From Massariosphaeria phaeospora (Eukaryota; Ascomycota; Dothideomycetes; Pleosporales), in contig JAADJZ010000022.1 of the NCBI GenBank assembly GCA_011032825.1, positions 124,001-188,000 on the forward strand: a stretch of 64,000 nucleotides of DNA. Reading direction: 5' to 3'. A program made the translations under genes and the position numbers. The stretch's first letter is position 1, and each line of letters begins with the position of its first letter. This document shows positions 1-64,000 of this stretch, piece by piece. Below the pieces are notes generated by a model. That model did no database searches. It saw only the letters and a program-made list of their open reading frames with translations, and had not been told where the DNA came from.

Positions 1-1435
1 ACTATCAACGCTAGCTCAACGCATACCGCAACCAGATATGTACGACTGCTATCAACCTAGAGTTCGAAAGCAACCTAAGAGAAGCAATACTCTACCTAGA
101 AGGCTCAGATGCAACGCAATTCGGCCCCGAGGCATCTCGCCGGATCGCATGCCCCAAAGCGGAGTTTCCGGGCGTAGTCGGCGGTCAAAAAGGTTAAGCG
201 CTGAGGCGCAATCCAGCCTCCAAGTATCGAAGTGCGGTTCCCTGGACCTGACAGTCAGTTGGAACGCGAGATTCCCTACTGCATCTGACAGCGCCCGAAA
301 GAAAATGTGCTGATCGCCACTGGTCGTCCACCCCTCTCGGAGCATTATCACATAATTATGCAGTAGTGGCTACTTGGCTCATTTTCCAAGCTATAAAAAG
401 CTGTACGGCGTTTGTATATTCTTTTTTTACATTCTCACGAGCCTGGATTCTGACTAAGCCTCTTCATGCGCCGCGGTAGACGTCCATCTATTATTGCGCC
501 AACTCTAAAAAAAAATAGACTTGGCTGTTTATTCTGGTTGGGGGATGCGCGAAACTGCAACGTTTATCACAGGAGGGGCGTATCGTGGATGTAACCTAGG
601 GGTTGGCCATAGCAAGGCAAATAACGAAGGTTAAAACTAAAACGCCCTACATCCTGAATCCGCTCCGCGCAACGGTTTCTCGCCCCGCGCTTGCAATCCT
701 CGGGGCGATACACACCACGGGCTTAAACTTCGGCTCTGGGCTTTCGTTATTCGCTGTATCGTTCATGTTAAGTGACGACTTTATTGTTACTACTGGGCGA
801 TTTTGCAATGCACGCTTGGGACTGTGTGGTGTGTTGGCTTTCTATTTGCGCTACTTATTGCGTGAATGGGGTGCGTCACGGGACGGGAGAAGGGGTAGGG
901 ATGGGATGCCCACATCTGGCTTTCCCCTGTGCGATCCTTTCTCTTTTTGCTTCGATCCCGCGTGGGTGTTTCTGCTAAAAATAATAGACTTGCAACGACC
1001 CGACTGCTTGGGGTCGAGGGGGGTTGTTGCGTGGCGGGGTGCAGTGCAGTGCATGGAGATGGAGATGGATCTATATTTGACTCTGGAGACTGCTTTGAGT
1101 TACGATGCTCGTGGGTGTGGGATTGTGGGATTTTGCTTATGGGAAGGAAGGGAATGCAGGGCGTATTGATCTTTTGCTGTTTGGTCTGCGGGATAGTCGT
1201 TTTTGGTTGTTGGGTGGCTGGGTGGATGGAGGGCTGTAGCGGGTTGCGGTGATGGTGTGGTTGGTGTCGAAGATGGGAGAAGTTGCGCGTGACGAACGCG
1301 TCTCGGCAGTATGCACAGCTGGCATATATGGTTCTCTCTGGGGACCAAGTCGGATGGTAGTCACGATTCTACCAACCGGCAGTACACCTTCGCGACATCG
1401 GACGGGCGGATCCATGGAGTGTCATTACAGCTCAC
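1..1435. other. intergenic, no gene recognised
   Basis: No open frame here has coding character, splice signals or a recognisable domain. A TATA-like ctataaaa lies near 393-400 but no gene follows it. Short overlapping frames on both strands between 600 and 1420 lack any family resemblance. The 3' end of the downstream minus-strand regulator abuts this stretch. Confidence 0.6.
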
Positions 1436-3177
1436 TCAAGCGATCAATATCTCAGTCCCCATCTCCTTCACGTCGTCAACCCAGCAGTTGTCCGCGCCGG
1501 CCGCGGCCTTCGCCTTGCAGTTCCAGATGGCCTCGAGCACTTTCTTGACCGTGTTGATATACCCCCAATACATGACGTCGTAGAACGCATCTAACGTGTT
1601 CATGATCCACTCGCGCTGCGCCGGATCCTCACACTCCGCGCCGGCGAGAAACAGCGGCCAGCTTATCGACTTGAACATCGTGTCGCCGGGTTGTATGTAC
1701 GAGATGTGGTGCACGATATCCTCGGCGAGCCCTGTCAAACTCACCAGCGCCGACCCACTTCCTGCATCCAGCAGCGGGTTGTTACATGGCAGCACGCGCG
1801 CGAGGTAGATACAGACTGCTGAGCGGTGCGCTGAGGCGATGCGGACGCGCTGCTCGAGGTCCTCGAATGGCGACGCGGGCTGGAAGTTCAGCGACCATTC
1901 TATTGGGTCAAAGAGGAGAGCGGCTTGCAGTAACGTGGCGACTTGCTTTTGGACTTCGGCGCTGATGTCACTCGAGGAGGGGGTGGGCTTGCAGGGGAGC
2001 GAGAAGGATTCTAGCATGATGCGGAGGAGCGGGCTGGGGCAGGAGAGGTAGTTGTTTGTTTCGGCGTAGGCGAGGATGGGGGAGAGGTCAATGGAGGACG
2101 GGATGAGGCGGGGGGAGGAGGAAAAGGTGAATGTGGAGCCGAGGATGGAAAAGCTGACGCTGTTAGTGAGAAAGAGGTCGGAACGCGGTGGCATGGAAAA
2201 TGTTGTGGAATGACATACACGAGGAAGTCCGACAGGATGCATTGCCGCAGTTTGCTCATCGGATGTTGCATGAAGGCCGGCGTCCCGAGCAGATCAATCA
2301 GCTTCCGCGCGCCCTCCATATGCACCTTCCACTTATCTTTCCCGGATTCAATGAGGTCGTAGTTGATGAACAGCAAAATCGACACAAGAATTAGATCGAT
2401 ATTCTCCACATTCACCGCTGCGACCCCTCGCGCCAGCAGCGACAGCGCGTGCTGCTTCGCTATCAGCGCATCGTGATACGAACTCTTCAGCGGCCCGTCC
2501 CCGCCAAAGCGACTGACTGCCTGGTAGTACGCTACGAGACAGGGCTTCTGGCTCTGCTGGTAGGCGGATTGGCTCATGGGGTCGCGCGAGATGTTGAAGA
2601 CGTGGAAGGCTGAGTTGGCTACGATGATCTGGAGGAGTAGGGGGTGTGCGGAGGTTGCGGGTATCAGGTCCCTGATAGGATTTTGCCCCGGGCCGTCGTA
2701 GGTGACCATGTCGGCGCAGAGCTGGGTCGCGAAGTGGAAGAGGTAGTAGCGGGAGTTTGGAGTCAGGTCTTTGAGGAGGGGGTCGGTGAGCGGGCGGTGG
2801 AGGGTTAGGGGTTGCGCTTCCGGCCTGGGGGGATCGATGGTATCTTGCGGTGTGTCGTCTAGTTCCTTATCGACGTTTTCAGGCTCACCAACTCGTTTCT
2901 GTACAGCTTTAGACCCGTCTCTTACAACATCACATTGCGCTTGGCCTTCCTTTTTCGATACCGGCATCGACGTCACTTCGCTAAACGACTTCCCCATCAT
3001 CTTCCCCCGACTCGCCACCCCGTGATTCCACACAAACAGCTTACCATACCCAAGACATTCAGTCCCCGCCGACAAGCACTTGTGACAGACCGGCAGCGAT
3101 TTGTCACATTTCCAGCGCCGCTTCCTGCAGTTGTGGCAGGCTCGGGTGGGTAGCAGCGATATGTCCGTTGAGCCCAT
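1436..3177 (-). CDS. Zn2Cys6 fungal transcription factor
   Basis: Predicted nuclear DNA-binding regulator of 560 residues. Two exons, 3177-2219 and 2159-1436, are joined by a 59-bp intron (GTATGT...CTAACAG) whose removal keeps phase. The N-terminus carries the binuclear cluster C-x2-C-x6-C-x6-C-x2-C-x6-C at about residues 14-41, followed by a basic patch, a low-complexity linker and a C-terminal fungal-specific transcription factor region starting near LTPNSRYYLFHF. The open frame extends 27 bases upstream of the chosen start, but the first ATG is at 3177 and sits just before the cluster. The gene is transcribed away from an MFS transporter across 650 bp, a layout often seen for a pathway regulator and its target. 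That regulatory link is inference; the target is unknown. Confidence 0.9.
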
Positions 3178-3826
3178 TAGACAACGGGCGCCATATGCAT
3201 GCAAGGTATGTCAAAGTATAGCTAGATGCGGCCACAGACCAAGCAGAAGAGTTGGGAAGATATTCGCGGTCGTCGTAGCATGACTAAAAGCAGATGTAGA
3301 AGACGTTGGCGCCGATTTCGTCAGCGATGATCGGAAGGGTAGAGCCGGGAGCTACGGTGGTCGATATATACCTCTCACGCAGCTCAGGACAAATACAGCC
3401 AATAAGAGCTGACACAATGCGTTTTACAGATTACCTCAGCTAGTTTTGCGTTAGCGGTCGGTTCCGCCAACCGTGGACCGTTCATTCTCTAGATAAAGCG
3501 CTAGGCCGTGTTAGGGTGCCAAGCCGCATTGACTGCATTTGGCCCACTTGGTGGCCGACATCTTGTCGGACGTCACCTGAAAGCTTTGTGCGGTTAACTA
3601 ATATTTCATCATCATCATGTTGTGTATCCTTGAGAGAGTCGTCGCTGCGCACGACCTTGTGCGTGTTATAGAAAACGACTTGTATCCGCCTCGAAGAGGG
3701 TGCAGTTCGATTTCGTCATTGTGATATTGAGGTTCTACTAGAGAGAAGACTTCAATTTTCAGTGCAGGACTTGCTTGGTCGTTGTCTCAAAGTCTTCTGT
3801 TCTACTTGTCAACATCCTCATCGGTT
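3178..3826. promoter_or_regulatory. shared divergent promoter of regulator and transporter
   Basis: A 650-bp stretch without coding frames separates the divergently transcribed Zn2Cys6 gene and MFS gene. Both 5' ends face it, so it must hold the promoters of both. Regulatory function is inferred from gene order. Confidence 0.6.
3459..3473. promoter_or_regulatory. CGG-N9-CCG inverted repeat, candidate Zn2Cys6 site
   Basis: The sequence CGGTTCCGCCAACCG has perfect 5-bp inverted arms CGGTT/AACCG. Zn2Cys6 dimers commonly bind CGG/CCG half-sites in this arrangement. It lies midway in the divergent promoter, which makes it a candidate operator for the adjacent regulator. Chance occurrence cannot be excluded. 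Confidence 0.35.
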
Positions 3827-5522
3827 ATGAGCACACCCGAAATGGAAGAAGCCCCTTCGCCAGGGGCCTCATACACGCCGGCCGACATCGAGCGTCTAGG
3901 ACGAGAACGGCCCGACGCCTTCAAATCCATCTGGGTCGAACTCGGCTTCTGCTTCTCCCTGCTCGGCTCCATATTCGTGGCCGAGTACTTCGTTTCAGGG
4001 TTCAACGTCCTTCTACCGTCCCTGTCGATAGCTCTCCATATCCCGTCCAACGCGGAGACATGGCCTGCTAGCGTCTTCTCGCTGGTGACGGGAGCATTTC
4101 TACTACCGTTTGGACGGCTTGCAGATATGTTTGGCGGGTATGTTGTCTTTGTAACGGGGCTTGGGTGGTTTCTGGTTTGGAGTATCATTGCGGGATTCAG
4201 CCAGAACTACATTATGCTTATCTTCTGTCGGGCGTTGCAAGGATTGGGGCCGGCTGCGTTTTTGCCGTCTTCTATCATGCTACTTGGAAGTATTGTAGGT
4301 GTTCCAGTGCATGTGGGCAGAACAGTCTGCTAACAGTGACGCAGTACCGACCCGGACCTCGCAAGAACCTGGTTTTCAGTCTGTATGGCGCCTTCGCTCC
4401 CGTTGGGTTCTTTGCGGGCATCTTCTTCGCTGGACTGTCGGCGCAAGTGATGACGTGGGGCTGGTACTTCTACTTTGGCTCCATGATCCTAGCCATCGTC
4501 GCAGTTGCGTCCTACCTCTGTATACCATCCAAGCCAGAAGAGAAGAAAGACGTTCAAGTCAAGATGGACTGGTGGGGTACGTTCACTGTAGTTCCAGCGC
4601 TGCTTCTCATCGTCTACGCTCTCACCGACGGTTCCCATGCACCAAACGGCTGGAAGACACCATATATCCCGGTCACTTTTATTCTGGGCTGGCTCCTACT
4701 CGGCGCCTTTGTGTACATTGAAGGGTGGGTTGCCGAGCAGCCACTTCTTCCGGGGGATATGTTCGACGTCAAAGGCATGAAAGCACTAGCAATTGCGCTG
4801 TTCTTTCAATACGGGGTCTTTGGCATCTTCCTCTTCTATGCAAGTTTCTAGTAAGCTACTTCTCTACCGCGTTCTTCGCATCTATGCTAACAATGGCAGC
4901 ATCGAGCAAGTCCTAGGCGCATCTCCACTACTCACAACGGCATGGTTCGCACCCATGTGTATCGGCGGCCTCTTCCTTGCCACGATAGGCGGACTGATCC
5001 TGCATCTCCTACCCGGCTCAATGTAAACTCTCCCACTCTATCGTGAACAATCCAATTCTAACATCGTTGTCCAGCCTCCTCCTAATAAGCGGCACCGCCT
5101 ACATCCTCTCCGTCCTCCTCTTCGCCATTCTCCCCACCAACCCCAACTACTGGGCGTACATCTTCCCCGCCATGATCTGCGCCACGCTCGGCATCGACGT
5201 CACCTACAACGTCTCCAACATCTTCATCACCACCTCTATGCCCAAAGCGCGCCAGGGTCTCGCCGGCGCCTTCATCAACAGCATTCTCTTCCTCGGCATT
5301 TCCTTTTTCCTAGGCATCGCCGATTTGGCGGTCACGGAGACGGCGGGCCGCGGGCAGAGGCAGAGCTACAAGGTCGCGTTCTGGCTGGCGACGGCGTGTG
5401 CGATTTGCGGGCTCGTGGTCATGTCGGTGGGGGTTAAGATCGGGAAGGCGAGGAGTGACTTGACGGTGGAGGAGAGGGCGGAGTTGGAGAGGGAGTTGAC
5501 ACGGAGGGTAAGTCAGCTGTGA
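3827..5522 (+). CDS. MFS drug/amino-triazole-type transporter
   Basis: Predicted plasma-membrane proton-coupled efflux transporter, 514 residues. Four exons: 3827-4294, 4345-4850, 4900-5022, 5075-5522. Introns of 50, 49 and 52 bp all have GT-AG ends and restore one frame. Hydrophobic segments run through the whole protein; the loop ending FGRLADMFGG is the conserved MFS motif between TM2 and TM3, and FCRALQGLGPAAFLPSS matches the TM4-TM5 region of DHA2 (14-TM) drug:H+ antiporters such as the aminotriazole-resistance family. The C-terminus is short and charged (EERAELERELTRR). The first ATG after the promoter was chosen; an upstream in-frame TTG exists but is unlikely to be used. Divergent from a Zn2Cys6 gene that may control it. 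Substrate unknown. Confidence 0.88.
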
Positions 5523-5725
5523 GATTTATAGATTCAGATGGCTTTTGATGTTGCATTTTCGCATAGCTATGGCGTAAGGGTGTCATGAATGGGTATCTTA
5601 GACTAATTCAGCCCTCTCCATCCAGGGAGAGACCCGTATGCTCGCACCGCCTCCCAAAGTCCATGATAAACGCCATCGCAGATGAAAGGAAATGAGACTG
5701 AGCAACAATCCGAGTCAAACCAGAG

Positions 5726-6658
5726 CTAGTCGTGAACCTTTTGCTTCTTCTGTCCGCGCTCCTCACTCTCTGCGCCTTCAGGGGTTTCCTCAGTCTCCTC
5801 GTCAACCTCCCTGTCCTCAATCTTCCTCTTCTTATTCTCCTTGTCCTTCTCGCTCTCGTCACTTCCTGGGCTCTCCTCACTCTCGTCACTCTTCCTCTTC
5901 TTCTCATTTTCCCTATTGCGCCTCGCCGCGATCGCCGGCCCCGCAACTGGTGCATTCGGCACGATGGGCGCAACAGTCTTCCTATCGCGCTTGCCAGCAT
6001 AAGCCCTCGCCTCCCGCGGCAGTCCGTTGTCAACGTTGATGTCATCCTGAATCAAGCGGTCGCGCAGATCGTGCTCGGAGCCCTTGGAGATGATGTTGCG
6101 CTGTTCGCAGAGTGCGGCGAGTTGGTTGTACTTGTAGGGTTCGTAGTCTGGGCGGTTGGGGCCAAGGGTGAGTCTTGCTTTGCGCTGTGGGGATGGAGGA
6201 GTAGGCAGCTTGGATTTCGGAGCGAGGATTTTCCTGGGAGCGGGGGTCTTGGGTGCTTTCTTCTCCGCTTTCTTCTTTGGAGTGGGAAGTGAAGGCGCAA
6301 TGGCGGACGAGGAAGATGATGGCTCAGTATCTTCCCTTTTCTCCTTGGTGATAAGCTTCACAGGCTTTCCATCTGCATCAACGAGCCCCATCCTCCAGTT
6401 CTCAAGGAACTTCTTCTCGGCAGCATCCTTCTTCTTCTGGATCTGCTCCGCTTTCTTCAAATCCATGATTTCTTCGCCACCAGGGACGTATTCGGGATGC
6501 ATCTCCAGATGCTTCTCATCCCACTTGAACTCCAAGACACCCTTCTCCTGCCATGGCTGGAACTTTGCGGCGAACTCGGCGTTGATGATGTTGTATTTGA
6601 GGAGCATTTTGACGTGAATTGCCATGAGTGCGGCTTCGGTAGCTGCGTGGGAAGCCAT
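5726..6658 (-). CDS. SAP-domain protein with charged nuclear tail
   Basis: Single-exon gene encoding 310 residues. The middle carries a SAP motif (about 173-207, YEPYKYNQLAALCEQRN...LRDRLIQDD), a helix-turn-helix fold that binds scaffold-attachment DNA in chromatin and RNA-processing proteins. The flanks are Lys/Pro-rich (PKKKAEKKAPKTPAPRK) and the C-terminus alternates acidic runs with nuclear-localisation-like KKRK patches. The N-terminal 100 residues are conserved-looking but not recognised. Predicted role: nuclear DNA- or RNA-associated factor. Length and the start ATG at 6658 are clear; exact function is not. Confidence 0.8.
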   Translation of the reverse strand: MASHAATEAALMAIHVKMLLKYNIINAEFAAKFQPWQEKGVLEFKWDEKHLEMHPEYVPGGEEIMDLKKAEQIQKKKDAAEKKFLENWRMGLVDADGKPVKLITKEKREDTEPSSSSSAIAPSLPTPKKKAEKKAPKTPAPRKILAPKSKLPTPPSPQRKARLTLGPNRPDYEPYKYNQLAALCEQRNIISKGSEHDLRDRLIQDDINVDNGLPREARAYAGKRDRKTVAPIVPNAPVAGPAIAARRNRENEKKRKSDESEESPGSDESEKDKENKKRKIEDREVDEETEETPEGAESEERGQKKQKVHD

Positions 6659-8781
6659 GGCTGGAGGATGGCTTGGAGGTGACGAAATGGGTCTTGGTGG
6701 GGTCTGGGGCGTATTGCGGTGTTTAGGGGAGCTGGTAATACCTGTAGTGGCACCACAGGTGTATGTTTGTGGGTTGCGGAGGAAGCTTAGGACTGGTGGC
6801 TCGAATGGGCGGCTGGAGCGGGAGGCTACGGCTGATACAGCTTATGGAGACTGGGATCGCGATCCGTTTGCTTGGTGGGTGCGTATCAGATGGTACTGTG
6901 CAGGATGCTGTGGACGGGACGAAGGTCTGTCTGTTGGTGGACGGGTCGTAATGCGGTGGTCGAAGAATCGGACGAAGTAGATAGATGGGGTTACGAGGAA
7001 GTAGGAAGGAAGGTCGCAGAAGTGCGGGCGAAGGGCTTTTATAGTGCCTCTGCGTTGCGTGTTGGAAAGAGACATGTCTAGCGATTGTGCGGCGAGTTGA
7101 TTGTTCCGGCGCTCTGACAATAGCGAACAATAGGAAAGAATAGGAACAATAGAAGTGAACTTCTGTGAGGGAAAGATCTATAGAAGTTGCAGTGAATATG
7201 AGTTCGAGTGAGTTTCTATAGAGAGTCGGAGGGGCTTGGCGGTGAAAAGCACTGGATAGCTCTGATCCATTCACAACGCTTATACACACCGCCTGCGCTC
7301 ATTTTTGTTGACAATAGCTTCCTACCGTATTGTGCGTCTGTATTGATACGCGCTTTTGATTTGTTATTGTAGCGCATTTGGGAGGCACTCGTAAGGCCGC
7401 TTGCGCTATCGCTATTGCGTTTAGAGGAACTCAGCTCAGCGTACTCAACGGTCATAATATATAAACTCGCAGGCAAGCATTGAATGATGCAGGAGGTCTC
7501 CTCTTAGTTCAACGTCGATTCTGATAGTGCGCTTGTCCACAACGGGACTAGACGATTCGATTGGTGTGACGTCACCTCGGGCAAAAGTTTCAACTCCGCT
7601 CTATCGTATCATCTCTGCCACATCGTTACTCCAACTTACGCAAATTGATAGTTTACCATTTGAATTTGAGTCGCAAAACGCTACGGCAATCGTCTAATCT
7701 ACAACGGTCTCATATACGTTGAATAGAGACTCAAAGATCACCTAGCGGGCCGATGAGACATGACGCACACACTACACTAAGACTCCAGATCGTCGACTCT
7801 TTAACTTCTGGGATCAGAGAACCATTGTTTGTGCATCACAATCGTGTTCCCCGTGTAGGTGGAATCTGCCAGTTGCGAATTGACGATTGCGCCATCGCTA
7901 ACGACCTCGTTCATATGAGCTCAGGTAAGATACCTACCCATACGCCATTCTGTTTTCAATTTTCTGGAGATCTACGCGATAGATTCATTAGCTCTCCGAA
8001 ACATTGTTGCTGCGACAAGTGACGTGCCCGAGAACTGGACTAACGCCAAAAGTCACCTTACGACCGTGGCTGTCTGCACCACATGCAGTTATACAGTTCC
8101 CGGCTACAGTGTGACATACTGAAACTAGACGCTATGGCAACTGTCTTACAGCTTTCTTGCTGCGAAGCACACGGAAAAGGTCCACTCAACACACTTCCTA
8201 TCCGTGCACGCTACACGCACGCATGACTGCTTTTTCGCCACAGCTGACCAGGACAAGCCTTCAGTGGGTCTTTGATTGCATGAATAAACCCGTGGCTGTA
8301 CTGTCTTACTCAAAAAATCAAGTTCGGAGGAAACTATTACTGGCTTTGTGTTGGAGCACGCGGATCTAACAAGCTCTTACAAGCGATAAGTCAGTGAGCT
8401 CAACGAGACTCACAGCAAATAATATGGTGAAATATTAGTTTGCCAAGTTCTCTTCCAGTTCTGTTTTTTATTGAATGGCTGCTTTCTCTGTCCGGTCTCA
8501 GGTTTGTGTCTCGATTGTCTCAAAATCAATGGTTTCCTCTAGGCAAGACCCATGCAAGCTCGTTTGACACAAGGAAACGTGAAAGAGTGAGATTTACTGT
8601 TTTACGCTAATCAATCGTTGTCTTTCGTAGCGGAGTTAATGAGTATATATTAAGCTGCATTTTGTCCACTCCGACTGATTCCCTCATTACCAGTGCCGTG
8701 TTCTTAACGGCCACCCCTCTCCTTCCATTACTCCTGTCAATCCCAAGTCAACTCTTGTCAGGACGAGCTTGATTCCGCGTC
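6659..8781. other. long intergenic region upstream of Argonaute
   Basis: About 2.1 kb without a convincing gene. Open frames at 6723-7289, 7753-8022 and 8157-8369 have no recognisable motif, no supporting splice structure and compositions typical of noncoding DNA. A TATA-like tatatatta lies near 8644-8652, about 130 bp before the Argonaute start, and is a plausible core promoter element. Confidence 0.55.
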
Positions 8782-11700
8782 ATGCCGCTGAAAGGTAAAT
8801 TCAAGGAAGAGCTGGAAAAGCGAATTGCATCGGATCCCGATGAACAGTGCTGGCGTTGCAGTCTCTTTCATCGCATTCGTGTATGCCCGAAGCCTTTCGA
8901 ACAATGTTGGATGCGAGGACCCGGAAATGTGGGCGAGGCCACTCGTGGCGATGGGACTCCTCAAGATAGAGAAGAGGCCGAGGCCGTGTACAAGAAAAAG
9001 TTGGCAGAAGTGAAAGAGAAAGGGGAGGCCGCGAAGAAGAAAGAGATAGAGGATAAGATGGCTAAAAAACCGCAGGCCCAAAAACCAAAGACAAGCCGCA
9101 CTGTTCCGCAGCCATCCTCCAACCAGCGTAGTCTCTTCCAACAGCCACAAAACAATCGGGATCCTGTATCATATCACGGAGTCAAAAATTTGCGCACGCC
9201 TGCAGTGGGTCCATCTTCACAGCCTACGAGTGGTATTAAGACTGCTGGGGCGCCAAACCTGCCACACCGTGGACCTTCTTCGACGAACAAGTCACACAGT
9301 AATGTCGTCGCATCTACCTCATCTACCAAGGTAGCATCTGGAGAGAGTTCAGCTAAGGACAGAAAACCCATTCCGGACGATAACCTAGGTCAATTCGAAT
9401 ACAAACATCTCAGTATTGCCCAGAATCCGTATGTTCCATCGGCTAAATCGGGGGTTTATAGGACTGTTACCGCCCACATCAGTTCAACAGGAAATGCGAA
9501 TGGAAAATCCCGCATCATGAGCAACTATGTGCAAGTGAAGGGCGTCCCTAAGCAGCTTTACATCTACTCTTTGAGATTTTGGCGTCCGGCCAAAGAGGCT
9601 GGCAACCCCCCCCAAAGCTTCAACAAGCGACGCGAAATCCAGGGAGCTTTCCAAGCTATGCTCGGCTCAGGGGTACTTGGTATTACAGCCATAGACAAAA
9701 ACTGGGCGACAGATTTCAAGGACTTGTGGTGCAGTGTAAAGCTTCCGAAGCATGCTGGAGGTGAACAGACTTGGGACACGGAGCCATTTCCGTACACTCA
9801 GCTTAACGGGAAACCTATTGACGACATTCGAGCAACAGTATCATTTACTAGAGTATTGGACGACATTGATCGCGCAATCAAGGAGGACCATATTACGGAC
9901 CTGTCAGACTATGTTCGCGCTCTCAACGCACACGTCGCTCGATCCGCTCTAGACCATTCTGTTGGTGGACGTCTCACTCAAATTGGAGCCAATAAGTTTT
10001 TCGTCAACAACGATTATGCTGATATGGGTGGTCTATACGCTGTACGAGGCTACTATAACTCCATCCGTCCGGCAGAGGGAGGACCGCTTCTAAATGTCAA
10101 CACGGCCACTTCTGCTTTTCTTCCTCCATGGACTGTATCCGCGCTGCTGGACAAGGTGCAGGATCAGAACTATGTCGAGAAAATGTTGAAAGGCGCATTA
10201 GTCAGGATCGCATACCGGCGGCGGAATTTCGAGGGGAGCGACCTTGACGTGAACTCAGAGGAAGCTCGGCGAAAGGTTTTTAGGCACTTTGGAGTCTCGG
10301 CTAGAAAACAGATGTTTTTCAAGGTTGTTGAGAAGGACAAAAAGGACGCAAACAGCACAAGATACGTCGACCCGACTGATGCGGGAAGAACCGTGATAGA
10401 GTATCTGGAGAATGGTATAGCTACGACTGTCGACCCAGACGATATTTTGTGCTAACTTCACATAGATGCTTTAGTGCAGAACCTGGCAGGGATGTCGGGC
10501 AATGAACTTCTATGTGTCAATGTCGGAAAGGGTATCAGTGTCGGAAAGGCAGTCAACTCCAGTCAGATGCAACAACAATCATTAGAAGGAGCTATTTGGG
10601 TACCCGCCTGCCTCCTAGAGATTCTTCCGTATCAGACTACGAAAACCCAGCTGAACTCCGATCATACTACCGAAATGATCAAGCACGCAGTCCGCCTTCC
10701 TGCCCCTAATGCCGAGATGATTGACAACGAAGGACTGCGGCTTCTAGGAGTGAAGGTGCCTACAACGCAAAACGCAGGCAATGACCTGGTGAGTTATGCT
10801 CTTGCTGACATACCTTCGTTGCTAACGGTTGTTCTAACAGAAACCTATGGGTTTCACGATAGACCAGAAATTGATTTCATTGGATGCCAAAACGCTTACT
10901 ATACCACCAGTATGGTATGGACCCAAAAGAGACCCCAAAACTGGGGAAGCAACCAGCAAGGACATGGTAAGGACGCCAATTGACGCGAACATGGCATCAT
11001 GGAATTTACAAAATGTGAGTTTTGTTAACCCCAACGACATCCGAGAACTTCATGTTCTCGGCCTCACCACCTGTTTCGCAAATTGGCAGATTGGACCAGG
11101 AACCTACAAAGTTAAGGACGACAAAGCAAAGGAGCTACTCGGGGCCATTAAGGAGGACATGACTTCGAAGCTTCGTCAGCACAATGTGAAAGCGAGAGCT
11201 GGGTATCATGAGATGCAGCTGCATACAAGATCAGTCGACGCAGAGCTCAAGGACTGGTTCGACGCATGCGAGCACAATGACTGCACACTGGTTCTCTTGC
11301 GAAGCAAAGATTACGACACATACTCTACCATCAAGAGAATGGCTGACCTTGACCGGGGAATGCACACATTATGTGCAGTCGGCAAAAAGATCGACCCCAA
11401 CCGGGATGAGCAAAAAAGACACCAGTTCCTGGCGAATCTCACCCTAAAGGTCAACATCAAGATAGCCGGCGACAACCACTATCCCGACCAAACGACCCTG
11501 AACAAGTTACTGGGCAACAGACGTAATAGTACCATAATTTTCGGTGCCGACGTAGCACATCCAGGAGCTGGGGCCAAATTAGGAAGTCCTAGTATTGCAT
11601 GTGTGGTTGGCAGTGTTGACGAGGTATTCATGAAATATCCCGGCTCAATGAGGCTCCAAGCAGGGGGCCAAGAGGTAACATCACCCTTGTTCTATCTATT

Positions 11701-12552
11701 CGAAAGACTAACAAACATCTCTAGCAAATCGAGCCGGAACATCTACGCAGCATGCTCAAAGAGCGTTTCCAAGCCTGGAGCGCCTTCGAAAACAAGAACA
11801 GGCTCCCTACCTCTGTCCTCTTCTACCGCGACGGAGTCAGCGAGTCCCAGTTCAAGATGTGCCAGGAGGACGAGATTCCCGAGATCGAGGCCGCTTACAA
11901 GGAGCTCGGCGGCGATACCACGAAGCTCACAATCACCTTCGTCGTCGTGGGCAAACGCCACCACACGCGCTTCTATCCCACCAACACCAGCCAGTCGTAC
12001 GAAGAACGGAAAAAGATTGGAAACGCCTCGAGGATGGTAACCAACGGCAACCTCAAGCCGGGACTCCTCGTCGACAGCGTCGTGACCAACCCGGAACCCA
12101 GCAACTTCTTCCTGCAGTCGCACTGCGCCATCCAAGGCACCGCGCGCTCCGCCCACTACCACATCCTGCACGACGGCATGGCGCTCGGCAAAACCATCCT
12201 ACCGCAGCTCACGCTACTCCTGTGCTGCGCCTTCAGCCGCTCTACCAAGGTCGTGTCGTACGTCGCCCCAGCCTACATCGCCGACAGGCTGTGTGAACGC
12301 GGCCGTGTGTACCTGCGCCCCTGGACGATCAATTCCTCCCGTGGCCCAACGTGGCCGGCGCCCAAGGACACTGCTGGAAAACCATTTACCAAGGATCGAT
12401 TCGATTCGTGGAAGAAGGGAAAGGCGCAAGAATTGGCGAATACTCCCGGGATTTGGGGTCCCAATTACAACGAGAACCCAAATCACCCTACTAAGTCTGT
12501 TCGACTCAACCCGTGGCATCCGAACCTCGACCAGGGCATGTTCTGGATGTAA
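8782..12552 (+). CDS. Argonaute (QDE-2-type slicer) with Cys-containing N-terminal extension
   Basis: RNA-guided endonuclease of RNA silencing, 1,205 residues. Exons 8782-10414, 10466-10788, 10841-11674 and 11725-12552; introns of 51, 52, 50 and all GT-AG. The first intron removes an in-frame TAA. Order: extension 1-200 (C23, C26, C35, C42 and H30; a Lys/Glu-rich helix 60-100; Ser/Gln-rich linker), ArgoN/linker from about 203, PAZ about 470-590, MID, and PIWI. The slicer residues look intact: D889 in IFGADVAHP, D966 in FYRDGVSE and the His of AHYHILHD (1074/1076). The C-terminus ends GMFWM, near the usual hydrophobic Argonaute end. Fungal Argonautes are usually about 900-1,050 residues, so this one is long because of its N-terminus. 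Catalysis is inferred from motifs. Confidence 0.93.
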
Positions 12553-13749
12553 AGCACAGGCTGAGATTCGGGCGGTAGGTGTTGCTGTTGCTATTGCAGC
12601 TTCATGACCTCCATTTCCTTGTGTTGATTTCCACCATAGATCTCCTTTTACCTGGATTTCCTATCATAGATTTCCTATCTTTCTCTCCTCTCCATAGATC
12701 TCCTTTCCGCGCTGATAGATTTCCTTGGTTCTCATTGGATCGGTCGAGGGGGTTTTGCGTCTTCCTTGATTACATAGATCTCCTTGCTCCCCCTTTCCCG
12801 CTGTTCTAGAATACAAAACTGTTTGGCTTTGTATTGGGATCTTCGATGATTTGAGTGACGCACTGACTGAATATCGCAGAGATGACTAGGGCAGTAGTAG
12901 GGTAAGCAAGTACTTCTGCTCGAATATGAGTCTATTCCGTTACTCACAAGTCACCTAGATAACAGATAAGTATCAATATCACGCACACCCACTCACCCCC
13001 ACCACAACCCGTTCCAAACCCTCTTCAACGCCCCCACCATCCTTACTACCCCTCCCCACCCCCACAATGCGCCCAATCCCACTCCATCCTCGGCAACACC
13101 ACCATACTTCTCGTCAGCCGCCTGAACCTTGCCGGCAACCGATGTCTCACGACCCTACATGGCACATCCAAAACCATCATCACGACCCGCGAGGAGTCGT
13201 GCTGTGCCCCATAGAGGACATGTACCGCGTACCCCGCGCCGAGCGGCTGCATGGCTAGGTCATCGCGAGTGCTGCGCCAAGGGGGCAGGCAGCCGCGGAC
13301 GAACCAGCCGGTCCGGGGGCCGGGCTAGAGGGAGGGGTTAGTTGGTTGATTAGTGGGTTGTTTGGTGTTCGGGAAAGGGGACAAGAAGTAGAAGAAAACC
13401 GGAAGTAGCGAGAGGATCGTGGCAGACTGGTGGTGTGGGGGAAGTAGCATAGGCAGTTGATTGGTTGCCGTTCGAGAGACGTGGTGTAGGCGAGTTTTAG
13501 GTGCGGTGGCGGGACGTCGGGTACTGCTCCGGTGTGGTCCGGTTTCAAAAGTGCAAAGTAAGTGTTTGTCGTTGCTGAGCGTAGTCAACCGGCATATAGT
13601 CGAGACTACCGACACGCTCTTCAAAGCCTAGCGACGGCACATTTCTCTCCAAACAGGAGTGCCGCGTCTCAGGCCCCTCACGTAAAACACTGGGATAGGT
13701 CAATCTCATCCGAATCGTACCCGAGCATCGCGGCAGTGAAATGGCGGTA
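12553..13749. other. intergenic region downstream of Argonaute
   Basis: No gene supported. The first 250 bp contain short degenerate repeats (listed separately). Between 13050 and 13560 there are low-complexity Pro/Thr/Ser frames on both strands that look like composition effects rather than protein. Confidence 0.5.
12633..12787 (+). repeat. degenerate catagatctcctt repeats
   Basis: Five related 12-14 bp units (catagatctcctt and variants with gatttcct) start near 12635, 12665, 12693, 12714 and 12772, in a pyrimidine-rich stretch directly after the Argonaute stop codon. Spacing is irregular (21-59 bp). They probably fall in the 3' untranslated region. Confidence 0.5.
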
Positions 13750-15000
13750 ACAATTGTCCAGCTTGAATCTTATCTATTGCGTCGAGGCGAAAGGTCAGCG
13801 AAATAACAGCATCGGATCCCAGTATATGAGTTCAGAGTGTCCAGGGTATAGCCATCGAGCACGGGACCATTTTCCCTCAATCTTCGGATGATGAAAGTGT
13901 GCGATCCAATGCGCCCGGCTTCTGTCTCGTGCGTTGATGTGTCAACCTCACAGCGAAATGAGGCCTGACAGCAGACACCAGCGTCCGCCTGACAAGCCAC
14001 TCTATGTCTCCCGCAACAACCACGGAATCCACCGCAACGACGAGGGCTCTTGGGTCGGCTCTGAGATCGTAGAGAGTAAGCTTCACCCCGTGGATACCGA
14101 CGCAGTCGAAGATGCTGAAGGTGTGCCAGCCCGACGCGTCGATTCCTTCGGACTGTGGGGTAAAGAGTTAGCGGCATCAAGACCGGGACCATTTTCACTC
14201 ATATCCTAGATTAAGGAAAGCGCGAAGCGCCGGATCCGATGAGGTCATTCTCGGTAGCGTGTGTTGATGTGTCAACCTCACCGCCGAATGAGGCCTGGCA
14301 GCAGACACCGGCCTCCGCCTGACACGCCACTCCATGTTTCCCGAATCATACACGGATTCCACCTCCAGTTCTCTAACGAAGAAGGGCCTTGAGTCGGCTG
14401 TGGTATCCTCCTCGGGAGTATCGTAGAGAGTAAGCTCTACCCCGTGGATACCGACAGAGTTATAGACGTGCCAGCCCGAGGCGTCGATTCCTTCGGACTT
14501 TGGGGGAAAGAGTTAGCGGCGAACGAAGGTCGATAACATGGGAACAGGAGGATCCGGATAGGTGTGTGCGAGGTGAGTTGTGGCACGGAGACCTTGGATG
14601 GAGGCTCTTGAGACCGTGTCGTCCCTTTCCATCTACTCTTACGCCCAGGCATCGCCCCCTCTCAAGAGATTCGCAATGAACCAGCCATCCCGCTCGAGTT
14701 TCTGGGCGTAGAATCGTCAGCCACCCTCCGTCAGACTCGCTAGATGCGACGTTGTGCACTTGCACGTGACCGAAAGCGCAGTACATCCCGATGGAGATAT
14801 TCTCCAACTGGGTATTCCCGGCTCAACCCTCGTAACAGTCCAACGGTCTCTACTACGTTCGGCCGACCTCGAATGAGACGCGTTCGGAATGTCCTGCGAT
14901 ATGCGTCACGCCGTGGGACACTCAAGCTGCGGTGGTCGAAAAATCCTGAATTGATCCAGCCGAATTGGCGGACGGGCTGGAGATCGTGGTTAGCCTAAGT
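13750..15000 (-). pseudogene. decayed unknown gene with internal tandem duplication
   Basis: On the minus strand several coherent peptides can be read but in shifting frames with stops, for example ISIGMYCAFGHVQVHNV near 14800 and SEGIDASGWHVYNSVGIHGV near 14480. No intact frame or plausible splice set links them, so this looks like a decayed gene. The family is not recognised. Two diverged copies of a roughly 320-bp unit lie inside it; see the repeat entry. Confidence 0.5.
13857..14525 (-). repeat. two-copy tandem repeat of about 320-330 bp
   Basis: Copy one (about 13857-14172) and copy two (about 14178-14525) share long stretches: gttgatgtgtcaacctca at 13932 and 14262, aatgaggcctg, gcagacacc, gtagagagtaagct, ccccgtggataccgac, and gtcgattccttcggact near the end. 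The same minus-strand frame in both copies reads SEGIDASGWH...GIHGV(K/E)LTLYD...EW(L/R)VRR, showing that a coding segment was duplicated and then diverged. Confidence 0.75.
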
Positions 15001-15094
15001 AAACGGCGTTGAAAAAGTTGATAAAGGAGGCGCAACAACGTACATGCTTCTTGGAGATTCCCCGATTCTCCAATACGTATAACTCTCGTGCCAT

Positions 15095-16141
15095 CTAAGC
15101 CTCCAACCAGTATACCGAAATGGCTTTACCAGTCTGGCGCCGCAAAACATCGAGCCGGTCCGTGAATCGTGGATATAACCGTCTCGGGAGGCACCGCCGT
15201 ATGCGAGAATGTCCTAACTTATAAAATAATAATGGACGGCTTACCTTGTTCCACATAAGATTATGCACCACCAGCTTATCTCCCTCGACCTCGTATTCGC
15301 CATCCTGTACAGACAACCGGCCCTTGCGCAATTTCGTCATCTTCATGCGCAGCCATTCGCCCTTCGGACTCCCCTCTCTGATGCGGTCGTCGCACCACTG
15401 CTCGAGTTCGGCTTCGATGTCGGCGGGCAGTTGACGACTTCCCACAGCCTTCAGTGCCTCCAGACAGTCCCACACAATACTCCTGTCACAGCCGCCCTCC
15501 ACCACGGCCATCTTCACCATCTGGCCATCCACCGGCCGCCCCAGTCTTCTATTATGATTGAACAACTCCACGACCTCCAAGTTGTGCCCCAGCAGCGCCT
15601 CCCGCCTCGCCTGCACGACGATCCTCTTGACTTCTGCATCTGCCCAATCCACACTCATCGGCGTCAGCCACAGCAAGAACCTTAGAAACTGAACTTTGTC
15701 CACCGTCCACGGCCCCTGCAGCAACTTGACCGGCAGCCGCCCCGCCACGCGCCACAGCACCGGCATGTGGCTCCGGCTAAACACCATTCTCGTCGCGTCC
15801 TCGAATTCGGGCGGCCATTGCGGATCGAAGCATCCAGTCTGCAGGGACTTGCCGCAGAGACAGCCATTCGCTTGGTATGTCTGCGTGAGGAAGGATTGCA
15901 GGAAGGGCCACGTCATCCATTTGCTGGCGAAGATGCGCGTTTGAGCGTCGCGGTAGGAGTAGTAGTTGTCGGCGGGGTCGCTGGCGAGATAGCGGGTGCA
16001 GACGGCCGTGTAGAGGCGCTTGTCGGAGAGCTTGGTGGCGATGATCGGGGAGGAGTAGGCAAGAGGGAGGTGCGGGCCTGAGAGGAGGAAGATAGGCTGG
16101 AGCAGCTCGGGAGGGAGGAGTTCGATGGGGGAGAGCTTCAT
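15095..16141 (-). CDS. F-box-like hypothetical protein
   Basis: Encodes 348 residues as read through without splicing. The N-terminus (SPIELLPPELLQPIFLLSG) has the LPxELLxxIF pattern of an F-box-like helix, which binds Skp1 in SCF ubiquitin ligases; the remainder is of the rapidly evolving type common in Dothideomycetes, with no repeat domain. A GTAAGC follows NLMWNK near 15241, so the last 48 residues could instead be joined through an intron; no acceptor at normal distance is convincing, so the unspliced model is kept. The start ATG at 16141 directly precedes the F-box. Function beyond substrate recruitment is unknown. Confidence 0.7.
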   Translation of the reverse strand: MKLSPIELLPPELLQPIFLLSGPHLPLAYSSPIIATKLSDKRLYTAVCTRYLASDPADNYYSYRDAQTRIFASKWMTWPFLQSFLTQTYQANGCLCGKSLQTGCFDPQWPPEFEDATRMVFSRSHMPVLWRVAGRLPVKLLQGPWTVDKVQFLRFLLWLTPMSVDWADAEVKRIVVQARREALLGHNLEVVELFNHNRRLGRPVDGQMVKMAVVEGGCDRSIVWDCLEALKAVGSRQLPADIEAELEQWCDDRIREGSPKGEWLRMKMTKLRKGRLSVQDGEYEVEGDKLVVHNLMWNKVSRPLLFYKLGHSRIRRCLPRRLYPRFTDRLDVLRRQTGKAISVYWLEA

Positions 16142-16628
16142 GGTTGCGTTGGGGGGTAGTCAGAAAGACGCGACGGGATTTGAGTGGTTGAAGCGGACGT
16201 GAGGGAGAGGAGCTTTGGCCACCCCCGCATCTGCCCAATGCGTACGCATCCTTGTAAACCCAGTGGAATTTCTATTATACAATATTTATATCAAAAGTAC
16301 TTGAAACATCTGCATAGAATAATACGGCGCAAAACATGTATTAGCCGTTTTTGGCTCCAGCTAGATATGGATCACATGACAGAAACTTAGTCATTAGCCT
16401 CTAGCATTGATATGACGACTCAGGAACAGCGACGAACCCTTTTACCACTCTCCCGCCAAACCGTAGACTTCCACCCCCCAGATCGCTCTTTCCTCTCCAA
16501 CGCCAAATACATCCAACCTGATCTGCATGACTCCCAGCCCGTGCATGCATTCACTCAACGCAACGCACCCCACCCATGCTCAAACACTACACTACCTACA
16601 CTACAGTCTACAGCCTGGCCCGCGCGAG
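16142..16628. other. intergenic, no gene recognised
   Basis: This 487-bp gap lies between the start of the F-box-like gene and the end of the alcohol dehydrogenase gene. No motif, repeat or RNA gene was seen. Confidence 0.5.
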
Positions 16629-18282
<1,654 letters not shown>

Positions 18283-19085
18283 GATAACGGTTCAGTTCAG
18301 CTCAACAATTTGCTTTCAAAGTAACTGTATCTCCCCAAAGAAGAGCTGCAATTGATCGAGTCGTGTGTAGATGTCTAGATCAGTTGCCGCAAAGATTTGT
18401 GGAGAACGCAAGAGGTAGATGAGTTAATTCTTCCAGCAGCAGCAGGAGCAAGGCCCGGCAGTCGTAAACCTTTATGAGATAGATTGCCCCCAGCAGGCGC
18501 GTCGAGAGATGTGGGGTTGAGGGCATGACGCCCTGATTGCCCCTCCACGACCCCTCCCTCACCCGGCGCAAAGTCGGGCGCAACCCCACCTCGCGCAGGC
18601 CCAAGTTCGTGGGAAACTCGGCGCCGGGCGTCAACATACAAGCTGGCCTGAGCTAATTAAGACGAGGATTTGATACGTGCCTAAAATATTGCAACAATAA
18701 TGATTCGGCAGCTTAGCTTGGGCCGTAAGGCATGCCCTGAAGTGGGCTCCTGCAACACCACGCACGCGGCAGGGGGGGAAGACATGTCCGCTTCCGGATG
18801 CCATATACGGGACTATTATTCTTGGTAGGGGCGTCAGGGTTGGGTAGAAACTGTGCATTCGTGTCATGATCTAGGAGACAGTGGAAGAAAGCAATACATG
18901 GTATAAAGCCTGCAAACGCCTGATATGCTTCCGACAGAAATGCACACGTGGTCCTGATTGATCAACGCCGTATCGCTAGGTATTAAATCCCCCGCCGTCA
19001 TCATTATGCCCGGACGATGCCGCGCACAATATGGTTACGCTGCACAAATCACCTGGCATGCATCTTTCTTCTCCAGATTCTGCCA
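18283..19085. other. intergenic, promoter of SFA1-like gene
   Basis: About 800 bp without a supported gene. Frames at 18375-18641 overlap on the same strand in different phases and resemble no family. The proximal part must hold the alcohol dehydrogenase promoter. Confidence 0.5.
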
Positions 19086-20205
19086 TTATATCGTCGGCCT
19101 GCCTACTAGCTTCCCTGGATCCTGTGCGTCCTCTGGGGTTTTGCCAACCTCCTGCTCTTTCGCGCCCCTGCTCTTGCTTCTCACACGTCCCCAGCTCGAA
19201 CTACGCGTCCTGCCTTCTTTCATGTGCTTGATGCTGTGACTCCACCGCTTGCGCAGCGGCGGCTTCACCCCGTCGAGCCCCAACAGCACTCGCACCTGCT
19301 CGACTTCCAAATGATCGCGCGTGTTCCGCATGCGATGCACCCGCACGCACTGGCCATTCTCGAACAAGAACTCGCCACCCACCTGCTTGAAATCTCCTCC
19401 TTTCAGCGCTTTGTTGCCCGTCTTCAAGCCTTGTATAATCGACTGTACTGAGGTGATCAAGAGGTTCGAGTGGATGTAGCCTGGTTTCGAGCCGAGGTCA
19501 AAGGTGCGCGTCATGTGGAGGTAGTCGTAGAGCTTGCGCGTCGGATCGGCGTATATCTGGAAGGGGCAGTTCGTCGCTTCGGCGTACATGGGGATGAGCT
19601 CTGGCTTGCCGCAGCCGATGACGGTGATGAAGGCCGGGGTGGGTAGCGCCAGGAGTGATTCGGGGGTTATGGACGAGGAGAGGGTGCGTAGGTATTCCTG
19701 GCAGTTCTGTGCAAGTCAGCTATAATCCCATCTATGCCACCCGGGCGAAAAAAAATGCGGGAAGCTGAACACTCACCCCGCAGAAGAAATGTCTGATGAA
19801 GATGATCAGTTGTCTGGGCGCAACACCCGCACCCTGGTACAAGTCCTTGAACGGCCGACTCTGCCCCTTCGCATCCAGTATCAACAAGTCGCCAACCTTG
19901 GTCAAGTCCTTCTCCGACGGTATGTCGTCGTTCACGTCGACGTTGCCCGCAAAATCTAGCTCCTCTTTCTCTAGCACCGGCGTCGTGCTTGACGGGGAGA
20001 AGGGTGGGTCCGCTGTGCCCATGGTATCGGCGGAGATTGATTGCTTGGGATATGCTTCGTTCAGGGAAGTTCGCGGCGTGGGCTCTTTGATGGTGGTCTG
20101 GACAGTCGATGGCTGGGGTGCGGGGTCTGATAGAACGGGGGCAGGTGTCGGTTCAGCGGGCTTGCCGTTGCTAGGCACTGCTAGCGGTGCTGCATCTATC
20201 GCCAT
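19086..20205 (-). CDS. AhpC/TSA-type thioredoxin-fold protein (PRXL2/FAM213-like)
   Basis: Predicted redox protein of 349 residues from two exons, 20205-19777 and 19706-19086, with a 70-bp intron (GTGAGT...CACAG). The thioredoxin-like fold begins around residue 100 (KVGDLLILDAKG) and contains FIRHFFCGNCQEYL with a C142-x2-C145 active-site pair, split exactly by the intron. The segment ITVIGCGKPELIPMYAEAT and the ADP-type turn FQIYADPTRKLYDYL match the AhpC-TSA_2 family found in fungi and in vertebrate PRXL2 proteins. A Pro/Thr-rich N-terminal 90 residues and a basic C-terminal tail (KPPLRKRWSHSIKHMKEGRTR) are family-variable. Exact substrate is unknown; antioxidant function is inferred. Confidence 0.85.
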
Positions 20206-20958
20206 GGCGGTTATGAGTCGTTGTTCGCGAGAGTGAGTGTAGGTTTCGTGGGGTGGGAAGCGAGTTTGGAAAGCGCGCTGTTATAGCGTTGGAATCTGTG
20301 AATTGCGGACGGGCTGTCTCAGCAATAGTGGGCACGATAAGGAGGAGAGAAAGAAGATGGGCGGATATAGGTGAGGAAGACGAGAGGGCGAGAGGCGAGA
20401 GGGCGTCAAGTGCGCTGTTCAACGACAGACGCGACAAGTTTCACACGTCTCAGCTACGCAGGGACTGACCGACGTCAGTGGCTCAACACTTCTGCTGCGC
20501 CTGCCCAGTCAGCAGCAAGATGTCCCGCTTTGCTGCTGGCATTAGCGCCTGGCTAGCCACGACTGTCTTTCTTCTTCAGCGCCGGGCGGTTTCTGCATCG
20601 CAGGACTTGCCAGTATTGCGAGTGGTGGTCTACGATCTGGTACCCGTCTCACTCATGTATGTAATCAGCGCTAATTCCACGCTTACCAAAAACGGAATAG
20701 CGCTATCTGACACCATCTGGAGTTGGGCGGGACCACTCCGCTTACTTCTGCCTGCTCCTCCCATTCACTCACAGACATGCATCAAATGCCATTTCGAGCG
20801 TAATATAATCTACAAAATCTATAGGTAACCAATCAAGCTCCAAAGTCCGCGAAGACCTGCACTTTTCCTAATCCCGAAAAACCATGACCCAACCATGGAG
20901 TATTTGTTTGCCTGGGCTATCCAAACGCCCTCGTTGTCACTTTCTCTCTGTACCTCCT
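20206..20958. other. intergenic between two minus-strand genes
   Basis: This 750-bp stretch holds the promoter of the PRXL2-like gene and the 3' flank of the SET gene. A frame at 20478-20828 starts with ATG but has no recognisable motif and is not annotated as a gene. Confidence 0.45.
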
Positions 20959-22618
20959 TCACTGCTGTCCTCGCTTCTTCGTGGCGATCCTCTGATAGAC
21001 GGCCTCATATTTCTTGTACTCAGGGAAATCTGTCCCCTGGCAGTTCCGCTTGACAGCGCAAGCCTTGGTAGCTGCGCTGAATGCTGTCTTGAGGTCGCCG
21101 TTCACCTCGCTGACAAGAGCAATATCGAGAAAGCTGACTTCCGTTAGTATCAAAGACCTCTGTAGAATGTCCCCTTCCCAACTGGAGTATGTACTCACAT
21201 GTTGGCTAGCCGCGCCGAGTGGTCTCCGTCCTCCATGTGAAGGACCGCAAGGTTGAGCAGGTTCTCTACGAATCTCTCCTTCTTCGCCCCCTGCTCAAGG
21301 TGCTTGCCGCGGTACGGTCGAACCTCACGGTGCAACTCGTCCATGCGGTATCGCCGCTCAGCGCTCATGCAAGCGAAAGAAGACGAATCCGTCTCGTCGC
21401 CTGCGCAAGCAGGGCAGTCGCAGGAGAAGCCGTAGTGCTTCAGCTCCCAGGCGCGCAGAGTCTTCTCGTGCATTTGGTCGCAGTAGGAAACGGTAATCTC
21501 CTCTCCTTTCTCGACTTTCCGCATGACGTGGATGGTTTCCTTGTAGATGGCCGCGTTCCAAACGAAACAGGCATTCGGGTTGCAAGAGTGGTTAAGCCGT
21601 GAAGCGTTCGGGAAGATGGCCGCACCGTCCTCCATCTCCATGCAGTTGGTCTGGAAGATGCTGATCAACGACGGTTCCTTGCCCACGCGCGCGTTGTGTT
21701 GCTCCAGAATGCGCTTTTGTTCGCGCGGGGTGACTGTTGAATGGATCTGGCTCGGCCAATGCTTCGGGTCCTGGCCGTGAGCGGAGTGGAGAGTGAAGTA
21801 AAGCTCCTTGTCGGCGGCAGAGAGCTTGTCGAAAGCGGCTTGGATGTCCTCTTGGTAGTATTCGGCGACCGGGACGACGAGGAGAGGGGATTCAGCGATG
21901 ATCCGCGTACCGGCTGCGATGGGCTTGATGGCGAAGCAGCCGTAGCCTTTGCCCGGGATGGCTCGAATATCATATGGGGCGTTATCTGCCAGTTGGTTAG
22001 AATGACATGTATGTTTCGATGTCTATCTCCCCAAAGAGGACCACCCAACAATGACCACTTACCTGGAGCTTTTGGCACAGTATTCTTCGACATCTTGAGC
22101 TCGCTCACTGTTTCCTCGACCTTGTGAGCGCTGGCCACACTCAGATCCGTCAGCCGCTCGCTCAAGTCGTCGCCCGTCATCTTGTCTCGAGACTCGTCAG
22201 GCAAACCCTTCGGCGTATTTGGCGGCACAGCAAGTGAGAGCAGTGGTGATGGCAAGCGATTATCCCCCAGTATACCTGGCGTGATATCACCGAATTGTAC
22301 CTCTACTGGAGTCGCTGCACCACTATCGACTCTGCTTCCCGGTGTATCTAGCAGCACTGTGCTGAGAAGAAGAGAGTAGATTTGGTCGAGTCGAGCGCTG
22401 TGGACTGCGGAAGGAGAGGCCGAGCAATCTGAGAGAAAGCCAGAGGGCGTTCGGCACGCTATTCCGGTTCCGAGCGGTGAGGCTGTCGGTGTAACAGGCG
22501 GGTTCGTACTGCGAAGCGGTGAGTCTGGATTCGAAAACTGCGGAAACGGTTCAATTGGCAGGTTGGCGAGTGTCTGCGATGGCTCGAAACGGACGGCTTC
22601 GCCCCGATCTAGGACCAT
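20959..22618 (-). CDS. SET-domain protein (SMYD/SET5-like lysine methyltransferase)
   Basis: Predicted protein lysine methyltransferase of 505 residues. Exons 22618-22063, 21985-21199 and 21133-20959, with introns of 77 and 65 bp that keep phase. A Ser/Pro/Thr-rich N-terminal 185 residues precede the SET domain, which opens with YDIRAIPGKGYGCFA (SET-I start with GxG), carries RLNHSCNPNACFVW (cofactor and target lysine site) and GEEITVSYCD, and is followed by a post-SET cysteine set CDCPAC. The C-terminal helices resemble the tail of SMYD-type proteins, but no MYND finger is visible. The open frame extends 24 bases upstream with GTG; the first ATG at 22618 was taken. Histone or non-histone substrate is unknown. 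Confidence 0.88.
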
Positions 22619-23118
22619 GTCGTGAACTATGGTGGAAGACACATAGACGCGGAAGTTTTTGAGCGAAGTCGGGAGCTCGCCTTCTATTCGATGATGGGTG
22701 CAGATAGGCTGATCCTGTGATTAGCTCCTTCCTATCCCCCTGCATTGTCTCGCAGACATGTCTCGCAGAAAGAAGCTGCGACCAGCCATAATTACACCAC
22801 GAAGAAGGTGTTGAGAAAGCCAAAACTGGGGCGAGAGAAAATCCCAATACAGCAATCACTAATTCATTACAGCACAGATCCGACTATATAGTTCCCAACC
22901 AAGCAGGCAGAATCCCCAAGGCCAGCCTCGCCAACTGGTCACAGACCGGCCAGTGCCCCTGCGCCCAGCGCGAACAGCTCTTCGACTGCCAGAGTCATAT
23001 CACACATTATTTACATTTCAGCCCGAGTGTCCATCTCACATTTTCCCTGCAGTAGAAGTTCGTAGCCCGTTATTCATGTCAGCCACAATGCTGGGATTAG
23101 AGTACATCACCAGCCAAT
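22619..23118. other. intergenic, no gene recognised
   Basis: This 500-bp gap holds the SET gene promoter and the 3' flank of the Egh16-like gene. Nothing else was identified. Confidence 0.45.
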
Positions 23119-24602
23119 CTAGCCGTGCCATGAGATCCAACGCTTAGCCTCCTCGCCTTCGAGGAGTTCGACCTCCTCTTCTTGTTCGTCGTCGGTAAGA
23201 AGGACGCCGTCGGCGTCCTTCTTGGCTGAGCGCTTGTCGTTGGCTGCATCGTCGTCCTCCTCTTGGTCGTCATCTTCTTCTTCTTGCCCATCGCCGGTGA
23301 CAGCACCTGGAGAAGTTAGCGGAATGAACAGTTATGTGGGATAGATAGAGCTTACCAGCTGCGCTGTTCGCACCAGTTCCAGCTTGCGAATTGGCAACAC
23401 CCGTTTGGCCTTGGACACCGGCCTGTGCGACAGCTGGAGCGGACGCTTGGGCCGAAACCTGATTCTGGGCGGCCTGGGCAGGAGCTTGAGCTGGCGTAGC
23501 AACCTGGCCTTGAACGCCTGCGGTTCCGGCAGCTGTGGGGTCGTTGACGACAGGAGCAGCATTACCAGCAGCAACGTTTTCAGCCTGAGCGGCGTTTGCA
23601 ACAGGAGAAGCAGCGTTCGCAACGGGAGTGGCGGCATTTCCGGCCTGAGCAGCGTTTGCCACGGGAGAGGCAGCATTGGCAACGGGAGCAGCAGCGTTTC
23701 CAGCCTGAGCGGCGTTCGCAACAGGGGAGGCGACGTTCGCAACAGGAGCTGCAGCATTTGCAACGGGAGATGCAGCGTTCGCAACGGGAGCGGCAGCATT
23801 TGCAACGGGAGATGCAGCGTTCGCAACGGGAGCGGCAGCATTTGCAACGGGAGCAGCAGCGGCTTGACAGTGTCAGTATTGACCCAAAGCACATGGATGT
23901 AGACCTTACCTGCAGGAGCGGCGGCAGTGGCATTAGCCATCTGGATTGGGACGCACCCACCAAAGGGTCCGGCTCTGGCGGGATTTTCGCATCGGACCAT
24001 GCAGACATTGGTCTGCCCCGCGTTCGTGCCGGTGCACTGCTGGTCAGCCGGAATGGCAACGTCCAGTGGCAGATCTTGCATCTCCGTGTCCCTGTTCCGG
24101 CCTCGTTCACTGCCTTCGATGTTCGTAGTGACCTGCATAGGGGTCCACTGAGTGCCGGTACCCGTGGCATCGATCATGCACGTGTAGGGACCGGCTCCGT
24201 CACCGTTGACTTGGTGAACTGTCATCGAAAGGGTGCCGCCCTGAGAGACTTGAGGAAGTGTGCCTCCATTCTGAGCCATGACCCCCTGGGTGCCGGCCTC
24301 GACGTCATTGGTGCCTCCACCAAGAGTCTCGCCGCACTGGTCGGCAGCCTCGTTTTTGAATCGAGTTGCATCCTGCTGGAAGGGCTGGCGCCTCGTGCCA
24401 TCACGCGGGGTGGCGGGATCGACTGTGTTGATGTCAGTGATCAGTCAAAAGCTTAGATACTTGATGAGGGAGACCAACCGCCAATAGCAGATCCCTGGCC
24501 ACCTTGATCACCTGTGGCAGCAACGATAGCGCTGTGGCCTGCCACGAGCTGAGAAGCAGCCAACAGGCTGAGAGAAACAACGGTAGACTTCGAGAAGAAC
24601 AT
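23119..24602 (-). CDS. Egh16/GAS1-like secreted protein with Ala-rich repeats
   Basis: Secreted protein of 443 residues related to Egh16-like (DUF3129) appressorium-associated proteins of plant-pathogenic fungi. Exons 24602-24479, 24422-23910, 23862-23356, 23306-23119; introns of 56, 47 and 49 bp keep phase (first donor is GTTGGT). Signal peptide [22 protein letters not shown] ends before HSAIVAA, giving the His-1-like mature start usual in the family. The Egh16 core follows: [13 protein letters not shown], Cys pairs [27 protein letters not shown], and GGCVPIQ. Exon 3 adds about 170 residues of NAA(A/S)PVA and NAAQAG repeats, then a Gln/Ala stretch. The last exon is highly acidic ([13 protein letters not shown]) and ends [10 protein letters not shown]. 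The repeat and acidic tail are extra to the family core. Confidence 0.9.
23540..23862 (-). repeat. in-frame NAAxPVA coding repeat
   Basis: About a dozen 21-24 bp units on the minus strand encode [14 protein letters not shown] and NAAQAG variants inside exon 3 of the Egh16-like gene. Near-identical neighbouring units (gcagcgttcgcaacgggag against gcagcatttgcaacgggag) suggest recent slippage, so copy number may vary between isolates. Confidence 0.85.
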
Positions 24603-26224
24603 GTTGAACTGGTCAGACAGTTATTGGGATAGAAGTGAAGAGAAGATTAAACAATGAAGCGAAGTAGAGATTGCTGTAGCTGCTTGGTTGGGAATGTTGA
24701 GTGCTGATGGCTTTCCAGGCTGGCGGCTTCTCGCCCTGCTTTATACATGTCTGGATTTTGTCAACAGGCAATGGATGGCTTTCGGCATGGCAGTATCCGA
24801 CATGGTGAGTGATGTAAGTTTTGGCTAGGCTGAGACTAAGTCCTGATCAGTCTTCGGGAGACGGTTGAAATGTCTCGGAGAGATCCCTGGGTCTAGCGAT
24901 GGGCCTAAACTTGGAAACTTACGAAACGACTTGGAGTCAAGAAGACAGAGGCGTTCCTAGGATTCCTGTTTCGTACGTTTTGTCCACCGCAGAGGCACAC
25001 CGGGGTGTGGTGGCTGTGTCATGCTGTCCATTGGAAAGCTATGGTGAAACGACAATGTAGGTCATGGGAGAATGGCCGAGACTGTTGAGAACTGAGGTAT
25101 TGTTGTGTCTAACTGACCAAAGAAGCATTGCATGCATATGTTTCGGGCGGGTGTCAGTGCGTGCCGTCCGGTAAAGTTTGGTGCCCCAACAGTAGCTGTG
25201 CATTCGCATTTCCTAAAGCTTAGCCATGAACTCAGACCGTGCTCTTGTGGCTGGTGAGACCAAGATAGAAAGTGTAACAGAAACAACAAACGGATATGCT
25301 TTGTGGTCAGCAAGCTAGGCCTATTTTGGCCCAAGACGTTAGTGGATCGATACCAGACAAACGACTTCGTTTAACACCTTTGACCTTTGATGTTTCAAAT
25401 TGTAAGAGCTTGATTCTATTGCTTGACATTTGTGTTTAAAGTGGGACTAGCGGCGATGTTGCATCCCGCTAGTGGTGAGGTTTGATGCGGTCTCGAAACG
25501 GGCCTCTGTCCCTCCGACAGAGCACAGCGGGATGACCAAGGTTTGCTCCGACTATTTGAGATCGTGAATCAAGCCAACAAGAGAAGCGACGTGCCGGTTT
25601 GGGTTTCGTTCTGTCCCCTCTCGAATGTTTAGTCGTGTTTCGAGTCGCATTGGGTTTCAAGCCGAATCGGGCCACACTGAAGAAAATGCGGGGTTCGTTT
25701 CTGAGCTCGGGACGATAGTTGTCCGGTTTGGCGATGCAGGTTTGCGTTTAGAGGAGTGTCGGACGAGAGTGGAAAGGTGGTGATGGGGTCTGGGCTGGCC
25801 GGGGGCGGGGGCACCAGGGAGAAAAGCTGGGTTATGTAAGCGCAAACTGCACAAGTCCGTTGCGCTAACGTTATCGCGTGTGGCATCGGATTTCCAACCT
25901 GGGTTCAGAGTAACTGCCCGCCTCCTCTCTGTGCTATGATGCGACGCCGTTCCAACATCTCCGACGCTGTCGCTTGAGCGGAATCTGTCAAAGTGACCAT
26001 CATGAAGACGTAGAGCTGGTCAATCGGCTAGCGGTAAGTACAACCTATGGGCAAACCAGAACGCATCCGCTGAACGTGCATAGGCCCGTGAATTAGCCTC
26101 TGTGCTTCCATCAGATGCCGTATACGTCGTTCATTGCCGCCGGTCGCACCGCATTCCTCCCCTCCGCTCCACATGCCCGTAGCATCAGACGACCACACGC
26201 GCGTGTCCCATTCAAACTTGAGAA
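24603..26224. other. long intergenic region
   Basis: About 1.6 kb between the Egh16-like gene and the transporter remnant. Open frames between 25060 and 25890 have no recognisable motif. No RNA gene seen. Confidence 0.5.
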
Positions 26225-26852
26225 GGTATGCTCTCGAGCACAACGAGACGGCTACCACCCAAAACCACCTTCGCGGCACAGGTGGTCGCTGCGGTATGGG
26301 CATGCTCCGTTCAGATTGCAGTCATGAACTGGACGCTTGGAACTATTCTAGAGGTCTGTCCACGTCTACAGCAGGGGCACATACCTGTACGAACGGGCGA
26401 GCGTTATTCTCTAGCAGCATCACATGGGGATTAATTGGACCTCACCGTATGTTTGGGGCCGGATCCATCTACGCTGTCGTGCAATGCTGTTTTCTCATTG
26501 GAGCGACACTGCCCACTCTCTTTGTTTTCTCATGCGAGCAGCACCGAAGTCTCCTCTGCGATACCTGAATGCCTCAATAATGCTAGCCGCCATGTCTTGG
26601 CTTCCACTTGCGACTCCAATTAATTTCTCCTCATGGGCCACTATAGGCATCGTCTTCAACTACCTGGATCATGCGGATATTCCCTGGATGGTGGCACAGG
26701 TAAACTATATCACTGCTGCTGCGCTCGATTCTGGGTTGATTGTATCAACAATCGTTAGCTTTTCGGTGTCACAGTGGTGGGGGAATATCAAAGTTTTCGA
26801 GACTGTAGTAAGTGTTTTGCCGTGGAGCCGGGAAGAGAAAATAAGGTCGTAG
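26225..26852 (+). pseudogene. OPT-family oligopeptide transporter remnant
   Basis: Three successive frames carry pieces of the C-terminal half of an OPT proton/oligopeptide symporter. Frame one (26228-26380) reads RLPPKTTFAAQVVAAVW...QIAVMNWTLG, frame two (about 26385-26530) reads CTNGRALFSSSITWGLIGP then RMFG, and frame three (about 26530-26852) reads SPLRYLNASIM, TPINFSSW and ALDSGLI. OPT proteins have these in the same order (PPRxxFxxQ, WGxIGPxRxF, PxxPLNYxxW, ALDxG). Each change of frame is a one-base shift and not an intron with plausible ends. The N-terminal membrane segments are missing. The remnant is too broken to make a transporter. Confidence 0.85.
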
Positions 26853-27286
26853 CCAGGCTCACGGTCTATCGGACCTGTTTCTTTGATTAGTTGCGAATGT
26901 ACGGAAGACCCTAGGTATACCTCGGCATGTCTAAGTCATCTGTGCATGTAGAAAACTGTACTGCTAAGGATAATTATAGTATTAATCCCTGTAGAGCTAG
27001 CTGCTTATAGCCGCTTAGCTGACTGCATCTTACTACGCTAGCTGTATGAATAGGGTAGATATAGGACTAATACCTTCGAGGCTTTCGAAAATACGGTTAA
27101 CATACTGCGCAGTACTAATTTGGAAAGAGGGCAGACGTAGCTGAGATTTACCTGGACCTGCATGGATTTTGAGTATGGTGGACTCGGTTTTCCGAACATC
27201 GCCTATATAAGATAGCTTGCCTTTCAGTACTGGTAATATTCAGCCCACGCTTTCACACACGTCCTTTATTTAAGAGACATAACGGA
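26853..27286. other. TA-rich intergenic stretch with amidase promoter
   Basis: The stretch 26930-27100 is rich in TA and CTAG/GCTTATAG words with few CA steps, as seen in RIP-altered repeat remnants, but no element is identifiable. TATATAA at 27204-27210 lies about 80 bp before the amidase start and is a likely TATA box. Confidence 0.45.
27204..27210 (+). promoter_or_regulatory. TATA box of amidase gene
   Basis: TATATAA 77 bp upstream of the amidase ATG, at a distance normal for a fungal core promoter. Assigned by position and sequence only. Confidence 0.5.
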
Positions 27287-28951
27287 ATGATGACTTGCCC
27301 GTCCCTCAGGCTTGTTCTTGCGCTACTTTTCAGCCAGCATGTGGCGTCACAAACCATGCCGTTCGACGCAAGAGAGGCTACCATCGACTCAGTTCATCAT
27401 GCAGTCTATTCTGGGTTATCGACATGTCGCGACGTTGTGTCATCGTTCCTCGCACGCATCGAGGCTTTAAACACCCACACCAACGCTATCCTTACGCTGA
27501 ATCCAAACGCATTGGACATTGCCGACGCCATGGATGAAGCCCTCACAGCAGGTCATGGGACTGGTGCGCTTTTCTGCATACCAGTCCTACTGAAAGATAA
27601 CTACGATACCGCGGATATGCCCACCACAGGCGCAAATCTGGCCTTGTCCAAATCCCGACCTACGAAAGACGCGCCGAGCGTGGCGGCCTTGAAAAATGCA
27701 GGTGCGGTTATTCTGGGCAAGGCGAACCTTCATGAGCTCGCTCTAGAAGGTCTAAGTGTTTCTTCCGTCGGTGGACAAACAATCAATCCTTATGACTCGA
27801 CTCGGACACCCGGTGGGAGCTCTGGCGGAAGCGCGGCGGTGGTCGCAGCATCGTTCTCTGTCTTCAGTACCGGAACGGATACAGTTAACTCGTTGAGGAG
27901 TCCTGCATCCGCGAACTCATTGTTCAGTATCCGACCTACCCGTGGGCTAGTCACACGTACCGGTATTATGCCGATTTCTCACACGCAAGATTCTATCGGG
28001 CCCATAGCCCGCTCCATGAAGGATGTCGCTATAGCTCTTACAGTCATGGCGTCAACTGGATACGACGCTGCAGACAAAGCGACCGCGCTCGTGCCACCGA
28101 TGAACAGGAACATTGATTACGCCGGTTCGTTAACCTCAGGCTCAATGCAGGGCCTCCGCTTGGGCGTCCTCAACGGATTCTTCAATCGTATCGATTCTCC
28201 CGAAGTCACACCTGTGAACGACGCTATGAACTCCATCATGGCTCGCCTACAAGCCACAGGCGCAACGTTGGTCCAGATCAACGAACCCATCTACAACACG
28301 ACTGCCATTGCCGCACTTGATGTCCAGCGGTTCGAGTACCGGGAGTTGATGGACGCGTATCTCCAACGTCCTTCACTTTCCGGTGAACACCCGTCAACGC
28401 TAAACAAATTATACGCCAAGAAAGCAGCCGATGGCTCAGGTGGAGAGTTCCTCGTCATCCCCTCCCAATACGAATACGTCAACACAGCACTCGTTTCCTC
28501 AACAAATAATGCCACTTACCTCCAACGCCAAAACGGCATCCGCGATCTCACCTTTGCCCTCGCCTCTACTTTCGCGTCCAATAAGCTCGACGCAATCATC
28601 TACCCCGAGCAAAAGAATCTCGTCGTGAAGATCGGCTCACCCTCACAAGCCGGACGAAACGGTATTCTCGCCGCGCTGACCGCAGCCCCCGTTGTCACGG
28701 TACCCGTGGGATTCAGCGAGCCCAGTGACCAAGCACCGGTGGGTGTACCGATTGGCATGGAGATTCTGGGACGGCAGTGGGACGAGGAGAAGTTATTGCA
28801 GATTGGGTATCAGGTGGAGCAGATGCTGGATGTGAGGAGGGCGCCACGTTGGGCGCTGGAAAAGGTTGAGGTTCCGGCGTATAGTAAAGTGCCAACGGTG
28901 ACGCCGGATAGGGGGAGTATCCCCAGTGCATATCCGCTCGGGACGTTTTGA
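27287..28951 (+). CDS. secreted amidase-signature hydrolase
   Basis: Single-exon gene of 554 residues. An N-terminal signal peptide (about 1-21, LRLVLALLFSQHVASQ) predicts secretion. The amidase-signature fold shows the Ser-cisSer-Lys set: K103 in PVLLKDNYD, the Gly/Ser loop TPGGSSGGSAA (178-182) and S202 in GTDTVNSLRSPA. Fungal secreted members typically have GTDTVNSLRSPA in place of bacterial GTDTGGSIR, so this is not a defect. The family hydrolyses carboxamides; many fungal secreted copies have undefined substrates. N-glycosylation sites NTT and NAT occur. ATG at 27287 is followed by a second Met, either of which preserves the signal peptide. Length is normal for the family. Confidence 0.92.
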   Translation: MMTCPSLRLVLALLFSQHVASQTMPFDAREATIDSVHHAVYSGLSTCRDVVSSFLARIEALNTHTNAILTLNPNALDIADAMDEALTAGHGTGALFCIPVLLKDNYDTADMPTTGANLALSKSRPTKDAPSVAALKNAGAVILGKANLHELALEGLSVSSVGGQTINPYDSTRTPGGSSGGSAAVVAASFSVFSTGTDTVNSLRSPASANSLFSIRPTRGLVTRTGIMPISHTQDSIGPIARSMKDVAIALTVMASTGYDAADKATALVPPMNRNIDYAGSLTSGSMQGLRLGVLNGFFNRIDSPEVTPVNDAMNSIMARLQATGATLVQINEPIYNTTAIAALDVQRFEYRELMDAYLQRPSLSGEHPSTLNKLYAKKAADGSGGEFLVIPSQYEYVNTALVSSTNNATYLQRQNGIRDLTFALASTFASNKLDAIIYPEQKNLVVKIGSPSQAGRNGILAALTAAPVVTVPVGFSEPSDQAPVGVPIGMEILGRQWDEEKLLQIGYQVEQMLDVRRAPRWALEKVEVPAYSKVPTVTPDRGSIPSAYPLGTF

Positions 28952-29021
28952 TGTGCAGGGAAAAGCTGAGTTACATGTATCAACTATAACCAGTCAGTTG
29001 TTTGTGTTTCTAATACGCATT

Positions 29022-29055
29022 CACTACGGCGCCTTCTGCACTAAATAAGGGGTGC
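29022..29055 (+). repeat. left terminal inverted repeat
   Basis: Thirty-four base left end of the fold-back element, opening CACTACGGCG and closing AAGGGGTGC. It pairs with 29758-29791 at 29 of 34 positions. Confidence 0.75.
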
Positions 29056-29757
29056 AAAATGGTGCACTTAACAAGGGGGTAAATATGGGACGCTATAAGA
29101 GGTGTTGGCACCCCTTCTATAGGGGGTTTTAAAGCGAATTTCAGCGGGATTTATTGTACAGGCTAGGATTGATAGGCACGAGCAAAGTGGGTAACAACGT
29201 GAGCGCAATTGAACTGTGGTTGATTGACTAGAGCTAGCTACGGTTGACCCCCCCCCCACTGCCATGCGGCCATGGCCATGAGGCGCTGGCTCTGGCGGCG
29301 CTGGCTCTGGCAGCGGCTCCCCACCCCTAGAATCCGAACTGCCTCATCGACGTCATCATCTCGCCCATCATCTCGCCCATCTCCTTCGTCTCCTCAATCT
29401 CATCCATCTGCTCCACCATCTGCGTCGTGCAAATTAGTACTTGATCAGTCAATTAGCAGTGAAGATTGCCTACTCAGTGTGAGATTGCACATGGAGCAGA
29501 TAGCTGAGCAGGCACAGAGTAGGTGGATGAGATTGAGGAGACGAAGGAGATGGGCGAGGTGATGAGCGAGGTGATGGGCGAGATGAGGGGAGAGCTGCCT
29601 ATATAGTGCTTTCTCGGGCGCCGGCTCTCCGCGCGAGCCATCTCGGCGGCCATAGGCGCAGCCATCTCAGCGGCCATCTCAGCGCTCTGCCAATTGAGAT
29701 AGATAAGGGGTGTATACACCCCTTATATAGAGGCGTACACCTCTTATATAGGGTTAC

Positions 29758-29791
29758 GCACCTCTTATCTAGTGCAAATGTCGCCGTAGTG
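29758..29791 (-). repeat. right terminal inverted repeat
   Basis: Thirty-four base right end of the fold-back element, reading GCACCTCTTAT... to ...CGCCGTAGTG on the plus strand. It is the inverted partner of 29022-29055. Confidence 0.75.
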
Positions 29792-31812
29792 TTGCATCAT
29801 TTTCTGTCGCGGTGAGTGCAAGCAGTGCGTAGGGAATTGAGGATTGAACTGAGGTTTTATTGTGTGTAGCTACGAACGGTAGATATACATGAGGGGCTGT
29901 AAACAGCGCTAGTGCAGGATGGGTAGTCGCACCTTAGCGTAGGTGAGGCGCCACTACACGTGAGGCAGGAGAGACTCCAAACCGTAACATTTTCTGACTC
30001 GGTGCTCGCATTTCCGGTTTGGAGTGCTTGCTCACATGAGGCCTTATAACGGAAGAACTACAAGAGTCATGGCATCAGAAAGGCTATGCATTCAAACAGG
30101 AATCAGATCCTAAGATCGCATGATCATGATGTACCTACCGTTCGAAGTGAGGTCCCCTGTTGTTGAGCATATATGGGTCCGCCAAGGCGCTAGGTCGGAG
30201 TGCTCCTGCCGTACCATCTGTGCCACTGCTTTGCATCGACCTTCATCCAACGTTCACCTACCCGATACCCTTAGTGAGAGGGCATTTGAAGTGCCGGAAG
30301 CGTAATCGATGCTATATCATGAAATCTGGTACATAGAATGATGGGGCTTTCATGCTCGACGAGAACGCTGACGACACGATGACGTCGTTACGCAACGAGC
30401 TCGAGTGAACTGTTGCTAAACGCTATGCAGTCAGCGGTTGATAGCTTGTGGGTTCGTCAAGAGCTTGGAGAAATTAAGGTTGGAAGACTGGAGTCTAAAG
30501 AGGAGGAGAAGAAAGAGTGAGGGTAATGCAGTTTAAATCGGGTTTTGAGTGTCGCCGCTCGTCGTCGACAAAGCGAATACTTGGGAAACATCAATGGATC
30601 AAAGATACTCAAGACGGTATTGATCAACTACTGGAAGACATGGAGCTGTTTTGGGTGTAATGAAAGACGGGTTAAGCCTATCTTGGTTGAAGTGGTATCT
30701 CGAGGACCTCACGCCATCGGATGGATCGTTACACCCTTTCAAGATCGAATCTCCAACGATTTTGTACAGTTCACACTGGACAAGCGCAAATCACCACTTT
30801 AGCCCCGGCAAACTCGTCGTCGGCTACTTTTCACGCGTGTTATTTCCGGAATTGAATGGATACTCACCACAGACTCTCGAAAGCCCTTATATATCTTTGG
30901 AGTGCTAGTCATTCCATTCCTCTAGGAGGGCACAGATAACAAGACGCCGGACTATATCAGTCAAAATGGAAACTAAAACAATATTTTACGACTACATCTT
31001 GTATCTCGCCAGATATTATGGCTTTTCGCATGAAACCGTAAAGTCGAAGTATCTACCTATATGAGAGAATTGAAGTTACTTACAACATACTGCGGCTTCA
31101 TATCCCGCATCGTCCTGATAGAGCTAGTGCGTATGCGGTTTACACTAACGGATGTTGCTTTTCCCGAGAGCTCCGAGGCTTGCTGCGGGGTAGGCAAGAC
31201 TCACTCAGGTGACAACACGCCCACGCCGAAGCGCTCTGGGAATCGACTGAGTTGAGAACGACATAACAAGAACCCTCAACCGGGGTGGAGCTTGCCTGGT
31301 TACAGCGTGCCGCTTTGGTGCGTCCCGTCACTCTGGTCCTGAAACAGAATCTGTTTGGATCGCATTACCGTATAAACCTGCGATACCCGCTGAACATTAA
31401 CAGGTAGGGTTTTGCTGAGCTCCAATGAAACTTCTGAGTTCGCTCCTATCTGTTCTATCCTGCCAATTAGATTGTAGATCTACCTTACTAGCGTTCCACG
31501 GGTCCCGCGAGTTTATACAGTAGTCTCGTGTCGCAGCCCGCTTGTGGCTGCCTTGGCAGCTGATTTCGATGCAACATCATCCCGGTCCTGGTCTGGATTT
31601 AGAACTCAGCCTCGTGGGCGCGAAGTCGGACCCCGCCTTCATAAGGGCTGCGGCAGCCTCCGGCAGCCTGCTTGGTTCATCACTGACCTTCTGGAATCCC
31701 GTCTCCCCTCAGGTTTGCCTTCCACACGGCTCCGTGCGCTCTCGGATCCGTACCGCGTATTGCTTGTTTATAGTATATACTGTTGTGTAGATAGAGCAAG
31801 CGGCTGGTTGCG
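29792..31812. other. long intergenic region, no gene recognised
   Basis: Two kilobases with only short frames lacking motifs (for example 30545-30802 and 31544-31819). The last 300 bp must include the promoter and possibly a missed first exon of the downstream hydrolase-SH3-ZZ gene. Confidence 0.5.
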
Positions 31813-34800
31813 ATGGTGAGTGAATCCAGCGTCGCTCTGCTGCGTGTCGAGAAAGCTGCTAATGTCAGTCGCAGGTGTGGAACGCTGAGGAGATCCCCTT
31901 TCTTCGCGAAGTTTATAAACCCGGGAGTGGAACAGCTGAAGTTGAGTGAGTACATTTGAGCGCTTACTAGCCTTTTTGCCCTGATTACTGACACTAATAC
32001 GTAGCATTTGCTTCGTTCACGGCCTGAATCCATGGAGCAAGGCGAATCACGCATACGAAACCTGGACGCATGATAACGGCAAATTCTGGCCGTCTGACTT
32101 CCTTCCCGAAGATATCCCTGAAGCCCGGATCTTCGTTTATGGGTACAATTCCAATGTAGCTAAAGAGGTTTCGGAGGCACGGATAAAGGACCACGCGAAT
32201 GTGCTTCTAGACCGTCTGCAGCGCAAGCGCAAGGTGCGAAGGCAGCATGGCACCACACCTATAATCTTCATTGGCCATAGCTTGGGCGGCTTGGTCATCA
32301 AACAGGCACTCCTGAACGCAAGAGACGATGAGACGTACGAGCCGATCAGGAAATGCACATATGGATTGGTTTTTTTTGGAACACCGCACCGCGGTGGAAA
32401 CAATGCAGCTTTTGGTCAGCTAGCTGCAAAGGTGGCTAAATTTGTTTCAGGTGAGGCAAAACACATGCCAATTATATGTTTCGCTGACCGTTGGGAAGGT
32501 GACCGAGCAGACAACGACCTCTTGGAGTGTTTGAGGACGAATTCGCTCTTTACTAGAGATGCTGCAGAACGTTTCAGTCACCAGCTATTGAATTACAGGG
32601 TCATTAGCTTTTTCGAGACAATTCCGATGAAGTTGGGCATAAAAGGAGTAGCCGACGTAAGTTATCACAATGATAATGTCACTGGTGTTAACGTGGACAG
32701 ATTGTGGTTGAAAGCGAGTCGGCCGTTCTAAATCTTCCAGGTTCTCGAGAACGAAGGGAGGCGCTCAACGCGGATCACTCTTCAATGTGCAAAATTGGGA
32801 CGAAGGGCGACATGTACGAAGGAGTCATGGGGAAACTTCGCGACATGGTTGACGATGCCCTCGATGAGTTTGAGGGAAAACAAGGTGCCGCTGGCCAAAC
32901 GGTGGGTAGGAGACCTCAATGCGTTATCTGATACATTGACTAACAAGCCATGTAGTTCCTAAGTCCAATGAGCCCGGCACGGGGACGATCTACTAGTCCC
33001 GCTTTCTCGACGCATATCAGAACGCCGTCGCGACACTCACCTGCAGTGACCGAGGACGTGCCCCGATCAATCGCAAGCCCTCCTGCTCCTCCAAAACCGC
33101 TTGCGCTCCCACCAGCAAGCACAATAGCTCGAGCTTTATGGGCGTATAGCGGACCCGACAGCAACGACTTGCCGCTCAAAGAGGGAGACATGATCACCGA
33201 CATCCAAAAGATTGACCCTGAATGGTGGCAGGGGACGAACCCACGAGGCCAGACTGGCATATTTCCGAGGACTTATGTTGAAGAATTGTTTCGAGGGGAG
33301 GCTCCATCAGAGTATAATCCATGGGAAAGACCGGCTGCTCCCGCTCATAGCATTTCGGTTCCAACCCCAAAACAGGAGGAGCCGGTCTTAGCTCGCGCCT
33401 CGCATTCAGAGGTAGATTAGTCCTTTAACTGTTAATTAATGTCTAATACTTGTTAGTCCGACCTCGTAGAGCAACCCATGCAAATCGTACATTCCGCCCT
33501 TTGCGACCACTGCAAGCAGGTTCGTATCCTCCCAACACTCACTCCCTGGCGTAGCCGTTAGGTCACTAGATTCTCAAACATCATGGTTCATATTCTCTTC
33601 GTGTCACTAGCATGCTCGACATGAAAGATCCACGCTGACAGAAGCCCCTTCCGATTGTATATCGTTTCATCTGTTGGCGTAGAAAGGCTGACGTTCAATA
33701 GCAAATCAAAGGTATTCGGCACAAATGTGAGACTTGCTTGGACTGGGACTACTGCTCTGGTTGCGTAAGCTTTCCTCCTCCGCGCTTCACATTTGGGCTC
33801 TAGCTGAGTGATAGGACAGGTCATCCGCGCAGACATCCTCCATAACCCAGAACATCATTTCCGAGCCATATACGACCTAACTGAAGACGTGACATCTCTT
33901 CCAACAGTTGCCAGCCCGGTCCCAGAAGTCAGGACTACTGTGGACGACTCTTATTTGGAGAACGAGATTATTGCACAAGCGCTCAGAGAACTTACTTTGG
34001 TAGCAGAAAGATTCAATCAGGAAAGAGCCGCGCAAGAACCCGCCGGCGAGGATGTGCTACCTCCAGTGAAAATAAACGAAGAAGCACCACCGCCAGAAGA
34101 AGTCGTCCCGCAAGCCCCAGATCCCTACGTCTCCATAATCCCAGCGTGCAGCGTGTGCAAGCAGCTGCCAGAAGCCTACCCCGTCTACACCTGCGAAAGC
34201 TGTATCGGAAAGACTATAGTCTGCCAAAACTGCCTCTGGATCTTCTCAGACCCCAGGAATCCGCACAAGACACATCATATTCGCATCCTAGTCCGCGACC
34301 TATGGTTCGGCATGAAACACCATCTTTACGTTCCCACCGGCATCGAGTCAATCTGCACCGACGCAGCGATATCGTCATTGACGTTGGGATATAATATATT
34401 CAAGGATCAAGAAGTACTAGAGTTTTTCCCGGTCATAAGTGGGCATTTGCCTGCTTCGCTTTTGAATGTCCCGGCAGGGCAGTGGGAAGTTCGTCTGCAG
34501 ATTAGCACGTGGCCGTCGCCGTCGTTTGGCGAAGCGCAGGTCAAGAGTCTGAACTTCATGAAGCGCATGAGTGTTAAGGCGGGGACGACTGCGATTGGCT
34601 TCATTAAATGCTCGGCTGGTGCAGTAGATGATGGCGTCTCTTTTCTTCACACTGAAGACCATCCTATAGTACGTACTCCTTAATATCCTCCCTCATTCAC
34701 TTGCACGCCTACTAATGCCGCTTTACTCCAGAGAACGTCGCAGAATACTGTCAGTCATGTTGTTGGGTATGGTACTCTCACATCACTCAAGGTCACGCTA

Positions 34801-34965
34801 CCGCAGCCGATTGTCGTTGCAGAGGGCCAGCACGTCGCCTTCTTTTTCAACTGGATGAGAAACTCTGACGCTTTTGTCAAAGAGAAGATTGAGCTGCAGA
34901 ATGGGCTGTCGTTCTGTTGGAGGCTGGAGGGAATCCGGTTCGTACAGAGAGCAGAAATAGGATGA
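31813..34965 (+). CDS. alpha/beta hydrolase - SH3 - ZZ zinc finger multidomain protein
   Basis: Nine-exon model of 863 residues: 31813-31815, 31875-31945, 32005-32656, 32701-32901, 32956-33411, 33457-33519, 33702-33764, 33820-34668, 34732-34965. Every junction is GT-AG and keeps phase; introns are 44-63 bp except one of 182 bp. Domains: DUF676-like serine hydrolase 10-290 (FVHGLNPWSK, GHSLGG with S117, ADHSSMC with H268), SH3 366-419 (ALWAYSGPDSNDLPLKEGD to GIFPRTYVEEL), ZZ finger about 477-520 (CDHC, CETC, DYCSGC, then H-x3-H), and a second Cys-rich cluster about 611-660 (CSVC, CESC, CQNC). The unknown C-terminus is beta-rich. Similar hydrolase domains head fungal NLR-like receptors, but here no NACHT or repeat region follows. 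The three-base first exon is the weakest part; the true start may lie further upstream. Confidence 0.82.
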
Positions 34966-35218
34966 TGACGATCATCAGATTGTGTGCTAGCGTACAGAAA
35001 TGGTGCGACAACAGAGTAAAACACGAGACTCAAACTGTCAAGAGACAGACGACAGGCTCCAAATCGACCAAGAGGGAACGTGGCGACCAGCCCTCCCTCT
35101 GATAACCGACATCATCCTACACATAGCGACACCACCCGTACACCTACAGCGCCAAAGGAAACAAAATCCGAGAAAGAGAGTACAAGATACCAGGACAGAA
35201 TTTGCCGAGTCCGAAAAT

Positions 35219-36022
35219 TCACACGCGATAGCCTGCAGGCCTGCGGCCCTCTAACACCAATCTCTTCTTTCCCTCTCTCCTGGCACCCCAATAGACTTCC
35301 AAAATCCCCAGGGACCGATCAAACCTCACTCTTGCGTGTAGAACCACCGCCGAGTTCACTTTGGCGACACACCCGCTGTCGTAGACGAATTGCACCCTGA
35401 ATGGGCTTCCCTTGCTCACGTTGTCGATGTCCGCAGGCGGTCCTTCCACGCGTGAGAAGACCAGGAGGGTATCTCCGGCGCCGTAGTTGAGTTGGTGCGC
35501 GACTTGCTCGACGAACTTCAGGACTCGAGGGAGCACGCCAGTTTCGGTCAGCAGACGTAGCAAGGTCCAGCACTTGGAGCGACTGGAGCTGACGGGGACG
35601 TAGCATGAGGCCAGGGCAAAGAAGTCCAGCTCCGTCCCGTCGAATTCCTTCCGGGCCGTAAACGTGTCTGGATAACGAAGCGCTCTGCGGCGGGACGAGA
35701 TACACCTTGTGAGCGCTTTGACCACCTCGCCCCCCTGCACGTCAAGGTTGTCGATGACTTTTGGTCAGCATCGGAAGAAGAAATCCTCCCGCAGGCGCTC
35801 AAGGATGGGCTTGGCTTCAGCGTGGATAAGCTTGCACGTTGCGAGGATGGAGACGGGGATCAATTTGACGATGAGCGTCGTCATGATGCGGCCTTTAGGG
35901 CCGATGTCTCGGATGTGGCACTGCTTGACTGTGCGCGGGAGGAAGTTGTAGACTATGCAACGAACGGAAATGGGGAGGTCCATGAAGCGGAAGGGCGACG
36001 GGGACGTTGTTTGGGTGGCCAT
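35219..36022 (-). pseudogene. F-box-like gene interrupted by one in-frame TGA
   Basis: A single minus-strand frame of 268 codons begins with ATG at 36022 and would end at 35219, but a TGA at 35765-35767 splits it into 85 and 182 codons. The first part has the Dothideomycete F-box-like start FMDLPISVRCIVYNFLPRT and TCKLIHAEAKPIL. The second part stays open with normal composition (VLKFVEQVAHQLNYGAGD, VRFDRSLGILEVYWG). No splice pair that would remove the stop was found. Either a recent nonsense mutation, a sequencing error, or stop-codon readthrough explains it; the base after the stop is C, as CCA. Confidence 0.7.
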
Positions 36023-37279
36023 GGTGGTGGTAGAAGGGTTGGATGTTGGGATTTGGTGGTGGTTCTGGTCGAATGGTGGTTTGGTGATCGTTGTTCGTGG
36101 TGATCAGTGAAACGAAGACGAAGATGGGTTTGTGAAGGGAGAAAGGAGGGAATGGGCAGAAGTACAGGTTATTTTATGCCTAAGACCTCGTGAGTCACCC
36201 GTTGAGAGTCACTCGGGTACCATAGTTGAACGGCTCCCAGAACCTTGGTTCAATAGCATAGCATATGCCTGCACCGCAAGGCAAAAATACTGCCGACTCA
36301 TAGCCGTGGCAACCCTAACACAACTAGCATAGCCCGGAATTCCGAAATCAACGCACTAAAGTATTGACACTGCATTTGTTTTCCAAGCCCCGCCTAAGAT
36401 GTAACAGTGTAGTAGTTCAGTATCAGAAACCACCACGTGGCAATCACGAGGAGAAATGTTGCCTAGGCGCTGCCCACTCCGGTACCGTGGTTTTTGTACT
36501 AGGCTCCAGGCACACGTGCTCAATAAGAACCATGGTCCACTATGTATCTAGTACCCGGGTAAGGCATCCGCAATGTGCCAAATTCATGCACGAACGAATC
36601 AGAACACTAGTAATTATATCGATCGTGCACGAGGATACCGCGTTACAGTGGGTCTAAAACGTGGCAAGTTATTCTCCATTTGATACTATACTACAGCAGA
36701 TATGCACTGCATGTATTGTGAAAATATGGATCCTCTGAATGGATGCTTTTCTTATAGACGTAGATCGTTCGACTGCGCTAGACTCACCATAACCGTATCG
36801 TATACACCAGAGCGGGCAATACCAACTCAGGGATACTCAGATCCTGCAAGTACCGTCTTCATTGCTGTAAAAAGTCGCGGCTATCTCCCAAAGCTCTAGC
36901 CAGCCTACGAAATTCCAGCAAATCTAAGAGGGTTGATATTGTGGCTGCAAAGCCTAGTCGTATCCAACAAACGGGATAATGCTCTGGTCGGTAGATCCGG
37001 TGGAGGGAACGCGGGATCAAGATTGGATAGTATCGGCAAGTAGTTGCTAAGCTGCGGTGGCGTCCGCGGTCTGGACGAGTGGTTGCAGCATCGTTGGGCA
37101 TTGGTCAGACATAGACTCTAGTATGTATACGATGCAGCTATTCATAATGGGTTCGACGCCCGAATATGCTCAACGCTATACTATACATCAAACACTCGCC
37201 TTCATTGCCGTAACTAATGATCGTCCCATTCCTCAGTTTGATATACTACCATGGCGCGCAGCTCAGTCGCTTTGAGTTC
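36023..37279. other. intergenic, no gene recognised
   Basis: This 1.26-kb gap holds the promoter of the broken F-box-like gene and the 3' flank of the oxidoreductase gene. Frames within it have no motifs. Confidence 0.5.
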
Positions 37280-39088
37280 TTACTGCACATTCACAGCTTG
37301 GGCCTGCATGGCCTTTCCGTCCTCATCTGCTGGCGCCAGGTTTTCACTGGCCGGCCCAATGACTTGGACTCCGTCCTTGCTGAAACGACTTCCGTGCACG
37401 GGGCAGTCCCAACTCTTCTCCAGACTGTTCCAACATACCACGCCCTTCATGTGCGGGCAAAGCGCGCTGAACTTGTGCACCTTACCGTTTTCGTCCTTGT
37501 ACGCTGCAATCGGCTTGCTGGTGGTTGGGTTCAGGACACCGCCGTCGCCCGGGACGAGGTCTTCGATGTCCGTGATGTCGGTTTGGGTGAGACGCTTGTA
37601 TTGCGCATTGATTTGGAGATCGTGACTGACAAGGCTCGGCAGAGATTTCACAATACTAGTAAGGCGCTTGGGGTCGTAGAGCGAGGACCACGGGTTGGGT
37701 GTTTCGGTGATTTCGTCAGCGATGAGCTTTCCAGCAATCACACCGTGCGTCAGGCCATTGCCGCTGTCGCCGGTAACGATGTAGGTGTGCTTCTTGCCCT
37801 GGTTCTTTCCGATGAACGCCATGAAGTCGACGGGCTCAAAGACTTGGCCGCTCCATTTGTAGTCAACGTTTCCAGCCTGCGGAAATCGGTCGCGGGTCCA
37901 GGACTCAAGCTCCTTCAATGGCTTGATGGTATCGCCCTGCCCTACTTTGTGATCACCACCTCCCACTACTAAGTAGTCGTCATTCTCATCGCATGCGGTC
38001 AAGCGGACGTGCTTGTAGATCTCAGTGGAATCATAGAGGAGACAGTCCTCGACCGAACCCTTGGGCACCCGGATCGCGATGCAGTATGTACGGTAGTATT
38101 CTTCCTCCGCAATGATAGACAGTTTCTGGAGAGGGACGCAGGTTGCTTCGACGGCATCACGACACTTGATGGTGTGACCCGCCTCGGTTCTCACGAAGAC
38201 ATCCTTGTGCCCCATCCCGAAAATTTCGGTACCTTTCTCCTCCGCTTCGATCATACGGGTGTTAGTGTAGCAGGAGAAGTTCTGCTGATCTTTGAGCCAT
38301 TTGAATATGCCATTGACATACTTGGTTGGATGGAATGTCGCTTGGTTGTGGAAGATAACTGCATCTCGCTGGTCGACCGATCCATTCCAGCCCTTGATGG
38401 CGAAACCTTCCTTGTACGTCGTCTGTATACCCAACTCCTTGGCCTTCTGCCCGTCCTCAATGACTTGCTTCATGTCGTCTACATGCTCCTTGGCTGATAT
38501 AGGGTACTGGGAAATATCGTAGCCGGGTAGATGACGATACTCGCATTCGATACCGAGCTGCTTCGAGATCTCCCCAACGCGATTGAGAGCCCAGGTGTGT
38601 GATTCGGCAGCAAGCTTGGCGCCCTTGTCGCCATGCTTCTTCGCAATCTCGGTATACCCGTCGTCGAGATCATTGGCGAGATGGCCACTGGTGCGTCCGG
38701 TCTCTCCAGACAGAATTTCCCTGGCTTCGATCATGACCACATTGAGTCCGCGCGTCACGAGCTCGAATGCAATTGAGACACCTGAGATTCCTGATCCGAC
38801 GATACACACATCCGTCTCTAGATCTTGAGTGAGTTTAGGGAACTTGACGCGGTTCGAGTAGGGCTCAGTGTGGATCCAGACAGCATCTGTCTCGCCGGAT
38901 GTCCGCATGAAATGTTGGGGGTCCGAAGTGGTTGCCATCGTGACCCGTTGTTGCAAAGCAGTACGACCCGGAAACTGAGATCTGTGAGTGGTGAGAACTG
39001 GGTATGGAGCAGTGCAGAGCGATGATCTTCGAACAGAGCGTCTGAGAGAAGCTGTAGCAAGACGGACGTAGGGAGTAAAGAAGGACAT
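37280..39088 (-). CDS. mitochondrial FAD-dependent oxidoreductase with C-terminal Rieske domain
   Basis: Single-exon gene of 602 residues. The N-terminus is Arg/Ser/Thr-rich with no acids for 40 residues (VRLATASLRRSVRRSSL), typical of a mitochondrial presequence. A DAO-type FAD fold follows: DVCIVGSGISGVSIAFEL at 94-110 and the C-terminal FAD contact VTGDSGNGLTHGVIAG. A Rieske [2Fe-2S] domain closes the protein with C544-x-H546 (CPHMKG) and C562-x2-H565 (CPVHGSRF). This DAO-Rieske architecture is known in bacteria and fungi, where the cluster probably passes electrons to or from the flavin; the substrate is unknown. An upstream in-frame TTG exists but ATG at 39088 restores the presequence. 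Confidence 0.92.
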   Translation of the reverse strand: MSFFTPYVRLATASLRRSVRRSSLCTAPYPVLTTHRSQFPGRTALQQRVTMATTSDPQHFMRTSGETDAVWIHTEPYSNRVKFPKLTQDLETDVCIVGSGISGVSIAFELVTRGLNVVMIEAREILSGETGRTSGHLANDLDDGYTEIAKKHGDKGAKLAAESHTWALNRVGEISKQLGIECEYRHLPGYDISQYPISAKEHVDDMKQVIEDGQKAKELGIQTTYKEGFAIKGWNGSVDQRDAVIFHNQATFHPTKYVNGIFKWLKDQQNFSCYTNTRMIEAEEKGTEIFGMGHKDVFVRTEAGHTIKCRDAVEATCVPLQKLSIIAEEEYYRTYCIAIRVPKGSVEDCLLYDSTEIYKHVRLTACDENDDYLVVGGGDHKVGQGDTIKPLKELESWTRDRFPQAGNVDYKWSGQVFEPVDFMAFIGKNQGKKHTYIVTGDSGNGLTHGVIAGKLIADEITETPNPWSSLYDPKRLTSIVKSLPSLVSHDLQINAQYKRLTQTDITDIEDLVPGDGGVLNPTTSKPIAAYKDENGKVHKFSALCPHMKGVVCWNSLEKSWDCPVHGSRFSKDGVQVIGPASENLAPADEDGKAMQAQAVNVQ

Positions 39089-39547
39089 GGTGAGTGAGAC
39101 CTTCTGCAACTTATATGCGAGTGCTGCAGGGCGCTCTCAGATGACCTTTTCAGTGTGCTGCAATGCTGTCTATGACGCTCGAATGAGTATCAGGCTAACC
39201 GCGCGTAAGGTTAGTCAGGGGAACCTACTCAAGCCACCGAACTCTTATTCGTACGGTGTTGTAGCAGACCGAACGTGTGTTGTCGGTCAAGCTCTTGGAT
39301 TACGTTGAGAAAATGCAGCGCGGGTCATTGGACGAGTCGGGAAGCTGCTCTGTGGTGGACAGGGAGTAACTAGCCGCTCTAGGCTAGCCCGTGGGCCCGG
39401 GCCAATGAGAGGACCTCGATATCGTGTCGTCATCCTGACAACAGCCCAGCAAAACACCCGTTACTCCTGCACTGTTCAACTTTACCCTTCGCGAGAGAAT
39501 AGACCAATAAGCAATGTTGTTGCCTATCCCACTCAAAGGTTCTTTCT
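39089..39547. other. intergenic between oxidoreductase and SDR genes
   Basis: Contains the promoter of the FAD/Rieske gene and the 3' flank of the SDR gene. Nothing else recognised. Confidence 0.45.
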
Positions 39548-40575
39548 TCAATAGGTTGCCGGAAGAACGCAGAGGCGCCCACCATCAATCACAAGCACGT
39601 TGCCATTGACATAACCGCCCGCTCGACTCACCAGAAACAGCACCGCACCCGCCATGTCCTGCACGTCTCCAGCTCTCTGTGCTGGAACGAATTCTCGGTC
39701 CCATCCGTCTTTCCCCAGATGGTCCATTGTCTCTTGTGTCATCTCGCTTGGGAACACTGCCGCGGATTAGTCGTAAAACCATGTACAGGCCTATCCGTCA
39801 GGGTAGGAACACTTACGACCAGGAGCAATGATGTTAGAGCGGATATCGTAGGGTACGAGGCAAGTGGCAAACTGCTTCATCATATGCACTACGGCGGCTT
39901 TGGAGCTTCCATACGCATAACCGGCTGCAGGCACCCGATTGAACGCTCCGATACTGCTCACTGCGATTACCTGGCTCTTTTGAGTAACATTACCCTTCTT
40001 GTTACCATTGTCTAGTAAGTCCAGAAATGCAGTGACCGTGTAAAAGACAGCCGTGGTGTTGACTGCGTACGTGTTTGTAAATTCGTCGGAGTTCCAGTTC
40101 CAAAGGTGAGACTGGAAGTCCGCCAGTGATGCGTTCTTAGGTAGGCCTTTGAGAGATGGCCCACTGATGCCAGAGTTGGCAATCACGAGGTTGACGTGCC
40201 CGGTCTTTGCTTCGATTTGTGACACTGCCGCTGTGAGATCGGATTTAGATGTTACATCGGCGCGGATCGGGTGTATGTTGGAGTATTTCTTTCGGTGTAT
40301 TAGTAAAGAATGGCGCACTGAAGTATCGAGGGTTCGTTTTCATGTACCGCAGTGCTTGCTGCCTTGTCGAGGACTTCTTGTCTTCGGCCCAATATGTACA
40401 CAATAGCACCGTTCGCCTCCAAAGCTTGTGCTATCATAAGCCCGATACCTGTGGACTTTGTTAGACGTATTTCATGTATATCGAGTTCAGGTGAAGCGTT
40501 ACCGGTTCCTCCTCCTGTTACGACCGCCACAAGGCCTTTGACGGTGAACAAGTCGGATGGATCGAATGAAGTCAT
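39548..40575 (-). CDS. short-chain dehydrogenase/reductase (classical SDR)
   Basis: NAD(P)-dependent oxidoreductase of 284 residues. Four exons: 40575-40503, 40448-40348, 40288-39817, 39756-39548; introns 54, 59 and 60 bp keep phase. Rossmann motif TGGGTGIG at 20-27 is assembled across the first intron. Catalytic Ser169/170 (AVSSIGAF), Tyr184 and Lys188 (YGSSK) are present, along with NSG (IANSGIS) after strand four and the C-terminal VLVIDGG. The insertion [15 protein letters not shown] segment (about 118-128) resembles fungal SDRs of secondary or sugar metabolism. Cofactor preference is not determined: RR after strand two (ILGRRQE) hints at NADPH. Substrate unknown. Confidence 0.92.
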
Positions 40576-41265
40576 TGCGAGAGCAACAATATGCCGATGT
40601 CGTAGGTTTCTGTTCAATCTTCTCTGATGCGGTTCCGGTCAGATGAGGAATATCAGACTGCAATTGGGGTTTACCCCACATCATGCGATGATGACATATG
40701 ACAATGACTAATCAATCTTCGGCTCACTCGCATCTACTTCATGGTGAGATAAAATATCAAACGAAGCTCCTTCAACCTCACGTCCAGCACAGGATTAAGC
40801 AGGTCTCTGCATGATTTCTAAAGCGTTCGAACTCGTATGTATACCAGGAAACCAGCTATGGCCAATTCCCTACCACCAACATCAGCTTGGGTAGAACCCG
40901 TTCTTTATTGTTTGTCTAGAGCGAAGCGGTAATATGATCGGGGTTTGCACGGAATAGCACCGACAGCAAACTCTTTGTAAGTCTTCGAAATGTAGCTGTG
41001 CATGCATGTAGTGCATGATGACCGTATATCAGAAGTGTCCGCGGATTGTCTCATGAAGAGTCAGAGGCTGCGAGCCGCAGTCTCTCCGCACCCCCGACCA
41101 GCTTGGGAAACGGGTTGGGCCGTGTTCCTAGTATAACTAGCAAAATAGCATAAGCGAAGAAGCGATGAAGGATCGGCTTGCTCACTCTCTCTCGAGGGAC
41201 ATTTTCCATGAGACTTGACAGACTCAGTCGGCATGAATTGCATTGTTAGAACATACGCACCTGAC
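40576..41265. other. intergenic, no gene recognised
   Basis: This 690-bp gap holds the SDR promoter and the 3' flank of the membrane protein gene. No RNA gene or repeat seen. Confidence 0.45.
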
Positions 41266-42387
41266 TTAGGATCTGAGCATTTTGCCGAGTACCCAGTGCG
41301 CAAATATGAGAGTAGGCATGATGGTTAAAGCAACCACAGCTGCAGTACGTTAGCAAAATCTCATGGCATATCTCAACGAGAGGCATGGCTCGGCTGAAGT
41401 TAATAGTGACATACCAGATACACCTGAATACATCTTCCACAACATCGTTCCAGCCAACTGGTCGTAGTCCATGTCCGAAATCTGATCTCGGAGCCTAGCA
41501 GCCTTGTCTGGTAACTCCAAGCCCAAGCCTAGATAGAGGCCAACGATCACGTACTCCATAACAACCTGCATGCAAAGCTGCATCGTAACATTGCCGCTGA
41601 TGACGTTGAACCGTTGACTACTCCACAAGCTTTCGAAAGCGAAGCACATCATATAAACAACATCGACCAGAAAGAAGGGTAGGCTGAGTACCACAGTGGT
41701 AAGAATCTTGACTTCATAGGAGTTTGCGAGGTATAGCCGTGCGGCGATGATAGTGGTCGCCCACACCAACGTTACGAAACAAGCACAGTAAAGAGCAACA
41801 CCAGCTTTGGTCGGCTCGGTAGCCGCAAAAGTCGGCCCTTCGCGTGAGTCCGGGTCAATACCTAGATATCAGAGTCAGTCCTGAGCCTTTCGGAAGAAAC
41901 ACTCAATCCGCAGTTCTTGGTACGTGGGGTGCCTGAGCACTACGCGAGAGAGTTTGTGACATGGAGAGAAACTGCTGACAACGGGAAGAGATAACTGCGA
42001 CATACCCCCCGCGACAATGAGAATGAGAGACGCAGTGAGAGGAATATGCAAGAAGACGAGGATCCACTGCATCCGGCGCCCCTTCGGTCGAGAAGTCAAG
42101 CCCAGCAAGCTGGCTGTTGACATGAACAGGGGTGTCAGGCCGAGCTCAGTCAGAATAGCAACCCCACTCTGCAGCGCGGTATTTGCAACAGACTCTGCAG
42201 GAAACATGGTGGTGGCGGCGAGATCAAGAGAGACTTGTACTAGCCGGCAAAGGGCTAGTACGACGAGACAGATCCAGGGGTAATTGCGACCCAGTCCATG
42301 ACGGGCAACAAGATAGACAGAAACGCAGAGGTACAGGAAGTAGATGACGAGCGTGGTGATGTTGACGATAGCAGGGTATCTGAGCAT
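41266..42387 (-). CDS. seven-transmembrane fungal protein (DUF7702-like)
   Basis: Integral membrane protein of 297 residues with about seven hydrophobic segments, starting within the first ten residues (IVNITTLVIYFLYLCVSVYLVARHG). Three exons: 42387-42006, 41861-41424, 41339-41266; introns 144 and 84 bp. The last exon supplies the seventh segment (VVALTIMPTLIFAHWVLG) and could only be found by following phase. The pattern, a G/R-rich loop after TM1 and a conserved segment RxxQVSLDLAA after TM2, fits a fungal family of rhodopsin-like unknown proteins. Function unknown; sensing or transport are only guesses. The 144-bp intron is long for this genome and may hide a further small exon. Confidence 0.75.
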
Positions 42388-43326
42388 GCTTTGGACGGCA
42401 TGAGGTGTTGTTTGTTCAGGGATCGGAGATGTTTGGGCACACCCGGAAAGGTGCGGCCTACGTTATCGATAAGATAATTGGTTATCACGTGAGTGCTTAG
42501 CGCCGGGCCCGTCTAGCGAGCCCCGGGGGCCGCAAAACTCCGACAGAACACTGTCAACGTTTCATCACTCAGAGTTCATCTCCTCATCAAACATTAAAAC
42601 ACCACCTTGCTTTTGCGCATTTGTCCGATAAACGGACCTCACAAATGCAATTTGGCGGTACATCATGTTTGCAAGGCTCCAGATTTTCACTATTCCTACG
42701 GTCCTCAGTTCCCAATACCTACCACGACCATCGGATTCACTAGTCTATTAAGGAGGGACGAACACATGCGACACCTAGACTACCATATACCATAAATAAT
42801 CTATGGAACTACCACTATGTGCAGTACAGGCGGCAAACACTTCACGAATGTCCACAGTCTGCAACGTGCCCTCCAACCGGATTATGCTAATAGACGCTCG
42901 TTATAGCCACACTTGTCCTATGGATTTGCCAGGAAAATCCACACGCCCGTCTTTATGTTAGTCTTTTGATCCAACACGGTCCACCACTTGATTCTCTCGC
43001 TACCGACCGGACCGGATTCGTTGCCGTCTAATCACTACTAGCTTTTGGACAACTCTTCATGGCTGCTACATTGCCTACACCTATATACTATAGGACTTTC
43101 GTTTCATCTTCGTAATCAGGTGGATAGAAATAATGGTCTCACTAGCGTTATATATACGATGCATGACTGCGGCACGGATAAGACCAACTTCGCTACGCCG
43201 CACTCGAAAGTCTCGATGGAACTAGATCAGAGGTTAGCATCAATCATTTCTCATCACTTCTCCCCTTTCCCATCTTAGCAGATATCCTCATATTACAAAA
43301 TTTCAAGTAGAGTCCACAGACGCACC
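42388..43326. other. intergenic divergent promoter region
   Basis: About 940 bp between the divergently transcribed membrane protein gene and F-box-like gene. No gene or repeat recognised. Confidence 0.5.
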
Positions 43327-44325
43327 ATGGACACACCATCGCATCCTACAGCCCAACCCTTCCCCCTCATGGCCCTTCCTAAAGAACTCCGTCTCCTGGT
43401 CTACGAGCACCTCCCCCGCACCATCGTCCACCTCACCATCCCTATCCATCGCGAAGAAAACGCTCCCTGCAACCTCCTCCCAGGTTCCACACCCGCCAGA
43501 CAATTCACCCTTATCATGCGCAGCACAAATGTCACCATTCTGCGCGTCAGCAAAGTCATTTACGAAGAAGCCCTGACAATAGTCCAAAACACTATTAAGC
43601 ACTTCATCCTCGCGAAGGCTCCGAAGGTTGCGAGTTGCTGGTATGAAGCTCAAGGCTGGGCTGTGGAGACTATTATGGGCTATGTGGTGATAGAGTACTT
43701 GCAACTAAAGCAAGAGATGGGACAGCTTAAGCAAGACACAGGACGCACCATAGCCGATCCTGACGCATGTCGCATCGCATCGAACAATCAAAGTCGAAAA
43801 CCAGAGCGGTGACCGCGGACATATAACAAGACTGGCAAAGGAAACGGAAGAAGACCGAACCAGACTGCGAGATATCCATTCCAAAATCCACAATTCGCTC
43901 CTCGACCAGTCCGAGGACGACAGCTATCCCAAGATCTTTAAAGCGTTCGGCCCCAATATGAAACGCATCCTCAATTTCATCGCAAAATCTAGCCGGCAAC
44001 TCCTCTACCACGACTTTAACAACGCGCAAGGCAGCAAGCCGATCATCGAGTACATACATTTTTACGCGATGTTGGACTACTCTAATATACACAGAGTGTC
44101 CGAATATTTATACAACTTCCGCCACTCTATATACAGGAGCTGGGGGTTGACAAGAGGTTCATAGGTAGGGGATGGAAGAAAGTAAGTACGGGTATAAGAG
44201 ATAAATACGTGGAGATATCTATGGATGAGATAGTATTGGTAGAGCCGAAAGATCCACTGTCCCAGGCCGAGAGGAGGACTGTTATTTTACCGGCGTTGAC
44301 GCAACGGGATTGGGAGGATAACTGA
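43327..44325 (+). CDS. F-box-like hypothetical protein
   Basis: Encodes about 295 residues if spliced as proposed: exon 43327-43683, exon 43754-44095 and exon 44137-44325. The N-terminus PLMALPKELRLLVYEHLPRT is the F-box-like start of a large Dothideomycete family and is related to the broken gene at 35.2-36.0 kb. The three frames each have strong coding character (TRLAKETEEDRTRLRDI; ISMDEIVLVEPKDP), which supports joining them, but the splice sites are weak: the first donor could be at 43684 or 43687, and the second intron would be only 41 bp. An alternative is that the gene is frame-shifted and nonfunctional. No catalytic motif; a role in substrate recruitment to SCF ligases is inferred only from the N-terminal motif. 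Confidence 0.55.
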
Positions 44326-44557
44326 CTAGAGACCACAAAGAGACGGTGTTTGTCGGTGTCAGAGTTTGCGATGTCGACAATGGTCTAGTAGACCGCGGCG
44401 GGGATGTCGCTCAGCGTGGTGGAGAAAGATCGACATACGGCTCTATAATCCGACATGGTTGAAAGATTCGCGAACGCAATGTTGAGCCATGGACTGCATT
44501 CCAGATAAAAAGATATACCACGCAAACCCCGCATTATTCCCCCCTCAAACGCGCCAT

Positions 44558-47204
44558 TTACTCAAGCTTAAACATCTCCCCAGTCCACCCATACGCCCTC
44601 CCCAATCTCCGGCCAAATCGCCGCGCCTCGTAAAAGCTCAGCTTGCTGCTCGGATGCGGCTCATGAAACTGGATACTCCTTTCCACATCGAATGTCTGCG
44701 GTGGGGTAAGATTCCAAGCTGAGCCATGTAGCTTCATAGCCGAGAAACCAATAGTGGTCATAGCATGAAGGAAATCGGTCCAAGGAACCTCGCCAGGAAG
44801 ATCAGGGTTCGATGGCGAGTAGAAGAGCGCTTTGAATACCTTGTGGGCACGCTTATCGACTGGGTAGGTGGGCTCCGGCTCTGCGGTAGTGTCTGTGTGA
44901 GCTTCGACAACTGGTTCGTCGGAAGGCGCGGCCGCCCCGCGCGTCTTGGCCTTGTTTGTTTCATCTGATAGCGAAGTCCGATTGAATGCACCTGTGATTT
45001 GCTTGGTATGATCATGGTAGACGGACGAGAAGGACTGATAAACGTAATCTGATGCTTCTGGTTCTTTCTTTTCCTTGACAGGTTCGGCCCAAGGCGGGGT
45101 GCGTTGGCTGGCACGATCCGCTGCAAATAGATCCGCAACCATATCAAGTTGAGAACGCCTAGCATGGCGCTTATAGAGGGAATCCACAGCCCCCCATAAA
45201 CGATCCAGAGCCTTCTCGGCTTTGCGCATGGCCTCGGTGTTATTCTTGTTGCGGCGCCGGTGCACCGGGTAGTTAAATTTGCCATCACTCGGGTCAGCGT
45301 AGCGGTAGACCTGTCTGTCATCGAGTGTGAGGCTGCCGAGAGTTAACCATCCTACTAGTGATTCTGCGTAATCTAAAATGAGTTGGTCCATCCGCCCTTC
45401 CATAGATTTCTCAGCTTTCCCTGCCCATGGTTGGTATAGGCGCAGTTGATGAAGGCATTCGGAAATCAATGATAGATGAGAAAATTTTGAAGCCACCCAA
45501 GGGAATATCAAAGCTTTGACCTCGGGGTCTGCTTGAATGAGTCGCTCAATCTCATCTACAACATTATGAAGCCTGAAGAGGAGTAAGTCATCTTCATTCC
45601 ATAAGATGCCGAAGAAGGGCATTAGACGGTTGATGGCATGATTGAGGCCTGGCGAGCGGTACGAAACTCGATACTTCGATGCGTTAGACGCTTTTGGATA
45701 TCGGACGCAGAATGGACGTATTGGTGGCGATGGAAAGACGCCATTCTTCAATTGTCCAATAATGTCCACTTTTGCCGCACTTAGACTAAAGAGAACCTTC
45801 TGAAAGGCTTTCATAAACTCTGACGGAAGTTCCAGCTCCGGTCGTATCTGATCTTTGTACTTGGCTTCTAAGCGCTCGAGTACGATGATCTGCTGAAGGA
45901 TTTGATCAATCGTAACAAAGCCGAAGTGTGCATCCACCACAACGGTACGAAGTACACTACTCCAAAACTCGAAGTTATCCGATTGGTCGAACGTAGGGTG
46001 TTGCTGACCTCTCACGTCTAAGACCTGCTCTTGTCTGTGTTCTGCATACTCTTGCATGACACTAGCAAAGTAGCTTGGGTCCTCACGTAAAGCCCACACA
46101 TGATCCTCTCTTGAGTTCCGCTCAGCAGAAACAAGCGCTTTCGGGCGTCTAAAATCCAGATGCGCGGGAATCCGATAGGGTGCCTCCCGTGCGACAATTT
46201 CGAGCGAGGTGATATTTGTAGCTTCCCCACTTAGAGGCTCGGGCTTTGCCTGAACATCGCCACTAGTGAAGGTCTCGGAGGGGACATGCTGCAGAAGCTG
46301 CTTGCAGCAGTTAACAAGGAATTCCCAAATACGTTGTTGAATTTCCAAAGCCTGTAGACCGTGTCCAGGATGCACACCCACTCCGCTCATCATGAGTTCA
46401 AGAGCGTGTTCGTCGCCATCCCAGGAAAGTAGCTCGCCGTAGGTTTCTGGACTAGTTCTGCCATGGAAAACCATGGTGTAACCATTCAAGAAAAATGGTG
46501 GACAGGCACCGCATGTTTCGCCCAGTGTGGTGAGTTTTGGATCCGAATGAACAAACTCGTGTGGCTGATGGCGGCCTCGAGCATTGAGAAATATCAGTAG
46601 TAATTTCGGCTTCACCAGGTCCTCAATGTTGATATAAGGCCACAGATAGGCTTCTCGAAATCTTGTGCCTTTCAAACGCTGCGCTGGAGTTTCTCTCTGC
46701 AAAGCATCAACATCAGGACGATGCTGAGGGGACATGTTCGGCCAGGCGGTAAGAAGGATCCGTGTCTTCTGCTCCTTAGACTTTTTGGTCCATCGCCTGC
46801 GGATTATTTCTTCGTGTCGCTCAATTATCGCTTCCAATGTGACCCAGTCGCCGAATAATTTTTTGGACAGCTGTAGGGCTTGCTCCTGTACTTCCCCATG
46901 TGTCAGACATGAGGCTGGTACTGGTTTGCCACTTGCTAGACTCTGGAAGGTATTGATATACTCCACAGTTGTGAGTGGGTGGCAGAACTGAAAACCGTAA
47001 CGAAACGGATCGAAAGGATATCGGAGGAGAGTTTTAGAGCGTGTGGGTGTTAAGACGCCAATATCAGGCTCGCTCGCCCTGTGCAGTGTGAAAGTGTTCG
47101 ATTGTCAAATTCCTTCTCTTTATTCTTCATATGGAACTTAGGCACAGATAAACTCAAAGTGACGCTGTGTACCTGTTCAGACATCCGCCGGTAAAAGATA
47201 CCAT
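44558..47204 (-). CDS. large conserved fungal protein of unknown function
   Basis: Predicted 850 residues from two exons, 47204-47173 and 47078-44558, with a 94-bp intron (GTACAC...GCACAG). The short first exon, MVSFTGGCLN, restores an ATG start for the 816-codon frame whose N-terminus (ASEPDIGVLTPTRSKTLLRY) otherwise lacks one. The protein is hydrophilic and helix-rich without signal peptide or membrane segments. It opens with RYPFDPFRYGFQFCHP, has a basic segment RRRWTKKSKEQKTR and ends with the conserved-looking ARRFGRRLGRAYGWTGEMFKLE-type tail (basic, aromatic). A similar architecture is widespread among uncharacterised ascomycete proteins. No enzymatic motif was recognised, so no function is assigned. 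Confidence 0.8.
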
Positions 47205-48447
47205 GTCGTGAGTATTAGGTGGACACTCGTGTGCGAAGAAAATGGCGTTGAAGAGGAGATTTGGCAGGTCGTAGTTCGGGAAGGAAGGAACGATCGGAGA
47301 AATTATTAGCGCCACGCATAGGGTTTAGCATGGGTTATAGTGGATGCTGATATTTGCATAGCGAACGATGGCGAAGTCAGTGCCCATTATGATGCTCGTA
47401 GGTGGTATGCTTTGATCCAAGTAATAAAACGCTAGTGAGGAGAGTCGTCTCGAGGTTCAATCGATTTCTTTCTATTAGTCTGTCTGCGCTTGTAAAGATT
47501 TGTTGACCTTGATTGCTTGACCTACGAAGGTTGAGTTGATTGTACACTTATCAGAAGCCCAAGCAGAATACAGGCTTTCAGCACAGATCATGCAAGTTAA
47601 AGATATTGTCACAGAGACTTACGGTATCTATTACACGTATCAATGCTCAATAGGGGCTATACTCGACGCCAGAATTGGTAATGTAATCTCGAGCTGCCGT
47701 CGTCCCCATAGCTCATCAATAGGGCAATGCTGGGCGCGCTGCAATAGCTGATAAAGACCGCTCGCGTCACCACCCTGACGTCGCTAGAACTATGAGCGGT
47801 TGTTGCTTATATCAATATAAATGATGTCGAGAACAGGGTCCAACACTGGTGATCACAGGTCCTAGATGCTCCGCCGAGGTATACCGTCCGTGGATTGATT
47901 GGTAGACAGGCACTCGGGGTGTCCATGACCGCGCTACCTGCCTCAAAGGCATGGAGAGCTTCGATTGTGGCCGCCGACAACCAAAAAAATCCATTGTGTC
48001 TATCGCTGCTCCGGGTTCAGATTCGCTTCAGGTGTAGATTCTCCGATCCGTCGAGCGCAGACGTTGACGAGTCCAAGGCGAGCGCTCACAGCTAGGATGA
48101 TCGTATGTGCGGATACATGGTAGGACGGAGAAACCGGACGAGATGATCCTGCTAAAGACTATGAGGTCGAAGTTAGCATTGGTTGGAAAGAAAGTTCCAC
48201 AGTACTCGCTATTCATGGAAGAGCCCGACGCAAGGCCATGGTGAAATCGAGAGGTTAGACCGACTATGAACTTCGGCGGAAATACGAGACAGCACAATAG
48301 CGCGTGAAGCGCAAGTCGGGAAGACCTGTTCCGGCCAGGCAATGCATAGCTGTTTTGTTGTTGCGTTGCGGGACAGAGGATGGCTATTCATCGCCGGCAA
48401 CGTTCATGGGTCGCTGATTCAGCAGCGCCAAGTCTCCTGCACCGTGA
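47205..48447. other. intergenic region left of the retrotransposon
   Basis: About 1.2 kb with the promoter of the 850-residue protein gene and no supported gene. Nothing recognisable is split by the retrotransposon insertion at its right end. Confidence 0.5.
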
Positions 48448-48452
48448 TATGG
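48448..48452 (+). repeat. target site duplication TATGG (left copy)
   Basis: TATGG directly precedes the left LTR and is repeated directly after the right LTR at 53871-53875, as expected for integrase-mediated insertion with a 5-bp stagger. Confidence 0.92.
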
Positions 48453-48658
48453 TGTTGCAGTGTAGAATGCAGTGAAAACAAAAGTATTGTGTATTGTTCT
48501 GTTGTGTTGTTTTGCTCGTGCTGCCCTCTCGAAGGGCCAGCAGCAGGGTCTATTTACATGACGTATCTATGATACAGCTGAGGTAAGAGGTACTCGATAA
48601 GTGAGGAAGTAGCACTAGAACACCATTACGTGATCTGCTTCTCCTCATAACCGCAACA
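48453..48658 (-). repeat. 3' LTR of Copia element
   Basis: 206-bp LTR at the left side of the window element, the 3' LTR in the orientation of transcription. It matches 53665-53870 with no difference seen by eye. Many CA dinucleotides are kept in both copies, so this LTR shows no sign of RIP. Confidence 0.95.
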
Positions 48659-48672
48659 CACCCCCTCATCCT
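48659..48672 (-). other. polypurine tract
   Basis: On the minus strand AGGATGAGGGGGTG lies immediately inside the 3' LTR, where plus-strand DNA synthesis is primed in LTR elements. Confidence 0.75.
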
Positions 48673-48703
48673 GTAGTCGTCTCACGACGTAAGGATGAAC
48701 CTC

Positions 48704-51700
48704 TCAGGCGTTGTTCTCCATCGCACGAACCTTTGAACGAATATCGATCTGGTGGAGTTGCTGTACAAATTCAACGTGCTTCTGTCGAGGAAGGATCTTC
48801 GTCATGCCGTCAGCAGGCATTTGGTTCGTGGGCTTCCAGTGGACGTAGAGGCGGTTCTCCTCGACCTCTTGGCGGATCCAGTTCTGGTGAATGTCGACGT
48901 GTTTAAGCTTGGTACTAAGCTTGTCCTGCTCCTTCGTGACTATGCCTACTGTCTGTTGGTTGTCACACCAGATGATAGGCGTCTGGTTTAGCTTCAAGGA
49001 CAGTCCTTTGAACAGGCGGCACTACTCCTCCATTTCTGATCCAGTTAGTGATAGAGCGAGCAGCTCTGCTTTAGTCGTTGATTTCGTGACAGTGCGTTGG
49101 AGTGTCGACTTCCAGTCAACAGTCATGCCAAACAGCTGAAATACGTATCCTTGAGAGCTTCGGCGCGTCTCAACGTCGTCGGCAAAGGAGGCATCAGATG
49201 CTCCAAAGAAGATAGGATCGCGATAGTCCTGTGGTGTAGCGAGATACTCTTGTATCTCTGCTTCGTCAATAGCTTGAGCCTGCAGAGCTCGGTACTTTGT
49301 CTCAAGAATGTGACGCCACACCCTTCGAATAGATTCGACGTGCGCTTGACCTGGGTTGGTCAAATGTGAAGCGTGGATGACGTGAGCGCGAGCCAGATTA
49401 GGTCGTGTATACTGCGTTAGGTAGGCAAGGTAGCCTACAAGCTCTTGATAGGTCTTCGTTCGAGCTCCGTTCGGTTCCTCGAGGGATTGTTCTAGGTAGT
49501 TTACTAGCATAGGCACCTCAGAAGGGCGGCTAGTAGAAATAATGTTGTATTTAGCGGCAACTTTGTCAATGTAAGCGTCCTGTACTAAGTGAATCGTGCG
49601 TGCGTTGGTGTCTCGAACGACGCGTATGCCCAAGAACCACTTGAGTTCTCTAAGGCATTTAAGGCTATAATGCTCGTCGAGCTTCTTCTCGAATTCTTGG
49701 TGTAGATGCCTGTTTGATGGGTGGAAAGCCATGACGATATCGTCAACGTAGACGAACAGAATCAACTAGCTGTTGGCGTAGACGCATGGAAATCCTGATA
49801 TAGGCGTTAAGCCCAAAGACTTCAGTGTCTCTCTTAGGTCCTTGTACTACAAGAGCGGTGATTCCTTTAGTCCGTACAGGGCTCTCAGCACCTGTAGTAG
49901 CTTTCTATTTTTCTTGAAACCATCTGGTGTCTGGGCGTAGAGCTTTCGATTGAGTGTAGCGTTGAGAAACGCGTTCGGTACGTCGTACTGAAGTAGCTCT
50001 AATCCGAATTGATTGGCTATCGCGATGAGTGCTCGAAATGTTCGAGCAGCTAGTGTAGCAGCGTAGGTATCTCCATATGGCTGCTGTAGGTCGCCGCGGA
50101 CGACAAGTCGTGCCTTGAATCGATAGAGGTAGCCGTCTTTATCGAACTTGTATGTGAATACCTACATTAGGGGTAGCACCTCTGCGTTAGCAGTCTCTGC
50201 TGTTTGTGTCGTTCTGGCGAAGCAACCTTTGCTCCATATCTCACGATACTCTTTCTGCGCAGCTTGTCGAAACTGCTCTCCAAACAGATGAGATTCGAGC
50301 TCCTGATATGATCGAGGAGCTCTCGGCACCTGCGAACGGTGTATCTTTGTTGTCGGCTCAGCCTTTAAGGCAGTTGAGAAAGCTCTAAGGTAGTTGTCAA
50401 CTGATCCTCTGTATGAGACGGCGTGAGAGTGCCATCTCTCTGGCGCTTGGAGATTAGCATTTCGTCGTGTACGTCGTGGGCCTTCGATGACGTTGTCGGT
50501 GCTAAAATCAAGGTTTCGACGTTTTGGAGCGTTGTTCTCATGTCGATTAGGTATATAGCCTTCAATCTGAGTTGCAGAAAGTTCCTGAGATCCTCGTGAT
50601 GCGTTGGATAGTTGTTCGTAAGCTAATTGCTCATCCAGAGCGTGTTGCTCTAAATCTGAGGACAGAGAATCGTTCTGATTTCGTCCATCTCGTCCTTCTG
50701 GAGTTGAGGGACCTGGTGTCAACAGTCCATTGTTGTACTGCTCTATTTCTTTACCCCTCACCTGTGACTCGAAGAGCGCAGGTGCGTCTGCATTCTGTCG
50801 TTGACAGCGTTGTCGTGTCGTCAACAGGTCTTCGATGGCCATGTCGTCTAGCTCGAACTCCTCTGGAAACGATAGAAGCTCAATAACCTCTTCAATTACT
50901 GATTCTTGAGCGTAGCCTTGCAGGTCTTCGTAGAATTTCGTGAGTTCAAAGACGACGTCTCGTGTGCGTATGACCTGGTCCTTGGTAGGTAGCTAGATCC
51001 TGAATATGTTGGTAGAGTCGTAGCCAACTAGGTGGCCAATAAGCGCTCTCGATTCGAGCTTGTCCGCGCGCTTGAGTGATCGGTTGAGAACGTAGGCTCG
51101 ACATCCAATTGGACGCATGTGCTGAACCTTCGGCTTCGTTTTCCAAACGATCTCGTACGGTGTCTTCCATTGCAGCGCTTTAGTTGGTGTTCGGTTCAGG
51201 ACGTATGCCGCTGTTCGAATTAGCTCATGAGACAAGGACTTCGGCAGTCCTGCTTGTATCCTCATGGCTCTAGATCGAATGACGAGAAGCGATTCTGCTC
51301 GCTCTGCTAGTCCATTCTGCTCTTCTGTATACTCAGCTCGTGCCTCGTATCGAATACCAAGTTCTCTGCAAAGTTCTTCTAGGAAGTTCAGCGACGTGCC
51401 GTATCCACGTTCGTTGTCTGTCTTGATAGCTGTTACGTCATAGTTGAAGATACGCTGTATGCTGCGTATATCCTGGATCAACCATCGACTCAGAAAAGGC
51501 TTCGATCGGTGAGGGAAAGTAGAGACTTTGTGCCATTTCGAGTATTGATCAACTGAGTGTCCAGCCCATCGATCACCGTTTAGGCAGGCTTCTCTCTGTG
51601 GTACGAGTTGAATGACGTCAACAGAGATTCGATAGAAAGGCTTTTGAGCTTGGTCCTTCTGCTGTCGTCGCGAGATCTGCTTCGTCAACTTCGACTCTGT

Positions 51701-53494
51701 ACAAACAGTACAGAACTCGTTAGTGTCGCCTTCAACGACAAGACCGTCGACGTTTGCTGTAAGCTTCTCGATCGCTTTCTTGCCAGGATGACCTTATATC
51801 TGGTGAGCTGTCCTAGCATCGACTGTCTGATCCGGGCGTGGAGCCTTCGAGGGTCGGTAGGTAGTGCCAAAAGATGACAGCATGATCGGCTTCGGTCGGC
51901 GCAAGGCTTCGGCGTCTACTAGCTAGTGTCCTTCGTCGTGCTCCAGGTACGCAAGGACGTTTCCTAGATCGTCCTTGTACAAGAGATCCCGTCTTGAATC
52001 GAAGTGTATGCCTAGCTTCCTGCAGCGAGCCAAGCCAATTAGGCTAGTAATGAAACCTTCGACGTAGGCGACGTGAGTGAGCCTTAGCGATCGTGCGCCT
52101 GCGGGCGTGTTTGCTATGAGCTCCATGCTTCCCTAGGTCGTGATCTGGACACGTCCTGTTCCAGCACTAACAAAGTCAGTAGAGACTGCGTCGTACTCTC
52201 TCGTCTATCTCTCCTATTCCTCGCTGTTGATCACATGAGTGTTGGAGCTAGGGTCAAGGATCCATCGGTTGCTGAGCTTGTCAATATCCTCTTCTATGCT
52301 CACTGCTGTGTAGAGGTTGCCTTCTGGCTTCATGTCGTCATCTGCGATCGTTATCGTTTCGACTTGATCATCGTTGTCATCTAGAGCAGGTTGCTCTAGG
52401 TCTTGTATCATGTACCGTACAGTGTTTGCTGTAGGTCTAGTAGGACGGCTGCCATCGTCCATGGCAATGCTCCCTCCGTTCTCTTGCTGCTTCGCGCGCC
52501 ACTTGTCGAGCGCCTTGTTGATTTTGTCTCTCAAGTCGTTGTCGGCGGCCAGGGCAGCGTCGAGCTTCTTTCGTCCAATCGCATTGGCGTAGGCCTTTGG
52601 CCTTCGTGGGTGCTCTGTGTTGATCAACCAACAGTCAACCCAGTAATGTTTTAAGCCACATGGGCATTTCGGTTTTGTCTTGTTGCTATTCTTGTTCTGC
52701 TGCTGAGGCTTCGCAACGTCGAGCTCTGCAGCCATCGAGCTGAGTCCTGTCGACAGCGGTAGTACACGCTTTAGGTAAGTAGTGAACTTGCTAACGTAGT
52801 CTTCTACAGATGGAATAGCGGTGCCAGCGTCCTCGAGGTCGATTAGGGCTCGCAGGCCTGACGTACTATACTCTAGATCAATTGTTCTGCAGGCGACAAG
52901 AAAATCTTCCTGTGCCCGAGATCCCATTGTCTCTGGGATCTCTGCGGCTATGCACATGTTGGTAATCTCCACCCAAGAGCGTAGCCACTCCTCAACCTTC
53001 CTGCTGCGTGGCGGCGTCTGGAGGCCTTTGTATCGTGCGATAAGATCGCGTTGTCGTGTTGCGTCAGACGGTGCAAGGTGCTTCTTGAGCGTCGTCAATC
53101 GATCGTGCGGCGTGTCCTTGTTCTCGATGAGGTAAAGGTGCTTTGCAGCAATCGTCTTGCTAATCTCAGAGTTAAACTCAGCGAGAGCCTTCTTCTGACG
53201 CTTGAACTCAAGGTCCTTCCGCTCCCATCGCTCGTACTCCCACTGGAATAGCTTCTGCTGTGCCACAGTGAGATGGGCAAGGGACGTCGCGTCATTGTTG
53301 TGATCCGTCAGTTGAGGTTCGACTGGTGCCAGTAACGTAGGCAGATCCGCTGCCTTCGTGGCAGGGTCAACGTACTGCCAGAGTTCGTTCTTCTGGGCAG
53401 TATCCTTTCGTATGAACAGCCACTTGTGCCAGTCGTCAGCTCGATCGAGGACGACAGTCACTCGGGTGACCGCAGGGTCTGACTCGGTAGTCAT
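48704..53494 (-). pseudogene. Copia gag-pol polyprotein, in frame but with ten Trp-site stops
   Basis: One frame of 1,597 codons from ATG 53494 to a TGA at 48704-48706. Order: Gag with zinc knuckle-like KCPCGLKHYWVDC; protease WILDPSSNTHV (fungal Copia usually DPGSN); integrase with GHPG, CTVC, ISVDVI, TDNERGYG and EEQNGLAE; RT with LQQPYG and the YVDD site; RNase H with GASDASFADD and TKAELLALS. Stops are at 52214, 52205, 52133, 51923, 51794 (TAA), 50993, 50162, 49847, 49766 and 49022 (lowest coordinate of each). Most lie where Copia motifs expect Trp: HQI-stop-GHPG, NIFRI-stop-LPTK, LPLM-stop-VFTYKFD, YANS-stop-LILFVYVDD, SEMEE-stop-CRLF. About 25 Trp codons remain TGG. No stop replaces a codon that looks like Gln. 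Read conventionally this copy makes only Gag. Confidence 0.9.
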
Positions 53495-53651
53495 CGTTCT
53501 TGGTAGTTCAGTAGCTCCGTACAGTATGACCTATCGAGGTCTCGGTCGTAGGTGCTAGTCGGCGGCTCCGTACAGTATGATCAATCGTTGATCTCGATCG
53601 TAGGTGCCAATCAGTCGTTATAGGTGAGTGAGCGAGCTTCTCAGTCGCAAT

Positions 53652-53664
53652 CCGGGCTCATAAC
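53652..53664 (-). other. primer binding site (half-tRNA-iMet type)
   Basis: The plus strand reads CCGGGCTCATAAC directly inside the 5' LTR. GGGCTCATAAC equals the anticodon stem-loop of fungal initiator methionine tRNA, so the element RNA (minus strand) can pair with an internally cleaved tRNA-iMet, as known for Drosophila copia. Confidence 0.8.
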
Positions 53665-53870
53665 TGTTGCAGTGTAGAATGCAGTGAAAACAAAAGTATT
53701 GTGTATTGTTCTGTTGTGTTGTTTTGCTCGTGCTGCCCTCTCGAAGGGCCAGCAGCAGGGTCTATTTACATGACGTATCTATGATACAGCTGAGGTAAGA
53801 GGTACTCGATAAGTGAGGAAGTAGCACTAGAACACCATTACGTGATCTGCTTCTCCTCATAACCGCAACA
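53665..53870 (-). repeat. 5' LTR of Copia element
   Basis: 206-bp LTR at the right side of the element, the 5' LTR in the orientation of transcription. It carries the element promoter and matches 48453-48658 with no difference seen by eye. Confidence 0.95.
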
Positions 53871-53875
53871 TATGG
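53871..53875 (+). repeat. target site duplication TATGG (right copy)
   Basis: Second copy of the TATGG target site, directly after the right LTR. Confidence 0.92.
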
Positions 53876-55482
53876 ACTGCACCCACCCCCTCTACTTCCC
53901 TCTACTCACCACTACACAACCTCATCCGCATGCAAAATTCCCTCATGGATAGTCACTTTACCTTCTTCCTTAGCTGCCCCCGAAGTGTCCACGGACGACG
54001 AAGAGCCGAAGCTACGGCAAATCCTAAACTGTTCCGGTCAACACCAACATCTCCCACGTTCATCCTATAGCTGCGCAGCTGAATTGACACAGTATATCGG
54101 GACGTCCAAACTCTTTGACGGAGGATCATGTGGTTGGAAAGAGTCCACGGCCGTCCAGCGTTGCGGAGTCTACATCCGGTGGACGATACATCCTGACTTA
54201 CGTTTCGTGGACGCGGGCGAGTGCACGAAGCCATGCCCGACGTTTCTCAGCCTCTTCGTAGAATTCATGTTCCAGTGGACAACACCCTTTCATTTACAGT
54301 CGGAGGCATCTAGGAGAGCGGATGCCTGGATTCTACATGGAATTCATGATCTGGTAGTGGGGGACCCTTCTACTACCAACGTCGGAGCGTATCACTTGGC
54401 TGGAACCAAGGTACTGAAACCTTCTCACACCCTATACCGCACCACAATCGCCCCATCTCTGCGACGGGACATGATGACGGGAAAGCTCTCGAGAATATAT
54501 CTTAGCAGCGGGGCCCGTCGTCTGATAGACATGTTCAGAGACTTCGCCGGTGAAAGCAGACGAAAGTCTTCCCGTAGAGTCCACCTTGCGCTCAATTAGG
54601 GATAGTGATTCAGCTGCTACAGAGTGAGTTACCTTTTAGAGAACTTTGCACCTAAGTTGCTCGCAGAAACAAGACAGCAGGGTACACGGTCCTTCCCTTT
54701 ATCCTCTACCCATGGCCTGGGGTGAACATCCTCCGATTTGTGTACTCGGTAGCCAATCTCTACTTGTCTTTGGCAAGACTGCCCGTCAACTTATTGTTCC
54801 CTTACCTCGGTTCGCTATTTTCCTGCTTCAGGTCCGCGACCTTTTCTTCTACGTCTGGCATTTACAGTGGCGAGCTTGCCCTCCTACCCGTGTCATCTGT
54901 CCTCTAAGAACCTTGGTGTTCTTGAGAATAACTTTGCTCTTCATGCGAGAGTGAACATGATTTAGCATGATTATCATATTGGTCCGTTGCTATCCGGTGC
55001 AGTTTTGAGACTGTACAACGCCAGCAGTATTATGGAGAACCCTGATTGGTTTTTACATTGTTTTATTACTACCTATAAATGTACCAAACGTCAGCAACAT
55101 TCCAGAAGGATCAGTCTCGGCTTCACATTACCCTGATATGATTGTCTACCTATGTAATGCCATAACGGAGCTATTCACCGCTTAGTACGATTTCTATGCC
55201 GCATTCTCTGCTCTCGAAGAGGCACGACAACTTCAACATTTACCTGCCGTTGTTGCGTGTCGTCAGACGTTAGCAGAGAATCCACGCCTGTGAAAGTGAA
55301 AGGTTGACCTTTCACCCCCGCTGACTCTGTAATTTTCAACAGGTCAACGGCCGTTCATGACAACCTGAAAAACAACAGGTCCTTGATAATTTTGCGCAGT
55401 TCCCCATCTCTCATGCGACCAAACTCAAGAGGCCAAGCCGCGCCCACGCCGCTTCGTTCACGACCGTCATCCACGAACCAAC
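53876..55482. other. intergenic region right of the retrotransposon
   Basis: About 1.6 kb. A plus-strand frame at 53985-54599 is 204 codons long but starts with GTG, has its first ATG only near 54269, and shows no domain, so it is not called a gene. Nothing recognisable from 54600 to 55482 apart from the BTB gene promoter. Confidence 0.45.
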
Positions 55483-56526
55483 ATGCCCGACACTACCATA
55501 ACCGTCAAACTCCGCGATCCGCGCACAAAGCCACCCTCAACACGTGAATTTACGCTTCCTGTCGCGCGCCTCACACTTACGTCTGCCTACTTCCGCCACC
55601 ACCTCCGCGAACCCCTCTCCAAACACCGCGACGGCATCTTCCGTCTCAACTTCCCCGATTTCGCTATTTTCGAGATATACACCGAGTGGCTGCGCTCTGG
55701 AGAGATCTTCACCAAATCGGGGCTTCGGCAGCTGATTTCGCCCACCAAGTCACGGAAGACGCGCTCGTTGGAAGAGAAAGCTCGCGCTGCTTATGCAGAC
55801 TACTTGGGAGCATGGTTTCTGGGTTCCTGGGTCCAGGATTCCGTGTTCAAGGATGTGGTTGTGAGTGCTGTGTTACACAGGATAAATGATACGGAAGGGT
55901 GCCCAAGGGAGTTTCTCAGGGCGCTGAGGCCGAGTCTCGTGGATGTTGTGTTTACCGCCAGCAAGAAAGGGGATCCAATACGCAGTCTAATCTTCGCTGC
56001 TGTTTCACGATTCGCGGAAGAGGAGGATGTGGAGAAGTTTGTACCGGGAGACAACATGGAAGAATATCCCAGGGACTTCACAAGAGAGCTGATGATCCAC
56101 TTGTTCACCACGTATAGAACTGAGTCCCGGAGACTGAGCATGGGGAATACTTATTCCAATTCCACCTCAGGTTCTACCATAGCATCGACGGCTACATCAG
56201 CGTCTGTCTTGTCGTCGAATACGATTATCCCGCCCGAGCCGTTCGTGGGTCCAATGGACGACGTGTTTTCGTACGCATCGCATGTATCCTGGCCGTCTAG
56301 CTATACACCATCACAACCTTCTTCTTCGGACCAGACGGTTACAGGTACGAACACCTCAGCGACATCAGTCTACGAGGTCGGTCCGGCGCAATCAACCTCC
56401 GTATCGAGTCACTGGGCATGGCCGGAGCATCCTGAAGAAGACTGTATGTTCCACGAGCACACACGGCTTGGAAAACCATGTCACAGGAATGTGATAGAGT
56501 CGGACGGTGTCTCAAATGAGTGTTAA
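55483..56526 (+). CDS. BTB/POZ-like fungal protein
   Basis: Single-exon gene of 347 residues. The N-terminal 130 residues follow the fungal BTB pattern: ITVKLRDPRTKPPSTREFTLPVARLTLTS-type opening strand, then SAYFRHHL and FRLNFPDFAIFEIYTEWLRSGEI, corresponding to the BTB core that mediates dimerisation or Cul3 binding. A helical segment to about residue 215 precedes a Ser/Thr-rich low-complexity tail, and the C-terminus contains a Cys/His pair region (DCMFHEHTRLGKPCH). Cys/His residues there could bind metal, but this is a guess. Family members are numerous in Dothideomycetes and mostly unstudied. The ATG at 55483 is the only one upstream of the fold. Confidence 0.75.
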   Translation: MPDTTITVKLRDPRTKPPSTREFTLPVARLTLTSAYFRHHLREPLSKHRDGIFRLNFPDFAIFEIYTEWLRSGEIFTKSGLRQLISPTKSRKTRSLEEKARAAYADYLGAWFLGSWVQDSVFKDVVVSAVLHRINDTEGCPREFLRALRPSLVDVVFTASKKGDPIRSLIFAAVSRFAEEEDVEKFVPGDNMEEYPRDFTRELMIHLFTTYRTESRRLSMGNTYSNSTSGSTIASTATSASVLSSNTIIPPEPFVGPMDDVFSYASHVSWPSSYTPSQPSSSDQTVTGTNTSATSVYEVGPAQSTSVSSHWAWPEHPEEDCMFHEHTRLGKPCHRNVIESDGVSNEC

Positions 56527-56810
56527 GTACTCCATTCAAGGCATCCTCTAAGGCATCCTCTAAGGCAACCGAATTCGGACGAGGGTCAAGGCGTACACAT
56601 CGAGGATAGGAGTATATATGAAAGGCGAGATATTGGGTGTTGCGCGGGACTGATTGGAAGGTTGCGAAGTCGCTGAGTGCGGGTTGACGAGATGGATGGA
56701 ATTGCGCTAAGCTGTTTGAAGCTAGCAGTCCCAGGAGGCGTGGCGTCATCGCCATCACCATCGCCATATTGTACATCTCAATACATGCATCTCATCCCAT
56801 CTCGAGCGAC

Positions 56811-57713
56811 CTAAAAGAAATCCGTCACCTTCTTCCAAATGTCCTTCGCTACGTCCTCCACCTTATCAACTAACTTCACGATCCCTCGCTCGATCAACCA
56901 CTGATAAAACTCTACGCAATTTCCCGCCGTCTGCAACGTCGCCTTCAAGGCATCAATGCTGCCAAACAACTCCTTCAGGCTCACCGTTGATATCACAACC
57001 TCCCAATCCGATGGCGGTAGTGCGCATACCCCAGAGCTCACATAACACCCGGGATGCGTGCCGAAGGCGAACTCCTTGAGGTTGGCGCACGTTGTCGACT
57101 TCTCGCCAGTGGCATAGGGCACCAAGTTATTCTGTAGACACAACATGGTCTTGGTGATCCAGGCTTTGCCTCTTGATGAGAATTTCGCGTTGGCACTGGT
57201 GAACTTGTTGCAGTATTTCAAGCCGTAGCCGATGGGGTAGCCGCTCGTTCCGCAGCTAACCTTCTTCTCGAGGCAATCGGGGTAGAAGGTGCAAGTATTT
57301 TCAGCCGGATTGGAGCAGGACGGCTTGTCGGCGCTGGCGGACTTGACGCAGCATTTGATGCTGGAGTCGCCGGGGCAGTGGTTCGTCACGAACGAGCCGC
57401 CGCTGCAGCCTGACGCGGTTTTGCGGCAGAGAGAATTGGCGTAGGGAGCTGAGCATTTCTCGGGGACGCAACACTGGACGTCCACAGGGTCGTTGGGGCA
57501 GTAATTGTTTGGGTAGGAGATTCCTTCGCAGTTCGACGTCTTCTGACAAGTTCCAGTTCCCTACAATCCTGTATAAGCAGAAAACATAGAAGGGGCGCCG
57601 GAAAGCCATACTTCAGGTGCATCGCAGTAGTCTCCGACCTTTCGCGGTAAGTTGTGATTTGCTGCCGCAGCAAGAGCCGCAAAGCTAGAAACGACAATAG
57701 CAGAAAGCTTCAT
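56811..57713 (-). CDS. secreted cysteine-rich protein
   Basis: Secreted protein of 283 residues. Exons 57713-57612 and 57560-56811 flank a 51-bp intron that keeps phase. Signal peptide MKLSAIVVSSFAALAAAA is clear. Two Cys-rich modules follow, both of the form C...C-x(n)-SYPNNYCPNDPVDVQCC and CSGGSFVTNHCPGDSSIKCC, as seen at the N-terminus of fungal secreted lytic enzymes (NlpC/P60- and GH-type). A third Cys-rich block (CTFYPDCLEKKVSCGTSG) and a helical C-terminus (about 215-283) are not recognised, and no catalytic motif is present. The protein may bind cell-wall polymers or act as an effector; both are inference. Confidence 0.82.
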
Positions 57714-59150
57714 CCTGTCGGGTTGGTGATCGATGGAAATCCTTCGAGAACTAAAGAGCAACCGACGACAACGTCGCGACTTAAATAACTCTCAGCCCCA
57801 CCAGCTCGATCGCCTCCCAGGACATCGCCGATCATTCCAGCTTGAACAACATGTGAATCCCAGAAATAACAACCGTGCAACGAAAATCCGGGGAACGCGA
57901 GGTCTGTCCAACACTTGCCCTTGCAGATTTGCGTGCGAGAGAAGCGCTGATCCCGATCGGATTCGCATAGGATTCCCGATATGGTATCTGGTTCCTTGCA
58001 TGGGCGTTTACCATGTGAAACTACAAAGGCTGCAATGATTAATCTGGAAGATAGCAACTCCTTCTTTCTATTCTAAGTTCTTTACGAACACCACCGGACC
58101 GTCCATTAATATCATACAATGGCGTACAAGGCACAGTAGCACCCAAAATAGGTACACTTTTGGCCCCTCGAATTCCGAGATTACTGACGTAGTCTGCAGA
58201 AGTCGCGTTTCGAAACACGAAACACGAAGCCACGTGGGGGCGCAATTACCGGCAAGGCCATACCAAACAGTTGTGGATGACATCGGGATGCCATGTGCGT
58301 ATACACGGACGCTACGACGCATAGAGATACATATTCTCGCTGAAAAGCTATTGCCAGCTCTGGTCGTCTGTGCTGGGTGAGTTTTCGGAGTGTTACACTG
58401 CTCAACTCTTAATGCTCGGGATCTTCCTTGTTATACTTGGGCGGTAAATAGTTGTCTAAGCGATTGAAGTACAGGTTTTAGTATATCAACCTAAGCAGTG
58501 ACGTATTCTTGTAAAGCTAATAGGAAGGTCTCTACAATCGAGATCTAAAGTAAAGTTCCCGGAGACCCTAACAGTAAAAGTCTGAGTCTATCTCAAAATC
58601 CTATCGTAAATGCTACTGCGTCGGGCACAAACAAATATGCGCACAACAGATGTTAAAATGTCAGGGTGAAACGCTACGGCATGCAGTCCATATATCGTAG
58701 TACATGAATTTACGTTTCATTTAGCTAAATAACCACTCTTGTAATAGTAAAACACGTCACAGATAGACCTGTGACCATTCTGGCTAGTAGCAGGAGGTTC
58801 AGAGACGGCGTGCGATTACTCCTCCGAGACGGTAACTCCTATAATCAATTCGAGTCAGCAATGTACTCATAGAGGCTTCTGCAGTCACTATGATAGTAGT
58901 AGGTGACGTTCATACCTGCGATCACTCTCCATATTAGTTGTGGCTCTCGGAATGGTCTGCGATTACTCCTGTAAGTGATGACTGGGACCAAAGTTAGACC
59001 TACAGACACAAACATCAGCAGGTCTTAATTGGAAAGGGACCTGTTCCAACGAACCTGCGTCACCGATACCTTGACGACATAGCGAGTAAGCCTGTATGAA
59101 TCTGACGGACGACCTCTGCACAGCTTGAGACAACATGTGCTCACAGACGC
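57714..59150. other. long intergenic region
   Basis: About 1.4 kb without a supported gene. From 58430 to 58760 the sequence is TA-rich with CTAA/GTAA words, like old RIP-altered repeat DNA. The phrase gcgattactcct occurs twice (near 58810 and 58961), a weak short repeat. Confidence 0.5.
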
Positions 59151-60198
59151 CTAGTCTTGGGAAGACCCGACCGCACGAACCGGAATATTGCTCAGGAAGT
59201 TCCAGTCGTCATCGTCGAACCTTTCATCGTATGCCACAGGCTTATCAGCCATCTTTGCCGCCTTCTCCTTATCAATCTCCAGTAACCTGAGCTGTGCTGC
59301 TCGATTTTGGTCATCAGCATTGTGTTCCCAGTTTCGACCGCACCGGCCTTCTCTTCGCAGCGTCCTATCGACTTCGGGCTGAAGATCCCCAAGCTGATAC
59401 TCCTGCTCCAGCTGTTCTTTCTGCTCATCCGTAAAGGGCATAGCCGCCGGAGGAACTGGGATCCCCGTAGGCTCTGGCTGACCATCGAGTACCCAGCGGT
59501 GGTTGTATCTGTCGACGAAATCCGGCTTACGAGCGATAATCAGTAACAGCTCATCTTCTGTGAGCCTGTCGTGACGATAACGGCAACTCCTGCCGTGCGG
59601 GCACTTCTGCTTGGTAAGGAAGGTCGTGAAGCAAAGAAAATAATCGTGCGTAGCGTCACCACCATACTGCGACATGTCTACCTTGCCATCGCTATGTTCA
59701 TATTGAAGTCCGTCTGACCATGCGGCGTAACGGAAGTCTCCAGCAGTCACAAACCAACAAGTTTGGGGGAATGAGTTCCCCCACTTCAGAGTGCGTCGTT
59801 TGGCTGAAGTGATAATGTCTTAGTGAGGGCGCAGATCTTGGTAGCCGTGGCCACCAGGTATATACCTGATATTGGTACCAGGACGGGTACCACCCCACCG
59901 CGTCACAGAAGTGTTGACTTTTGAGGCGGCTTCTTGCTTCGGCTTTAGCTTGGCCTGTTCAGTCTGCCGGAGTGAGAACGCCGCCTGCTCGTAGCCCGGA
60001 TTGTTCGCTGTTACACTTGTTAGACCTGCATACACGAACGAGAGATAAGCTTGACTTACAACTATCGGCTACTACCGGGCTCCGCTCTTCCTCCAATTGT
60101 AACCGCATCGCCGCAATCTCTTTCTTCAGCTGGTAGATCTCCAATGCGTCCTTCAGGGCCGCATACTCTGCTCTCAGTTCCTCTATCGTCTGAGGCAT
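59151..60198 (-). CDS. CCCH zinc-finger protein with N-terminal coiled coil
   Basis: Predicted RNA-binding protein of 314 residues from three exons, 60198-60060, 60007-59855 and 59803-59151, with introns of 52 and 51 bp that keep phase. The first 40 residues (IEELRAEYAALKDALEIYQL, KKEIAAMRLQLEEE) form a coiled coil. A CCCH finger, C-x9-C-x5-C-x3-H (CFTTFLTKQKCPHGRSCRYRH), lies in the middle. The sequence before it, RRTLKWGNSFPQTCWFVTAGDFRYAAWSD, is well ordered, and the C-terminus is acidic and Gln/Glu-rich. CCCH fingers of this type bind single-stranded RNA, often AU-rich; target unknown. Other acceptors for the first intron exist, so residues around the first junction are provisional. Confidence 0.75.
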
Positions 60199-60651
60199 GC
60201 TGGTGCCTTTGGTTGTTTGATCGAAATGTCGTGGGTGAGGCTAAGTTGCGAGTCGCGAAAATGAAAAAGGGCAGTCGCGCTAGTGTACGCTCTCATGTGA
60301 GTCGGATCCTCCCGCAGGTGAGCCTATCTACGTCATACCCCTCCTGCTTGATCACTCTAGTCCTGCGTTGCCAATTTATAGTTTACATTGCATAGATAGA
60401 TAGTACATAACTAGAGGAAAAGCACGATACGTTCTATACTAAATCCACAGTCACCGGTCCCCAGGAGTCGCCGCCCTACGAGTCTCGACTGATGACGAGA
60501 ACTGCCCGGCAGGCTGACTTATGACTAACACACTGCTGTTCTATCACAGTTTAGGTGCCACCTATACATGCTCTTTCAGAAGTATCTTTATCTTCTAGAC
60601 CTCCTTTCCGTTCCCGCTGGCCACATCGCAATTCAATACCCGTGGTGAACT
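60199..60651. other. intergenic, no gene recognised
   Basis: This 450-bp gap holds the promoter of the CCCH gene and the 3' flank of the glucosidase gene. Confidence 0.45.
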
Positions 60652-63600
60652 TCACACATCCACCTTCTTCAACTCTGACAGCACCCGCTCGAAAGACCCA
60701 GTCAGTCCCTCGTTCAACTCATATTTGATCGGGTCGTCTGCACCCATAACCGTGATGCTCTTTATATGCAAAATGGTTTCAAAGCCGAACGTCCCCTCCG
60801 CCTTCACCTTCTTCCCATCAAAGCTGAATTCGATCTCGCTCGTCCCACTCTGCTCAATACTTTCTCCATCGTCCAGATATAGAGTGCCCCACGCATTACC
60901 ATCATCAGTTGGCGCAATGAGCAGCTCGAAGTCTTGGTCCCGAAGTAATCTCGTGGTCTTCGCGCTGTTGACGCGAGCGGGGATGATGGCGCCCGCGCGG
61001 ATGTGCACGGGGATGTCGGTGACTTGGACGTCGTTGTAGGTCGTTTTGGCCCCGGTCCCTTTGACCTGCTTGCGAGTAGCGAAATCGTAGAAGATATCAT
61101 TGGGTAGGTAGAACTCGACTGATGTAGAGTCTTGCTGTGTGACCGGACTAACGAGGAGGGAGGGGCCGAAGAAGAACTGTAGCTCGATGGCGTGAGTGTT
61201 CGCATCCGAGGGGTAGTGCATCCTATGAAGTACTATTAGTTTTACGTTCTCTACACCAACCGGGCTATTATGTACGTACCAAAGAGGGGCTAGCATGGGC
61301 GTCCCGTCTACCGTCTGCTGATGCATGGCCGTGTAGATATAATCCAAGAGCCTGTACCGGAGATCAATTGCTTTTTTCGCAGCTGCGGTCACGGACTGCC
61401 AGCGGTATGCCTCTTGCGAGATCGCCCCCGCGACGTTGTGGTTTCTGTAGAATGGGTAGAAGGCACCTAGGACCATCCATCGAGCGCAGAGGTTCTCCGT
61501 CGTATTACCAATGAAACCGCACACATCAGCTCCAGTCATGGGGACCTGGAAAAAAGATATGAACTGCAACATATGTCGGATAGAAGTCCTGTACTGGTCC
61601 CAGGCAGAGACGTTGTCTCCAAGCCAGTGACCAACGTAGCTACCAGCACCAACAAAGGTGCTGCGAGTGATGACCAGCGCCCGTTTACCAGGCCGTCGCT
61701 TGTTCATGCTGTTGTAGCTAGCCCTGCTCATCATCGTTCCGTATCTAGACATGGTCAGCACCGAGTAGAGATCAGGCCGATTGTTATACGTACAGGTTAT
61801 GAGTATCATACTCAGTCCATCCACCTTGGTGAATCAAATCTGTACGCGCCGTCTTCTCGCTTAGCGCGCCCATAGTATTGGCAATTTTATACGAAGGCTC
61901 GAGGAGATTACGTCCTGGTAGGCCTTTCTTGTTACCGCTATCTTGACGTGGCGCAAAGTTGCGGGGTGGGAGACCGCGTCGTGCAGTTCTGTGGTGTGCA
62001 AGACTCCCCGTTTGAACGATATCAGTCTTCTGTGTCTTGGCTTCTTGCTCGGGGTTTTCACACGGCCAGGGACAGAAGTTGGACGGTTCGTTCATGTCAA
62101 TCCACCTAGCTCGACGTCAGCAACGGCCCGCTATCATGTCACATGTGTACTCACAACCCATCGATATCGACTCCAGACTCAGCGCTGAAGAAAGACCCAA
62201 ACTCGCTGTCCCAATACTGCTGTGTGTTCTCGTGAAACCAATCAGGGAATGCAGTGACGCCGGGCCACACAACACCTTTGTAGATACTCCCATTTTCTCT
62301 CTTGAGGAATACGTCGGCTTCTACACCTTTGTTAAAAGCATCGTAGTCCTGATAAGCGACCGCTAGTGTTGTCAGTACCGCATGTAGAAAGTTTCGAGAG
62401 CAAACTCACCGGGGTCCACCATCACAATGTAGTGCTGATTTTTTCCGTGCAGATCAGACACCAGCTGTCGCATGCGGTCCAGTTGGAAGTTCTTGCCCAA
62501 GGTGAACACTTTGAAATTATCCATGTAATCAATATCTGTTGCGGATTAGCGATAGACGAAAGCTACGACTCTGATATACACACCAGTCCACATAGTCTCA
62601 AGCGGGATATCAGCCGCAGAGTAGTTGGCAACCACAGCTGCAACCTCCTCGACGCTAGAATATCCGAACCGGCACTGATGGAACCCAAATCCCCAATATG
62701 GCATCATCGCGGGCCTGTGTGTGATTTCGCTGTATTCTCGCGCGACATCGAATGGACTAGGCCCAGCGAGAAAGTATAAATCAATGACTCCGCCGATAAC
62801 GTTGTATTCCAGGTACTGGCCGTTGTCGTTATTGATTTTGATGTCCATGCCGTTACTGTTGAGGAGAAGGACTGCGTGAGAATATCCGGATTCCGCCCTG
62901 TGTTCGTAGTACACTGGGTGAGTACCATACAAGTTCGAATTCTGGGGGACAGCGCCAGCATCTCGGGCCCACATTGTTCTTACATAGTTCGAGGTAGGCA
63001 GTCTCAAAGAATCAGTGTGCTCGCCAAGTCCATACAATGAAGGATTGTTGGGTAATGCTGTTCTTAGTCGCCAATACTGTGTTTCGAATATGATGTTGGA
63101 TCCTTTTGACGAGAAAACGACCTCATTATTACTTCTTCGCGTGACAGTAAATGAGAAAGGATCTTCTGCAATAGACACATCGAATTGTGAGGCAGCCGCG
63201 TTGAAAGATCCTTCTGGACGCGGGACGACGAAATCTGGAACCTGGTATACTTGTTCGTCCTTGTCGTATATCATAACATGAACGCGCGAATCTGTCATAT
63301 GTTAGATATGTATGAAGAAACACCACCATAAACTATGTGGATCTAAGAACAGTTCACAGTAGACTGATTAGAAGGAGTAGCAGTCCAGGAACTACGGAAC
63401 CTTGCCGGAATCATAGTATTTTTGCCTGGAAAAGTAATAGAAAAGATACATACCGGTTTGATACTCAACTAGAAACTTCAGGTCTTTGAGATCTTCTCCG
63501 TGGAGATTGCATCCCGACCCTGCCAGGCTCAAGTCCGCCGTGAACCCGTTGTCTGAACGTTGGACATTGCTAGCCTTGTAGCCTGGGCATTCGTCTGCTC

Positions 63601-63685
63601 TTTTGAGTGGTACTGAGTTACCCCAGTGGACGAAGCTCGTCCACAGCAGAAGGCAGGTGTGGAGGAATGTGAAGGAGGCGGGCAT
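60652..63685 (-). CDS. secreted GH31 alpha-glucosidase
   Basis: Extracellular retaining alpha-glucosidase (or related alpha-xylosidase) of 873 residues. Seven exons: 63685-63454, 63291-62584, 62535-62410, 62362-62155, 62105-61794, 61744-61280, 61222-60652; introns 162, 48, 47, 49, 49 and 57 bp, all GT-AG and in phase. Signal peptide about 1-24 ([17 protein letters not shown]). GH31 marks: [37 protein letters not shown] across an intron, nucleophile D428 in [12 protein letters not shown], acid/base D572 in [11 protein letters not shown], and the C-terminal sandwich with [10 protein letters not shown]. Length is usual for fungal secreted AgdC/alpha-glucosidases. It would release glucose from maltose or starch oligomers outside the cell. 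The start ATG was chosen for the signal peptide; 51 upstream codons are open but not signal-like. Confidence 0.95.
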
Positions 63686-64000
63686 GACGAAGGATACAGT
63701 TGATGAGCCATTACTTGCGAGCAACGACTGCCCTATATAGTCGACTATAAGGACCTTAGCCCTTGCCTTTCCTGGTGGAGCGGAGCTTGCTGTGCCAAGT
63801 GCATCCAAGGTGGTTCGCCCAGGTTCCAGGGTGGTCAAGGATTGGCTTCTTACAAGTCGTCACGAGTACGTCCATATTTTGGGCTAACCTTCCAGATAAT
63901 CTGAGAGGACAGAATAGGCTCAAGGCACGTTGGTACGCGCTGCGACCTGCCGAATGTGGTGTGTTTGAGATGGCGAGATGGCGAGCTGGCGATGAATCGG
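63686..64000. other. 5' flank of the glucosidase gene
   Basis: Upstream region of the GH31 gene to the window edge. No other feature seen. A frame upstream of the chosen start is open but has no coding character. Confidence 0.45.

Follow-up and report, generated by a model that had tools for sequence, protein, structure and literature searches.

Background

New mutations by repeat-induced point mutation (RIP) arise during the sexual cycle, and a single round affects one strand. In the RIP of Neurospora crassa, for which excerpts of PMC7296669 give 91.9% of RIP clusters as strand-exclusive, C>T changes accumulate in repeats with transversions almost absent and with a preference for CpA, in a genome that has cytosine methyltransferase genes. 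Excerpts of published accounts put CpA at 90% in Leptosphaeria and at 240/242 in Zymoseptoria, and PMC4352252 cites a RIP-like bias at TpCpG in Microbotryum. For Fusarium graminearum, excerpts of PMC5496914 document the editing of premature stops from UAG to UGG.

These systems bear on a Copia-type element, here termed E1, in a window of 64,000 nucleotides from the genome of Massariosphaeria phaeospora (GenBank assembly GCA_011032825.1, contig JAADJZ010000022.1, positions 124,001 to 188,000). A first-pass annotation had singled out its gag-pol frame for ten internal stops, all at apparent Trp positions, and had offered three explanations: a) strand-biased RIP of an ancestor that is now mobilised in trans; b) A-to-I mRNA editing of the kind seen in Sordariomycete sexual stages; c) suppression of UAG. 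We conclude, with a probability of roughly 0.93, that E1 is a recent Copia insertion that was mutated on one strand by RIP or a close equivalent.

Results and discussion

Structure of the element and its relatives

The first-pass annotation was right about the gag-pol frame, including its coordinates, its stops and the lack of any shift, as well as about the identical LTRs and the perfect target duplication; the element itself runs beyond the range given there and reaches both LTRs (Table 1).

Table 1. Features of E1 (positions in the window; LTRs named in the coding orientation)
Feature	Position	Strand	Details
E1, Copia-type LTR retrotransposon copy	48453..53870	-	5,418 bp; LTRs, target duplication, RVT_2 and SH3_retrovirus matches
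5' LTR	53665..53870	-	206 bp, 100% identical to 3' LTR
3' LTR	48453..48658	-	206 bp, 100% identical to 5' LTR
Target-site duplication TATGG, low end	48448..48452	.	5 bp, perfect match with high end
Target-site duplication TATGG, high end	53871..53875	.	5 bp, perfect match with low end
gag-pol frame	48704..53494	-	1,597 codons; internal stops 9 TAG and 1 TAA; terminal TGA
gag part	52217..53494	-	426 open codons upstream of first stop
Integrase-side piece, between two stops	50993..51793	-	retroviral polymerase SH3-like domain PF25597, E 8.4e-12
Reverse transcriptase / RNase H-side piece, flanked by two stops	49022..49765	-	PF07727, E 2.5e-10; contains YVDD

E1 thus combines the LTRs, target duplication and RVT_2 reverse transcriptase of Ty1/Copia elements, with the SH3_retrovirus piece upstream of the RVT_2 piece; the pieces gave no integrase core match. 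A Pfam search with the gag part gave no match, and 48 proteins are homologous to this part at E <= 0.001. Copies of the length of E1 are present elsewhere in the genome, and three of these sister copies (E2, E3 and E4) give ungapped, full-length alignments with it (5,418 bases), no frameshift being seen. In its short LTRs, 5-bp duplication, single gag-pol frame and RVT_2 domain E1 is like the Ty1/Copia (Pseudoviridae) elements of Pleosporales, several of which harbor relatives with an open gag, and it differs from these in its mutations only.

The mutations of E1 lie on one strand

Pairwise differences among the four full copies E1-E4 amount to 114-462 transitions and 0-1 transversions, in line with RIP, which turns C:G into T:A in repeated DNA and causes few transversions. 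Polarised within these four copies, the changes in E1 number 40 G>A versus 3 C>T, a split at odds with equal strands (p = 3e-9) and like that left by one round of RIP in Neurospora; E2, E3 and E4 are mixed, with changes on both strands. Along the element the changes of E1 run as one strand and those of E2 alternate between strands. The difference in context spectrum between E1 and either E3 (p = 0.68) or E4 (p = 0.84) is not significant. Because the changes in E1 fall on one strand, its Trp codons were struck and its Gln codons spared; Gln and Arg codons were also lost in the sister copies, in which both strands were struck.

The LTRs present a separate observation. Within the four-copy comparison neither LTR of E1 has a RIP-type change, and for E1 and E2 together 0/126 changes fall in LTRs (P = 0.0009); the LTRs of E4 are changed. 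The clean LTRs of E1 and E2 are not what simple RIP of the whole repeat would predict.

Stops at Trp positions, in numbers expected by chance

At the ten stop sites of E1, ten other copies furnish 81 site-by-copy cells with data, comprising 68 stops and 13 sense codons. All 13 sense codons are Trp and cover 8/10 sites, in agreement with the reading of these stops as former Trp codons. The remaining two sites are stops in 9/9 copies read there: one of them is Trp in 6/6 aligned homologous proteins and in 5/6 copies of a related Copia family, and at the other the copies of that family have Trp in 3/6 and a stop in 3/6. The first-pass annotation had looked to two signs of simple RIP, of which changes on one strand were found, and Trp in other copies was found at these eight sites rather than at all ten. 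Its statement that no stop replaces Gln also stands, since 0/86 scored Gln sites are stops in E1, which retains 86 Gln codons; 24 TGG codons are likewise left.

Five of the ten stops are also present in E2, five in a further copy, E5, eight in E3 and all ten in E4, the last two being heavily mutated copies. In total, E2, E3 and E4 contain 18, 54 and 63 stops, and the E1 codons facing those that are not in common are, in the same order, Gln in 7, 22 and 27 cases, Arg in 2, 5 and 6, and Trp in 4, 19 and 20. With trinucleotide context kept, and within the four closest copies, 6 nonsense changes occur among the 40 polarised G>A changes of E1 versus 5.6 expected, alongside 18 missense and 16 synonymous ones, the latter slightly above the null mean of 10.0 (95% 5-15; 6-16 with LTRs excluded). 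The Trp-only pattern of stops is real, and the number of stops is no more than chance.

A pyrimidine precedes nearly every mutated cytosine

In Magnaporthe the context is W-C-W. Here a 5' pyrimidine is nearly required at the RIP-like C>T sites, with odds ratios of 51 in the family of E1 and of 17 and 23 in other repeats. The measurements of this YC pattern come from two Copia families plus six further repeat pairs, two of these six sharing one insertion and hence not counting as independent; outside the family 20 repeat pairs were listed, and those beyond the six scored were excluded, mostly for low identity or overlap. CpA is preferred, being variable at 286/729 sites versus 348/2,025 other sites (odds ratio 3.1). 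Its share of the changes is about half (21/40 G>A in E1 and 238/473 in E4), such that it is the overwhelming target in neither copy, and 19/40 G>A changes of E1 lie outside TpG.

In this respect E1 departs from the near-exclusive use of CpA given in excerpts for Leptosphaeria and Zymoseptoria. The bias in Microbotryum is similar in that the 5' base matters there as well, but the bias cited in PMC4352252 has T before and G after the cytosine, as against T or C before and a preferred A after in M. phaeospora. All the characteristics of RIP in N. crassa listed above recur here, including strand-exclusive runs, and the differences are the nearly required 5' pyrimidine and the CpA share of only about half. 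The cytosine methyltransferase genes predicted from sequence are a DIM-2-like gene and two further ones (three PF00145 loci); as to a RID/Masc1-type methyltransferase gene, the RID name is absent among the relatives listed for a C50 gene piece. A 5' YC rule for RIP is not stated in excerpts of PMC6180176, PMC4352252, PMC10234303, PMC13207899, PMC12543289, PMC7296669, PMC10294615, PMC11969663, PMC7882544 and PMC8016269, which is a weak negative. Fungi with RIP differ by species in whether CpA is the overwhelming target, and such targeting does not define RIP as a whole. A bolder proposal, which we regard as unlikely, is that the repeat mutator here reads YC near-absolutely by means of an APOBEC-like enzyme or a methyltransferase of altered specificity, rather than the CpA machinery of the Neurospora/Zymoseptoria type.

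The ancestor of the four copies

C>T changes fixed in all of E1-E4 (C strand, after a pyrimidine) comprise 38 synonymous, 8 missense and no stops, versus 122 and 184 in E3 and E4 combined (p = 5e-8). A surplus of YC-context C>T is already seen in the E1-E4 ancestor (odds ratio 3.96, p = 2.2e-7), and is retained at third codon positions alone (odds ratio 3.04, p = 0.0009). The older C>T changes, given their make-up, fit a mobile, working ancestor that kept its frame.

These data also bear on the trans-mobilisation of explanation a), under which a RIP-struck, stop-bearing ancestor was moved by an intact helper and some stops were inherited through transposition. The ancestral YC surplus and the clean LTRs of E1 and E2 favor such a history, as do the two stops found in all nine copies read there (0.14 expected under equal mutability, p = 0.0056) and two further stops of E1 that are fixed in E1-E4, where E5 has a sense codon. 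Because of these universal and fixed stops, some of the stops in E1 may be older than its insertion. However, the inherited C>T changes are those of a working ancestor; stops common to all four copies number 2 versus 1.05 expected at 33 polarised Trp codons (p = 0.28); E1 and E2 have 2/21 TpG changes in common in the four-copy set (p = 0.37; a count lowered by the exclusion of sites mutated in all four); and one of the universal sites is the one with Trp in every aligned protein. As the stops vary among copies and the ancestral C>T changes include none, a stop-bearing ancestor is not needed for E1, although it may account for a few sites; as a history of the element we consider it quite improbable. 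Explanation a) accordingly keeps its strand-biased RIP, which is strongly supported, and has no need of this rider.

Other sources of the stops

Many APOBEC enzymes prefer YC. Deamination of minus-strand cDNA by such an enzyme during reverse transcription would likewise confine G>A to the coding strand; in E1 40/43 changes are of this type, and its sites are YC. It is nevertheless rejected as very improbable: changes confined to the coding strand are seen in E1 and not in E2, E3 or E4, which were struck on both strands; the target duplication outside E4 has one CpA to TpA difference; and the YC context extends to the six other repeat pairs. A search for APOBEC_N gave no match, but neither did its controls, and it is hence uninformative.

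The two explanations that invoke decoding fare worse still. A-to-I editing would have to restore UAG to UGG at ten sites in the sexual stage, and the location of all ten stops at Trp positions does recall PUK1 and AMD1 of F. graminearum, which in excerpts of PMC5496914 have UAG at such positions; unlike those edited stops, the ones in E1 are copy-specific and arise at a chance rate among other mutations, including the missense changes and those outside TpG. Only 5/10 are conserved between E1 and E2, the stops of E2-E4 extend to Gln and Arg sites, one stop of E1 is TAA and would demand two edits, and the host is a dothideomycete, not a Sordariomycete as in the precedent that the first-pass annotation had in mind. 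The idea that the host or the element suppresses UAG, or recodes it as Trp, has in its favor the pattern of UAG at Trp sites and nothing else; against it are the TGG codons still in E1, its terminal TGA and internal TAA, the variation between copies in which Trp codons are stops, and the same chance rate and Gln and Arg stops. On present sequence evidence editing and suppression both appear scarcely credible, and neither seems needed to explain the stops of E1. UV damage, which also favors YC, is rejected by inference; tandem double changes were counted at 1/131 adjacent pairs in E1 and 0/131 in E2 on the G strand, and at 0/77 in each on the C strand.

Conclusions

We infer that the mutating process is RIP and that the mutations of E1 postdate its insertion; E1 is most likely a dead copy, probably disabled by the host's own repeat-targeted mutation on one DNA strand. 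Following the recent insertion of a Copia element at this locus, RIP or a close equivalent would have deaminated cytosines on the strand that serves as template for gag-pol, and the coding strand would have acquired some 40 G>A changes as a result. Such a reaction, requiring a pyrimidine before the C and preferring an A after it, would make CCA, the complement of TGG, a hot site, so that Trp codons would be turned into TAG, and once into TAA, and Gln codons would be struck only upon attack of the other strand.

One-strand RIP can thus make a dead element mimic stop-codon editing, with every stop at a Trp codon, and screens for edited UAG in fungal genomes should begin by asking whether the changes are polarised by strand and what proportion of all of them is nonsense. 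A single dothideomycete genome offers one-strand, mixed and heavily struck copies of one element, together with signs that an ancestor had withstood earlier C>T changes, mostly at silent positions. Should the requirement for a 5' pyrimidine hold beyond M. phaeospora, RIP indices, which count nothing but dinucleotides such as CpA and TpA, would overlook a large part of the signature.

Structure of the element and of its family

The first-pass annotation of the Copia-type element E1, which lies in an assembly of 42,079,485 bases in 51 contigs, was accurate on its central points: the frame of 1,597 codons is interrupted by ten stops, of which nine are TAG and one is TAA, the LTRs are identical and the TATGG target duplication is perfect. 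Its limits for the element were corrected to the LTR-bounded interval, and the Sordariomycete setting that it suggested does not apply, the host Massariosphaeria phaeospora being a member of the Dothideomycetes, Pleosporales. Two of six pieces of the frame between stops match Pfam (SH3_retrovirus and RVT_2). Genome-wide there are 25 occurrences of the 12 bases that form the likely primer-binding site, some of them next to other Copia LTRs; this stretch presumably resembles the initiator tRNA-Met anticodon arm.

Coordinates of features in the window and, where a contig is named, elsewhere in the genome
Feature	Position	Strand	Details
Element E1	48453-53870	minus	LTRs, target duplication and gag-pol frame
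E1 LTRs	48453-48658 and 53665-53870	minus	206 bp each, mutually identical
Target duplication TATGG	flanking both ends of E1		perfect match
Likely primer-binding site	53653-53664		12 bases adjoining the 5' LTR of E1
Imperfect tandem repeat	13853-14520		about 73% identity across 355 aligned bases
Third cytosine methyltransferase frame (L050)	C23:1290093-1290560		Pfam PF00145 only

The family includes five full-length copies (E1-E5), each with a 5-bp duplication; the two duplications of E4 are unlike at one base through a CpA to TpA change. The LTRs of E2, like those of E1, are identical. The remaining copies, E6-E11, are partial, diverged or interrupted; E6 is split by an insertion of about 3 kb and E7 by one of about 9 kb, which contains tandem repeats and a distantly related Copia sequence. 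Of 56 candidate LTR matches in the genome, 40 were scored and listed: 14 of these lie in E1-E7, and the other 26, found elsewhere, may be solo LTRs. Over the parts read, none of the 11 copies is stop-free. Stop-free homologous gag proteins are found elsewhere, in named Pleosporales and metagenomes (48 proteins, E <= 0.001).

Stops and polarised changes in the family copies (stops of other copies were counted in the register of E1, over codons that could be read; facing residues are those of E1 at the stops of E2-E4)
Copy	Contig or locus	Internal stops/codons read	G>A / C>T	Facing residue Q / R / W / also stop
E1	window	10/1,596	40 / 3	
E2	C34	18/1,596	31 / 52	7 / 2 / 4 / 5
E3	C23	54/1,596	199 / 139	22 / 5 / 19 / 8
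E4	C29	63/1,596	243 / 230	27 / 6 / 20 / 10
E5	C23 (L012)	13/1,585		
E6	L035	43/1,582		
E7	L033/L034	52/1,583		
E8		100/1,536		
E9		83/1,281		
E10		7/246		
E11		25/438		

The proposal that the stops of E1 occupy tryptophan positions was borne out. The family offers 81 cells with data at the ten sites, 68 of them stops and 13 sense codons, and all 13 sense codons, spread over eight sites, encode Trp. Those of the above 48 homologous proteins that extend to the five upstream sites carry Trp there in 12/13, 12/13, 11/11, 7/8 and 6/6 cases, the exceptions being one Arg and two alignment gaps. A second Copia family of six copies (L052-L057) can be aligned at six of the ten sites, where its 32 cells comprise 20 Trp and 12 stops.

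Strand bias and context of the mutations

Pairs among E1-E4 differ by 114-462 transitions and 0-1 transversions. When changes are polarised at positions still G or C in one or more of these four copies, and read on the coding strand, those of E1 are almost entirely G>A (p 3e-9); along the full element they stay on one strand, and those of E2 switch between strands. In N. crassa 91.9% of the clusters of repeat-induced point mutation (RIP) are strand-exclusive, and the study concludes that each RIP round is confined to a single strand (PMC7296669). This explains the Trp-only stops of E1: TGG becomes TAG or TAA when the template strand is attacked, and CAA, CAG and CGA become stops when the coding strand is. 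Strand-biased RIP, as judged from these sequence patterns, is strongly supported as the source of E1's Trp-site stops. This part of the earlier explanation stands; the mobilisation in trans coupled to it is not needed.

The mutator hits almost exclusively cytosines that follow a pyrimidine (YC). Variable cytosines in E1-E4 number 611 of 1,336 after pyrimidine versus 23 of 1,418 after purine (OR 51, p 8e-196); the second Copia family gives 201/536 versus 20/579 (OR 17), and six other repeat pairs give 423/694 versus 101/1,617 (OR 23). These six pairs, in L033, L034, L036-L039 and L047, come from 20 listed outside the first family, and two sit in one insertion and are not independent. A 3' A matters less, CpA being favoured about threefold and making up 21 of the 40 G>A changes in E1 and 238 of the 473 changes in E4. 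The pyrimidine-first rule seems to belong to the RIP-like process of this genome. In contrast to the share of about half in E1 and E4, CpA accounts for 90% of such sites in Leptosphaeria (PMC4352252); in Zymoseptoria the count is 240 of 242 (PMC10294615). The Leptosphaeria paper also cites a TpCpG target in Microbotryum, and therefore an effect of the 5' base as such has a precedent; a YC rule for RIP was not found in the portions of the literature searched, a weak negative.

The genome has four PF00145 matches at three loci. One locus, on contig C1, encodes a DIM-2-like protein that is 100% identical to one of M. phaeospora; several of its relatives are named Dim-2. The frame at L050 is perhaps DNMT5-like; it also has a cysteine-rich stretch that by our reading resembles a RING finger, without a Pfam match.

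The sparing of the LTRs counts against simple RIP of the whole repeat: none of the 126 hits in E1 and E2 falls in an LTR (P 0.0009), and hits in the LTRs of E3 are likewise too few (P 0.035 and 0.003), which is not the case in E4.

Number and timing of the stops

The stops of E1 are not special in number. Reshuffling its 40 G>A changes over sites with equal trinucleotide context gives a mean of 5.6 nonsense changes against 6 observed, 20.8 missense against 18, and 10.0 synonymous (95% 5-15) against 16, which is slightly high. Trp codons were changed in 8 of 33 cases and other TpG sites in 47 of 296 (p 0.22), the former becoming 10 of 34 when codons that are stops everywhere are included as Trp sites; in its 3'-neighbour spectrum E1 shows no difference from E3 (p 0.68) or E4 (p 0.84). 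With nonsense at chance level, the suggestion that stop-codon editing regulates the element is unsupported, RIP making editing of these stops unnecessary rather than disproving it.

Two of E1's ten stops are common to all nine copies readable at those codons, against 0.14 expected (p 0.0056) if independence and equal mutability are assumed, on the basis of 26 complete codons out of 34. Two more are common to E1-E4, E5 having a sense codon there; among 33 polarised codons, sharing by E1-E4 amounts to 2 against 1.05 expected (p 0.28). These shared stops fit the account less tidily; we read them as hot sites, inheritance from an ancestor being the less likely alternative.

Sites altered in all of E1-E4 and unaltered in E5 were taken as probable changes of their common ancestor. 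On the C strand these are enriched after pyrimidine (OR 3.96, p 2.2e-7), and on the G strand the OR is 1.49 (p 0.2). The C-strand set comprises 38 synonymous changes, 8 missense and no stops, compared with copy-sites in E3 and E4 that split into 122 synonymous and 184 others, a site hit in both copies being counted twice (p 5e-8); the G-strand set has 18 synonymous, 13 missense and 2 stops. The make-up of the C-strand set therefore suggests that the mutator reached the common ancestor of E1-E4 at a time when selection still preserved the frame of that ancestor, and most stops seem to have arisen later. It is as if an active lineage had come through light RIP.
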